Below, piece after piece: positions 1 through 52,882 of a stretch of DNA of 52,882 bases. The DNA comes from an uncultured Flammeovirgaceae bacterium. Lineage in GTDB: Bacteria; Bacteroidota; Bacteroidia; Cytophagales; Cyclobacteriaceae. The notes below the pieces were generated by a model, which was not told where the DNA came from, made no database searches, and saw nothing but the letters and a program-made list of their open reading frames with translations. A program made the translations under genes and the position numbers. The DNA lies in assembly GCA_913050055.1 (NCBI GenBank), contig CAJXAT010000005.1, forward strand, positions 1 to 52,882, given 5' to 3'. Positions within the stretch are counted from its first letter, which is position 1; every line of letters starts with the position of its first letter.

Positions 1-190
1 GTGAATTTCTCTAAAGAAAGAGAGTTTTATTTACTTTTGTAACTAACGTTCATAGCCCTAGGCCTTGAAGATCAGTGAATTTCTACCCGGTTGTTTCGAT
101 TGTTGTATTCTGTTATGATCGACTTTTCTAGGGATTTTTTGTTCTTTTATCTCTATATATTTAAAGGGCCTCTAGTGTTGGGGAGTAGAT

Positions 191-466
191 ATGGCCGAGG
201 ATAAAAAAGAATCCTTATGGTACCGATTGTGGGATCATAGATCACTGAAAGAAAAACGGCGTTTGAGATCGCTGGTTCCATGGATTCTTTATGGAATCGC
301 TGTTTTTTACGGAATCATCTACCTGTCTATTCTTAACACTGTTAACCGCGAAAAAACAGGTACCACGGTTTTAGCAGTAAAAAAAATGCAGGAAGACCAA
401 TTTGAAGATCTCTCTGCATTGAATAGCGTATACCTTCAGTTAGAAAGGGGGGATGGATCGGGTTAA
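191..466 (+). CDS. Small single-pass membrane protein, unknown function
   Basis: The 91-residue product has a charged N-terminal stretch rich in Lys and Arg, then one hydrophobic helix at about residues 30-48, then a polar tail. This suggests an inner-membrane protein with a basic cytoplasmic N-terminus. A purine-rich GGGGAG lies five bases before the ATG and could serve as a ribosome binding site, which is uncommon in this phylum. The stop overlaps the end of the convergent gene at 463-888 by four bases. I recognise no family. The ATG, the membrane helix and the tight convergent packing support a real gene, but there is no functional clue. Confidence 0.6.
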   Translation: MAEDKKESLWYRLWDHRSLKEKRRLRSLVPWILYGIAVFYGIIYLSILNTVNREKTGTTVLAVKKMQEDQFEDLSALNSVYLQLERGDGSG

Positions 467-888
467 TCTTTAGTTAGCTTCATCCAGATCCCTCCAATGA
501 TCATTGCGGCAAATGTCAATAAGAAAACAGCTGCAGCAGGTTCAGGCGTGAATGATGAAGGTACTCCCTGATCAAATGTATGGCCAGTGAAGGCAATAAA
601 ACTTTCCGCAACAGATGATATGTCCACGCCCTGAGATTCTAATTCTGATAACTTGAAGGATTGAGTTAATTGATTGATGCGCAAATACGAAAAAATATTG
701 TATCCATAAAAGGTGGTGCAAAGCCCGAATAACGTTACCAATATTTTTCCTAAAGTATTGGCATTATTTTCCCTTTGAACCCTGACCAGTCTGAAAGAGA
801 TGAAAATCAGTCCTGTGAAGGTTAATAGATAAATGGCGTTAGCGATAAAGGCTAATTGATAATAATTTAATATTTCTAGTTCTCCCAT
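463..888 (-). CDS. Three-helix membrane protein, unknown function
   Basis: The 141-residue protein shows three hydrophobic stretches at about residues 8-31, 47-67 and 118-137. A polar loop of roughly 50 residues lies between helices two and three, and the tail is short (KLTKD). It is convergent with, and overlaps by four bases, the small membrane gene at 191-466. I do not recognise a family. A Pro-Glu-Pro followed by the last helix resembles a PEP-CTERM sorting tail, but the protein has two more helices and no Arg cluster, so I do not use that reading. Confidence 0.65.
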   Translation of the reverse strand: MGELEILNYYQLAFIANAIYLLTFTGLIFISFRLVRVQRENNANTLGKILVTLFGLCTTFYGYNIFSYLRINQLTQSFKLSELESQGVDISSVAESFIAFTGHTFDQGVPSSFTPEPAAAVFLLTFAAMIIGGIWMKLTKD

Positions 889-1242
889 TCTATGATTGTA
901 TAAAATTTAAAAAAGAAATAAATTTAATAAAAAAACATCAATGTTATAGGTGGGGTGAAGTCTATTTTTATTTTACTACTAGAATCTACATAAAGTGGTT
1001 TTGATAATTATTTCGATCAATGACGGCATTTTCGGTAGGCACCTGATTAGGCGAAATATCTCTAGAACCAACCAGATAATTCTCAGATCAAAAAGTAATG
1101 GCCTAAAAAAAAGAAAGCAATAAAGAGGTTAGACTAAAGACAGAAAGAGCTTAAAGATCCCTTAAAAATCAAATATCATAAATTATTATGTATTAATTCT
1201 ATTTAACTTTAGTTTTTATTTAGGTACTTGTGTACGGTTAAA
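889..1242. other. Intergenic region, no gene seen
   Basis: About 350 bases of AT-rich sequence between the start of the three-helix membrane protein gene and the 3' end of the thioredoxin-like remnant. I see no convincing open frame, RNA gene or strong hairpin. Confidence 0.5.
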
Positions 1243-1660
1243 TCAATCCCTCTGAATGAGTTCATCTAGGAGTATAATCAGTTCAGGATTTGAGGGACGC
1301 ATCACATCGGTGCTCACAATATCTCCATCGGGATAGAGAAATATAAATCTTGGAATCCCTTCAATGGCATAATCAGTGATATCCAGGTTCGAAATATAGG
1401 GTTCCATATTCTCCATGCATAAATGAATAGTAGCCTGATTTAAGGTAGATGGTATCGAGAAAAGTATGGTCGGATGTTACTGTAATTTCATATTGGAAAT
1501 CATCCCCATTATTTTTATCGGACTTGTCACAGGGTGCTCGATAGTTTCTGAAAAAATCACATAATCAATTGTATTTTCTTTGCTGCAGCTAAATAAGAGT
1601 TTGACCACAAGACTTTGAACAGATGATGTATTTCTTTCGTAATTCAAAGTGATAAATCTT
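1243..1660 (-). pseudogene. Decayed TlpA/ResA-like thioredoxin lipoprotein gene
   Basis: Read on the minus strand, the 3' part (about 1243-1440) encodes a TlpA-type C-terminus: GIPRFIFLYPDGDIV, containing the cis-proline loop, then MRPSNPELIILLDEL and a stop. The 5' part (about 1480-1630) encodes a lipoprotein front, LLFSCSKEN, followed by a beta-strand-rich stretch like the N-terminal domain of Bacteroidota TlpA family lipoproteins. The fragments are in different frames, a stop lies near 1480, no start codon is in frame, and the whole CxxC-bearing middle is gone: about 140 codons remain against roughly 350-400 usual. The protein would have been a periplasmic thiol-disulfide oxidoreductase. 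Assignment rests on the motifs I can read. Confidence 0.72.
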
Positions 1661-2080
1661 TTTTGGGATATTGTGATTAACCTAAATTAACCCAATATAA
1701 TTGGTAAATAATCTTCACCGAGAGGAAAGATCAAATAATTATATTAAACAATTTTTTAAAGAGCTATAAGATTGAAATAATTCAGGTTTAGAAGAAAATT
1801 AAAGTGATGTGAATTATAAATTAAGCAAGACTTCAGGGTAGCAATCAAAGATTATGGAGTAAGGTAACAGTAACGGTGAGAATATGTTTATTTATGCTAG
1901 CGATAAAGATTTTAATGCAGCTTAAGATCCAGTCCAAAGGGCCAACTCACTAGTCCCATAACACCTAAAAAATAGCATAAATGATGGGTTTTATGGTGTT
2001 CATATTTATCTGATCATATTTTTCCTAAAAGCATAGGCATTGATAAAGAATATTATCAGTTTTACGGAAAATAAAAAAAT
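1661..2080. other. Intergenic region, no gene seen
   Basis: About 420 bases of AT-rich sequence with stops in all frames, between the divergent thioredoxin remnant and the secreted two-module protein. No promoter box, hairpin or RNA gene is convincing. Confidence 0.45.
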
Positions 2081-3376
2081 ATGAGAATAGCTATTTTTTT
2101 AACGTCGCTTTTTTTGGAACTCATTGGTCACTCACAGTCTTTGCCCATAGATTTTGAGACGACCATCAATACCTCTGATTTTGTTGATTTTGACGGAGGG
2201 ATAGCCTCCGTTTTGGAAAACCCACAGGTTGAGGGAATCAATACAAGTACCCATGTCGCCAAAATAATCAGATCAAATGGGGCCATTTGGGCAGGGAGTA
2301 AAATAGCATTACAAGACAACCTAGATTTCAGTACGTCAAACTCCATTTCGATGAAAGTTTACACTACTGCTCCAGTGGGAACTATCGTTAAATTTAAATT
2401 GGAAGGAGCGGCCGGTGCTGCAGAAAGGGATGTTGAAACTACGGTATCTAGTCAATGGGAGGTCTTGACCTGGGACTTCACAGGTGAGCCTTCAAATTTT
2501 AATTTTATTGTTTTCATGTTTGATTTTGGAAATGTGGGTGATGGATCGGCCACCTCAACATTTTTATTTGATGACATTGAGCAGTGGTTTGGAGGGACTC
2601 AAATAGATCTGCCTTTAGATTTCGAAGGCACCTCCGTGAACTATACCATGACTGATTTTGGGGGGAATGAGTCTTTTTTAGCAGATGATCCAATGAATTC
2701 TGAAAATAAGGTAATGCAGGTCATAAAAACTAGTACAGCAGCCACTTGGGCTGGAACGACGCTGGGTACGCCTTCGGGCTTTGCAACCCCTATTCCGCTC
2801 TCCTTAACAGATTCAAAAATAACCGTCAAAGTATGGTCACCGGCAGCGGGTATGCCGATTCGTTTGAAAGTAGAAGATGCTAATGATCCTACCCATACTT
2901 GTGAAACAGAAACAAACACTACAGTTGCTGAAGAATGGGAAGTATTAACGTTTGATTTTGTTGATCAAGCACCAGGTACAGAGTTTTTAAGTATCGGCTT
3001 AGAGCGAGGATGGATTTATAACATGGCATCCATTTTTTTTAATTTTGGAACTGAGGGTGCTACAGCGGGGGCAAAGACTTATTATTTTGATGAGGTCAAA
3101 TTTTATGAATCGATGGGAGGAACTACTGATGATAAGGAGACCATTTTATCTTTAATGAGCCCATCAATGATGATTTATCCCAATCCAGCTCAAGATAGGA
3201 TCCATATTCTAATGAGTGAGTTTAAGGAAGCCATTATTTATACTTTATCAGGAAAGAGCGTATTCAGGACCAAAGAAAAGTTAATTGATTTGATGACTAT
3301 GAGTGAAGGTATATATGTCATACAGTTGGAGAATAACATTGGAGCCAAGGAGCAGTTTAGGTTAATAAAAAACTAG
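2081..3376 (+). CDS. Secreted two-module (CBM-like) protein with T9SS sorting tail
   Basis: The 431-residue protein starts with a signal peptide (cleavage near residue 20, after GHSQ). Two homologous beta-rich modules follow at about 22-170 and 175-345. Each begins with LP(I/L)DFE, carries a WAG motif and a 'WE(V)LT(W/F)DF' core strand, and ends in a '(F/Y)(L/Y)FD(D/E)' strand. Modules of this kind occur beside GH16 beta-glucanase domains in Bacteroidota and are thought to bind polysaccharide. The last 75 residues form a type A T9SS sorting domain: MIYPNPAQD, a GIYVIQL strand and a short basic end. I infer export by T9SS and surface attachment or release. No catalytic domain is present and none lies next door, so it may be a binding protein alone. 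Confidence 0.85.
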   Translation: MRIAIFLTSLFLELIGHSQSLPIDFETTINTSDFVDFDGGIASVLENPQVEGINTSTHVAKIIRSNGAIWAGSKIALQDNLDFSTSNSISMKVYTTAPVGTIVKFKLEGAAGAAERDVETTVSSQWEVLTWDFTGEPSNFNFIVFMFDFGNVGDGSATSTFLFDDIEQWFGGTQIDLPLDFEGTSVNYTMTDFGGNESFLADDPMNSENKVMQVIKTSTAATWAGTTLGTPSGFATPIPLSLTDSKITVKVWSPAAGMPIRLKVEDANDPTHTCETETNTTVAEEWEVLTFDFVDQAPGTEFLSIGLERGWIYNMASIFFNFGTEGATAGAKTYYFDEVKFYESMGGTTDDKETILSLMSPSMMIYPNPAQDRIHILMSEFKEAIIYTLSGKSVFRTKEKLIDLMTMSEGIYVIQLENNIGAKEQFRLIKN

Positions 3377-3408
3377 GAAGATCGTTGTATACAGAAATAA
3401 TCAAGCCT

Positions 3409-3416
3409 TATATTTG
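3409..3416 (+). promoter_or_regulatory. Candidate -7 promoter box (TANNTTTG) for the OmpL47-type gene
   Basis: TATATTTG matches the Bacteroidota -7 consensus. A TTG at 3385-3387 lies 21 bases upstream, compatible with a -33 element. It would give a leader of roughly 130 bases before the ATG at 3556. Confidence 0.4.
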
Positions 3417-3555
3417 CAACTATATTATTTTTATTTTTATCTTACCCATTATTTTAATAATGAACTATTCTAAATAGACGAGCACACACAATTGATTGTC
3501 TGTTCACGATTAAATTTTAGTTATAGTAACAAACCAGTAATGCACATTAAATATC

Positions 3556-5295
3556 ATGATCAATAAGCTATTTACGATATTATTAAGCTTGTTATGCTTT
3601 GAAAGCTTTTCCCAGGAGCCCATAAAACCAATACATCAGAAAAAGGTTTATCAAAAAGATGGTAATATTTATGTGCAAAAGCAAATGCCGCTTTACCTTA
3701 AATTCAGTGTAGAACCTGACGGAGAAAACTATAATTTTCATAGTAAAGGAACACCTGATTTTGCCGATCCAATGTATTTAGATACGGAAGGAATAAACTT
3801 CATTCGAAGTAAATGGGCGGTAAATAAAGATACAAAGAGAACAAAAAGTCCTCAAGAGGAAATTTTGTATGAAATATATGCTGATGGAGTTCCTCCCACC
3901 ACTAAAATAAATTTTGCTGGGGCTCCTAATTTTACTAAAGATGGAGTCACGTATTATGGTCAAGGCTTGCAAATATCGTTATCGTCTAAAGATTGGATTG
4001 CGGGTGTTCAACAAACTTATTTTGCCTTAAACGGCGGATATCAAAATTACAATGTAAGTCTAAAACCTGATGTGGAAAGAGATTATACGGTCTATTTCTA
4101 CGCTACTGATAATGTTGGCAACGTCGAAAACACTCAAAACGTAAATTTTGTCTCAGATTTGAGCCCACCGACTACCTCTAAATATTTTGAAGGAAGAGTA
4201 CATGAAAGAAATGTTATGTCACCCAATACTCGCATCCTATTTGCCGGCAATGATGGCTTATCTGGAGTTAGAGAAACCCATGCGTACTTTAATGAAGGTA
4301 CAGATAGAATTATGGGAAAAATTAATTTCAAAAGCCTTGAGGACGGTGAGCATACTATCAAATATTACTCAATCGATAACGTAGGAAATAAAGAGGAAAT
4401 AAATACTTTTGACTTTTATCTTGATAAAATTCCACCTGAAACTGATGTAATGATCAGCGGTGACAGGCATAAAGCATCCAGTAACGTTAATTATGTCTCA
4501 CGGAGGACTTTGATAACCCTCACCAGTGACGACAATAAGTCCGGAGTTGATGCAGTTTACTACAGGGTGAATGGATCAAGAAAATCTATCTATGGCGATA
4601 ATATTATTCTACCTGCCATGTTTGGATTAGATACTATTAGTTACTATGCTGAGGATAGAGTAGGTAACGCTTCAAAAGAGGAATATCTATTTGTTCATAT
4701 GGATAATGACGCGCCTACGACAAATATTGAGTTTGGAACACCGCAATTTTACAAATCACAAGTGTTGTATGTCACAAGTACAACAAAAATTAATTTCCAG
4801 CCATTGGATAATGGTTCTGGCATAAGGACAACTTCATTTGCTATTGATGAAGGTCAGAATAGTGAATATGAAGGAGAGTTTAGCGTAAATGGAGAGGGTA
4901 TTCACTCGGTCAATTTTTTTTCAACAGACAATGTTAATAATGAAGAGAGAGTAACAGTTTCACGCTTTCATATTGATAACACACCACCAGTGATAGACTA
5001 CGCTTTTAGTGTTGAGGCATCATTAGAGATTGATGATGAAATAGGTCGATTTAAATTATACCCTTCTTATACGGCTATGTTTTTAAGTGCCACAGATCAA
5101 GATGTAGGAACAGAAAATATTTTCTATTCGATTGATAGTGGGCCTTTATTGAAGCTCGACAAAAGACAAAGTGTAGATCTTTCTGAAATTAATAGGTCTA
5201 ACAGCAAGCGTCTTGTTCGAGTAAAAATAATAGCCGAAGATAAGCTAGGTAATAGATCAGAGAGAGAAGCTATTTTCTATGTAGATGGGGTTTAA
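3556..5295 (+). CDS. OmpL47-type beta-repeat secreted protein
   Basis: The 579-residue protein has a signal peptide (MINKLFTILLSLLCFESFSQ). Five repeats of about 85-95 residues begin near residue 112. Each starts with a D..(P/A)P(T/E/V) linker, has an aromatic-rich Ig-like core with 'SGV' or similar, and closes with D(N/R/K)(V/L)GN or DNVNN, as in the OmpL47-type domain and related Ig-like repeats that follow 'ATDNVGN' signatures. The first 110 residues look like a separate beta domain. The chain stops straight after the last repeat, with no T9SS tail, lipobox or membrane anchor. The role is unknown; surface or extracellular-matrix binding is an inference. Genes upstream and downstream are far away, so it is probably monocistronic. 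Confidence 0.82.
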   Translation: MINKLFTILLSLLCFESFSQEPIKPIHQKKVYQKDGNIYVQKQMPLYLKFSVEPDGENYNFHSKGTPDFADPMYLDTEGINFIRSKWAVNKDTKRTKSPQEEILYEIYADGVPPTTKINFAGAPNFTKDGVTYYGQGLQISLSSKDWIAGVQQTYFALNGGYQNYNVSLKPDVERDYTVYFYATDNVGNVENTQNVNFVSDLSPPTTSKYFEGRVHERNVMSPNTRILFAGNDGLSGVRETHAYFNEGTDRIMGKINFKSLEDGEHTIKYYSIDNVGNKEEINTFDFYLDKIPPETDVMISGDRHKASSNVNYVSRRTLITLTSDDNKSGVDAVYYRVNGSRKSIYGDNIILPAMFGLDTISYYAEDRVGNASKEEYLFVHMDNDAPTTNIEFGTPQFYKSQVLYVTSTTKINFQPLDNGSGIRTTSFAIDEGQNSEYEGEFSVNGEGIHSVNFFSTDNVNNEERVTVSRFHIDNTPPVIDYAFSVEASLEIDDEIGRFKLYPSYTAMFLSATDQDVGTENIFYSIDSGPLLKLDKRQSVDLSEINRSNSKRLVRVKIIAEDKLGNRSEREAIFYVDGV

Positions 5296-6009
5296 TCCTT
5301 TTAATATTAAATTTCACAATTGGTGAATTTCTTTTAGTTAAATCATAGATTATTTCTTTTTCCAATATTATAAAGGAGAGAAGTATTGCCTATATTGTCT
5401 TCGCTTTATCACAATTTTTGATGAAAGTTGAAATAATCTCAAAATATCTATTGATGTGAAGGTTGTTTTAGTAAAATTGTTGAACAGCTGGAATGTTGGA
5501 TTCACAACAATCTCATGTGTATGAGAGAGTGCTCATGCATGTTTATAAATTACGTAATGAATTCAAAAAAAAATGTCTGGTAAGTTTCCCCAATCTTCAG
5601 TGTCATCAGCTCTATTTTACCTTCTGATTTCTCTTGGTGAATGGTAGCTAAACGATAGATTGTTCGGTAAATTCTGTTCAGTAAAATTAATCTCGATAAG
5701 AACAAACTATCATAAATATATAAAAATTATTGGCTGTGGTTTGAGTTTATTGTGGTGGCTGAGTACAAATATTTACCCCCTTACCTGTTGATAATACCGG
5801 GGTATTGATTTTTACGTATAATGAACATTTTGAAAATAATACTGTGATTTTCTTTATTGAGAATTTTGGTAGCGTTTTATCCTAAAGTAGTGACATTTTT
5901 TGTCTTTTGAGGTATAAATGTTATATTTCTTGAGAAATATAGGCTAAAGCTATGATTATATTATTTGTATGTATTCAAGTAATTGATACATTCAATTAAC
6001 CACTTTTTT
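5296..6009. other. Long intergenic region with one short dyad
   Basis: About 710 bases without a credible gene in either strand. It holds a dyad AATACC-GG-GGTATT at 5793-5806, some 200 bases before the propeller gene, which could be a protein-binding site. Otherwise I see AT-rich filler. Confidence 0.45.
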
Positions 6010-9000
6010 ATGTTTAAATCCCCATTTTTCCGACGAATCAGTTGGCTTCTACTTATTACTTGCGGCCTCCCTCCCTATATCTTAGATGCACAATCCATTG
6101 ACCCAGTGGATTACCAAGATTTAGACTATCGTATGATTGGTCCCTTTCGGGCCAGTAGAACCGTTGGAGGGACTGGTGTGCCTTCTCAACCCAACATCTT
6201 TTACATGGGGGTGAATAATGGTGGTGTTTGGAAAACCGATGATTTTGGACGCACATGGAATCCGATATTCGATGATGCCCCTACCGGATCCATTGGGGAT
6301 ATCGCCGTCTCAGAGAGTCAGCCTGAGGTTCTTTACGTGGGTACTGGTGAAGGCCTACATCGTCCAGATTTGGGTGTTGGAAACGGTATTTTTAAAAGTA
6401 TCGATGGTGGAAAAAGTTGGACACATATCGGATTATCAGATGTACAGCAGGTAGGTCGTGTAGTCATTCATCCTACCCAACCAGAACTTGTTTTTGTAGC
6501 AGGTTTGGGACATCCTTATGGGTCCAATGAAGAACGTGGCGTATTTAAAACGGATAATGGAGGCAAGAATTGGCGTAAGGTACTTTACCTTGATGAGCAT
6601 ACCGGCGCGATACAGGTAGAGTTTGATCCGAATAATCCTGAAATACTATTTGCAGATATGTGGCAACATCAGGAAGGACCCTGGGAAAATGCCAATTGGT
6701 CAGGTCCTAATAGTGGTTTGTATAAGTCGACAGATGGTGGTGAACATTGGAGAAAAATAGAAACGGGATTGCCAGGGGTTGAGCAAGGTTTAGGCAGGAT
6801 AGGGTTCACCATTGCACCCAGCAATTCAAATCTTATGTTTGCCCTAGTAGATGCACGCGAAGCAGGTGGTCTTTACAAAAGTATAGACGGGGGAGAAAGT
6901 TGGTTTTTTTTACATGGCAATAGAAGGCTTTGGGGTCGAGGGGGAGACTTTGCTGAAATTAAAGTACATCCCAAAGATCCCGATCGATTGTATGTGGGTA
7001 ATGTGGCTTCCTATACCTCTGCTGACGGAGGGAAAACATGGAGTTCCCTGAAGGGAGCACCGGGAGGAGATGATTACCACCGCATTTGGATCAATCCAAA
7101 TTTCCCTGATATTATGTTGTTCGTGGCCGACCAAGGTGCCATCGTCACGGTAAATGCTGGAAGAACTTGGAGTTCTTGGTACAATCAACCCACGGCCCAA
7201 CTTTATCATGTTGCTACAGATGGGGACTTTCCTTATATGGTGTATGGAGGTCAGCAGGAAAGTGGAGCCATTGGCATTGCGAGCAGAGGAGATGGGGGTC
7301 AAATTAGTTTTAGAGAATTTATGGGTATTGGTGCTGATGAGTATGCATACGTAGCTCCAGATCCTAAAGATCCCAATATCATTTATGGGGGTCGCGTCAC
7401 CCGATTCAATAAATTGACGGGCCAATCTCAAAGTATCACACCTGAGACCGTGCGTTCAGGAGATTATCGGTTTGTAAGAACCCTACCATTGATGTTTCAT
7501 CCTGCGAACGATAATGTACTTTTGTTTGCCACCAATGTATTGTGGCAAACCACCAATGAAGGTCAAAGTTGGGATGTCATCAGTCCTGATTTGACTTACG
7601 AACGACCTGAAGTTCCTGCCAGTGTGGGTATTTACAAGACCAAAGAGATGGAAAAGATGGCCCGCAGAGGGGTCATTTATTCACTCGGCCCTTCTCCATT
7701 GGCAGCCCATATTATTTGGGCAGGCACTGATGACGGTCGCGTCCACTTAACTAAGGATGGTGGTGTAAACTGGCAGGACGTCACGCCTCCTCAAATCTCA
7801 TCATGGGATAAAGTTACTCAAATAGACGCCAGTTATTTTGATGAAAACACGGCTTACATTGCCATTAATGCCATAAGAAAAGATGATATGGCGCCTTATA
7901 TTTATAAAACGCTCGATGCGGGTAAAAACTGGAAATTGGTTACCGAAGGCCTTCCTTCAAACGCTCCTGTAAATGTAGTGAGGGCTGATCCAAAGCAAGT
8001 GGGTTTGTTGTTTGCAGGAACCGAGATAGCTGTATATTTTTCTATAGATGAGGGAGCTCATTGGCAATCACTTCGTAATAATATGCCTGCCACCTCTATT
8101 AGGGACTTGGTAATTCATGAGGATGACCTAGTGGTAGGTACCCATGGCCGTTCTATTTGGATTTTAGATAATATAGCGCCCTTACGGGAAATGATAAAAA
8201 TGCAAAAGGAGTCTGTTTACTTATTTACACCTTCCTTAGCGACCCGAGTGAGAGACAATATGTTTCATGATACGCCGCTGCCACCTGAAGAGCCTACCGG
8301 ACAAAATCCTCCCGATGGTGCTATTTTAGATTATCATCTTGCGGCAGATGCAAGTTCAGTACAACTAGAGGTGCTGCATCAAGAAGGGAAGGTTATAAGA
8401 AGTTATGCTAGCGATGATTTACCCGTAAATGTGGATACTACTACCCAACGCTATCCAACCTATTGGATGCGGCCGGTTGAAGAATTGGGAACGAGCGCTG
8501 GCCATCATCGTTTTATATGGGATTTAAAATATACGCCACCTAGGGGTGCTGAGGCTTCCTATTCTATCGCTGCTGTTCATAATAGTACACCTAGTGGCCC
8601 ATTTGGTCCTATGGTTAATCCAGGACGTTATCGTGTCCGTCTTACGGTTGATGGTGAGGTTACCGAAAAACCTTTGGTCTTGCGTATGGATCCTAGGGTG
8701 TTAATCAGTGCAGCGGCCTTACAGTCCCAGCATAACTTGAGTATGGCATGTTATCGGGCCTATCATGAATTACAACAAATGGCGGAAGCTATTTTCACAC
8801 AAAAGAAACCATCCTTGGCTGCTTTGGCTTTGTTAGGTACGGGTAGCCCACGTGATCAGGATATATTGTATGGTAGCATTCGTGCAGTTTCTCCAGAAAA
8901 AGAAACTATTATCGGTCTTCAGAATAAATTAATTTATATGATGAATGTACTGCAATCGGCAGATGTTAACCCAACATCACAAGCACAAAATGGGGTTAAA

Positions 9001-9054
9001 AATTTATTAGATGTAGCAGTAATTTTGAAAGTTAGGTGGAATAAAGGAGGTTGA
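6010..9054 (+). CDS. Secreted sortilin/VPS10-like BNR beta-propeller protein
   Basis: I start at the ATG at 6010; the longer frame would use TTG at 5983. The 1014-residue protein has a signal peptide ending near ILDAQ. About eleven Asp-box (BNR) motifs follow, such as KSIDGGKSW, KTDNGGKNW, KSTDGGEHW and LTKDGGVNW, spread over roughly the first 730 residues, which predicts one or two beta-propellers. The last 270 residues are a less repetitive beta/alpha region typical of Bacteroidota 'VPS10 domain / glycosyl hydrolase' proteins. Such proteins are often labelled glycosyl hydrolases, but no catalytic acid is evident to me. Location is periplasmic or secreted. The specific substrate is unknown. 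The gene stands alone. Confidence 0.85.
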   Translation: MFKSPFFRRISWLLLITCGLPPYILDAQSIDPVDYQDLDYRMIGPFRASRTVGGTGVPSQPNIFYMGVNNGGVWKTDDFGRTWNPIFDDAPTGSIGDIAVSESQPEVLYVGTGEGLHRPDLGVGNGIFKSIDGGKSWTHIGLSDVQQVGRVVIHPTQPELVFVAGLGHPYGSNEERGVFKTDNGGKNWRKVLYLDEHTGAIQVEFDPNNPEILFADMWQHQEGPWENANWSGPNSGLYKSTDGGEHWRKIETGLPGVEQGLGRIGFTIAPSNSNLMFALVDAREAGGLYKSIDGGESWFFLHGNRRLWGRGGDFAEIKVHPKDPDRLYVGNVASYTSADGGKTWSSLKGAPGGDDYHRIWINPNFPDIMLFVADQGAIVTVNAGRTWSSWYNQPTAQLYHVATDGDFPYMVYGGQQESGAIGIASRGDGGQISFREFMGIGADEYAYVAPDPKDPNIIYGGRVTRFNKLTGQSQSITPETVRSGDYRFVRTLPLMFHPANDNVLLFATNVLWQTTNEGQSWDVISPDLTYERPEVPASVGIYKTKEMEKMARRGVIYSLGPSPLAAHIIWAGTDDGRVHLTKDGGVNWQDVTPPQISSWDKVTQIDASYFDENTAYIAINAIRKDDMAPYIYKTLDAGKNWKLVTEGLPSNAPVNVVRADPKQVGLLFAGTEIAVYFSIDEGAHWQSLRNNMPATSIRDLVIHEDDLVVGTHGRSIWILDNIAPLREMIKMQKESVYLFTPSLATRVRDNMFHDTPLPPEEPTGQNPPDGAILDYHLAADASSVQLEVLHQEGKVIRSYASDDLPVNVDTTTQRYPTYWMRPVEELGTSAGHHRFIWDLKYTPPRGAEASYSIAAVHNSTPSGPFGPMVNPGRYRVRLTVDGEVTEKPLVLRMDPRVLISAAALQSQHNLSMACYRAYHELQQMAEAIFTQKKPSLAALALLGTGSPRDQDILYGSIRAVSPEKETIIGLQNKLIYMMNVLQSADVNPTSQAQNGVKNLLDVAVILKVRWNKGG

Positions 9055-9166
9055 TCGTTGATGAAAGTGATGAAATGAGTCTTTTTTTTTAAGAAAAGCA
9101 TTAATGATTTTAGCCTAAGTAATAGAATCCACTTGGGTCATAATATATAAGAGCCAATCATGTTAA

Positions 9167-9720
9167 TTACATTATTCTTGCTCGGACATTTAAATCCGGA
9201 GCTACCGAGCTTGAAGCGCCAGATACTTCAAAATCGTTTCGATTAACCCTTTCCATGATCTGAAATCCTACTTTATTGAGGTTATTTCGGGTTTTGGTTG
9301 AGCCTATGTGACTTGCAGATAAAATTACTTCCTTGGTGTTACGTTTCATAGTTAAATCACCCATTACTTTGTAGGTGTTCTCACTTGATTTGATAAACGT
9401 TTTACTTATAAAGCTGATCGTCGGATGATTTACCATGTCAAAAAAAATCAACAGTTTCAAGTACTTATTGCGACCTTCGCACCGGTGCTGATACTACTAA
9501 CTTGAGCTTTGAAGCTCACTCGAGCGCCCGTAAAATCTACAGGTATTCCACCCTCCACTTTCGTTTCAAATTCCATTAATCTTCCATTGATAAATGAGAT
9601 GCCAGTATGCTTGGCATTAAATATGATACTGGTGTTCTTGGGATCTATTTTCCAGATTTGAGCATGAGCACTAATGCTCAAAAAGAGGATCAATAGCAAT
9701 GTGTATAATTGGGTTTTCAT
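9167..9720 (-). pseudogene. Frameshifted YceI-family lipid-binding protein gene
   Basis: The first segment (9457-9720) has a signal peptide (MKTQLYTLLLILFLSISAHAQ) and the YceI start: WKIDPKNTSIIFNAKHTGIS, then FTGARVSFKAQVSSISTG. It stops where the second frame (9167-9460) continues with YLKLLIFFDMVNHPTISF and YKVMGDLTMKRNTKEV, the second half of a YceI lipocalin-like beta-barrel that binds isoprenoid lipids in the periplasm. A single indel near 9470, plus possibly a few lost bases, explains the break. The C-terminal strand (after DFEVSG) no longer looks like YceI, so the end may be altered too. It may be a recent pseudogene or a sequence error. Confidence 0.8.
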
Positions 9721-9884
9721 TTCGTCTTTTTTTGATGTTTATCCAATATAACCTGTTGTTGAGCTTTTTTGTTATCTTGTATAAGGGTGGTTAACTCAAG
9801 GCAGGGCAATCATGGGTTACCTCTCATAACCGAGGATTAGCTCCTGTAACTCCAGTAAATGGTTACTGGAAAATCAGTAGGTAT

Positions 9885-9918
9885 AAAAAAGCCTTTGAAT
9901 ATTGTTAAAGGCTTTTTT
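9885..9918 (-). terminator. Rho-independent terminator (bidirectional shape)
   Basis: A12-bp stem AAAAAAGCCTTT / AAAGGCTTTTTT with a 10-base loop lies just after the stop of the NTF2-like gene on the minus strand, with a run of T on either side. Confidence 0.8.
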
Positions 9919-9941
9919 ATATGGTTTTTGGGGTAGACTGA

Positions 9942-10465
9942 CTATTCTCCGGGAGCTTGTACTCTTTCGTTTACATAAAAAAGTTGAACTTTTCCATCGA
10001 CAATGAGTGCGTCATGTACCTGGTTAAGTTTGATCTCTGTTTCGTCTACTGTTAGGGTAAGATCGTGTCCGGAGGTGATCCATTGATATGATTTTCCCTC
10101 TTTGTTTGTGTACTCATTAGCAATCATGTACTTGGTGGTCCATTTTGGATTATTTTCGACAAACCACTTGGATAGAAAATCAATGTGTGAATCAGATCCT
10201 TCAATCAATTCACCAGTTGGTGCGTAAGCTTTGAAATTTTCTACTGAATTCAAGCTACGGATGGCTGCGGTATCTTTTTCATTATGAGCTTTAATATAAT
10301 TTTCCCAAACTTGAATAGTTGATTTTGAATCACTATGCAAGGCAATTTTAGTTCCATCTTCAGAGATTTGATATCCGATTTCGTTCGGAACGATTTTTTT
10401 TTCTGATTTTTAGCGGGCTCGCATGCGAATACCATGACTAATAAAATGAATATTGATTTTTTCAT
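9942..10465 (-). pseudogene. NTF2-like lipoprotein gene split at a nine-A tract
   Basis: The 5' part encodes a lipoprotein signal (MKKSIFILLVMVFACEPAKN). The frame is lost in a run of nine A (minus strand, about 10393-10401). Removing one A joins it to IVPNEIGYQISEDGTKIALHSDSK and then to the open frame that ends at 9942. The mature part (VWENYIKAHNEKDTAAIRSL... and a C-terminal VDGKVQLFYVNERV strand) has the SnoaL/NTF2-like alpha+beta pattern, a cone-shaped fold used for small-molecule binding or as an accessory domain. The function is unknown. The remainder of the frame is intact, so this could be a phase-variable gene, a fresh mutation or a homopolymer sequencing error. Confidence 0.75.
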
Positions 10466-10990
10466 AGGAGATAGATTTTGATTTTTGTTTTAGTAAGCGG
10501 TTAAATTATTTACTTTTTATGCTCTTTCCAAAAGAATATATTTATTCTAGGTAAGATCTCATTAATAATGATCTTGAGAAGAAAATAGAAATTATTCTCA
10601 AGATAAAGTCATTGATCAGGCAGAAATCTTAGAGATGCAGTAGTTAAATAGTCAATGTCTAGACTTACTGATTATAAAAGTGCACCCAACACTTCAAGCG
10701 TTGCACTAATTTTTAAACGAAGAGGGTGACGTAACCTTTCTTGGGAGTTTAGCCTCTTTGTTCCAAAGAGGAAGATCACAAAAAATTTATAGTCTATTTA
10801 TTTCTGGTTTATTTAGATTGTTCGCATGCCTACCTTCATAAAGTGGGCCTTAAAATTCTCCAATACTTTTGAGGCTCCCCTTGGGTTGTATTTCCTGGTG
10901 TTTTGATAGAAAAGTATTAAGATTTGATCTATAAGCAAGGTTTAGAATCAAATTTCTAGCTAGACTGATTTTTTTGAGCAAGCAAAAACA
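10466..10990. other. Intergenic region with a perfect hairpin
   Basis: About 525 bases without a gene. A hairpin CCTCTTTG-TTC-CAAAGAGG (8-bp stem, 3-base loop) lies at 10753-10771, preceded by an imperfect GTGCA...TGCAC repeat around 10680-10707. No T-run follows on either strand, so it is not a standard terminator. Confidence 0.45.
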
Positions 10991-12025
10991 TTAGTAGTCC
11001 CTGGCACAACGAAATCCTGTGTGGTTGGACCCTGAATCTTTGCTGGTACTCATTCGCCTTGAAACGCGATAACCACTGCAGTAGCTTTCATTACAAAGAA
11101 ATGAACCCCCACGGATAATGTGTTTAGGGGCATAGGGCTCTCTGGGATCGTTGTATTGATTAGAACCATTGGGATTGTTTATGATGCCTTTACTTTTATC
11201 AATAGCATAGCTGGTGACATCATATCTATCTTGACACCATTCCCACACATTTCCAGCCATATCAAAAAGACCAAAAGGATTGGATGGGAATGATTTTACG
11301 GGTGCGGTCCCACTATATCCATCTTGAACAAGGTTTTTATAAGGAAAAATACCTTGCCAAAAGTTGGCTTTATCTGTAGCTTTTTCGATCGGATCATTTC
11401 CCCATGGATATTTATCCATTGTTCCCCCTGAGGCTGCCCATTCCCATTCGGCTTCGGTAGGCAGTCGCTTGCCGGCCCATAAGGCATAGGCTTGGGCATC
11501 TGCGTAAGCGACATGAACTACGGGATGATCCATTCGTCCTTCAATGGTACTTCCTGGACCTTCAGGTTGTCTCCAATGGGCACCGATGGTCCAATGCCAC
11601 CATTGTGAGTAATCCATGAGGTCAACCGGACCGCTTGTTTCTTTGAAAACCAAAGAACCTGCCTTCAATATATCATCGGTAAGTTTGGGAGTCCCCTCAG
11701 GTAATTGGACTTTGATCTCATCCCAATTGATGTCTTTTTCTGCTACGGTAATATATCCCGTAGCTGTGGTGAATTCATCGAATTCAGCATTGGAGACTTC
11801 ATTCACATCCATATAAAAAGGATCAATTGAGACTTTATGTTGGGGAAATTCATCTAAATAGGCTTGATCAGATCGACCTCCCATGGCAAAAGTACCTCCC
11901 GGAATGAGTATCATTTGGATCAATGGATCTGGATTCAGAGTTTTATTTTTATTCTGCGGTTGACAATTTTGTGTAGCAAGGGAAAGTGCCATTACCCAAA
12001 AGATAAGCATTACTTTTTGTTTCAT
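10991..12025 (-). CDS. Formylglycine-generating enzyme (SUMF1/FGE) homologue, exported
   Basis: I use the ATG at 12025 because it begins a signal peptide (MKQKVMLIFWVMALSLATQN); the longer frame to 12154 adds an atypical leader. Cys21 could carry a lipid, though the lipobox is weak. The 344-residue protein has the whole FGE-sulfatase fold: IPGGTFAMGG, EFPQHKV, DVNEVSNAEF, LPTEAEWEWAA, DMAGNVWEWC and RGGSFLCNESYC, ending GFRCARDY. The two cysteines (about residues 311 and 316) match the copper-binding pair of true FGE (human Cys336/Cys341), so it may oxidise a sulfatase cysteine to formylglycine rather than be a degenerate relative. No sulfatase gene lies in the window. The gene stands alone on the minus strand. 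Confidence 0.88.
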   Translation of the reverse strand: MKQKVMLIFWVMALSLATQNCQPQNKNKTLNPDPLIQMILIPGGTFAMGGRSDQAYLDEFPQHKVSIDPFYMDVNEVSNAEFDEFTTATGYITVAEKDINWDEIKVQLPEGTPKLTDDILKAGSLVFKETSGPVDLMDYSQWWHWTIGAHWRQPEGPGSTIEGRMDHPVVHVAYADAQAYALWAGKRLPTEAEWEWAASGGTMDKYPWGNDPIEKATDKANFWQGIFPYKNLVQDGYSGTAPVKSFPSNPFGLFDMAGNVWEWCQDRYDVTSYAIDKSKGIINNPNGSNQYNDPREPYAPKHIIRGGSFLCNESYCSGYRVSRRMSTSKDSGSNHTGFRCARDY

Positions 12026-12558
12026 ATTCAATGATATTGAAATAATTTTAAATAGACCATCTCCCATCTTTTTAATTAATAAAAAAGAATCTTGGGTGGT
12101 CCGAAAGTAATGTCTATTTAATGAAATAAATAGGAATCCTTTTAACATGAACATCTTTCTGATAAATTTTTATTTTCTGCTTTTGGCAGGCTTAGGATTC
12201 TTTTATGATAAGGATTCCAAACCCTTTCAATGCTGCATTTATGTATTGAGCTGGCTTATTTTTTTTGATAAATTGAGATATTAAGCCGGTGATAGGGGTG
12301 TTTTATGGCAATTTTCTCTGCGGATGAGTTAATTATCATTAAATTTATTTCTAATGAAAGATCAAAAAATCTTTAATAACTTTGCTTCGGTCATAGATCG
12401 CCAGTCTAGAATGATTGGATTACGGGAGGATAAAACGAGGAAACATTGTGGACTTTTGATATTTTTTGTGCAAATTAAATTTTGAGAAGCATCTGAACCA
12501 TGAATGTCTTCTCATTCCTTATCTAGAATAAGGAATTGATAATGTAAAATAGAATGAT
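12026..12558. other. Divergent intergenic region
   Basis: About 530 bases between the divergent FGE and DUF1080 genes. A TAACTTTG at 12377-12384 matches the -7 box and could serve the DUF1080 gene, but it is 175 bases from that start and lacks a clear TTG at -33. No RNA or gene is seen. Confidence 0.4.
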
Positions 12559-13299
12559 ATGAGAACTGATAGATTGATGAAAAGATGGGTGACGCTCTGC
12601 TTACTTGTAATGACTCTCAACGTCTATGCTCAGTCAAATAATTCACTTTCCCCGACCGAGGAACAACAGGGTTGGACCTTACTATTTAACGGGACAGATT
12701 TTAAGGGTTGGCGACAGTGCAATGGTACTGAAATGCCTGCTAATTGGGCCATTGAAGATGAGGCAATGAAGGTGCTTTTAGGATCAGGAAAAACACCAGG
12801 AGAAGGCGCGGGGGGGGATATTTTATTTTTAGAAAAGAAGTATAAGAATTTTGAATTAATGATTGATTGGAAAGCAAGTAAATCGGCTAATTCTGGGATA
12901 TTTTATTATGTTCGTGAAACACCTGGAAATGCCATCTACTATGCGGCCCCTGAAATTCAAGTTTTGGATAACCAAGATGCATTCGATAATAAAATAAGTA
13001 GTCATTTAGCAGGTTCTTTGTACGATATGCTTCCCGCAGATCCTGAAGCGGTTAATCCTGCAGGTCAATGGAATACTTGTTCTATAAAAGTAAATGAGGG
13101 GGATGTTTTGGTAAGTATGAATGGAATTCAAGTATTGTCTTATTCACATTGGACGCCAGAATGGGATGCATTGGTTCAAAACAGTAAATTTAAAGATTTT
13201 AAGGGCTTTGTGGATGGTATTTCAAGAGAAGGCTATATTGGTTTACAAGATCATGGCTATCCCGTGTGGTTTAGAAATATTAAAATCCGCGACTTGTAG
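12559..13299 (+). CDS. Secreted DUF1080 (3-keto-disaccharide hydrolase-like) protein
   Basis: The 246-residue protein has a signal peptide (cleavage after VYAQ). The start could also be the ATG at 12577. The mature part carries the family signature: GWTLLFNGTDFKGWRQCNG, WAIEDEAMKV, GGDILFLEKKYKNFELMIDWKAS, NSGIFYYVRE, PEIQVLDN, GQWNTCSIKV and a final GYIGLQDHGYPVWFRNIKIRDL. The family has a concanavalin-like jelly-roll fold; some members hydrolyse 3-keto-glycosides in the periplasm, and many are uncharacterised. The length is usual for a single-domain member. No 3-dehydrogenase gene (GMC or GFO/IDH type) lies nearby, so the keto-sugar pathway cannot be inferred from context. Confidence 0.88.
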   Translation: MRTDRLMKRWVTLCLLVMTLNVYAQSNNSLSPTEEQQGWTLLFNGTDFKGWRQCNGTEMPANWAIEDEAMKVLLGSGKTPGEGAGGDILFLEKKYKNFELMIDWKASKSANSGIFYYVRETPGNAIYYAAPEIQVLDNQDAFDNKISSHLAGSLYDMLPADPEAVNPAGQWNTCSIKVNEGDVLVSMNGIQVLSYSHWTPEWDALVQNSKFKDFKGFVDGISREGYIGLQDHGYPVWFRNIKIRDL

Positions 13300-13516
13300 T
13301 TTGAGCATGTCAAGAAAACATAAAAGTTTTTACAGTTAAATAAGAGTATTGCTGAGGGATGAAAAACAAGTAGCTCATTTCACTTCGTTTTTATGAAGGG
13401 ATCAAACCAATACAATGTTCTCTGAATTGCAATTCAAAGATCAAATTTTTTACTTGAGGCAAAAGAAATCTGAACGGTGTTAAATAGAGGTATCCGTTCA
13501 ATAACGCTAAAAGCAT

Positions 13517-14363
13517 GTGATGGAACTCAATATAAATTCTAAATACCCGTCAGTATCGGATTTAAGAAAAGTAACTCAGGTAAAAATCCCAAAATTTGCT
13601 TTTGAATACTTAGATGGTGGATGTAATGAGGACGTTAATCTTGATAAAAACAGATCGGACCCTCGGAAAATAGAATTGATGTCCCATTACTTGTCGAAGT
13701 TTGATCAAGCAGAGATGAAGACGACGTTGTTTGGTCACACCTATGGTGTAACTTTTGGTTTTGCCCCATCGGATTAGAAGGATTAATTTGGCCAAATGCG
13801 CCAGAAATCTTGGTTAGGGCAGCAGTCAATCACAACATCCCTTTTATTCTGAGTACGGCAGGTATTGAACGTATTGGTAAGATTACTGAGGGAAAGGCGT
13901 GGTTTCAATTATATCACCCTACTGAAGAAGCAGTTAAAAGAGATTTATTAGAGCGAGCGGAGGCGGTAGGCACTAATGTTTGTTTATTTTAGCCGATGTA
14001 CCCTGTTTTGGGTTTAGGCCTCTAGATGTGTGCAATGGATTATTCATACCCCCTAAAATGAACTTTAAAAACATTTTAGAGATCGTCAATCATCCATTGT
14101 ACCCATGATTCATTTAGTTAAAAAGTATTAGAAAGAGATCAAAATCATGGTTGATTCGGGTTTACGTGGAGGGCCAGATATTACTTGAGCAATAGCTAGC
14201 GGTGCGGCCTTCACCTTCATGGGAAGAAGTTTCATGTATGGGGTGTGAGCCTTAGGTAAACAGCGGGTGATCACAGCATTTCTTTGATGAGAAAGAGTTA
14301 CAGCAGGTGATGGAGCAGCTGTGTTGCCAGACTACTGATGATTTTAATAATCACCTCATTTAA
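13517..14363 (+). pseudogene. Decayed FMN-dependent L-lactate dehydrogenase (LldD-like) gene
   Basis: The fragments read in order as an alpha-hydroxy-acid dehydrogenase: YPSVSDLRKVTQVKIPKFAF and EYLDGG (frame 1); then, after an indel near 13770, GLEGLIWPNAPEILVRAAV and ITEGKAWFQLYHP (frame 2); then, after an indel near 13990, ADVPCFGFRPLDVCNGLFIPPKM. A stop follows near 14108, and the 3' end reads DSGLRGGPDIT-stop-AIASGAAFTFMGRSFMYGV-stop and ELQQVMEQLCCQTTDDF. About 100 codons of the barrel, including the region of the catalytic histidine (SNHGGRQ-type motif), are deleted. Total length is 282 codons against about 380-400. The intact enzyme would oxidise lactate to pyruvate at the membrane. 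The gene is plainly dead. Confidence 0.92.
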
Positions 14364-14419
14364 AGTTGAAAGTTGATGTTAGCTACGGCTACTAAAATAA
14401 AAATAGTCAACTTCTTCAT
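14360..14419 (-). pseudogene. Signal-peptide-like remnant ORF (19 residues)
   Basis: An ATG on the minus strand at 14419 opens MKKLTIFILVAVANINFQL and then a stop that overlaps the dehydrogenase remnant. It has the Lys-Lys start and hydrophobic core of a Bacteroidota signal peptide but no mature protein. It is probably the front of a deleted secreted-protein gene, or chance. Confidence 0.35.
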
Positions 14420-14482
14420 GATCGTTTGGTTATCAATGTTATTCGGGTAGCCCTCTTACTTATTGATTAAGGAAAACAAAAA

Positions 14483-14504
14483 AGCCCTCAGCGAGGGCTT
14501 TTTT
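14483..14504 (-). terminator. Rho-independent terminator
   Basis: AGCCCTC-AGC-GAGGGCT, with A-rich and T-rich flanks, lies just after the stop of the minus-strand gene at 14528. The flanking T runs on both strands make it potentially bidirectional. Confidence 0.85.
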
Positions 14505-14527
14505 GAATTAATAATTTAGCAAATATT

Positions 14528-15289
14528 CTAGTTTAACTGTGTACTTAAAGCTTCTATTGACATGAGTCTTTCTGTAGTTCTGCTGTACATTTCTAGTGCT
14601 TGATTGTAAGCAGTAGCATCTTTTCGCCATGAGCCCTCTCCAAACATTTCATCGTAAAGTTGCGCTTCTGTTTTTTCGGTGTCAGGATATTTTCCGAACT
14701 CGCCAAATTTATCAAATCCATTGCAAATAATATATTCATTGGTATTACCCCCAGATATCAACTGAAAAACACCTTGAATTCCCGAGTAATTATGTGCTTT
14801 CATAACCTTAGCTCCACGGTCAAGGAAATTATACACGGCTGCCTCATGACCAGGTTTGATAAATCTTCTCAAGACATACATATGTTTGAAGGTAGTTGTA
14901 GGCGTCCAATTATGAGAGTGTTTAAGTGATCTTGACCATACTTTCCATCCCGTTTGACTTTCTACAAATTGATCAACATTTTCAGCCCAATATTTGCGTT
15001 GAGCATTATCGCCTTGTTGTTGGTTATTAAAAAAGTCCCAGTCCTTATAGCCCATCACTCTTTGGTATTTGCCTTGATTGTCACCATCCATATATTTGAA
15101 CGTAAAAATGGCAGTTTCCGCAGTATTATTAAATTTCTTGTTCTTTTTTTCCGCTGCTGCCTCAAATTTTTTGATCATTCCTTTTTTAGGCATGAGATCG
15201 TAGGTCATCCAAATTTCAGGACCTTCTTGTGCTAGAGTCATCATATTGAATGCGATGATGGCAATAATCGTTGATATGTTTTTTTTCAT
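14528..15289 (-). CDS. Secreted protein of unknown function, possible tandem alpha/beta-barrel
   Basis: The 253-residue protein starts with a signal peptide (MKKNISTIIAIIAFNMMTLAQ). The mature chain shows two loosely similar halves of about 110 residues, each with a strand, a helix rich in Lys and Ala (residues 36-52 and about 148-164) and later aromatic strands. This is reminiscent of tandem dimeric alpha/beta-barrel (NIPSNAP/ABM-like) proteins, but I see no diagnostic motif. It is strongly charged and Trp-rich (WSRSLKHSHNW). A clean terminator follows. It is probably periplasmic and monocistronic. No function can be assigned. Confidence 0.75.
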   Translation of the reverse strand: MKKNISTIIAIIAFNMMTLAQEGPEIWMTYDLMPKKGMIKKFEAAAEKKNKKFNNTAETAIFTFKYMDGDNQGKYQRVMGYKDWDFFNNQQQGDNAQRKYWAENVDQFVESQTGWKVWSRSLKHSHNWTPTTTFKHMYVLRRFIKPGHEAAVYNFLDRGAKVMKAHNYSGIQGVFQLISGGNTNEYIICNGFDKFGEFGKYPDTEKTEAQLYDEMFGEGSWRKDATAYNQALEMYSRTTERLMSIEALSTQLN

Positions 15290-15478
15290 TTTGATTGGAT
15301 AAATAGTTAAAAAATAGATTAATATCTAAAGGTATTATTTTTTTGCAATTATTCCAAAGCGAGATTCTCGGTTTAAACAGGTCATTTAAGACTGGGGATA
15401 GAATGAGAGATGATAAAGTTTTATTCAATAAGGAATTGGGAGTTCACTTTTCAACAAAAGTAAGCTGATTAAAGAGGT

Positions 15479-15498
15479 AATCTTGCGTTCGCAAGATT
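15479..15498. repeat. Perfect inverted repeat AATCTTGCG-TT-CGCAAGATT
   Basis: A 9-bp perfect dyad with a two-base centre lies 80 bases past the stop of the minus-strand DUF1295 gene and upstream of nothing on the plus strand. No T-run follows it, so it could be a weak terminator, an mRNA 3'-end stabiliser or a protein site. Confidence 0.5.
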
Positions 15499-15577
15499 CA
15501 GTTGATATTGTGTGTTGTTTTGTAGCTTTATTTATGCAAGATATGAGCTTAAGAGAGCGGCGTTGAGTTGCTGGAGC

Positions 15578-16438
15578 TTATTTGTTAAAACTTTTTAATG
15601 GATTGAAAAAAAGTGTTGGCGTCCTGTCAACATATTCTTGATACTGAGATAGATGCCCCCACTTTTGCTTACCCCTAGCTTTCAATAAAGGGATACCACT
15701 GATGTAAACGAGCAAAACATAGGTAAAAACAGGTGAAATTAGTGTCATCAATTGAAGGCCTGAAAGGGAAGATAAAGAGCAAATGGCGATGCCCACCCAT
15801 AAGATTATTTCACCTAAATAGTTGGGATGTTTTGAATAGGCCCAAAGTCCAGTTTTTATAAAATGACCTCGGTTCACTGGATTTTTCCTAAAGCTACTTT
15901 TCTGATGGTCAGCTATAATCTCTATTGAAAAGCCAAAAATAAATACAAGGAATCCCATGAGAAAAACTCTGTTTAAGACTACTCCGTTAGCAATCGCTGT
16001 GAGTGAACAGGCAGAACAAATAGCCACCCACATACCTTGTAAAGTCCAAGTCATGAAAAATTGACTTGGTGATCGTATGATCGTTTGAAACCTTTTATCT
16101 TCTCCTATGCTGTGAATTCTGGTAAACAAGAAAATACCCAGTCTCAAAGCCCAAATAATGACAATTAAGCCCAAAATTATACTACCTAAGTTGAATCCGG
16201 TCATCAAGTAGCCGGCATAGCTCGTATATATAACTACAGTGAGGTAGGTCATACTACCCGCGAGGTCATAAAACTTTTCTGTTTGAAAATAATAAGCGGG
16301 CGCAAACAATATCCACTGAATTAAAAAGGAGAGGAAGACAGCATTCATGACCAAATTGATGGCGGTCAACCACGCCAATCCATAAGCTACAACAAATGCG
16401 ATGAGTGAGAAAAATAAATGAGATAGGTTTTTTTTCAT
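15578..16438 (-). CDS. DUF1295 family membrane protein (steroid-5-alpha-reductase/ICMT-like)
   Basis: I start at the ATG at 16438 (MKKNLSHLFFSLIAFVVAYGLAW); an ATG at 16471 would add 11 residues. The 286-residue protein has about seven membrane helices. Near the C-terminus lies the family motif HFIKTGLWAYSKHPNYLGE, whose His-Pro-Asn-Tyr resembles the cofactor-binding loop of steroid 5-alpha-reductases and isoprenylcysteine methyltransferases. Bacterial DUF1295 members are thought to be lipid or sterol-like reductases, but substrates are not established. The small membrane gene at 16487 lies immediately upstream on the same strand and is probably co-transcribed. Confidence 0.87.
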   Translation of the reverse strand: MKKNLSHLFFSLIAFVVAYGLAWLTAINLVMNAVFLSFLIQWILFAPAYYFQTEKFYDLAGSMTYLTVVIYTSYAGYLMTGFNLGSIILGLIVIIWALRLGIFLFTRIHSIGEDKRFQTIIRSPSQFFMTWTLQGMWVAICSACSLTAIANGVVLNRVFLMGFLVFIFGFSIEIIADHQKSSFRKNPVNRGHFIKTGLWAYSKHPNYLGEIILWVGIAICSLSSLSGLQLMTLISPVFTYVLLVYISGIPLLKARGKQKWGHLSQYQEYVDRTPTLFFNPLKSFNK

Positions 16439-16486
16439 TGTGTAAGGATACTCGATAGCAATGCATTCCATTTAACCCATAGCCAT

Positions 16487-16750
16487 TCAAAATGATACAT
16501 AATAAATAATAAATAAGATCAGATAAATAGCTAAGTAAAAACGATAATGATTTCGGGCCTTAATATACGCTTGATCCGCTGGCAAACTATTTGAAAATAA
16601 AGCAATCAGTTCTTTTTTGAAGAGAGGTTTAATATTTATTTTCCAATCATCCGTTGCATAGACTATTTTTCGAAACTGATTTCTGAAATAAGTACTGGGT
16701 ATACCCCAAATTAACAGGGCTAAGAAAAGAATATTTTGTTCAGACATCAC
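16487..16750 (-). CDS. Small two-helix membrane protein, likely partner of the DUF1295 gene
   Basis: The 87-residue protein has hydrophobic stretches at about residues 5-18 and 68-86, separated by a basic, aromatic middle (RNQFRKIVYATDDWKINIKP). It ends 15-50 bases before the DUF1295 start, depending on the start chosen, so the two are probably one transcript. I do not recognise a family. The close spacing, the ATG and the membrane pattern support it as a gene. Confidence 0.65.
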   Translation of the reverse strand: MMSEQNILFLALLIWGIPSTYFRNQFRKIVYATDDWKINIKPLFKKELIALFSNSLPADQAYIKARNHYRFYLAIYLILFIIYYVSF

Positions 16751-16896
16751 CTTAAATATATTTCATATTATTCAACAAAAGAAGGTATTAGTTAAATATA
16801 ATTGAAAGAAAACTCTTAAATAATTCATTATCATAATTTTATTCAATAACTTTTCCTAAATAGTTAAAATCAATCATATTTAATCTACAAAGCATA

Positions 16897-17907
16897 ATGA
16901 AATCAATTATCAATTTTTTATCAATGAGCACCCTGTGTTCATTGATTATCTTCTCATCATGCGGCGATGATGATGACACCACTGTTACAGATGCTTCCGA
17001 TGAAGCGACAGTCGTAGATGCCGATAGTGATGGTATTGCGGATGCCAATGACACATGTGGGGATACGCCCAGTGGAGTAACGGTAGACAGTAATGGTTGT
17101 TCAGATAGTCAAAAAGATACTGATGAAGATGGCGTAATGGATGATTTGGATACCTGTGCGGATACTGCCGAAGGTACGAATGTAGATGAAAATGGATGTG
17201 ATATTATAACAGATGATATAACGACAGATTGTATTACTTCTAATTCGGCTAATGATATTGCGGTCATTGCTTGTAAATATTATAACGATGAGGCGCTTAC
17301 AGTAGTGGTTGGTGAAACGACAATTACGATCACATCAACCAATGAGCCGGATCATAAAAGTATGTATTATGATACTAGTAATCCTCTGTTTGAGGCCTAT
17401 AGCGAGCCTGATAATGAAGATTTTTTTAAAAATCCAAACAAAATTACGGCTATGAACTACACCTTTACCCTGCCTAGATTTCCTGAAGCGGCCACAAATA
17501 ATGAAGGGACTCCATTTGGGCCAATGGGTGTATCCATAAACAGTGTAGTGTTTTATAACCAGCAGGCCGCACCTGGAGACGATATATTGGAAGAACTTAA
17601 TACTTTTGATCAATATGAAGGTCATCCCACCAATACGGGTTCTTATCATTATCATATAGAGCCTACGTGGTTAACAGAAATAAAAGGCGACAGTTCCTTC
17701 TTAGGCCTTTTACTTGACGGATTTCCAGTTTACGGTCCGGTAGAAAGTGGAGTAACGTTGACCAATGATGACCTTGACGATTATCATGGCCACACACATG
17801 TAACTGAAGATTTCCCAGACGAAATTTATCATTACCACATCACCGCTGATCTTCCGTGGATCAATGGGGGCGAATACTATGGTACGCCGGGTTCGGTTAC
17901 GCAATAA
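16897..17907 (+). CDS. Surface lipoprotein with thrombospondin-3 repeats and a YHYH domain
   Basis: The 336-residue protein has a lipobox ending at Cys22, followed at once by GDDDD, an acidic stretch like the Bacteroidota lipoprotein surface-export signal. Residues 40-105 carry calcium-binding thrombospondin type 3 repeats (DADSDGIADANDTCGD, DTDEDGVMDDLDTCAD). The C-terminal 200 residues are a YHYH domain: GPMGVSINSVVFYN, GSYHYHIEPTW, LLGLLLDGFPVYGP, YHGHTHVTEDFPDEIYHYH. The clustered His pairs suggest metal binding, but the family's role is unknown. Expected location is the outer face of the outer membrane. No partner gene is evident; the next gene is convergent. Confidence 0.88.
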   Translation: MKSIINFLSMSTLCSLIIFSSCGDDDDTTVTDASDEATVVDADSDGIADANDTCGDTPSGVTVDSNGCSDSQKDTDEDGVMDDLDTCADTAEGTNVDENGCDIITDDITTDCITSNSANDIAVIACKYYNDEALTVVVGETTITITSTNEPDHKSMYYDTSNPLFEAYSEPDNEDFFKNPNKITAMNYTFTLPRFPEAATNNEGTPFGPMGVSINSVVFYNQQAAPGDDILEELNTFDQYEGHPTNTGSYHYHIEPTWLTEIKGDSSFLGLLLDGFPVYGPVESGVTLTNDDLDDYHGHTHVTEDFPDEIYHYHITADLPWINGGEYYGTPGSVTQ

Positions 17908-17969
17908 GAACTACGACTTTTTGATCACCTAGTGATTGTTTTTGACGCGACCGCTTTGAATCTAATGAG

Positions 17970-18004
17970 AGGGCACACGATCATATGGCTGTGAGCCCCT
18001 TTTG
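17970..18004 (+). terminator. Weak terminator candidate after the YHYH gene
   Basis: GGGC-a-CAC pairs with GTG-a-GCCC across an 11-base loop and is followed by CTTTT. The stem has an internal mismatch. It lies between two convergent genes. Confidence 0.35.
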
Positions 18005-18011
18005 TTAATAA

Positions 18012-19142
18012 TTACTGTTTTTCGAGCATCTTTTTTATGAAATTAGTCTCCTCTCTTGAATAAGGGGTTCCGTCTGCCCGAAAGATATCATGATGCCAAA
18101 CATCAGGTTCCTCAGTAAACCTAATGATCCAACTTCTCCATGGATATTTTGTATGGGTCTTTCCATCAACCAATCCCCAATTAACGGCACCTATCTTTTC
18201 TTTTTTGAACAAAGGGAGCAGTGTTTCAAAATGGTTGCCTAAGCCACGGGCTAGGTATTCGGTACAAAAAAGAGGTCGATTGTATTTTTTCAATTCACTG
18301 ATTTTTTCTACTACTTTTTTTAGGCTACCATCATAGGCATGAAAAGAAATAACATCTGAATGTTCAACGATGAATTGATCGATGGCAGATAGTTTTTCAA
18401 AAGTTCCCCATTGGGCGCTATTTCCTTTCCAAAGACCGCTGGTAAGCGGTTGAGAGGGATTGACCTCTCTGGCCCAACCAAAAGCTTTTTTGAGCAACGC
18501 GAGAGAGTATACTTTTTTGTTATTCACTTCAAGCGCACCACGTCCTTTTCCTTTAGCCACATTATCAGGCTCATTATATAAGTCCCACATGATTACGCGA
18601 TCATCATCGGCAAAAGCAGTAATGATCCCTTTGATATAAGTTTCCAATTCATCATGCCTATTTAGGTCTCTTAGGATGGCTGCTCCAGGAGCTTGAACCC
18701 AACCTGAATTATGAAGGTGAGGTATAGGTGCCGGTTGTTCTCCAAGTTTTGGTACAGGATGCCACACATCATCGAGTAAAACAAAAATAGTTTTGAGTTC
18801 ATAGAGATCAGCAATACTCAAATAGGCATTCAATCGATCTATAAAGCCTTGTGCATCTTGCTCCCATAGAAGATTATGTAGATAGACGCGATGCACGTTC
18901 ATACCTAAATCTGAAGACCATTTTAATTCTCTTTCGATGGTATTTTCATCAAAAGTTTCCGCTTGCCAAAATTCAAGTTGATTAATGGCGGTACTTGGAT
19001 TGAAATTGGTGCCCACCCGCCATGGCTGTGCATCATACCATATCCAGGCCTTGGCGATAGGCCATTGTTGTGCCCTCACACTAGAGAAAAGAAGTATGAA
19101 GAGTCCAATAAATAAAAGTTTTATCAAGTATTGAGGGAGCAT
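18012..19142 (-). CDS. Secreted GH5-like glycoside hydrolase
   Basis: The 376-residue protein has a signal peptide (cleavage after SSVRAQ). It shows a TIM-barrel clan GH-A pattern: NFNPSTAINQLEFWQ near the start, MNVHRVYLHNLLW on an early strand, the acid/base motif DLYNEP with Glu191, SFHAYDG on a later strand, and the nucleophile in FCTEYLARG with Glu295. Such proteins cut beta-mannans, cellulose or related beta-glycans; the substrate cannot be read from sequence. The length is that of a single catalytic domain with no binding module. Two palindromes lie directly upstream and may control it. It is convergent with the YHYH gene. Confidence 0.85.
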   Translation of the reverse strand: MLPQYLIKLLFIGLFILLFSSVRAQQWPIAKAWIWYDAQPWRVGTNFNPSTAINQLEFWQAETFDENTIERELKWSSDLGMNVHRVYLHNLLWEQDAQGFIDRLNAYLSIADLYELKTIFVLLDDVWHPVPKLGEQPAPIPHLHNSGWVQAPGAAILRDLNRHDELETYIKGIITAFADDDRVIMWDLYNEPDNVAKGKGRGALEVNNKKVYSLALLKKAFGWAREVNPSQPLTSGLWKGNSAQWGTFEKLSAIDQFIVEHSDVISFHAYDGSLKKVVEKISELKKYNRPLFCTEYLARGLGNHFETLLPLFKKEKIGAVNWGLVDGKTHTKYPWRSWIIRFTEEPDVWHHDIFRADGTPYSREETNFIKKMLEKQ

Positions 19143-19161
19143 GATTTTCTTAATCCTCTTT

Positions 19162-19186
19162 AAGATATATCTTTAAGATATATCTT
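19162..19186. promoter_or_regulatory. Tandem perfect 12-bp palindromes upstream of the GH5 gene
   Basis: AAGATATATCTT is its own reverse complement and occurs twice, at 19162-19173 and 19175-19186, one base apart. The pair lies 20-45 bases before the GH5 start codon, a position suited to an operator. I know of no matching regulator. Confidence 0.5.
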
Positions 19187-19414
19187 TCCCTCGATGAAAT
19201 CAAGAATTGGAGAGGTCCAGGTTATATAAATCACAGGTAAAGAAATATCTGATGTCAGATTTTAATTATGGGTTTAGTTGCTTGAACTCTTAATTAATGA
19301 CGTAAAGGCAAATGGTTTTTTATTTTAAAAGAATTATTTTTTTATCTATTTAATAAGTTTAATTTAATTTATTTTGATTTTCATTAATGATAATTCATTT
19401 TTCTAACAACCCAG

Positions 19415-20692
19415 ATGTCCAGCATTAAGCCATACTTTTTGACGCTTTCTTTTTATTTAATCTTATTTAATCTCGCTTGGAGTGAAACGCCCAATATAGA
19501 TATTGAAGTGGTATTTACAATGCAGATCACCGCGGAAGAAGTAACCAGTGGTGCAACTTCCAATGATAAAATATTGAATTTGACTTTTACCAGTAGTGCT
19601 CCAACGAAAGATTTTGTTCCGTCAGACGTCAAAGTGTCCAATGGTAAAATTGGGGGAGCTAAACGGGTAAATAGCACGACTTATACAGCCAAGTTCAAGG
19701 CTATTGACGAGGGATTGACTAAAATCAGCGTTCCGGCGGGAAAATTTACTAATGCCCGAGGAGATAAAAATAGTGCATCCTCAGAATTTATTTGGACTTA
19801 CGATGCCACACCACCCCAAATGAGCATCGAGATAAAACAGATCAATCAGCTGGTCAAGAATATGAAAATTTTGATAAATAAAAAAGGAAAAGGTGTTTCC
19901 GAAGCCTTGCCTTCTGATGATGAGATATTAAGATTGCAATTCACAAGTAGTGAAATAATTACAGGTTTTGTGGCATCAGATGTAGTTGTAAATGGAGGTT
20001 TACTGAGTGAATTCAAGGGGAGTGAAATGAGTTATTCGGCCATTTTCACCCCTTCAGAGCCTGGTCCGAAGAATTTCGAATTAGCCGCAGGTTCTTTTGC
20101 TGATGCCGCAGGAAATGGCAATGAGGTCATATCATTCAGCTCTACCTACATTCCTCCTATAGGTTCTGACTATGGGGGAGGCGTAATTGCCTATGTATTT
20201 ACCCCACATGATTCAGGATATGTAGCCGGAGAAGTGCATGGTTTGATTGCGGCAAAATCCGATCAAAGTACATTGTCAGGTGCGCCTTGGTACAATGGAG
20301 TTTTCAACAATACAGGAGCTACTGGAGCAGCCGTTGGTAAAGGTTGCGAAAACACTGAATTGATCGTGCTTAAACAAGGTAAAGTAACCAATAAAATCCT
20401 TTCTGCAGCTAGGTTGTGTGCAGACTATGTGGTAACTGAAGATGCCGAGATCTTTGATGATTGGTTTTTACCAAGTAAGGACGAGTTAAATAAGTTGTAC
20501 CTAAATAAGGAAATGATTGGGGGCTTTGAAGGTGATGGCTATTGGAGTTCTACCGAAGAAGATCAGCAGGGGGCTTGGAGACAAAGCTTTTACAATGGCT
20601 ACCAAAATTATGGGAATAAGAGGAGCGAGGGGTCTGAGGGAGCTGCGAGTGGTTACTATGGAAGACACGTCCGCGCAATTAGAACCTTTTAG
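19415..20692 (+). CDS. Exported Ig-like (Big_12-type) protein with C-terminal DUF1566/Lcl domain
   Basis: The 425-residue protein has a signal peptide (cleavage near LAWSE). Two bacterial Ig-like repeats follow at about 30-135 and 145-250, each with a (I/R)L(N/R)L(T/Q)FTSS strand, a (D/A)F.(P/A)SDV strand and a G(K/S)F(T/A)(N/D)A.GD/GN end. From about residue 252, IGSDYGGGVIAYVF begins a DUF1566/Lcl C-terminal domain, with WFLPSKDELNKLY, GYWSSTEED and a terminal GRHVRAIRTF. Lcl-type domains are found in adhesins of the Legionella collagen-like group. A role in adhesion or glycan binding is an inference. No T9SS tail or lipobox is seen. Confidence 0.85.
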   Translation: MSSIKPYFLTLSFYLILFNLAWSETPNIDIEVVFTMQITAEEVTSGATSNDKILNLTFTSSAPTKDFVPSDVKVSNGKIGGAKRVNSTTYTAKFKAIDEGLTKISVPAGKFTNARGDKNSASSEFIWTYDATPPQMSIEIKQINQLVKNMKILINKKGKGVSEALPSDDEILRLQFTSSEIITGFVASDVVVNGGLLSEFKGSEMSYSAIFTPSEPGPKNFELAAGSFADAAGNGNEVISFSSTYIPPIGSDYGGGVIAYVFTPHDSGYVAGEVHGLIAAKSDQSTLSGAPWYNGVFNNTGATGAAVGKGCENTELIVLKQGKVTNKILSAARLCADYVVTEDAEIFDDWFLPSKDELNKLYLNKEMIGGFEGDGYWSSTEEDQQGAWRQSFYNGYQNYGNKRSEGSEGAASGYYGRHVRAIRTF

Positions 20693-21257
20693 GTAATTTA
20701 ATAAATAATTAAATTAATTGAGAAGTCTCCATTGGATAAATAAATAATCCTATTTGAGTGCTGAATCAGATAGGAACCATTCAGTTTGGTTCCAGTAACC
20801 AGAGCGACTTGCGTAAAAGACATACATTTTAAGAACGAAAATCTCTTAAAAGATGATTCATTCATTGAGTGGACTAACATTGGAGATCTTAAAGCAAAGT
20901 TAAATATATCCTTCTTGGAAACTACTGAACCCATCAGCTCTGCATCATCAGGATCACAACAAAGGGTCAAAAAATATCAGGGAACAAAATAGGTTTGAGA
21001 TGAAGCATTACTTAGGGCTGTGTTCCATTATTTGAGTATACACTTGTAAGTAATACGCTCAATTATTTTATAAATGCCCAGGCTAAATTTTTCTGATGAG
21101 AAAAAATCAAACGATTTGAACCATTGAGCTCTAAATTAAAGGGGATTTTCTTCTCTCTAAATTATGTTATGGCTTGTCCATAAATCATTTTTATTTAGAG
21201 CCAGTCTGTAAAGATAAAAAGTGATGTTTTATATTTGACTAGTTATGTTACGCAATC
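20693..21257. other. Intergenic region, no confident gene
   Basis: About 565 bases. Two overlapping frames of 68 codons (+, 20786-20992) and 90 codons (-, 20698-20970) exist, but neither has a signal, motif or context that supports it. A promoter box sits at the right end. Confidence 0.4.
21230..21237 (+). promoter_or_regulatory. Candidate -7 promoter box (TANNTTTG) for the SLC12-like gene
   Basis: TATATTTG lies 20 bases before the ATG at 21258, giving a leader of about 14 bases. No clear TTG is present at -33. Confidence 0.42.
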
Positions 21258-23480
21258 ATGTCTGATCTTCAGGAAAAAAAAGGAAAATTTGGGGTGACAC
21301 CTGTTTTTTTAACGGCACTTTCTACCATTTTGGGTGCCGTCATGTTTTTGCGTTTCGGTTATGCCGTAGGTAATGTTGGATTTATAGGTACCGTTGGCAT
21401 CATCTTATTGGGCCATCTCATCACCATTCCTACGGCCATGGCGATAGCTGAAATAGCTACCAACCAAAAAGTAGAAGGTGGAGGGGAATACTATATTATT
21501 TCTCGTTCCTTTGGTATCAACATCGGTGCGGCCATTGGGTTGACTTTATATCTGTCGCAAGCCATCAGTATCGCTTTTTATGTCATAGCATTTTCAGAGG
21601 CTTTTGATGGAGTCATTGAATGGCTTAATGATACATATCATATATTTATTTGGGATAAAAGATTGATCAGTGCTCCATTGGTTCTGATGCTGAGTGTAAT
21701 CATGTTGAGTAAAGGTGCACAATTAGGCGTCAAAATTTTATATCCGGTAGTGGCAATTCTAGTAGTTTCCTTACTTTTTTTATTTTTGGGAGATCCAGGT
21801 TATAAGACTGGAAATGAGAATTTTGATTTTTTTAAAACCATTCAGAATCCAGATTCTTTTTTTATTGTCTTTGCCATTATTTTTCCTGCTTTTACAGGGA
21901 TGACCGCGGGTGTTGGACTGTCGGGAGATCTTAAGGATCCCAAAAAAGCCATTCCGCTAGGTTCATTAATGGCGACCTTTACGGGGATGTTGATCTATTT
22001 ATTCATTGCTTATAAGTTGACCATATCGGCGTCTCCGGAAGATTTGGCATCTGATCAACTGATCATGGGTAAGATTGCATTATGGGGACCGATCATAGCC
22101 CTGGGGCTCGCTGCAGCAACATTTTCGAGTGCCTTAGGCTCAATTATGGTAGCTCCAAGAACCTTACAAGCTTTGGCTTCAGATGAAATTATTCCCAACA
22201 GAGGGATCAATGCACTTTTATCAAAAGAAACTAAAAAAGGAGAGCCTTTTAACGCTACGGTAATTACGATCCTGATTGCCTTATTTTTTTTGCTGGTTGG
22301 AGATATTAATATGGTTGCTCAAATCATATCTATGTTTTTTATGGTTACCTATGGTGCGATTTGTTCCATTTCTTTTTTGCAGCATTTTGCGGCAGACCCA
22401 TCTTATCGTCCGGCTTTCAAGTCCCGTTGGTATGTTTCTTTATTAGGTGCAGTACTTTGTTTTTACATGATGTTTAAAATGAATGCCATGTACGCATTTA
22501 GTGCCCTTTTGATCATGGTACTGATCTATGTGGGAATCACCTATTTCAGTCCCAATAAACAAGGGATGGTGAAGATATTTCAAGGAGTTATTTATCAATT
22601 AAGTCGCCAACTCCAGGTTTTTTTACAAAAGGCCGATAAAGAGGACGTCAATACTTGGCGACCCTCTCTAATTTGTATCTCAGATGATTCATTTAGGCGT
22701 ACAGCGGCTTTTGAATTGATGCGATGGATATCTCATAGATATGGTTTTGGAACTTATCTGCACTATATCAAGGGTTACGTATCGCGTGAAACCAACAAAC
22801 AGGCCCATGAGATGCTTGATAGGCTCATAGAAAAGGCAGAGATATCGAAAAGTAATATGTATTTGGATACGATCATCAGCCCTTCCTATACTACAGCGAT
22901 TGCTCAGTCTATTCAATTACCTAGTGTATCCGGAAAAGAATCTAACATGTTCATGTTTGAGTACTCTAAAACTTTAGGTCTTTGTACCGACCTCATTATG
23001 GATAATATGCCATTGGTCAGTGCTACTGATTTTGATATTTGTGTTTTAGCTAGTACCGAGAAGGGATTTGGGTATCACAATGAGATTCATATTTGGATTA
23101 CCCAAGGAGATTTTGATAATGCATCACTGATGATACTTATGTCTTTTGTAATCATGGGCCATCGAGATTGGCAAGGTGCAGAGATAAAAATATTTGCGAT
23201 ACATCCAAAAGATGAACTGACCAATCAACGGGAAAAGTTATTGGATCAAATAAAAGAGGGCAGGTTGCCTATTTCCCCCAATAACGTAGAGTTGATCGAG
23301 AAAGATCAAGAAACCAATAGTAGAGTCATCATAAATAAAAGGTCTGTAGGTGCTGATTTAACTATTATCGGATTTAATAGTGAGGCCGTTAAACAACTCA
23401 GAGCAGAAGTTTTTGAAGGATATCACGATTTAGGGAATATTTTATTTGTCAACTCATCCAAAGAAAAAGAACTCTTATAA
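21258..23480 (+). CDS. SLC12-like cation-chloride cotransporter (APC superfamily)
   Basis: The 740-residue protein has about twelve membrane helices in residues 15-440, starting with GVTPVFLTALSTILGAVMFLRFGYAVG, the TM1 unwound-helix region of APC-fold and SLC12 carriers. The long intervening motif SALGSIMVAPRTLQALA matches the TM8 region of SLC12 proteins. A cytoplasmic C-terminal domain of about 280 residues follows, as in eukaryotic Na-K-Cl cotransporters and unlike simple amino-acid permeases, which end near residue 480. I infer electroneutral ion or osmolyte transport at the inner membrane; the ions cannot be read from sequence. The M3 peptidase gene follows after 106 bases and could be co-transcribed. 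Confidence 0.85.
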   Translation: MSDLQEKKGKFGVTPVFLTALSTILGAVMFLRFGYAVGNVGFIGTVGIILLGHLITIPTAMAIAEIATNQKVEGGGEYYIISRSFGINIGAAIGLTLYLSQAISIAFYVIAFSEAFDGVIEWLNDTYHIFIWDKRLISAPLVLMLSVIMLSKGAQLGVKILYPVVAILVVSLLFLFLGDPGYKTGNENFDFFKTIQNPDSFFIVFAIIFPAFTGMTAGVGLSGDLKDPKKAIPLGSLMATFTGMLIYLFIAYKLTISASPEDLASDQLIMGKIALWGPIIALGLAAATFSSALGSIMVAPRTLQALASDEIIPNRGINALLSKETKKGEPFNATVITILIALFFLLVGDINMVAQIISMFFMVTYGAICSISFLQHFAADPSYRPAFKSRWYVSLLGAVLCFYMMFKMNAMYAFSALLIMVLIYVGITYFSPNKQGMVKIFQGVIYQLSRQLQVFLQKADKEDVNTWRPSLICISDDSFRRTAAFELMRWISHRYGFGTYLHYIKGYVSRETNKQAHEMLDRLIEKAEISKSNMYLDTIISPSYTTAIAQSIQLPSVSGKESNMFMFEYSKTLGLCTDLIMDNMPLVSATDFDICVLASTEKGFGYHNEIHIWITQGDFDNASLMILMSFVIMGHRDWQGAEIKIFAIHPKDELTNQREKLLDQIKEGRLPISPNNVELIEKDQETNSRVIINKRSVGADLTIIGFNSEAVKQLRAEVFEGYHDLGNILFVNSSKEKELL

Positions 23481-23586
23481 ACTAGATGACGCAAAAGAAT
23501 CCAGTGATTTTTTGCAGATTCACTTTTAATACAAATTAAAACATCTAAAAACATTAACTTCCATTTTTTATAAAAAAAGCACCTCT

Positions 23587-25677
23587 ATGAAATATTTTTA
23601 TTTGATTACATTAATTCCAATTTTATTGCTTAATGTCAATTGCTCAGACCAGAAAAAAAGTCCAGAGCTCCATTGGGCAGCTATAGTAAATCCTTTCTTC
23701 ACCCAGGATAATCAGCCCATTGACTTCGCATCGATCACAGCTGATCACGTAAGTGAGGCGGTAGTGACTATCGAGAAATTGACCAATGAAGCACTGGCAA
23801 AAATAATCGCTATCAAAGAGGAAGATAGAAATTTTGAAAATACGATGCAGGCTTATGATGGACTATTTGCAAATTATGCAGCCATCGCTTCGCCGATCTA
23901 TTTGATGGCCTATACGCATCCAGATTCAACCATTAGAAACCATGCCCAAGAAGCGAATACTTCACTGAGTCAATATGGTAATGAGATCAGTTTGAATGAG
24001 GATTTGTACCAAGCCATTAGGTCTTATTCGAGCCATGCCGAGGATGATCAATTAAAAGGTTATCAAAGGAAGTTCTTAACTGAAACTATTATTGAGTTTG
24101 AACGAAATGGGTTTGCCTTATCTAAAGCAAATCGAGATCAATTAAAAACAATCAAAGATGAGTTGGCGGTGATCAGTGATCAATTTTCAGAAAATATTGC
24201 CGCTGAAGATGATTTTTTAGAAGTCGATGCAGCCGATATGGACGGGTTACCCAATGATTATCAAGAAGCACACAAACAAGCGGACGGTACTTACAGAATA
24301 GACTTGTCTTATCCTTCTTATGGACCCTTTATGAAATACAGCAATTCTGAAAGTGCGCGCAAAGCACTTTTTATAAAGTATCAAAATAGGGCAGCCCCTG
24401 AGAATCTTGAGGTACTACAAAGGTTGTTAGAAAAAAGAAGGGAAATGGCCAATTTACTTGGATACTATAGTTATTCCGCTTACCTCCTGGAAGATAGAAT
24501 GGCTCAGGACCCAGCGACTGTTTGGGAATTTGAAGAAAAGCTCAAGAAGGATTTACTGGCAAAAACACAGTTAGATGTTGCCGAATTACAAGCAGCAAAA
24601 GAATCAAATGGGGGGAATTCAGATCAAGTAAAGTCTTGGGAGCGAAGCTATTATTTCAATTTGCTTCTCAAAGAAAAGTATGAACTTGATGTCGAGGAGG
24701 TGAAACAATATTTTGTTTTAGATGATGTGATTAAGGGACTTTTTGATCTGACTAAAATGTTATTTGATCTTGAATATAAAGAAATCGCCGAACCTAGTGT
24801 CTGGCAAGAGGATGTGCGGATGTTTGAAGTGTATCAAGAGGGGAAGTTGAAAGGTATTTTCTATCTGGATTTACACCCCAGAGCTAATAAGTATAATCAC
24901 GCGGCTTGCTTTGGCATTATCAATGGAAGGTCAATTCCAAAAGGATATCAGATTCCCATGGCGAGTTTGGTTTGTAATTTCCCAGAGGCTACGAGCGAAA
25001 AACCAGCACTCATGCCACATGGGGAAGTCGAGACCTTTTTTCATGAATTTGGACATGTCTTGCATCAAATGTTGACGACCACAGAATTGTATGCACAATC
25101 AGGCACCAATGTCGCGCGTGATTTTGTTGAAGCCCCTTCGCAGATTTTTGAAAATTGGGCTTGGGACTATGATGTTTTGAAAAACTTCAGCAGACATTAT
25201 GAGACAGGGGAAGTACTACCCAAGCTCCTATTTGATAAAATGCTCGCAGCCAAAAAAGTAGGCTCAGGTATGAGTGCCACTGGACAAGTATTTTTGGGTA
25301 CTTATGACTTAACACTTCATGATCAATTTGATCCCAATTCAGGAAAAACGACGACAGATGTCTTGCGGAGCGTTCAAAATGAGGTATTACCTTATCCTTA
25401 CATTGAAGGTACTTATTTTCAAAGTGCCTTTGGTCATTTGGATGGTTACGGATCCAGTTACTATGGTTATTTATGGTCTCTAGTGTATGCTCAAGATATG
25501 TTTTCAGTTTTTACTGAAAATGGGATTTTAGATAAAACGACGGGATTGCGTTACAGAGATATTATTTTGGCAAGAGGTAGCTCTGAAAAAGCCATAAACT
25601 TGGTCAAGGAATTTTTGGGTAGAGCTCCCAATAATGAGGCGTTCTTGAGGGAGTTGGGATTAGAGGAAGATGGATAA
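23587..25677 (+). CDS. M3-family metallopeptidase lipoprotein (oligopeptidase/Dcp-like)
   Basis: The 696-residue protein has a lipoprotein-type signal with Cys19 (LLLNVNCSDQ). It carries the M3 zinc site HEFGHVLHQ with His486, Glu487 and His490, and the third ligand in the downstream VEAPSQIFENWAW. The family segments GIFYLDLHPRANKYNHAACF and TLMPHGEVETFFHEF-type stretch are intact. The family cleaves short peptides, either as dipeptidyl carboxypeptidase or oligopeptidase. The lipid anchor suggests a periplasmic role in finishing protein breakdown, together with the M16 and M1 peptidases further on. Length is normal for the family. Confidence 0.92.
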   Translation: MKYFYLITLIPILLLNVNCSDQKKSPELHWAAIVNPFFTQDNQPIDFASITADHVSEAVVTIEKLTNEALAKIIAIKEEDRNFENTMQAYDGLFANYAAIASPIYLMAYTHPDSTIRNHAQEANTSLSQYGNEISLNEDLYQAIRSYSSHAEDDQLKGYQRKFLTETIIEFERNGFALSKANRDQLKTIKDELAVISDQFSENIAAEDDFLEVDAADMDGLPNDYQEAHKQADGTYRIDLSYPSYGPFMKYSNSESARKALFIKYQNRAAPENLEVLQRLLEKRREMANLLGYYSYSAYLLEDRMAQDPATVWEFEEKLKKDLLAKTQLDVAELQAAKESNGGNSDQVKSWERSYYFNLLLKEKYELDVEEVKQYFVLDDVIKGLFDLTKMLFDLEYKEIAEPSVWQEDVRMFEVYQEGKLKGIFYLDLHPRANKYNHAACFGIINGRSIPKGYQIPMASLVCNFPEATSEKPALMPHGEVETFFHEFGHVLHQMLTTTELYAQSGTNVARDFVEAPSQIFENWAWDYDVLKNFSRHYETGEVLPKLLFDKMLAAKKVGSGMSATGQVFLGTYDLTLHDQFDPNSGKTTTDVLRSVQNEVLPYPYIEGTYFQSAFGHLDGYGSSYYGYLWSLVYAQDMFSVFTENGILDKTTGLRYRDIILARGSSEKAINLVKEFLGRAPNNEAFLRELGLEEDG

Positions 25678-25894
25678 TCCCATCTCTAATAAAGGCAATA
25701 AAAACTCCGCTCTTGTAATACTTCTTTTTTTTAGCTGAACGATTTCATAAATTATTCTCTAAATCGATAACTACAAACCCAGATTCCCATGATCTACTTA
25801 AAAGAAGCCTATGCCTGACGATATTTATGGATATCTATCATGCGTATTATTCTAGGGAATGGGTTTGACATATAAACTCCTAAAAGACATTATT

Positions 25895-27481
25895 ATGAAA
25901 TTTATTTTATTTCTCACGCTCTTTTTTATTTTCTCAAATATTGCCTATGCCCAAATTGATGTGGCTCCTGATAGAGGGCGTGGAGAGGGCCCTTTTAATC
26001 AGCTCATCATTAGAGGTGCTACCCTGATCAATGGTAATGGAGCACCCCCTACAGGACCTGTAGATGTAACGGTTGAGGACAATAAAATTGTCAGTATTCA
26101 AAATGTGGGTTATCCAGGTCTTGATATCAAAGAAGACGGAAGGCCAAAACTAAAAAAAGGAGGTAAAGAAATAGATGCGCAGGACATGTATTTACTACCT
26201 GGATTCATCGAAATGCATGGTCATATTTCATCGCAAAGATCTGGTAAGGCAGATTATGTTTATAAGTTATGGATGGCCCACGGTATTACCACGATTCGTG
26301 ACCCTTCATGCGGTCAAGGGCTAGATTGGGTATTGTCCGAAAAAGAGCGAAGTAGAAAAAATGAGATTACAGCACCAAGAATATTAGCTTATACAAGTTT
26401 TGGCCAAGGCGAAAAAAATGGAATTAATAGTCCTCAAGAAGCCATAGACTGGGTGAGAAAGAATGCAGCTAAAGGTGCTGATGGGATCAAGTTTTTTGGT
26501 TCAAGACCTGATATATTCAAAGTAGCATTGCAGGAGAATAAAAAACTTGGGTTGAGATCAGCTTGTCACCATGCACAAATGGATGTTGCATTGATGAATG
26601 TACTCGAAACGGCTAGAAATGGTCTCACCACTATGGAGCATTGGTATGGGTTACCAGAGGCCCTTTTTGAAGACAGGACGGTTCAGAATTATCCATTAGA
26701 TTATAATTACATGAATGAGGGTGATCGATTTGAGGAGGCAGGAAAGCTGTGGAAGCAAGCCGCATTACCTCATTCAAAAAAATGGAATGAAGTAATGAAT
26801 GAGCTCCTATCCTTAGATTTCACTATTGACGCTACTTTTGTGCCCTACAGTATTTTCAGAGATGTACAACGAGGAAGCAGTTTACCTTGGCATAAAGACT
26901 ACACGCGACCCGCGCTGCTTGACTTTTTTCTACCGGCAAGGGATTCCCATGCGGCGGCTTATTATGATTGGGGAACGGAAAAAGAAACTCAATGGAAGGA
27001 AAATTACAGGCTTTGGATGGCATTTGTAAATGAATATAAAAATAGGAGAGGTCGGGTCACTGCGGGAGCAGATTCAGGCTATATGTATAATTTATATGGT
27101 TTTGGTTATATTCAAGAATTGGAGTTATTGAGAGAAGCCGGATTTCATCCGATGGAGGTCATTCAGTCGGCTACTTTAAACGCAGCAGAGGCTATTGGAA
27201 TGGATGGCCAGATAGGTACGATCGAGGTAGGAAAATTGGCAGATATGATTTTAATGGATCAAAACCCATTAAAAAACCTCAAGTACTTATACGGAACCGG
27301 AGATATTAAGCTGAACGAGAATAATGAGGCAGTCCGTGTCGGAGGAGTTAATTATACCATTAAGGACGGAATCATATATGATGCGAGACAACTACTTGAA
27401 GATGTGAAGAAAATTGTGGATGAAGAAAAGGAATCAACGCCGAACTGGGAAAGCTTACTGATTCAATCTATTGGTCGTTAA
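25895..27481 (+). CDS. Exported amidohydrolase
   Basis: I start at 25895 because MKFILFLTLFFIFSNIAYAQ is a clean signal peptide; the frame opens at 25859. The 528-residue protein has the metal-dependent amidohydrolase pattern: GFIEMHGH (His108, His110), GADGIKFFG with the probable carbamylated lysine 199, CHHAQMD and TMEHWYG for the next histidines, VTAGADSGY for the catalytic Asp, and LNAAEAIGMDGQIGTIEVGKLADMILMD at the end. This is the imidazolonepropionase-like secreted subgroup found widely in Bacteroidota, whose substrates are mostly unknown (some cleave acyl-amino acids or dipeptides). It follows the M3 peptidase gene on the same strand, which fits peptide use. Confidence 0.9.
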   Translation: MKFILFLTLFFIFSNIAYAQIDVAPDRGRGEGPFNQLIIRGATLINGNGAPPTGPVDVTVEDNKIVSIQNVGYPGLDIKEDGRPKLKKGGKEIDAQDMYLLPGFIEMHGHISSQRSGKADYVYKLWMAHGITTIRDPSCGQGLDWVLSEKERSRKNEITAPRILAYTSFGQGEKNGINSPQEAIDWVRKNAAKGADGIKFFGSRPDIFKVALQENKKLGLRSACHHAQMDVALMNVLETARNGLTTMEHWYGLPEALFEDRTVQNYPLDYNYMNEGDRFEEAGKLWKQAALPHSKKWNEVMNELLSLDFTIDATFVPYSIFRDVQRGSSLPWHKDYTRPALLDFFLPARDSHAAAYYDWGTEKETQWKENYRLWMAFVNEYKNRRGRVTAGADSGYMYNLYGFGYIQELELLREAGFHPMEVIQSATLNAAEAIGMDGQIGTIEVGKLADMILMDQNPLKNLKYLYGTGDIKLNENNEAVRVGGVNYTIKDGIIYDARQLLEDVKKIVDEEKESTPNWESLLIQSIGR

Positions 27482-27517
27482 GCAGGGCTTCTCGCAAAGT
27501 AAAAGGGCATCGCGTCT

Positions 27518-27988
27518 TTAACAGCATCCGGAATCTGGGGTGGAATTATTTTTAGAATTACGGAGTTGTGAAATTCTAATTTTAGGTTTTGAGTCAGTGA
27601 TGCCGCATTTTTCTGGATCTAGGCAATCGGTTAGTTTGTTGGTGAGCAAAAAATATTGGCCATTAAAGGACAATCCATATTTCCCAATGGTATACCTTTG
27701 ATATGCCACCTCGATGTTTAAGTTTTCTATACCCAGTTTATTTTCGGCAAGGGTGATGATCTCTAAGAAGTCTTTAGAGGATAGCCTATGCTGAAAGTCA
27801 TTGGCTTCCCACAATTGAAAATTGACGGTATCTTCTCTTCTTACCTTACCACCACAATCTATAAAATGCTTGCTGAACTTTCCTATTTCAGTGATATGGA
27901 AGTGGCTAGGTATGGATGCACCGTTAGGCAATTGAAAATCAATTTTATCAATGGTCAAGAGGGATTCTTTTATTTCTAATAGTTTCAT
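27518..27988 (-). CDS. DUF6428 family protein
   Basis: The 156-residue cytoplasmic protein has the family features FQLPNGASIPSHFHITEIG, FIDCGGKVRREDTVNFQLW, HRLSSKDFLEII and a final DSGCC. In Bacteroidota this family is usually encoded with an ArsR regulator and arsenate reductase, so a link to arsenic or thiol stress is likely from context in other genomes. Here neither neighbour is present: it lies between an amidohydrolase and a TonB-dependent receptor. The double Cys at the end could bind a metalloid. Function is not established. Confidence 0.75.
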   Translation of the reverse strand: MKLLEIKESLLTIDKIDFQLPNGASIPSHFHITEIGKFSKHFIDCGGKVRREDTVNFQLWEANDFQHRLSSKDFLEIITLAENKLGIENLNIEVAYQRYTIGKYGLSFNGQYFLLTNKLTDCLDPEKCGITDSKPKIRISQLRNSKNNSTPDSGCC

Positions 27989-28047
27989 ATAGAATTTCCG
28001 ATTTTTTTTAAATAAAGTAGCAACAATTTTTAATAATTAATTTTTAC

Positions 28048-30195
28048 TCAATAAGGTATTTTTAATTTAATACCAGCAAATAGCCATAAACCAGGCATTT
28101 CTACGAGATTAGATTCATAATAACTTTCATTGAACAAGTTATTGATGGTGAGATAAAAGCTATATTTTTCTGCTTCCCAAAATAACTTTGTATCTATCAC
28201 AAAATAATTGGCCATTGAAGTTCTGTCCAAATACCGTAAGCGTAGGTTATGATGTAATTGGCCAACAATTCTATGCTGAATATTGACTGTTAGTTGATGA
28301 TTTAAATTTTCAAGGACATATCTGGAAATGATGTTTGAATATTGGGGTATTTCAGCGTCAATATAGGTGTAACCGATCTGAATATTTTCTAAAATATCGT
28401 CAGATCCCAACAACGCTTGACCACTGAAGTTTATATTAAAATCTAAGCCGCGGATGGTTAAATCATTCAAATTTTGAGGTTGCCATTTTGAAGTATCCGC
28501 CGCTTCTGAATCCTTGATCCAGTCAATTAAATTACTACTTTTTCGAGAAAACCAACTGATATTTGTATTCCAATGGCTGTGTGTGTACTTGGCTCCGACC
28601 TCATATGAAAGAGCAGATTCTGGGGTTAAATTTTCATTACCAATATTGGCGGCACCTACATAATAAAGGTCAGTATAAGTGGGTATTCGCCAAGTATAAC
28701 CCATGTTTGTGAAGAGTTTGATGCCGGATTTTAGTGCGTACCCTACATCAATGCCAGGAAAGAAATGTGACCCAAAATCACTATAATGACTCAACGCTAC
28801 CCCAGGGGTAATGTCTAGCTTTTTATTTAATAAATATGCACGGTGCTCCAAAAAAAGGGTAGAGATTTGTCTAGAACGATTTCCAAGGTTATTACTGTTT
28901 AGACTTGCCTTGCTCAGGGAACCCCCGATACCTGTAGCACCCCATTTGCTATAATAATCTCCATGACTTTCCAAGCTGACTACTTGACTGGTGTGCAAGT
29001 TGCGATAAAAGTCTGGATCTTCCCTAATGAGGAGATATTCATCTTGGTTTCTTCGCCAATTCAACCTGGTTTTTATGGTGAAATTAGCTGATGACTTTTG
29101 ATGTCCGATATTCATTAAACTGGTTTGTATTTCTTCATACTGGTTAGCAAAAAAATCGGAATCATTGCCATAAAATCGATTGGCACCAAATTTCCGATCC
29201 GAAAAAGACCCAAGTACGCTTATGTTTTGACTTTCGTCTAGCGCGTAACTACCTTGGTAAAAATAATTGGCTACATCATAATCAGTATTGAAGCGGTAGC
29301 CATCCGATAGTTGTTTCCCCAATGACAAATAATGTTGGTATCTCCCTTTTTGATGTGCAATAGCAGCATGGCCACCCCAAAGCGCGTTCATTCCATTTCT
29401 GAGGGATAATTTCAGATAAGGCGTATCAGGTGTTTGGGTTACAATATTGATGGCTCCTGTAAAGGCATTGGCCCCAAAAACTCGTGCTGCAGGACCTTTG
29501 AGTATTTCAATCCTTTCAATATTGGCAAGGTCCAAGGGTAGATTTAAGGCATGATGCCCTGTTTGGGGATCAGCCATTTGAATCCCGTTAATCAAGATAA
29601 GGATTTGATCAAAAGTACCTCCGCGTAAGCTTACATCCCCTTGTAAGCCATGTGTCCCCCGTTGACGCACATCAAGTCCAGCTACTGATTGTAATAATTC
29701 GGCAACGCTTTGGCCTGGCAAATTTTCGATTTGTTGATTTGAAATGATATGAATGTTTCTCGAAGTTTGTGAAATAGGGAGTTGAAGCCTATTTTCCTGA
29801 ACGATGACATCTTCGAACATCGGGACTTGTGAAGGGAGTACCCAAGGGTCTTTTTCTTTATCTAAGATTACATTAATGGTTGTACTGATGCCCCTATTTA
29901 TTTCTTTAGTAATAAATCCATCAGCGCTGAAAATCAAATTATCCGAAGTTTTTGGTATTGTGATTTCGTAGTTGCCATTGCTATTAGTGAGTGTCTTAAA
30001 CTGGGTCTCTTTGATTAAAACAGTAACTGCGGTGATGCCATTTCCATGATCATCAACTACTTTCCCTTCCACTTTGGAGCCTTGTGCAAATGTGTGTGCG
30101 GAAGTCATTAATACAAACAGAAATAAAATCCAATGATGATTTTGGATATTATTTTTTGATAATGCAGAGATCAGTTTAGGTCCTTTTAGGGGCAT
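28048..30195 (-). CDS. TonB-dependent outer-membrane receptor (BtuB-like)
   Basis: The 715-residue protein has an unusually long signal region (hydrophobic core at about 22-37, cleavage after TFAQ). A carboxypeptidase-regulatory-like domain (about 42-115, VEGKVVDDHGNGITAVTV) precedes a plug (about 125-245: VIVQENRLQLPISQTSR, VAELLQSVAGLDVRQRG, LRGGTFDQILILINGIQM, IERIEILKGPAARVFGANAFTGAINIVT). A 22-strand barrel follows, ending in an aromatic strand (GLWLFAGIKLKIPY). The plug resembles Bacteroidota cobalamin/siderophore receptors, but no cobalamin riboswitch or ABC genes are nearby, so the ligand is open. Promoter box CAAATTTA (TAAATTTG on the minus strand) lies at 30249-30256. Confidence 0.9.
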   Translation of the reverse strand: MPLKGPKLISALSKNNIQNHHWILFLFVLMTSAHTFAQGSKVEGKVVDDHGNGITAVTVLIKETQFKTLTNSNGNYEITIPKTSDNLIFSADGFITKEINRGISTTINVILDKEKDPWVLPSQVPMFEDVIVQENRLQLPISQTSRNIHIISNQQIENLPGQSVAELLQSVAGLDVRQRGTHGLQGDVSLRGGTFDQILILINGIQMADPQTGHHALNLPLDLANIERIEILKGPAARVFGANAFTGAINIVTQTPDTPYLKLSLRNGMNALWGGHAAIAHQKGRYQHYLSLGKQLSDGYRFNTDYDVANYFYQGSYALDESQNISVLGSFSDRKFGANRFYGNDSDFFANQYEEIQTSLMNIGHQKSSANFTIKTRLNWRRNQDEYLLIREDPDFYRNLHTSQVVSLESHGDYYSKWGATGIGGSLSKASLNSNNLGNRSRQISTLFLEHRAYLLNKKLDITPGVALSHYSDFGSHFFPGIDVGYALKSGIKLFTNMGYTWRIPTYTDLYYVGAANIGNENLTPESALSYEVGAKYTHSHWNTNISWFSRKSSNLIDWIKDSEAADTSKWQPQNLNDLTIRGLDFNINFSGQALLGSDDILENIQIGYTYIDAEIPQYSNIISRYVLENLNHQLTVNIQHRIVGQLHHNLRLRYLDRTSMANYFVIDTKLFWEAEKYSFYLTINNLFNESYYESNLVEMPGLWLFAGIKLKIPY

Positions 30196-30248
30196 AAAAT
30201 AGGTTGCTAAATGTGAGTGAGAGATGTGGAAAATAATATTAAAGAAGT

Positions 30249-30256
30249 CAAATTTA
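30249..30256 (-). promoter_or_regulatory. Candidate -7 promoter box for the TonB receptor gene
   Basis: TAAATTTG on the minus strand, 54 bases before the start codon, fits TANNTTTG. No -33 TTG is seen. Confidence 0.35.
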
Positions 30257-30860
30257 TAAAAAACTTTGGACGTGATAATTTTTTTAAATGTACATGTGGA
30301 GAGGAGGTTGCAATTAACGGTTACATTAAATAATATTAATTGTCTTAATTAATCAAATTATATTAATTCTAATGTAAGATACATTTAAATGAGGTATCTG
30401 AGTTGTTTTTTTCTTGCGCAGTATCAGAAGATCTTTTTATTAAAAGGCAGAGTATATTACGGTCATAATGAAGCGAATGGCATGATAAAAAAAATTTCTG
30501 ACCTAAAGAACTATATAAAAACTTTGTTCTTCTTTAAGACTCAAAGTTATGTCCCAGACATATAGGCTTTCGAGCTTCCTTTTTAGTGAATTTTAATATT
30601 TTGATAAATTCAGAGACTGTTCAGGAGAGTTATCCATAGGAGAATTGATAAAGTGAAATGGAGCCAGATTTAAATATAAAACTTACATTGTTAGATAAAG
30701 CATTTTGATGATTCTAGTGTTGAGATCTCTGTGCTTATGCAAATAGGAGGGGTTACCTTTCAAAAAAAGAGGGTATTAAATGTATTAAATTCTTCATGAT
30801 AACGGGTTTAAGTGAATATACATTTTATTAAAAAAATAAGCATTCATTAAAAAAATTCTA
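30257..30860. other. Divergent intergenic region, no gene seen
   Basis: About 600 bases of AT-rich sequence between the receptor gene and the acidic lipoprotein gene. I looked for a cobalamin riboswitch on the minus strand and found no conserved B12-box-like element. Confidence 0.45.
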
Positions 30861-30868
30861 TAAATTTG
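30861..30868 (+). promoter_or_regulatory. Candidate -7 promoter box for the acidic repeat lipoprotein gene
   Basis: TAAATTTG ends 40 bases before the ATG at 30909. Transcription would begin near 30875, which argues for the 30909 start rather than the GTG at 30876. Confidence 0.45.
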
Positions 30869-30908
30869 AAGAATTGTGCTAATTTTAAAAATCAAAAAAC
30901 TACAAAAA

Positions 30909-33416
30909 ATGGAAAAATTCAAAAATATATTGTTCATCAGTGCATTGCTGTTAATGACAGTATTCATGTCATGTACAGAGGATGATGATATTGATGATCT
31001 TGAAAATGGAGATAGTATTGCTAATGACAGTACTGATGTTGTCAATGAGGATAATATTCCTGTTCCTGAAACGTCTGGTTTAATAATTTTTGGAGGAGAT
31101 ACCATTCTATTGAGCTTAGGTGCATTGGAATATTACGGAATCGAGGATGATGGGAACATACCATTTTTAGGATATACAAACATAGATGGGGAACGTTGTT
31201 TTGAATTACCTTTTAACACGGACATTCTATTACAGGGAGGTACTTATACAGTAGAACAGCTGAATGATTTTATGGAGGCAGAAAGTCAAGAAGAGTTTGA
31301 GGCGCTTGCTGAAGAGTTTGGTCCGGGTAATGTTATTGGAATTTTTTCTTGGCTAGATCATGATGATGAAGAGCTAAGCAGTGGTGAGTATGTTGGAGGC
31401 ACGAAATTTTTTAATGAAAATTTCCCAAATTACACAGTGACTTCGAGCGAGGAGTTAGATGCATTTATGGAAGGTAAGTACGATGAAACTTATGGATCTG
31501 CCTGTATGGAGTGTGAAGAAGCTTATCAAAATGCGTGTGCTGGAGATGAAATGACTTTTGAAATGTGGGATGAGGAAACAGAAGATTACGTGGAGGTTAC
31601 AGAAATTATGACAGGAGAAAGACTATATGAGACTTATTCGTATTCCTATAATTGTCGATTAACGGGTGTTGATCGAACATGGATGGATGAGGTCTGTAGT
31701 ATGGAAGATTTATCTTTCGGTAACTTAATTAACGAGTTTGAAATAGGTATGATTTCTGCTAACGAAAATGGAGAAGTTGAAGATCAATTCTATGATGTTT
31801 CAAATGTCACTTTATCTTTAGAAATCTTGGGTGATGGCCAGTATTCTATAAATGCAAGTGGGGAAGCGACTCTGTATGATGAAGAAAGTGAAGAGGCTAT
31901 TTCAGATCTCATACCTTTTACGATGAGTTATACGGGTGTTCTTTATGAAGAGAATTTTGAGGATGAAGAGAATTTTGAGGATGAAGATGATTATTTTGAA
32001 GATTGTTTTACAGAGGAGCTATCTGAGACAGAAGGTTGGTGGGTTGATTCTGTCATGATAATTTATCCAGACGCTCAAATTGATTACGCCTTATTAAATA
32101 TTTGTGAGACGGGAGATTATATAGATGAACATTTAATCGTGGCCATATACGACGGAAGCTTCGTAGATGAAGAAGGTGAAGAAACCGATTATTTCTGTGA
32201 AATTGTATTTGAAAATATAACGCAAGAGCTTGTTTATAATGGCTGTGCAAATTGTGACTTTACAGATATTGATATTGATGAACAGGGTTACTGGATGACA
32301 CATCTTGACTCTGCTTACCAAGATGCATCTATAGATCACATCGAATTGGTAGATTGTAGTGAATTCTATCCAGAAGATCCCATTATGTTGAATATCTACC
32401 TTGATAATGGTTGTTTCATCACCTTCGATCATGAGACGGAAACGATCTGGTCGGAGTATTGTGAAACTTGTGTAATAACTGAAATTGAGGTAACGGAGCA
32501 GGGTTATTGGAGTGAATTTATTCCAGAAGACGAGATCATTATGGATATTATTTTAGATGAATGTGTCTTTGATGATAGGTTACCGGAGAGTTTTCTTCAT
32601 ATATACTTTGAAAGTGGTTGTTTCTTGGTCTTCGACGACATAGAAGAGGATTTGATTGGAGATTTTTGCTCAGAAGGTCCAGATGAGGAATATTGCAGTA
32701 TTTCTGAAGTTTCAGTTGATGAAGAAGGTTATTGGTTGGATATTCTTAATGGACCAGAATTTGATTCTATCTATGTACTTGATCAAATGCTTATTGAGGC
32801 TTGTAGAACTGATTTTGAAGGGCCTGAGGCGGATTTAAGGATTGTATTTCTTGTTAATGTCGATAGTTCTGTAAGGGTTATCACATTTGATGAAATGGCT
32901 CAAGAGATTGCTTTTGATAGTGATGAAGATTCACTAGAGAATTGGAGTATGATATCATTGAACGATACACAGTGGGCAGCAAAAATTGCAGATGAATATC
33001 CTGATCAATTGGTTGAAGCGGTCTACAAAAACTCATATGAAGGAGATAATGAGTCTTGGAATGATATATTTGTTTTCTTTGAAGACGATTGTTTGGTGAT
33101 ATTTGATGATAATGATGGCATGATTTGGGAGGATCTATGTAAAGGATGGTACGATGAGGACGAAGATCATCATGATGGAGATGGAGTAGATAACGGTAGA
33201 AAAGAGATGCACACCAAATCTTTCCTTGGAAAAACCATATCTTTTAATGATATCAAATCAAATATCAATCAATTTGTCCCTGCCATTCGTGGGAAGAAGA
33301 CTGACTTGATAAGCAAAGGTATCATTAGAAAAAAAGTAGATATCAATATATATTCTAAGCGTAATAATTCGAATATCAAAAAAGTGAAAAAACCGCAATT
33401 CTCTTTTTTGAGATAA
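30909..33416 (+). CDS. Very acidic surface lipoprotein with tandem Gly-aromatic-Trp repeats and a basic tail
   Basis: The ATG at 30909 gives 835 residues starting with a lipobox ending at Cys22 (VFMSC) and an acidic TEDDDIDD stretch like a surface-export signal. Residues 40-355 hold a first region with CMECEEAYQNAC and a beta-rich part. From about 360 to 745, five units of about 70-85 residues follow. Units 1-4 open with 'E-x-x-G(W/Y)W' (GWW at 376, GYW at 460, 532, 607); most then have a strand like IYLDNGCFITFD and a closing C-x-x-C or similar. Unit 5 is more divergent. The chain is loaded with Asp and Glu, but the last 75 residues are Lys/Arg-rich. An 18-base tandem duplication lies at 31947-31982. 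I recognise no family. Confidence 0.85.
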   Translation: MEKFKNILFISALLLMTVFMSCTEDDDIDDLENGDSIANDSTDVVNEDNIPVPETSGLIIFGGDTILLSLGALEYYGIEDDGNIPFLGYTNIDGERCFELPFNTDILLQGGTYTVEQLNDFMEAESQEEFEALAEEFGPGNVIGIFSWLDHDDEELSSGEYVGGTKFFNENFPNYTVTSSEELDAFMEGKYDETYGSACMECEEAYQNACAGDEMTFEMWDEETEDYVEVTEIMTGERLYETYSYSYNCRLTGVDRTWMDEVCSMEDLSFGNLINEFEIGMISANENGEVEDQFYDVSNVTLSLEILGDGQYSINASGEATLYDEESEEAISDLIPFTMSYTGVLYEENFEDEENFEDEDDYFEDCFTEELSETEGWWVDSVMIIYPDAQIDYALLNICETGDYIDEHLIVAIYDGSFVDEEGEETDYFCEIVFENITQELVYNGCANCDFTDIDIDEQGYWMTHLDSAYQDASIDHIELVDCSEFYPEDPIMLNIYLDNGCFITFDHETETIWSEYCETCVITEIEVTEQGYWSEFIPEDEIIMDIILDECVFDDRLPESFLHIYFESGCFLVFDDIEEDLIGDFCSEGPDEEYCSISEVSVDEEGYWLDILNGPEFDSIYVLDQMLIEACRTDFEGPEADLRIVFLVNVDSSVRVITFDEMAQEIAFDSDEDSLENWSMISLNDTQWAAKIADEYPDQLVEAVYKNSYEGDNESWNDIFVFFEDDCLVIFDDNDGMIWEDLCKGWYDEDEDHHDGDGVDNGRKEMHTKSFLGKTISFNDIKSNINQFVPAIRGKKTDLISKGIIRKKVDINIYSKRNNSNIKKVKKPQFSFLR
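31947..31982 (+). repeat. In-frame 18-bp tandem duplication
   Basis: GAAGAGAATTTTGAGGAT occurs twice back to back and encodes EENFED twice inside the acidic lipoprotein. It is identical at base level, so it is recent. Confidence 0.9.
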
Positions 33417-33441
33417 GTATAAATAGAAGTAGATTCTAAAA

Positions 33442-33480
33442 AGCCGATGATAGATTTTAAATCTATCATCGGCTTTTTTT
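33442..33480 (+). terminator. Strong rho-independent terminator
   Basis: A perfect 14-bp stem AGCCGATGATAGAT / ATCTATCATCGGCT with a five-base loop is followed by a T run. It lies 25 bases after the stop of the acidic lipoprotein gene. Confidence 0.93.
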
Positions 33481-33932
33481 ATATTAATCATTACTCAATG
33501 GCTAAAAAGACCTTCTATGACTTTTTGAATTTAAGACTCACTTGATTTGTATGATTTAATATTTGAAGTTGAGCATGATGATTTATGCTACCTCGATTTT
33601 TATAATTAATAGCCTAAGCACCAGTATGGATGGGGTGTAGCTATTGTATACCGTCAGTAAAAAGTGAACTTATAAGGGTTAAATTAAAAGAGCGTGTTTT
33701 AAACAGAGTAATCTATTTAATCCGTGCGTAGTATTTAAAATAATTATGTAAAAAGCAGATTACAGCTCTAATTAAAAAGGAGAGCAAGAGTAAGATACTT
33801 TTATTAAAATCCCGAAAAGGTTTTATTTGAAGCCTTCTTACCGTTGCATCATAATTGGCCTTAATTCTCCGGGGGCTAAGGCTCATTATGTAACAATATG
33901 GGTAGAGGTAGGCTGAACTCTTAATAAGTGGC
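33481..33932. other. Intergenic region, no gene seen
   Basis: About 450 bases between the terminator and the 3' end of the OmpA-type gene. Stops occur in every frame and I see no structured RNA. Confidence 0.5.
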
Positions 33933-36428
33933 TTATTTTTTCAATACTTGGATTTCAACCCTTCTGTTAAATCTTTTTTGTTCTTTGTTATCATTATCTT
34001 TTAAAGGTTTCCATTCACCATAATAGTACACTTCTATCTGCTCATATTTAGCTCCAAATGTTTCAAGTTTTCTGCGTACCGTCTCCGCTCGTTTTTTTGA
34101 TAGAATGAGATTGTAATTCTCATCTCCATCATTATCGGTATGACCGATAATGATGATTTGATATGCGCTTCCATCAGAGAAATCATATCTATTTACCAAT
34201 TCAATGATTTGTTCATTATAACTATTTGTGAGAGTAGCATCATCGCTGTCAAAATAAACATTAAGGGCTTCAATGAAACCTCTAGAAGACGCTGCGTTCG
34301 AAACTCGTTCAGTACCCTTATCCTTATTCTTATCTTTCTCGCTCTCCTTATCGTTTTTGTCATTATTGACGACTGTTGTTGTTTCTACTGAAATGGGATT
34401 GATGGTAATTTGAGTAGCATCAGGCATTTCATTATCTACTTTTTCTTTTTTGATTTGTTCAATTTTTTCTTTGGTATGATTTGGGTCAATATCTTTTTTG
34501 TTTTTGTAAAAATCAATTTTCTCAAGATGGGTTGAATCAATAGGACAACCTTCATTGTAGATAGATCCAGAAATCTCAGGACATTTATCAAGTAAATTAG
34601 TAGTACCATCACCATCATTGTCGGTACAACATCCTGGGTTTTCAAAAGGGCAGCCATTATTAAATTCAATGCCTGCGATATCAGGGCATCTGTCTACTAC
34701 ATCGATCACTCCATCTTTGTCACGATCAGGACATCCGTAGTGAATGGGCAATCCGGCAATTAAAGGACATTGATCATTCAGATCTAAAACGCCATCTCCA
34801 TCTGTATCAGGGCATCCATTGTGCTTTTTGGGACCGGGTGTATAAATACAATAATCTTGAGTATCCGGAATTCCATCTCCATCCGTATCGGGACATCCTA
34901 ACAGACCCAATAAGCCGGGATCGTACAAACAACCATCTTTATTGTCAGATACTTTATCACGATCGATGTCTGAGGGTACTTTGTATCCTAGATTGAAAAT
35001 AATGCCAGCGAATATACTTGAGTTGAATCGTGCTCTTTTACCCAGTAGTCCTGTGATATTATGCATACCTCCGACAACAGATATAATACCATCTCTGGCA
35101 TTCAGTCTGTTTGTCAGTTCAAGTAGATTGACACGACCGGACAGTCCCACATTGAACTGACCGTTCCTCTGAATGGACAACGGAAGGGCTACTCCTATCT
35201 TTTGAGAACTGTATCTAGGAACAATTGAGTGTATCGATTTCACATGTACTTTATGGAGATCAGATTTTCTTTTTAAGGCTGTGGAAGAACTATAACCTAA
35301 AAATAAGTTTTTTGAGAAGTGATAGTCTGCGTGTATATTGAGCGAAGTGGGAAGGTTCATATTGAACATATCATCTTGCTTTTGATTTTTATTGGAAGCA
35401 TCCGCAAAATCATCAAAACTCTTAAAAACAGTCGTTTCATCTAGTTTTTGGATGTCTAAATCGACAAAGGTGAGCGCTCCAAGTGCTTCTGTGTCATAGG
35501 TACTATTGGCAGTGGTAAAATCGTAGGAGAGACTATCTCGAGTAAATCGCACCCTTCCAATATCGGTGATACTAATACCAAATTTGAATAAATATTTCGT
35601 GCGATCGTATCGTTCAATATTCGTTTCTCCATCCATATCATAATGGAACCTGTTGTATTTTGGACGATATTCATATACTGCTCCTAAATCTAGTCCGATA
35701 CCTGAATTTCTCGAAGTGAACATATTGCCTTTTTCGGCTCTCCCATAATTAAATTTGGTAGAGGCAAAAGTGGCCTCTGAGCTGGCCAAACTATCGAATT
35801 CAAAGCTTCCCTGATCAGAATACAGATAGGTAGCATCAATTCCATTGATCAGTTTAACAGCAATTCCTGCTTTTATAAAGTTGGCTTTTTCATTTTTTAT
35901 GACCCGGGCATAGTTAAATCTATTCTCTAAATAGATGAACTGATTGTAGGAATAATTTTTAAATGAAATAGGGGTATTCAAAGGCTTTGAGTCATCATAA
36001 TCGTTGTGAATGGCATTGGTCCATTCGTTAGAAAGACCATCCAGATTACCGAAGGATCGAATGCGGAAACTTAATCCAATCGCATTGCTGTGATTGATTT
36101 CATAACTTACTCCAACTAAGTCAATACTGGAATTTCTGGACTGGTATCCGAGTCCAGAATGATCTCTATATCTGGCATTTTCATTTCCAAAGGTCTTGCT
36201 TAGAATGCTTGTATTGCTACCTGTATAGTTATTAGTTTTTAGGCTATTTAAAGAGCCGCTGATACTTAATTTTTGAAGAGAATTGACGATAGATGCAGGT
36301 TGAAAATAGGAAGTGGAATAACCCATATAATTGTCTAATGCATTTCCCCCAGAATAATTATTTTGAGCGGATACGTTGAGACATGTGAAAAGGGTTCCTA
36401 TCATTAAAATGGAAAATCTTAATTTCAT
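33933..36428 (-). CDS. DUF5723/TSP3/OmpA-domain outer-membrane protein
   Basis: The 831-residue protein has a signal peptide (cleavage after NVSAQ). Residues about 25-490 form a DUF5723-like outer-membrane beta-barrel. Thrombospondin type 3 calcium repeats follow at about 495-640 (SDIDRDKVSDNKDGC, DTDGDGIPDTQDYC, DTDGDGVLDLNDQC, DRDKDGVIDVVDRC, DNDGDGTTNLLDKC), then a charged Lys/Asp/Glu-rich linker. The last 110 residues are an OmpA C-terminal domain (VYFDSDDATLT, IIGHTDNDGDENYNLILSKKRAETVRRKL, FNRRVEIQVLKK) that binds peptidoglycan. It ties the outer membrane to the cell wall. A TACATTTG promoter box lies at 36507-36514 on the minus strand. Confidence 0.9.
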   Translation of the reverse strand: MKLRFSILMIGTLFTCLNVSAQNNYSGGNALDNYMGYSTSYFQPASIVNSLQKLSISGSLNSLKTNNYTGSNTSILSKTFGNENARYRDHSGLGYQSRNSSIDLVGVSYEINHSNAIGLSFRIRSFGNLDGLSNEWTNAIHNDYDDSKPLNTPISFKNYSYNQFIYLENRFNYARVIKNEKANFIKAGIAVKLINGIDATYLYSDQGSFEFDSLASSEATFASTKFNYGRAEKGNMFTSRNSGIGLDLGAVYEYRPKYNRFHYDMDGETNIERYDRTKYLFKFGISITDIGRVRFTRDSLSYDFTTANSTYDTEALGALTFVDLDIQKLDETTVFKSFDDFADASNKNQKQDDMFNMNLPTSLNIHADYHFSKNLFLGYSSSTALKRKSDLHKVHVKSIHSIVPRYSSQKIGVALPLSIQRNGQFNVGLSGRVNLLELTNRLNARDGIISVVGGMHNITGLLGKRARFNSSIFAGIIFNLGYKVPSDIDRDKVSDNKDGCLYDPGLLGLLGCPDTDGDGIPDTQDYCIYTPGPKKHNGCPDTDGDGVLDLNDQCPLIAGLPIHYGCPDRDKDGVIDVVDRCPDIAGIEFNNGCPFENPGCCTDNDGDGTTNLLDKCPEISGSIYNEGCPIDSTHLEKIDFYKNKKDIDPNHTKEKIEQIKKEKVDNEMPDATQITINPISVETTTVVNNDKNDKESEKDKNKDKGTERVSNAASSRGFIEALNVYFDSDDATLTNSYNEQIIELVNRYDFSDGSAYQIIIIGHTDNDGDENYNLILSKKRAETVRRKLETFGAKYEQIEVYYYGEWKPLKDNDNKEQKRFNRRVEIQVLKK

Positions 36429-36807
36429 AATGAGTAGAATTCTTGAGGTTATGACTGTTGCCTGGTTATATTGAGCGAAAGAGCTATAATGCTACTCTTA
36501 TAACTTCAAATGTAAATTATTATTATTTTTTAAAAATGTTCTCCTTTATTTAAATTTTAAATTTAATTCCTTAGAAAAGGCCTTATTTGATGATTGATTT
36601 TATTATCATCGATTACAACAAGAAGGTTGGTAAGTTATGGATTTAGACGTTGACCTGATATTGAACATATAAAATAGGGGGGTTTAAAATTTGTATATTA
36701 AGTATTCTTGGATTGTGGACATCCGACTGAGATCAAAAAAAACAAGTATTGATTCTAATTGCGAAGCTAATAAGACATATCATTAAAAGAACATAATTTA
36801 AATCATC
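36429..36807. other. Divergent intergenic region with one promoter box
   Basis: About 380 bases. Minus-strand TACATTTG at 36507-36514 (79 bases before the OmpA-type start) is the only recognisable element; the plus-strand promoter of the small lysine-rich gene is not clear. Confidence 0.4.
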
Positions 36808-36906
36808 ATGGCTAAAGGCATCAACGCGAAAAAAAATGTAAAGAAGGAACCCGCCAAAACACCAAAAGAAAAAAAGGCAGAAAAGAAACTTAAAAAGGGT
36901 AAGTAG
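36808..36906 (+). CDS. 32-residue lysine-rich small protein
   Basis: The frame starts MAKGINAKKNVKKEP and ends KKLKKGK; 15 of 32 residues are Lys, with no acidic patch beyond three Glu and no hydrophobic core. Short Lys-rich proteins beginning MAKG.N.KK(.)VKKEP occur in Bacteroidota, as I recall them, with no known role; nucleic-acid or ribosome binding is an inference from charge. It stands alone with about 360-380 bases empty on both sides. It is too short for usual gene finders. Its composition is unlike random AT-rich sequence, since GCC, GCG and CCC codons occur in frame. Confidence 0.65.
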   Translation: MAKGINAKKNVKKEPAKTPKEKKAEKKLKKGK

Positions 36907-37268
36907 TAGTTTCTATGCACCTCAATGAGGTTATCATGTGTATTATATTCATATTTGAAGATGTGATGACCTATGAAATCACTTTTGTGCCTCTAGTAAC
37001 CAACTTCAGTTAGGGGATTGGATTTTAAACAAAATAGAGTTAAATGATGCATCCGATTTAAAAAAAATCAGCAAAGACGACTGTAAATAAGAATTACTCT
37101 CAACAGCCTTTATTTTCGGAAAAAGTGATCATCTCACTGAGAGCTAGACTAGCTGAGGTCTTAGCAATAGACCATTGATGCAAAGAGGTTGTACGAGCAA
37201 GGATACTGATTGGTTAAATATTTTTCTGTGATAGGTTATAGTACTGGGATGAATATACTTGAGATTTA
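36907..37268. other. Intergenic region, no gene seen
   Basis: About 360 bases between the lysine-rich gene and the 3' end of the RND-operon porin. Only minor dyads are seen (ACCTCA-A-TGAGGT near 36920; AGCTA-GAC-TAGCT near 37143), with no T-run. Confidence 0.45.
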
Positions 37269-38471
37269 TTAGAAGTACTTAGAAAAGGAAACGGCTAAAA
37301 AGCTGTCTTGTTTGAAAAATAATAAAAAGAGCTCTTGGCTTGAAATACGATCAAAAAGACGTGCCTCCAAAGTCATATTTAAGTTGTCGGCAACTCTCCT
37401 CGAAGCTTCAAGGGTCAGTAAGTTGGTTTCGGTGTCTAAATCTACAATGCCACCTAACAAGATGGCAGTGTCATTGATATCATTGAAAGCTAAGCGACTG
37501 CCATAGAACAAATCATTCTGTAGACCCGATAAGGCGAATGCGTCTCGCTCATCATAGAGGTACTCACCAATAATTCCAATATCCAATCCATTCCCGTCAA
37601 TATTACTGAAAGTATATTCAAGCCCAGCTACAGCGGCAATAAAACGCTGATCAGCGGCTTCTCTATAAATGGATTCAAATTTTAAAAGTAAGGCATTTGC
37701 CGTAATCTGTAGATCTAACCCGATTTGATCTATATATGGATAAAAAGCATTGATATTCCCTAATGGATCAAATTCAAAATAAGGTTCTCTGCCATTACCT
37801 TTAAAATAAGAAAGTCCCATATCAACTGGCCCAAAATAATTTTTCCATCTCACAGAAAAATCAGGATGCCATTCATTTTGTTTACTTTCATAGGTAATAG
37901 ATTCATCTTCAATGGGGGTAGCAAATCGGAAACGACCTCGGGTTCCTGCAAATCTTCGAATGCGATGATAAGGAAGATAAAAAAAATCAAAAGTTCCCAT
38001 TTTTGAGGCATACCAACTGAACTGAACCATGGGTTGTCCGAGCTTTTGTTCGCCGTCAAAGCTCTTCAAGGCATCCGATTGATTGATGATATCTACCAGA
38101 TGATTACTTTCAGCAACTCCCCAAAAAACTTTCTTTAAACCGATATTGAATTCCCAATTATTTTTAGCTTTTTGATAATAAAATTCGCGAATATCCCAAT
38201 AAGTCCTTTTTGTATCTTGATCAGCGATGAAAAAAACAGTAGTCGTAAAATTTTGATAACCATTATTCCAGTTAAGTGAATAGCTTGGGGTAATGGCGAT
38301 GGATGGATAATGTTTTTTCTGACCAAAAAACTGGCCTTGATTATAAAAATATCGGTATTCTCCGTCGAGTTCTAATTCAAAATTAGCTTTTATGCCACTG
38401 ACTTTTTTTAAGTCCTGACTATGTCCAAAGCGCAGAACTATAAACAAGAAAAAGAGTAGCATTAATCTCAT
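37269..38471 (-). CDS. Outer-membrane beta-barrel protein (DUF1302-like), third gene of RND operon
   Basis: I start at the ATG at 38471, which opens the signal peptide MRLMLLFFLFIVLRFGHSQ; the longer frame uses GTG at 38486 inside a hairpin. The 400-residue product is rich in alternating aromatic strands (DGEYRYFYNQ, FEFDPLGNINAFYPYIDQIG, LEARLFDRIS) and ends FSKYF, typical of an outer-membrane barrel with a C-terminal aromatic. It is the last gene of an MMPL transporter - LolA-like - barrel set. In other bacteria, DUF1302-type proteins go with RND/MMPL pumps and are thought to move hydrophobic molecules or lipids across the envelope. Substrate unknown. Confidence 0.8.
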   Translation of the reverse strand: MRLMLLFFLFIVLRFGHSQDLKKVSGIKANFELELDGEYRYFYNQGQFFGQKKHYPSIAITPSYSLNWNNGYQNFTTTVFFIADQDTKRTYWDIREFYYQKAKNNWEFNIGLKKVFWGVAESNHLVDIINQSDALKSFDGEQKLGQPMVQFSWYASKMGTFDFFYLPYHRIRRFAGTRGRFRFATPIEDESITYESKQNEWHPDFSVRWKNYFGPVDMGLSYFKGNGREPYFEFDPLGNINAFYPYIDQIGLDLQITANALLLKFESIYREAADQRFIAAVAGLEYTFSNIDGNGLDIGIIGEYLYDERDAFALSGLQNDLFYGSRLAFNDINDTAILLGGIVDLDTETNLLTLEASRRVADNLNMTLEARLFDRISSQELFLLFFKQDSFLAVSFSKYF

Positions 38472-38477
38472 AGAAAA

Positions 38478-38502
38478 AAGCGCCACTTTTTTGGTGACGC
38501 TT
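38478..38502 (-). terminator. Terminator-like hairpin between the LolA-like and porin genes
   Basis: On the minus strand, AAGCGTCAC pairs with GTGGCGCTT (nine pairs including one U.G) across a CAAAAAA loop and is followed by TTTTC. It sits 7 bases upstream of the porin ATG and 21 bases after the LolA-like stop, so it may attenuate the distal gene or hide its start. Confidence 0.55.
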
Positions 38503-38522
38503 ATATGTAATGGTTTGATAAA

Positions 38523-39305
38523 TTAATTAGAGGCTCTTCTTAAAGCATTTTCAGTAAAATCATTTTCAGCAAAAGCAATATCAAAATCATATTTACTGAA
38601 TTCGAGCATGGTCTCTTTGTTAGTTTGATGATTAACCATTTTTAGTTTATTGGCACGCCAAAACTTATTTTTATAAAGCACATATTCAATATAGGTAAGT
38701 GTTTTTAATAATGAATTTTTACGATCGTAAAAATCTATTTTTTCAACTCTATATGACTGCTCAGCATTGTAGGTAACTATTTGTCTCATATAACCAGATT
38801 TCGGATCTACTGGAACTTGCTCTAAAAAGATTAAATTTCCTTTTTGATCCAAAAACTTGTAAGTATACTTCTCAATTTCTGCTGAGGATAAATCTTCATA
38901 GGCAAATTCACTGCCCACGAAGGGACCTGATTTATTACTCGAAGAAATACGCTTAGTACGTTGAATGGCTGGTAAAAAAAGCCATTGATCATCTGAGCCC
39001 ACTTTATGGGTAAAAGTCAAGGTGGCTGTACCTTTGATATCATTGGGGCTGGTAAATACGATCAATGATTTATCTCCATCTTCGTCAAGTTCGAAAATTT
39101 TATTTTCTAAGGTACGTTCGCTGATCTGGCCATTTTTATTTTTTAAAACCATTTTTAAAGAAACGCCAACGCTGCCGAATCCCTTGTCTGCCTCTACGGC
39201 TTTAGTGGCGATTTCGAGACCTTTTTTAGCTAAATCTTCTTGTGCTTGCAAAATACCGAGACCGATAAGGGTAAAAAAACTGAATGCAAATATTATCTTT
39301 TTCAT
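38523..39305 (-). CDS. LolA-like outer-membrane lipoprotein-sorting protein (PF17131 type)
   Basis: The 260-residue periplasmic protein has a signal peptide (cleavage after GILQAQ). It carries the family segments SVGVSLKMVLKNKNG, ERTLENKIFELDEDGDKSLIVFTSPNDIKGTATLTF, DDQWLFLPAIQRTKRISSSNKSGPFVGSEFAYEDLS and AEIEKYTYKFL. The fold is a half-barrel that shields a lipid, as in LolA. Genes of this type usually sit next to MMPL transporters, as here: the RND gene is 35 bases upstream and the barrel gene is downstream. I infer transport of a hydrophobic cargo from inner to outer membrane. Confidence 0.9.
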   Translation of the reverse strand: MKKIIFAFSFFTLIGLGILQAQEDLAKKGLEIATKAVEADKGFGSVGVSLKMVLKNKNGQISERTLENKIFELDEDGDKSLIVFTSPNDIKGTATLTFTHKVGSDDQWLFLPAIQRTKRISSSNKSGPFVGSEFAYEDLSSAEIEKYTYKFLDQKGNLIFLEQVPVDPKSGYMRQIVTYNAEQSYRVEKIDFYDRKNSLLKTLTYIEYVLYKNKFWRANKLKMVNHQTNKETMLEFSKYDFDIAFAENDFTENALRRASN

Positions 39306-39339
39306 TTGTTTGTAAATTATGTGATTATAAATTTTTAGG

Positions 39340-41670
39340 TTAGTCCGGTTCTGGTGGTGTGATAGGCTCTTTTTTAGCGGTTAATATAAGTAGTGAAGGC
39401 AGTAGTAAAAAATCGATGATCAATGCGGCCAAGATAATGATTACCGTGATTAGGGCCATATAACTGTTCAATGCAAATGCAGAAGTTGAGAGCAATGTAA
39501 AGCCACAAATCAATACCAAGGTGGTGGTAACTAAGGCACGACCTACGGTTTCAAAAGCATAAATGACTGCCTTTTTTGGATCATAATTTAATTCTCTTCT
39601 TGCCATCATGAATTTACTCATAAAATGGACTGTGTCATCTACAATGATTCCCATTGTCATTCCAAATACGATCACCATTCCTTGATTGATTTCTCCTAGA
39701 TAGAGTTTCCAAAAACCAAATCCTATGATCACAGGGACAATATTTGGGATCAAGCTTAGTAGACCTAATTTAGTATTCCTGAGGGCAAGCATTAAAATCA
39801 GGGCAATTAATATCAATGCCAAGACATTACCTTTGACCATACTTTTCGCTTGACGAAATCCAAGTTTTGAGAACATGGTAGTTGTACTAACAGCTAATGC
39901 ATGCATATGTTCGGGTGTATTTTTTTTAAGCCAGTTTTCAGCGCGCTGATTGAAGCCGAGCATTTTGGCACTACCCAAATTGGTTAAAGTCGCCGTCAAA
40001 CGGGTCTCTGATTTATCTACATTTATTTGATTATTCAAATCCAGGCCAAAGGGTAAAGAGAGCTCATAAAGTAAAAGGTATTGAGCTGCTTCTTCTCTGT
40101 TGGTAGGAATCCGATAATAAGATGTATCATCACCGTGCATCGATTTATTGATTTTTTTTGAAACTTCCACATAAGAATTTACATGTATGACTTCTTCCTG
40201 CTGCACCAGCCACTTTTCAAATTCCTCTAATTTCTGAAGATAATCTGGGTTATTTATACCCCCACTTTCCACTGCTCCAATAGAAAATTCTGAATTGTAA
40301 ATACCCGTCAAGCGATCACTGATGTAATCACTATCGGTCCGGAATTTAACGGTTTCATCAAAATATTTAACAAATTGGTCATTGAATGTGTTTTGCATAG
40401 CTAAGACTCCCATGATCAATACAAAAAGAGAGCTTGAGACGGTCAATGTTATGGGACGCTCTACTACATAATTTCCAAGTCGGGTATACAAGCTTGGTCT
40501 AATCTGTTTTTCAGTTTTCTTAACATCTTTTTTCCAATGAGGGAATATAGCCATTAAAGCCGGTAGTGTGGTTGTCGAAAAAATAAATGCCATGGTCATA
40601 CCAAATGCTGTGATATTACCTAAATGCCAAAATGGAGGCGCATCACCCAGATTTAAAGAAAGGAATCCAATGACTGTTGTTATACTGGTGATAAACACGG
40701 GCATAAAATTATTTCTTATACTTTCTTGGATAGCTTTGTTTTTGTCTAAACCTTGATGACGAATGCTATGCAGCAATGTGGTCAGTATGTGTATACTGTC
40801 GGCTATGGCTAAGGTCAAGATCATCGTTGGAAAAGTAGCCGAAGGGGCCGTGAGTTTGATACCTGCAAGTCCAATAAACCCAAAGGCACTCATGATGGAT
40901 AGCATAACAACAATCAGAGTCGCTAGGGTTGCAAATAAATTGCGTGTCATTACCAAGGTCACCAAAATGACAATCAAAAACATGGCTCCGATCAGGGCTA
41001 AGTCTTTCTGAGAAGATTCAAAAAAAGCAGTATTTAAAGGAACTGTTCCTGAAACATAGGTTTTGAATTGAGGGTATTTCATCTCAAACTCGGTAATCAT
41101 ATTCCGTGTGGCTGTGGTAATTTCTGGGATTTCTTTCTCGCTGTCTATGCCAGGAAGCTTTACGGTAATATTTATGGCTGTTACACTACCGTCCTTATTT
41201 AAGATTCTATTGATTAACAATGGTTCTTTCAGCGCAATTTTTTTGATACTTTCAATATCGGTATCTGATTTTAAATGAGACTCATACGAGAGATCTTCAA
41301 CGAATAAGTCATCTCCTTCAGCCCTGGTATGTTGGTAATTGGTAATAGCATCTACTCGTGTGGAGTAAGGCGTATTCCAAGACTGCGCTGTTAGGTATTC
41401 AATGGCTTCAAGGTTATATTTGGTAAAAACATCCCTATTTTGAGGCACTAATGCGATCAATATATTGTCATCCTTCGTGTATTTTTCCTGTAACGCATCG
41501 AAGGCTTCTAGTTCTGGATTCGATTCACTAAAGAAAGCATGATAATCACCGTCAAATTCCATTTTCCCTTGAGAGGCAAGACCCAAGGCAAATGTAATGG
41601 ATGCGACAACTATCCACCACCGAAATTTAATGACCAATGCGGCCCATTGATTAGTAAAAGTATTAGTCAT
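39340..41670 (-). CDS. MMPL/RND-family transporter, first gene of the operon
   Basis: The 776-residue inner-membrane protein has twelve predicted helices: one at about 15-30, a periplasmic loop to about 220, five helices, a second helix 1 equivalent at about 405-425, a second loop to about 615, and five more. The proton-relay segments ILTLAIADSIHIL and MGIIVDDTVHFM lie in the two equivalent helices. This is a bacterial SSD/MMPL-type RND transporter, thought to export lipids or hydrophobic compounds using the proton gradient. It starts the operon with the LolA-like and barrel genes and is divergent from the HxlR gene. Promoter box and dyads precede it. Confidence 0.9.
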   Translation of the reverse strand: MTNTFTNQWAALVIKFRWWIVVASITFALGLASQGKMEFDGDYHAFFSESNPELEAFDALQEKYTKDDNILIALVPQNRDVFTKYNLEAIEYLTAQSWNTPYSTRVDAITNYQHTRAEGDDLFVEDLSYESHLKSDTDIESIKKIALKEPLLINRILNKDGSVTAINITVKLPGIDSEKEIPEITTATRNMITEFEMKYPQFKTYVSGTVPLNTAFFESSQKDLALIGAMFLIVILVTLVMTRNLFATLATLIVVMLSIMSAFGFIGLAGIKLTAPSATFPTMILTLAIADSIHILTTLLHSIRHQGLDKNKAIQESIRNNFMPVFITSITTVIGFLSLNLGDAPPFWHLGNITAFGMTMAFIFSTTTLPALMAIFPHWKKDVKKTEKQIRPSLYTRLGNYVVERPITLTVSSSLFVLIMGVLAMQNTFNDQFVKYFDETVKFRTDSDYISDRLTGIYNSEFSIGAVESGGINNPDYLQKLEEFEKWLVQQEEVIHVNSYVEVSKKINKSMHGDDTSYYRIPTNREEAAQYLLLYELSLPFGLDLNNQINVDKSETRLTATLTNLGSAKMLGFNQRAENWLKKNTPEHMHALAVSTTTMFSKLGFRQAKSMVKGNVLALILIALILMLALRNTKLGLLSLIPNIVPVIIGFGFWKLYLGEINQGMVIVFGMTMGIIVDDTVHFMSKFMMARRELNYDPKKAVIYAFETVGRALVTTTLVLICGFTLLSTSAFALNSYMALITVIIILAALIIDFLLLPSLLILTAKKEPITPPEPD

Positions 41671-41686
41671 AATTTTATTTTTTCGC

Positions 41687-41694
41687 CAAATGTA
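41687..41694 (-). promoter_or_regulatory. Candidate -7 promoter box of the RND operon
   Basis: TACATTTG on the minus strand, 17 bases before the start codon, fits TANNTTTG. It overlaps by three bases the dyad GTAAT-AATC-ATTAC, so a bound regulator would cover it. Confidence 0.5.
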
Positions 41695-41718
41695 ATAATC
41701 ATTACTTACAAAAAGTAA
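41692..41718. promoter_or_regulatory. Overlapping dyads, candidate HxlR operators
   Basis: GTAAT-AATC-ATTAC (41692-41705) overlaps TTACTT-ACAAA-AAGTAA (41702-41718). A related dyad, ACTT-TTT-AAGT plus AA, lies at 41850-41862 before the HxlR start. Their shared TTACTT/AAGTAA half-sites and placement make them candidate autoregulatory operators. Confidence 0.45.
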
Positions 41719-41876
41719 CTTATTAATAAAATGTAGTAAAAAAAAATTATTATCTGATTTCCTTTAAACTTTATTTTGATATTATTATATTGACAATACG
41801 TCTTTGAGTTTTTTTAAATAAAAGATAGAAAGCTAATTTTTATTAATTCACTTTTTAAGTAATTATCTTTATTTTA

Positions 41877-42209
41877 ATGATCAACATAGAAGTAAACAAT
41901 AGTTGTCCTATCAGTAGTGCCATGCAAATCTTGGGTGGGAAGTGGAAAATCATTATTCTGTCGCGGCTTATGGATGGTAAACTTCGTTTTGGTGAACTTT
42001 TGTCTATGATTCCTTTAATCTCTGGAAAGGTGCTAGGAGATCAGTTGAAAGAAATGGAGCAAGACGGTTTGGTGCTTCGTCAGCAGTTTAATGAAATCCC
42101 CCCAAAAGTAGAATACTCACTGACGGAAGGCGCCATTCAGTTGAAAAAAATATTGCAAGATTTGTGTGATTGGCAAAATAATCACAGTTTGAATCATCAG
42201 AAAAGCTAG
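41877..42209 (+). CDS. HxlR-family transcriptional regulator
   Basis: The 110-residue protein is the standard length for HxlR winged-helix regulators: NSCPISSAMQILGGKWKIIILSRLMDGKLRFGELLSMIPLISGKVLGDQLKEMEQDGLVLRQ (segments) and a C-terminal YSLTEGAIQLKKIL. Cys10 at the family's conserved position (SCPI) can sense thiol-reactive or oxidising compounds in related regulators such as HypR. It is divergent from the RND operon, so it probably controls the operon and itself. Half-site dyads lie between the two starts. A weak T-run structure follows the stop (GAACC...GGGTC then T9 at about 42223-42250). Confidence 0.9.
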   Translation: MINIEVNNSCPISSAMQILGGKWKIIILSRLMDGKLRFGELLSMIPLISGKVLGDQLKEMEQDGLVLRQQFNEIPPKVEYSLTEGAIQLKKILQDLCDWQNNHSLNHQKS

Positions 42210-42222
42210 CCATTCATTTTTA

Positions 42223-42250
42223 TGAACCATTATAAAGGGTCTTTTTTTTT
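42223..42250 (+). terminator. Weak terminator after the HxlR gene
   Basis: GAACC and GGGTC pair with one mismatch across a short loop and lead into a run of nine T. The structure is marginal. Confidence 0.3.
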
Positions 42251-42465
42251 AACGGTTTATTATTGACCATTAAATATAATAGATGTCCAGCGATTGATAA
42301 TTGGAAGTATTAAATGGGTTGATTTTTTACTTGTATTTGAGTCAAATTAGTCGTCAATCTTACTGGAATTATAATGAGGTGAAGAATCACAGATTAAGTA
42401 TTGTTTTTTAAAATTTACATTCAATTTAAATCAATTTTAAAATCAAGGCATATTTTCCTTACCTA

Positions 42466-45297
42466 ATGAGATATATAAAATTATTTTTTACCGTCCATAT
42501 TTGCATCATATCTGGATGCCAAACGGACTCAGCAAATTTTTCCATTGATTATGAGAAATTTACCTTAGAAAATGGCCTCGAGGTGATCCTTCATGAGGAC
42601 CATTCTGATCCCATTGTTGCAGTGGCCACTGTGATGCATGTGGGTTCGAATAGAGAGAAGCCAGGGCGGACAGGCTTTGCTCATTTTTTTGAGCATATGT
42701 CCTTCAACGATTCTGAGAATGTGCCTAGAGGGGCCAATAGGAAAATGATTCCTGAATGGGGTGGAACAAGAAATGGGGGCACATGGAGTGATGGAACCAT
42801 TTATTATGAGGTAGTTCCAAAAGATGCATTTGATAAAATTCTTTGGATTGACTCTGATCGCTTTGGCTATATGATTAAAACGGTTACTGAGGAAGCCTTA
42901 GAACGAGAAAAACAGGTAGTAAAAAATGAAAAAAGAGAAAGAGTTGACAATGCGCCCTATGGCTTTACCAATGAAATCATTATTAAAAATCTATACCCAT
43001 CGGGTCATCCATATAGTTGGACCGTCATAGGGGAGTTGGAAGATCTTCAATCGGCTGAATTAGTAGATGTAAAGGAATTTTATGAAACCTACTATGGTGC
43101 GGCAAATGCATCATTAGTGATTGCTGGGGATATAGATATAGCCGAAACCAAAGCAAAAGTAATGCAATGGTTTGGTGAAATCAGAAAAGGGCCTATAATT
43201 CAATCTTTAGCTCCGATGCCTGTAAACCTTGTAGATTCAAAATCTTTATATTTCGAAGATAATTTCGCTAAACTACCTGAACTGAGAATGGTATTTCCAA
43301 CGGTTGAGGAATACCATCCCGACGTACAGGCGCTGAATGTTTTATCTGCATTGCTTGATGATAGTAAAAAGGCACCTTTTTACAAGATTATCGTTCAAGA
43401 TAAAAAATTGGCATCAGCTGTTTCAAGTTATCAAAGTAGTAAGGAGTTAGCGGGAGAATTCGTAATCCGAGTGCGTGCCAATGCGGGTGTGGATTTAGAT
43501 TCAGTAAAAAAAGCCATTGATGAAGCCTTTAAATTATTTGAAAAGGAGAGATTTGGCGACAAAGAACTTCAAAAAATCAAAGCAGAGTCCGAGATCAGTT
43601 TATACAGGAGTATTGAAACTATTCTAGATAAAGCTTATACCTTAGTTAATGATAATGAATATGCTGGTGATCCTGGTTATGTTGTGAAGCGTGCAGATTT
43701 AATCAATAAGGTTACCCGAGAAGATGTGTTGCGTGTTTACCACAAATACATCAAAGGACAACCCTATGTGATGACAAGTTTTGTACCCTATGGTCAAACG
43801 TCTTTAACAGTAGACGGCGCCATAAAAGCGGAGGTTTTCCAGGAACAAGTAGTAGCCAATATCCTAAAAAATGAGGAAGTCAGTCAGGGTGATGAGGCAG
43901 TGTACGATAAAACGCCTGCTATTTTTGATAGGTCCGAGCCAGAGTTAAGTGAATTACCGCTATTTGAGATGCCTGATGTATGGATTGAGAATTTAACAAA
44001 TACAGGAATTCGGATTTATGGCATTGAGAATAATGAAATCCCTTTGGTGACATTTGACATTACACTAGAAGGAGGTCATCGCCTGGACCGTACTGAAAAA
44101 TCTGGTACCTCTGTATTATTGACAGATTTAATGATGGAGGGGACGGCATCTAAAACGCCTATGGAGTTGGAAGAGGAGATAGGCTTATTGGGGGCGTCTA
44201 TTAATATCTACAGTACTAACGAGGAAATAAGAATCTCGGCTACCTGCTTGGCCAAAAATTTTGAGGCAATGGTTTCGTTAATTACCGAAGTATTGTTGTA
44301 TCCTAGATGGGATCAAGCTGAGTATGATAGATTGATACAAAAACGAATGACTCAATTAGAGGGTAATGAATCGAATCCTACAAATATTGCTTATCGAAAT
44401 CTCACCAAATTGCTCTACGGACCTGATCATATTTATGCAACGTCTGCTAACGGTACATTGGAAACCCTTGAAAAGCTAACCATTGATGATTTAATGGATT
44501 ATTATGAAAAGAACATTAGTTCTACTTTAGCAACTATACATGTAGTTGGAGCCATTAAAAGTGACCAGGTTGTCAAGGCTTTTGAGCTACTGGATAAAAA
44601 ATGGAAGATAGGTGAGCCACCCCTAACTGAAAAAGTGAATACCATCCATAATATTGATCAGAAGCTTTATTTTATTGATGTTCCAGGAGCCAAACAGTCT
44701 GTTATATTTGTTGGTAAACTGGTACTATCTGCATTGAATGCTTCATTTAATAAGTTATCCTTTGCGAATGAAATTTTGGGAGGAGGTTCCAGTGGTAGGT
44801 TATTTCAAACCCTGAGAATTGAAAAGGGATATACGTATGGTGCTTATTCTTTTGTTGGGGAAAGTAAGGAAGTGTCACCCTTTGTGGCATATTCAAGTGT
44901 TAGGGCTAATGCGACCAGTGCATCGATGGAGATCATCGAGGATCTCATAGGAAATTACAGTATAACTTTCACTGATGAGGAGGTGGAAATTACTCAAAAT
45001 AAGTTGATTAAATCGAACGCTGGATCTTATGAAAGTTTGTCTGCAAAACTCAGTCTCTTGCGAAATATGAGTAAGTATAAGAAGTCTTTGACTTATCTAG
45101 AGGAAGATCAAAATGAATTGATGAACATGACATTGACTGATTTTAGATCAGTCATTGACCAATATTTGGTCGAAGATGAAATGGTATATGTAGTGGTAGG
45201 AGATAAGGAATCACAATTAAGCAACCTAAATAAATTGGGTAAGGGGATTGCTGTTGAATTAGACAAAGATGGTAACAGAATGATCTTAAAGGATTAA
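42466..45297 (+). CDS. M16-family zinc metallopeptidase lipoprotein, two-domain
   Basis: The 943-residue protein has a classic lipobox (IISGC, Cys18). The inverted zinc motif HFFEH with His73, Glu76 and His77 lies in the first M16 half, with the further ligand Glu in ALEREKQVVKNEKRER. A second, catalytically inactive half follows from about residue 515 (DVWIENLTNTGIRIYGIENNEIPLVTFDI, FANEILGGGSSGRLFQTLRIEKGYTYGAYSF). It is the periplasmic pitrilysin-like type that cuts peptides inside a closed chamber. It stands alone at the plus strand and is convergent with the M1 peptidase gene 31 bases later. Confidence 0.92.
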   Translation: MRYIKLFFTVHICIISGCQTDSANFSIDYEKFTLENGLEVILHEDHSDPIVAVATVMHVGSNREKPGRTGFAHFFEHMSFNDSENVPRGANRKMIPEWGGTRNGGTWSDGTIYYEVVPKDAFDKILWIDSDRFGYMIKTVTEEALEREKQVVKNEKRERVDNAPYGFTNEIIIKNLYPSGHPYSWTVIGELEDLQSAELVDVKEFYETYYGAANASLVIAGDIDIAETKAKVMQWFGEIRKGPIIQSLAPMPVNLVDSKSLYFEDNFAKLPELRMVFPTVEEYHPDVQALNVLSALLDDSKKAPFYKIIVQDKKLASAVSSYQSSKELAGEFVIRVRANAGVDLDSVKKAIDEAFKLFEKERFGDKELQKIKAESEISLYRSIETILDKAYTLVNDNEYAGDPGYVVKRADLINKVTREDVLRVYHKYIKGQPYVMTSFVPYGQTSLTVDGAIKAEVFQEQVVANILKNEEVSQGDEAVYDKTPAIFDRSEPELSELPLFEMPDVWIENLTNTGIRIYGIENNEIPLVTFDITLEGGHRLDRTEKSGTSVLLTDLMMEGTASKTPMELEEEIGLLGASINIYSTNEEIRISATCLAKNFEAMVSLITEVLLYPRWDQAEYDRLIQKRMTQLEGNESNPTNIAYRNLTKLLYGPDHIYATSANGTLETLEKLTIDDLMDYYEKNISSTLATIHVVGAIKSDQVVKAFELLDKKWKIGEPPLTEKVNTIHNIDQKLYFIDVPGAKQSVIFVGKLVLSALNASFNKLSFANEILGGGSSGRLFQTLRIEKGYTYGAYSFVGESKEVSPFVAYSSVRANATSASMEIIEDLIGNYSITFTDEEVEITQNKLIKSNAGSYESLSAKLSLLRNMSKYKKSLTYLEEDQNELMNMTLTDFRSVIDQYLVEDEMVYVVVGDKESQLSNLNKLGKGIAVELDKDGNRMILKD

Positions 45298-45328
45298 GAA
45301 TATAAGGTTGCGACTCAATAGGTAGCGA

Positions 45329-46984
45329 TCATCTTTGTTCCGTTAATCGGATGTCCGCCAGTAACACCGTTCTGGGATCAGCTAAAATGAGTTGAGGTTT
45401 GATGAGTGCTGGGATTGTATAGGCGGCCGAACGTGCGCTCATGTTTACTTGGAATACAACAGGATCTATTCCATCGGAAAAATGGAGTTCAAATTCAACC
45501 GGCACATCGAATAATACCTCTGAGGTAGCCTTTTGTATTAATGTTAGATTTATTTGGCTGAGGCTTTCATCATAGGACCAATTGGCATTAATTTCAAGCA
45601 TGTCTGGCCGTTTTAGCCATTGATTTAGAAACGGGTCCAAATCCTCAGAGGTAAAGCGTTCCATTTCATGAATAAAGTCTGCCGTGGAAGCATGGCCATT
45701 GAAATATTTCTTGTAATAAGATTGTATCCCCATTTTGAAAGTTTCGTGTCCCATTTTCTCACGTAACATATGTAAAAACCAAGCGCCTTTTTTATAGGTC
45801 ATGCCCGTTACTACAGGACCTAATTCAGCTGTTCGATCATCAATTACAATGAAACTATTGTCTTTTTTATGGTAGCCTTTGATGAGCTTTTTTGCTACTT
45901 TGAGCTCTTTAATGTATGTTTCATGGCCATATTGATGCGATTGAAATAGCATAGTGAAATAAGTAGCAAATCCTTCACTAAGCCAAGCATCATCCCAAGT
46001 AGATTCAGTCACCGAATTACCAAACCATTGATGTGCGATCTCATGAATCACGACATTTCTAAGCCTTTCTGTAGCTTGACCCGTAATAAGGTTTTCTGCA
46101 TAGAGGATGGCTGAGGCGGTCTCCATAGCCCCGCTGGTCACACTTGATGATTGGATATTGGCGAGTTTTTCGTAGGCAAAAGGCCCCACGTAGAGGCTGA
46201 AAAATTCAAGTACGCCTTTAGTGGGATGAGCAAAGTCATGAAAACCAGCATCTCTATCTTTGGCATAAACCCAAGACTGTATGGGCTTGCCTTCAAAGGT
46301 ATCCACTTGCTGAACTGCAAATTCTGCTACCCCCAATACGTAAAGCCAACAAGATACCGGAACTGATTGCTTCCAATGGGTAAATTTACGATTTATAGTC
46401 AGAAGTGATTCCTCCATCAAGACGCCATTTGATACTACTTTGTATTTGGCGGGCGCAATAATTTTAAACTCAACTGTTGCCTTTTCATAGGGATGGTCAA
46501 TGGTAGGGAGCCAATTTCTGGTATTGTTGGGCCAACTTTCGCAAAAAAACGTTCGATCTCCATTGTGATTATTTTTTATTTCTAAGCCTGCTTGTGGAAT
46601 ACCTCTATACTCAATAATGAAAGTTTTAAGGCTTCCTTTACCCACCGGTTGATCCAGTTTAATGACCAAAGAATCTCCTTGATGTCGGTATTTTAATTGG
46701 GAACCTGCTGATGTGATAGAGGATACTTCCATGCCTTTACCGAGACGTTCTTTTGTTTTGTTGGCGAGATCTAGTCTGAACTGTCCAACATCATTTGATT
46801 TGAATAGAATTTCGATGGAGGTAGTTCCTATGAGTTCATCGGTATTATCTGATAAGGTAAGCCCAAAAGCATAATGTTGAATATCTATCTGATAATTAAA
46901 GGGATATTGATCGGCAAAAATAGAAGGAATAAATGCAAAGAGCAAGAGTAGTTGGAAGGTCAAATTTTTCAAAAAAAGCATCAA
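45329..46984 (-). CDS. M1-family aminopeptidase, exported
   Basis: The 551-residue protein has a signal peptide (cleavage near FADQ) and M1 domain features: GAMET substrate-binding loop at 285-289 (GAMEN equivalent), zinc motif HEIAHQWFGN with His314, Glu315 and His318, then Glu337 in LSEGFATYF, and the transition-state tyrosine in TYKKGAWF (Tyr397). The C-terminal alpha-helical domain is lacking, as in short periplasmic members. It removes N-terminal residues from peptides, complementing the M3 and M16 peptidases here. Length and motifs are intact. Confidence 0.92.
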   Translation of the reverse strand: MMLFLKNLTFQLLLLFAFIPSIFADQYPFNYQIDIQHYAFGLTLSDNTDELIGTTSIEILFKSNDVGQFRLDLANKTKERLGKGMEVSSITSAGSQLKYRHQGDSLVIKLDQPVGKGSLKTFIIEYRGIPQAGLEIKNNHNGDRTFFCESWPNNTRNWLPTIDHPYEKATVEFKIIAPAKYKVVSNGVLMEESLLTINRKFTHWKQSVPVSCWLYVLGVAEFAVQQVDTFEGKPIQSWVYAKDRDAGFHDFAHPTKGVLEFFSLYVGPFAYEKLANIQSSSVTSGAMETASAILYAENLITGQATERLRNVVIHEIAHQWFGNSVTESTWDDAWLSEGFATYFTMLFQSHQYGHETYIKELKVAKKLIKGYHKKDNSFIVIDDRTAELGPVVTGMTYKKGAWFLHMLREKMGHETFKMGIQSYYKKYFNGHASTADFIHEMERFTSEDLDPFLNQWLKRPDMLEINANWSYDESLSQINLTLIQKATSEVLFDVPVEFELHFSDGIDPVVFQVNMSARSAAYTIPALIKPQLILADPRTVLLADIRLTEQR

Positions 46985-47178
46985 AATATTTGTTAATTGA
47001 ACGTCTAGAAAAAGTCATCTCATTTACGATTATCAAAAAGTATAAATAGGATGAATACTCTGAAACGTTATTTAGACGAATATAGGCTAAAAGCATATTA
47101 AAAAAAATACACCATCGAGGAATAGAAGCTAATAAAATCGAGGAATTGCAGTCTACATATTTTTCAATCAGTATTTAT

Positions 47179-49083
47179 TTATAATAATTCAATGGCAGCC
47201 AGTGCCGCTCTTGATCCCTCAGTGAGTGCATTGGTATGGCCCATATAGCCATTGAGTTCTGAAGGACCAAACTGTATTTGGCGATAACCGTTTTTTACGA
47301 TTTCTTTTGGAGATTCTTTGCCATCTTTGCCAAAATGAAAACCGGGCTGTGGTGAGATATAGGCATGACCCCATCGGTTGAGAACAATTCCTGCGATATC
47401 TTCCCGAGTGTTAAAACCATAGTCGGAAAATATAAGGGTCATCTGCTCAACAATCTCTTTTTCATAATCACTATAGGATTTGCTGAGCAGCTCGGCACGG
47501 CCTATAGTTCTTTGTACAGATATAGGATGTCCGGGATTATTAAATGGAACATAAAAAGTCATTACGGCCAGTTTTTCCGGCTCAAAGGGCTGATTTTTTT
47601 TACCCGTATACATTGGATGCCTGATGGAGAAGAAATTACCAAAGTCCTCAAACCATCGGGCAGAAGCAATACCTAATTCGTTAAGAAACTGTCAACGGCG
47701 TACTGCAACATTAACAACCAAAATAGGTGAGAGTGATTTCTTTATAGGCATCAGTAATTGTAGGGGGTAGGTCTTTAATGATATGCTTTCCCACTCAGCC
47801 TTCAATTGCTGAAACAACGGTCTTAGCTTTAACGCGTTTTACCAATTCATTTTCTTGGTAGGTGACGATCACATGCTTCAAAGTGTCGATAGCACCTGCA
47901 TGCCTAATATCGATAGCCGTACTATTCAGTCGTATGATAATCAGATTACTTGGTCTATCTAAAGCCTTAAAATTAATGGAATTAATAAAATATCTTCAAA
48001 TTTTTTTCCGCCCGTGATACTTTCAGGTATGAGGTATTTTACAATATATCTAAAACTGCCGGTATTACCGCCAGGAAAGCTTAATGCCCCCATTTCAACT
48101 TCATTGATACTGCTATCATAAACATAACGCGTGCGTGCAGGACATTTCTAACTCTCTGGCTGAATAGGCAGAGTAAATATCACAGCCAACCCCTACCATA
48201 GATATGGCAATGATGGGGTCAAAATATTCAGTCACTGCTGGGCTGTAGCCATATACTTTTTCAAGTAAGTCTTTATGAGACATACTGTCTAATCACCGAT
48301 CAATGTCGTCCCCTTGATACTTATCTTCAAGGTCTTCAAAGGCACGATTTAAGTCGACTGGCCAAGGCAAACGGTCGGTTTATCAGCTCTTAGATTAATG
48401 ACCCAGGACTTTTTAGATTCCTTACCTAAAAAGTAACCGGTATCAAAACGCTCGTCATCCCAATACATCCCATAATAGTTTTCTATCGGCGCCTAAACCT
48501 TGGTCTTTTCGGGATCTTGCCTAACAAATTTATAGTCAAAAGGGAGACCAATTACGCAACAAATTTCAGCAATAAGTCTGTTATCATCTTTTTTAGGTGG
48601 GCCAAAATCATTAGATCCTTGAGGGCCATAGAGTTTATAACCATCGACTTCAAATTCATTTTGCTTTGCCTCACCTCCAAATACAGGATGATTTTCAATA
48701 ATTAAACATTTTTTAGTATTATCGTATTTTTTATGAAATTGGTAAGCGGCACCAAGTCCTGAAAATCCGCCATCAATAATGACCATATCATATTCTTCAC
48801 CTGTATCCCCTACTTCGTCCAATAGTTTTGGCGTGAGTCCATCACGGATTAAATGGGCGGCTTTTCGAACTGAGCCGATATTACCATTTGAATTTGCATA
48901 ATCACCTACCCCAGCAAAACCCGTCAATGGGTCATTAAAAAGGGCAACTGATTTTCTTTCTGCGCCAATAACGGATAAACTTGGACTCAATAAAGCCACT
49001 CCTAAACCGACTAAACTACCATTGACAAAATCTCTCCGAGAAATGTTTTTTGATAGTTGTAAGTCTTTATTCTTATTTTTCTT
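47179..49083 (-). pseudogene. Decayed Tat-exported spermidine-dehydrogenase-like FAD oxidase gene
   Basis: Fragments in gene order: a twin-arginine signal SRRDFVNGSLVGLGVALLSPSLS (about 48980-49050), GDYANSNGN, the Rossmann motif YDMVIIDGGFSGLGAAYQF with IIENHPVFGGEAKQNEF, then broken middle pieces (GALSFPGGNTGSF; NFKALDRPSNLIIIRLNST; VVSAIEGWVGKHIIKDLPP), then an open 3' part with MTFYVPFNNPGHPI, GRAELLSKSYSDYEKEIVEQM and LNRWGHAYISPQPGFHFG. The frame upstream lacks a start codon and the middle (about 47614-48492) is full of stops and shifts. This order matches Pseudomonas-type spermidine dehydrogenase family flavoproteins. It cannot encode a working enzyme. Confidence 0.9.
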
Positions 49084-49123
49084 TTATTTTACTCAAAGAG
49101 TATTGCTCCTTTAATATTTCTAT

Positions 49124-49651
49124 TTATTGATCAGTAGATCCTCCATCAGCAGCCATTTTTTGTTGAAATAGTCCTGCTTCTTGTTCAATCATTCGAGTAT
49201 CAAAATAGCAGTGGGTTCCTGCGATCTTATCATTTTCCCATTTCCAAGAACAGTAAAAATCTAATTCATGAGATTGTCCTGTGATTTTTGAAATGCCACT
49301 CCAATGGACCCATTGATTGGTGAAAATATTGCCATTATTATAAAACATGGTGGTGATGTGTGGATCGTTGTGTTTGAGTTCATCAAATAACAGCGAATGA
49401 AAATTATAACCTTTAATAATTTCTTCAGTGCTATAGATCACATCATTGACCATATGTATACCATCCGGGGTGAAATATTCATTGGCTAGTTCAAAGGTTC
49501 CTGTAGTGTAGGCTTTACCCAGTCTTTCAACAATTTTTGTTTTTTCATCACTTTGATTGATGGTACCCGATAGGGGCGCAGTGTCTATTTTTATGGACTC
49601 ATTACATGACAGTAAGACGCCAATGGCCAGATAATAAATGTATTTTTTCAT
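49124..49651 (-). CDS. NTF2-like (SnoaL-type) lipoprotein
   Basis: The 175-residue protein has a lipobox ending at Cys16 (GVLLSC). The mature part shows an NTF2-like alpha+beta pattern: KIVERLGKAYTTGTFELANEYFTPDGIHMVN (helix, helix, strand), later HELDFYCSWKWENDKIAGTHCYFD (long curved strands). It ends 41 bases before the dead flavoprotein gene begins on the same strand, so the two were probably one transcript. A binding or accessory role is inferred. A TATATTTG box (minus strand, 49690-49697) lies 39 bases before the start. Confidence 0.78.
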   Translation of the reverse strand: MKKYIYYLAIGVLLSCNESIKIDTAPLSGTINQSDEKTKIVERLGKAYTTGTFELANEYFTPDGIHMVNDVIYSTEEIIKGYNFHSLLFDELKHNDPHITTMFYNNGNIFTNQWVHWSGISKITGQSHELDFYCSWKWENDKIAGTHCYFDTRMIEQEAGLFQQKMAADGGSTDQ

Positions 49652-49689
49652 GAGTTGTTTTAATTTTAGTTTTCTTTTTTTGTTAAAAA

Positions 49690-49697
49690 CAAATATA
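49690..49697 (-). promoter_or_regulatory. Candidate -7 promoter box for the NTF2-like lipoprotein gene
   Basis: TATATTTG on the minus strand fits TANNTTTG and is 39 bases before the start codon. Confidence 0.4.
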
Positions 49698-49768
49698 AAA
49701 GGAAAGTTTAAATATTATTTTTAATTTTATGGGTTAATCTAAGAAATTACCTTTAAACACAGATAACT

Positions 49769-50683
49769 ATGAAAAGCATATTGATGATGGCACTTTTTTT
49801 TAGCTCCCAATTGTTGAGTGCTCAAAAAATAAAAAAGGCGGGAATTCACCTTGTGGCTGATGAGAACAATGGTAAGTCTTATGTCTTTGGACAACAAGCG
49901 GCTGTAAATACGGTGTTGGATGCTGCCAGAAATTATACTTTGAAAGATGTTGATGCAATGATGGAAAATTACAGTCCTTCATTTGGAACTCAAGTCGTTG
50001 AGGGGAATAGAAAATGGTTGAATGCGATGGAACAGATTTCTATGGCACCCTATAGACTGATTCCAGTTAAAATAAAGGATACTGACCAAACTTTAGTTTT
50101 GACCTGGTCTATAGAGGATCGAAAATGGAAAAATGGTTCTCACCAGAACTTAGATTTGATGGAAATATTTACGGTGAATCAAAATAATAAGATCACAGGA
50201 TTTAGTCAATGGGCACGTACAGAGCATACGAGTCAGTTTGGCTTAAGTTCGGGAGGAAAATTTTATGGCAAAAAAACTACGGAAGTCACTGGAAGATCAC
50301 TGGTCTTTTCAAATCGGGGCGAAATAGAGGTACTCGAAAAGTTTTTTAAAGATTATAATAATATGGATGGAGCAGCCTGCAGCCAAGCATTTGCCGATCA
50401 AGCCTCTATGAATGGACATGATGGAATGCAATCAACACTTTCCAAGAAAGACTGGTACGAAATGTTTGATTCATATCAATCAGTTGAATGGGAGCCGTAT
50501 TCAATAGCTCCATTGAAGATAGAAGATACTGATCCTATTTCTGGAGCAACAGTCTTATCGAGAGAAAAAAGAATCTATAAAGATGGTTCTATTTGGGAAA
50601 AAGAATTGGTAGAAATTTTTTATTTTGATCTAGAGGGTAAAATATTTAATGTGGTCCAATATGCACGTGATTTGAATCCTTAA
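49769..50683 (+). CDS. Secreted protein with two tandem NTF2-like domains
   Basis: The 304-residue protein has a signal peptide (MKSILMMALFFSSQLLSAQ). Two NTF2-like halves follow, at about 40-160 and 185-300. Each begins with a helix-turn pattern (VLDAARNYTLKDVDAMMENYSPSF; VLEKFFKDYNNMDGAACSQAFADQASM) and ends in the same strand: ITGFSQWAR and IFNVVQYAR. It is divergent from the single-domain NTF2-like lipoprotein gene 117 bases away, so the two may act together. I infer a periplasmic binding or accessory role. There is no catalytic motif I can name. Confidence 0.78.
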   Translation: MKSILMMALFFSSQLLSAQKIKKAGIHLVADENNGKSYVFGQQAAVNTVLDAARNYTLKDVDAMMENYSPSFGTQVVEGNRKWLNAMEQISMAPYRLIPVKIKDTDQTLVLTWSIEDRKWKNGSHQNLDLMEIFTVNQNNKITGFSQWARTEHTSQFGLSSGGKFYGKKTTEVTGRSLVFSNRGEIEVLEKFFKDYNNMDGAACSQAFADQASMNGHDGMQSTLSKKDWYEMFDSYQSVEWEPYSIAPLKIEDTDPISGATVLSREKRIYKDGSIWEKELVEIFYFDLEGKIFNVVQYARDLNP

Positions 50684-50755
50684 TTCTTTTTCTAGTCATT
50701 GATCTTAATGAATTTCAATATTTTGATACCAAAAATTAATAGCTATATGCTCTAT

Positions 50756-51346
50756 TTAGAAACCGTCTCTCAATATTTCAAAATAAGTTTTGTAGCGCGC
50801 TCTGGTGTCTGCATCATTGAAGATCAGAAATTGTTGAGTGTATATAGTAGTTGTGGGAGCAATATTAGCAAAGGATGGTAAATCTTGGGAACACCGGTAT
50901 TGATCTCGACAATTATTTACGCAAAGGGAACCTACTTTAGTAGGAGCAAAATTTAAAATTAATCGGTAAGAGGTAGAATCCATTCCTGTGAAAATATCTT
51001 CCTTGATAGAATAAATATCCTTAAAATTGGCCTTATAATTAGACCCATAAATATTAAGCCAAATCCGAGCATCCTCTGTTTGGTAGTTGCAATTATTGAA
51101 ACTTTGAGTAATTTGAAAATCACCTACCATATTTACCAAAAAACTGTAATTAACATCACTCAGCAATTCCCCCTGAATTGTAGAATGATTTTGTAGTTCA
51201 TTAAATTCTTCCGAGAAAATAGCTTCTGTAGTAATCGGGTTATTATTTAGGAAAGAAATGGCATTCTCGTAATTTTCCTCTTCCTTCGAACAACTAACTA
51301 TAAGAAGACTTAATATGAAGAGGCTTGAAAATACTAATTGACGCAT
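50756..51346 (-). CDS. Small lipoprotein of unknown function
   Basis: The 196-residue protein has a lipobox ending at Cys19 (LLIVSC) followed by SKEEEN, which fits the K-(D/E)2 lipoprotein surface-export signal of Bacteroidota. A Cys-x3-Cys-x5-Cys cluster (CVNNCRDQYRC) in the last third could form disulfides or bind metal. The rest is beta-rich with no family signature. Minus-strand TACTTTTG at 51351-51358 fits a -7 box but would start transcription at or next to the ATG, hinting at a leaderless or mispredicted start. Confidence 0.7.
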   Translation of the reverse strand: MRQLVFSSLFILSLLIVSCSKEEENYENAISFLNNNPITTEAIFSEEFNELQNHSTIQGELLSDVNYSFLVNMVGDFQITQSFNNCNYQTEDARIWLNIYGSNYKANFKDIYSIKEDIFTGMDSTSYRLILNFAPTKVGSLCVNNCRDQYRCSQDLPSFANIAPTTTIYTQQFLIFNDADTRARYKTYFEILRDGF

Positions 51347-51908
51347 CCTACAAAAGTATTATTAAATAAATATTTAATAGGGAATTGGCCTAAATTTTTT
51401 TTGATCTAGTTATGGTTTTTACTAACACTCAAAAATATTTCTTTTTAAGTATTGGTAAATTGGAAGACTTATCGTTATCTAAAAACTACTGATTTACAAG
51501 AGTTTTTGAATTATGTGAGTTATTAACTTTTGAATTGAATGTTGGGTTTATAAAAATGAACTGATAATATTTTTAAAACACGTAGTGCTTTTTTTATTTC
51601 GATGTCTATACCTTTTCAATCTTAATATTACTTTCCGTTATCAAACTTGAGTTGGCTTTTGGGGTTCATATTATCAGTCGATTTTTACATTAGAATGTTA
51701 TTCTATTTGTTTTTTGATAAATCCTTTAAAAACTAATTCTCCAAACTCATTTGAGACTAATTTTTAGTCAATAAACTATTGTAATTTATTGAATGTTATA
51801 ATCCAATAAAAACATTGGTCATTTGCTGCTATGTGATTTAATAAAAATTTATTTTGAAAGCCTATAGGATATTGGTAAATTTAGATTTAATCAAAACTCG
51901 GTAACAGA
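51347..51908. other. AT-rich intergenic region
   Basis: About 560 bases, with stops in every frame. It holds a -7 box (51351-51358, minus strand) and a small AAAACAC-GTA-GTG stem before T's near 51577; no gene is seen. Confidence 0.45.
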
Positions 51909-52391
51909 ATGAAAAATTTAAGAGTAGTCATATATCCAATAATTGTTTTACTCGTTTTTATGACCGCATGCGGTGATTCATCGCAGACTATAAATGATAT
52001 GGCTAAGGAGTTAAAAGAGAATCAAGTTTTTCAAAAAAATGGATTTAGAGATAAAGAAATAGAGGTTTCCTTATCAGATCAGTCGGCTTTTGATCTACTT
52101 GTGAAGATTAATAAGCTTTCTAAAGAAATAATTATTCTTAGACTTAAAAGCTATGGATTAGAGGGTGTTTATCGAAAAAAAATTCAAAGTTTAGAAAAGG
52201 TGTTAAAAAAAGGAAGGTTATCCCAAATACAATTGAGTGAGGTGACAGAAAAAATCGAAAAAACAAAATCTCAATTGGCAGAAGAGACGAAGCGATTAAG
52301 ATTGTTAAGAAAATTGATTGATAAAAATTTAATTAATCTTAAAAAAATGAAACGTGATTTTAATAAAATGGACTATGTCATAAAGCTTTGA
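51909..52391 (+). CDS. Small coiled-coil lipoprotein
   Basis: The 160-residue protein has a lipobox ending at Cys21 (VFMTAC). The mature part is almost all helix: a run from about residue 60 to 155 is rich in Lys, Glu and Leu, with heptad-like spacing (KSYGLEGVYRKKIQSLEKVLKKG; TEKIEKTKSQLAEETKRLRLLRKL), consistent with two antiparallel or a long coiled coil. No family is recognised. Lipid-anchored coiled coils of this kind may act as envelope spacers, but that is inference. Confidence 0.7.
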   Translation: MKNLRVVIYPIIVLLVFMTACGDSSQTINDMAKELKENQVFQKNGFRDKEIEVSLSDQSAFDLLVKINKLSKEIIILRLKSYGLEGVYRKKIQSLEKVLKKGRLSQIQLSEVTEKIEKTKSQLAEETKRLRLLRKLIDKNLINLKKMKRDFNKMDYVIKL

Positions 52392-52449
52392 ATCTATGGT
52401 TATAGTTTGACTGAGTCTAATAGTGAGAAATTGTAAAACTCCATCATTT

Positions 52450-52882
52450 TTATAAATTCTTTTGTAAAACAGACCATTGCGTTTCTAAAAATTCAATCAA
52501 ATTTTCGACCAAATAACATCTTGCTTTGATAAGATCACTTCTGCTAAGTTCGGGGAGGTTTATTACGGCTTGCCTAAGAATATTTTTTAAGACATCAAAA
52601 TTTTCATGAATCAATTGAGCAAAAGCCAATGCGGTCCCCCCTGTGGCCATGAGATCATCCAGGATCACGATTTTTTCGAAAGTTTTTATATCTGTATTTT
52701 TTTATTTCTAATGAGCTACTTCCATATTATAAATCGTGTGAACGTTTGTAAGTATCATTAGGTAACTTACTGGGTTTTCTGACTATAATGAAAGGCAGTA
52801 TGAGACGATCAGAGTGGGGCCAAATACAAAACCTATACTTTCTATGCCAATAATTTTGTCACCCGTAAAGGCTTCAATTCCT
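52450..52882 (-). pseudogene. Decayed adenine phosphoribosyltransferase (apt) gene, runs off window
   Basis: On the minus strand the fragments read GIEAFTGDKIIGIESIGFVFGPTLI at the right edge, then stops and frame changes, then TFEKIVILDDLMATGGTA (PRPP-binding motif DDLxATGGT) and VINLPELSRSDLIKARCYLVENLIEFL to the end. The first part corresponds to the apt substrate-binding strand (KIVGIESRGFIFGP) and the second to the PRPP loop and C-terminus. Stops lie at about 52720-52780. The 5' end is outside the window. The missing function is adenine salvage. Confidence 0.8.

Follow-up and report, generated by a model that had tools for sequence, protein, structure and literature searches.

The window analyzed here, a stretch of 52,882 nucleotides, contains at positions 30909-33416 an open reading frame of 835 residues organized, from start to end, into a signal peptide with a lipobox, an acidic start, an N-terminal region, five repeated units, and a basic tail. 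The features of the locus, in window coordinates, are as follows.

30250 to 33500, no strand: divergence island, including the upstream intergenic stretch, delimited by DNA identity per 250 bases to genomes G006 and G003
30909 to 30971, plus strand: signal peptide, residues 1-21, with the lipobox at its end (type assigned by eye)
30972 to 31091, plus strand: predicted lipidated Cys22 and acidic linker, C-T-E-D-D-D, with 13 Asp/Glu and 0 Lys/Arg in residues 22-61
31092 to 32003, plus strand: N-terminal region, residues 62-365, with no convincing family match or confident model
31945 to 31980, plus strand: two identical 18-bp copies in tandem, in the acidic linker preceding unit 1; their protein-level doubling is absent from the other ortholog rows
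32004 to 32252, plus strand: unit 1, residues 366-448, its sheet region carrying an extra insertion (profile match)
32253 to 32468, plus strand: unit 2, residues 449-520, the top unit-profile match within the lipoprotein (E 8.4e-29)
32469 to 32693, plus strand: unit 3, residues 521-595, with a shortened helix region (profile match)
32694 to 32942, plus strand: unit 4, residues 596-678, lacking the C54/C70 pair (profile match)
32943 to 33146, plus strand: unit 5, residues 679-746, lacking the C1/C34 pair (profile match)
33195 to 33413, plus strand: basic tail at the C terminus (residues 763-835), the seven tails of this length having a net charge of +15 to +20
33438 to 33478, plus strand: terminator-like hairpin, 19 pairs followed by a T run, weak by count since one was found and shuffles give a mean of 1.7

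The start of the protein and its lipobox are identical in the four aligned full-length orthologs. The published export signal of Bacteroidetes surface lipoproteins is of the SDDDD type, with an acidic run behind the lipobox Cys (PMC5080379), and S-C-T-E-D-D-D, read by eye, similarly presents the lipobox Cys, a polar residue, and acidic residues. The lipoprotein is thus predicted, from these sequence features, to be displayed on the cell surface, as a first-pass annotation of this DNA had suggested. The acidic chain with a basic end that it described is also borne out, the calculated charge being approximately −188 over residues 22-770 and approximately +12.5 over residues 771-835. Searches of the whole protein against Pfam, NCBIfam, PHROGs, and PDB sequences gave nothing convincing; the top NCBIfam row, the PG1828 family lipoprotein, has an E-value of 0.15 and lies under its cut-off. 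As for promoters, sigma-70-like sites occur at chance frequency, and a Bacteroidetes-type promoter pattern is also at chance level, with none near the gene.

The five units span residues 366-746, and the repeat is real. Six unit pairs score above composition (U2-U3, z 12.2; U3-U4, 6.4; U3-U5, 6.0; U1-U2, 5.6; U2-U4, 4.8; U2-U5, 4.7), and four are weak, with z values of 1.3-2.1 (U1-U3, U1-U4, U1-U5, and U4-U5; unit 1 against a nonrepeat stretch gives 1.8). A single unit profile recovers all five units in the window with E-values of 1.6e-20 or better; because the profile was partly built from these five units, the recovery is a consistency check and no independent discovery. The G-(W/Y)-W heading is found at G376, G460, G532, and G607, and in unit 5 the heading is D-T-Q-W689. 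Thus, the five units proposed in the first-pass annotation hold, but its E-x-x-G heading does not, as most headings read E-x-G or E-G. Its closing Cys cluster also needs restating: the cysteines are there, but as two co-varying pairs per unit and not as a single cluster, and those between units 1 and 2, 2 and 3, and 3 and 4 are the first residue of the following unit. Numbered from the first Cys of the modeled unit copy (described below), Cys 1 and 34 are jointly present or jointly absent in 40 of 40 unit copies, and so are Cys 54 and 70. Both pairs are found in 24 copies, 8 copies lack 54/70 (unit 4 and its G007 counterpart), and 8 lack 1/34 (unit 5 and its G007 counterpart), while the spacing of Cys 54 and 70 is 16 residues in all copies having both, save one in which it is 18. 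The pattern probably records only two independent losses, and two disulfides per unit are therefore something we infer from the sequences.

The array is present in 7 of the 10 genus genomes, including the window's own (in G003 it is split by a frame break and in G008 it lies on two contig ends), and G007, in which a C-terminal fragment is found at the end of a contig, brings the total to 8 of 10. It was not found in G002 (81% complete) or G004 (94% complete). The repeat thus recurs in other genomes of the same genus, with the five-unit array in five further genomes and split in G003. This distribution also bears on the age of the repeat, which had been called recently expanded on the strength of the 18-bp duplication. 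The duplication is confirmed, but it lies in the linker, outside the units, and its protein repeat, ENFEDE, is not doubled in any other ortholog row, although at this place G003 has another short acidic repetition. Because the five-unit array is already found in the other genomes, the duplication gives no evidence of recent unit expansion, and we dropped that reading. Identity to the window protein is 63-79% in the four full-length orthologs and 70-86% over the aligned split copies. Over the gene, dN/dS is 0.16-0.19 against three relatives, indicating that the protein is kept by purifying selection.

The unit profile was also run against genomes drawn from the family, order, class, and phylum, draws that overlap and are each a sample. 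It matched 9 of 295 family genomes, all of the window's genus except G089; 3 of 390 order genomes, one of these a frame with stops (E 9.6e-4) that we took as chance; 1 of 395 class genomes, the window's own; and 3 of 395 phylum genomes, two of which, with E-values of about 0.005, were judged chance as they fall inside isocitrate-dehydrogenase-type and proline-dehydrogenase-type frames, read by eye. The family draw was searched with a profile that includes unit 4 and the phylum draw with one lacking it. A match in G016 (E 9.5e-4) was rejected in the same way, since the frames of more than 200 residues there look, on inspection by eye, like a DNA methyltransferase and a histidine-kinase-like ATPase. 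The unit was absent from IMG/VR (pattern search), plasmids, and phages.

In addition to the array, the profile search revealed one more unit copy in the window's genome, inside a 599-residue protein that belongs by Pfam to the SusD/RagB family (PF07980, 109.4 bits; PF14322, 74.5 bits; above cut-off). The unit copy lies in a loop of this SusD-family lipoprotein, which adjoins a SusC-type receptor with a Plug domain. SusD-inserted copies are also found in G005, G006, G009, and, beyond the genus, G089. In a search of 148 family genomes, two SusD homologs from other lineages without the unit (G120 and G034) were compared, and these run through the insertion site with a loop of approximately 18 residues instead, showing that the unit is a self-contained and portable domain. 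At the G089 locus (L046 2085-13012), an alpha-L-fucosidase and a frame that reads by eye as SusC-like accompany the SusD gene with the inserted unit, an arrangement like that of glycan-use loci.

Because of the SusD insertion, the main rival to the function that we propose below is glycan or nutrient capture, in which the unit would be a ligand-binding module of uptake complexes and the array lipoprotein would feed a TonB-dependent receptor. The unit copy in a SusD-family protein adjoining a SusC-type receptor, the unit in the G089 locus with alpha-L-fucosidase, and the TonB-dependent receptor gene that adjoins the array gene in the window are all consistent with such a role. This receptor gene also lies near the array gene, on the same contig, in both G006 and G003, and in G008 it is on the contig with the N-terminal part. 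However, the receptor gene is divergently transcribed and thus forms no operon with the array gene, and co-occurrence is not strict, the SusD insertion being present in 4 of 10 genus genomes and G089 having no array. Moreover, a strongly acidic protein would be an unusual binder of neutral or acidic glycans. Collectively, these data leave capture a serious competitor that we nonetheless hold to be doubtful.

The unit has no convincing match in Pfam, NCBIfam, or PDB sequences, where the stray rows, at E-values of 0.09-1, come from unrelated families. We therefore turned to its predicted fold. An AlphaFold2 model of the SusD-inserted copy from G005, for which the alignment held 16 other unit sequences (unit 4 and the unit-4-like G007 copy aligned badly and are outside the 17 rows), has a pLDDT of 96.3 and a pTM of 0.82 and shows the order b-a-b-b-b-b, with a helix packed on an antiparallel four-strand sheet as in PepSY_like domains. 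Foldseek ranks 3due, 3db7, and 3elg (two chains) first to fourth, with probabilities of 0.97-1.00 and query TM scores of 0.55-0.64; the top E-value is 0.16, and no row reaches 0.001. These structures are DUF2874 proteins of Bacteroides (Das et al. 2010, PMC2954215). Against viral models, Foldseek gave nothing convincing (lowest E 0.42). VIA-align superimposes the unit model (70 residues) on the first half-repeat of 3elg (Z 6.9, rmsd 1.8 Å over 64 residues), 3db7 (Z 6.7, 1.7 Å over 63), and 3due (Z 6.6, 1.8 Å over 63), and of the other folds tick cystatin gives Z 6.6 with 2.4 Å over 63 residues and monellin up to Z 6.3 with 2.9-3.7 Å, where by the tool's own guidance Z values below 8 may mean just a common arrangement.

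Because these middling Z values may reflect a common arrangement, profiles were compared by hhalign, using a PepSY_like alignment of 11 of the 12 extracted proteins (the shortest, L076, which is below cut-off, was omitted and L079, also below, was kept). The unit scores 18.3 against the second PepSY_like half-repeat, a score reached by 0 of 200 column shuffles (maximum 14.0; reversed, 6.1), 18.5 against the whole two-repeat alignment (reached by 2 of 200 shuffles), and 11.6 against the first half-repeat (5 of 200), with hhalign probabilities of 0.7-9.4%, thus below 10% in each case; with unit 4 in the alignment the score is 16.0. The register of this weak profile similarity agrees with the order of the structural elements. 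From the model and the hhalign comparison, we read the unit as a divergent BLIP/PepSY-like module, neither a new fold nor a member of PF11396. Indeed, PF11396 gave no row for the whole protein (Pfam, E up to 5). Seven units taken separately and both SusD-family hosts likewise gave none (E up to 10), nor did the 17 unit-alignment sequences or the rest of the window's genome. A PF11396 protein does occur in G004 (L072), the only one among the 10 genus genomes searched; the array was not found in that genome.

It could be argued that the fold match is due to chance, reflecting a common alpha-plus-sheet arrangement, and that the unit represents an unrelated family of small domains. The Z values under 8, the comparable values for cystatin and monellin, the missing PF11396 match, and the hhalign probabilities under 10% would fit this explanation, but we consider it quite unlikely: the top four Foldseek rows all belong to a single family of the same phylum, the DUF2874 structures superimpose more closely (1.7-1.8 Å over 63-64 of 70 residues) than cystatin or monellin, and, for the second half-repeat, a profile register that fits the element order outscores all 200 shuffles. 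The assertion that no described domain has this shape thus stands for the sequence libraries searched and fails for the fold, which is predicted to be BLIP/PepSY-like; the structure prediction of one unit that had been proposed alongside it yields a confident model nearest to PepSY_like/DUF2874, while a sequence match to that family is absent. The full-length lipoprotein model is poor (pLDDT 38.9), and in it the protein's own units show a similar element order at low confidence; that they share the fold of the modeled copy is what we infer.

Comparison with PepSY_like/DUF2874 (PF11396; BVU2987, 3due; BT0923, 3db7; BVU2443, 3elg) shows that the likeness comprises the predicted fold of one half-repeat and, as the family was described in 2010, tandem copies, exported Bacteroidota proteins, and negative charge (PMC2954215). 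The differences are several. The array unit has no sequence match with the family, and its two co-varying Cys pairs may be a further difference. The array contains five copies, compared with the one to four reported for DUF2874 proteins, for which the same text describes a negatively charged concave face and proposes a partner-binding inhibitory role (PMC2954215). No other domains co-occurring with DUF2874 were found in that 2010 text (PMC2954215), whereas the array protein is a lipoprotein with additional regions, its N-terminal region and basic tail, and a further unit copy is inserted in SusD. BLIP (PF07467) and PepSY (PF03413) are placed with DUF2874 in one superfamily of BLIP-like fold by Das et al. 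(PMC2954215); they give no direct match here and are related via DUF2874 only, and nothing found here points to beta-lactamases or peptidases. In the open literature (titles and abstract starts), we found no description of a PepSY-type domain joined to SusD or in tandem in surface lipoproteins.

The comparison also bears on the suggestion in the first-pass annotation that the array binds calcium or other cations, its acidity serving ion binding or surface hydration. The charge of approximately −188 over residues 22-770 would suit this idea, and 3db7 is titled "calcium-regulated" in the PDB. However, no EF-hand- or TSP3-like motif is seen by eye or by Pfam in the lipoprotein (the OmpA-type neighbor does match TSP3), and the word "calcium" has no occurrence in the main text of the paper on 3db7 (PMC2954215). 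We found no support for ion binding, which thus appears improbable.

The C-terminal tail is basic in all eight sequences with a readable end, seven of which have 73 residues and a net charge of +15 to +20, and the eighth, from G007, 16 residues and +7. The six other same-length tails are 53-74% identical to the window's. Two explanations of the tail were rejected: a frameshift artefact, as it is conserved over 73 residues in seven same-genus sequences including the window's, and a shared sorting signal, as no convincing match was found elsewhere in 39 genomes (best nonortholog E 0.005, with stops). The tail is without confident structure in the full-length model and is probably disordered. For BVU2987, the negatively charged concave sheet is proposed to suit a positively charged partner (PMC2954215). 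Since the acidic face of this DUF2874 protein is proposed to bind such a partner, the tail might, by analogy, touch the protein's own units.

The array gene lies in an island of divergence. Compared with G006, DNA identity is 75-91% in the island and 89-99% in the flanks; compared with G003, it is 78-89% except for 93-96% over 31250-32000, with a 5′ flank of 88-98%. The 3′ flank was compared to G006 only, the G003 flank being interrupted by other genes. In G003 (L062 10498-17116), a stretch of approximately 6.6 kb that contains an ABC transporter among its frames separates the array gene from the OmpA-type gene; the two are adjacent in the window. The synonymous divergence of the array gene relative to G006 is 0.629, compared with 0.055-0.264 for 11 other window genes (the row for the 16897 gene, dS 2.0, was omitted, as its match lies elsewhere on the contig and looks like a paralogue). 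Relative to G003, the part before the frame break has a dS of 0.281, inside the range of 21 other genes (0.109-0.287); by region, residues 62-365 give 0.18-0.20, unit 2 gives 1.08, and the tail 0.76. The G003 copy compared with G006 shows the reverse pattern, with residues 62-365 at 0.39-0.83, unit 2 at 0.10, and the tail at 0.14. The array gene is high but not alone relative to G008 (0.80; 17 others 0.10-1.39), shows no excess relative to G001 (0.845; four others 0.71-0.97), and is slightly in excess relative to G009 (1.55; five others 0.95-1.33). Thus, G006 shows a clear excess and G003 a partial one; it is weaker for G008, slight for G009, and absent for G001.

In a MaxChi-type test, a switch falls near residue 388, with a chi-square of 72 that 0 of 2000 permutations reach; the permutations treat sites as independent, so these figures and those that follow are not exact probabilities. 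Five of nine triplets give 0 of 2000, two with G008 as child give 5 and 13 of 2000, and two show no signal (190 and 633 of 2000). The four flanking genes show no signal in the same test (940, 2000, 1542, and 2000 of 2000), two of them having few informative sites (52 and 21). Collectively, the island, the region-wise reversal of dS, and the switch indicate that close relatives have exchanged whole alleles as well as parts of them, and the locus is an intragenic mosaic. Such exchange of gene segments suggests selection from outside. In the open literature (titles and abstract starts), no description of mosaic Bacteroidetes surface lipoproteins was found.

The explanation that we favor, and consider somewhat better than an even bet, is a surface lipoprotein composed of five disulfide-stabilized BLIP/PepSY-like modules, an N-terminal region, and a basic tail, which would act as a multivalent partner-binding array whose alleles are reshuffled under outside selection. 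Its most likely function would thus be to display several acidic binding or decoy modules together on the surface, with recombination as the source of their diversity. BLIP-like proteins are proposed to bind partners on the same or another protein (PMC2954215), and the units may similarly bind a partner through their acidic sheet face, so that an array of five would bind multivalently at the cell surface. The basic tail would occupy the acidic face in cis or contact the anionic envelope. An outside agent, whether phage, bacteriocin, competitor, or ligand variant, would select on the array surface and so reshuffle its alleles. A bolder version of this proposal, which we consider unlikely as it stands, would make the modules a new disulfide-stabilized BLIP/PepSY lineage and a portable surface module, seen both as the insert in a SusD loop and as an acidic array with its own tail bound to it in an autoinhibited or decoy state, with modules swapped between species under pressure from phages or rivals.

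The 2010 text left the role of DUF2874 in Bacteroidota as a partner-binding proposal (PMC2954215). The single SusD-grafted copy and the five-copy lipoprotein could serve as small folded constructs with which to ask about the partners of such modules, and the mosaic locus suggests that the outside world selects on the array protein in uncultured Cyclobacteriaceae. It is the portable module in SusD together with the mosaic locus that raises the interest of the array.

A lipoprotein-like frame at 50759-51346 has a dS of 1.39 relative to G008 and 0.21-0.26 relative to G003 and G006 and is possibly another exchanged locus. The frame at 16897-17904, with a dS of 0.50 relative to G008, is lipoprotein-like and very acidic (net −57 in 336 residues), with D-x-D-x-D-G stretches, read by eye, and a YHYH domain. 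Finally, a flavoprotein-like gene at 47182-48999 is possibly broken, with a 144-residue frame at 47182-47613, compared with frames of 541 residues in G006 and 499 residues in G003, and a fragment with an NAD_binding_8 match at 48496-48999.
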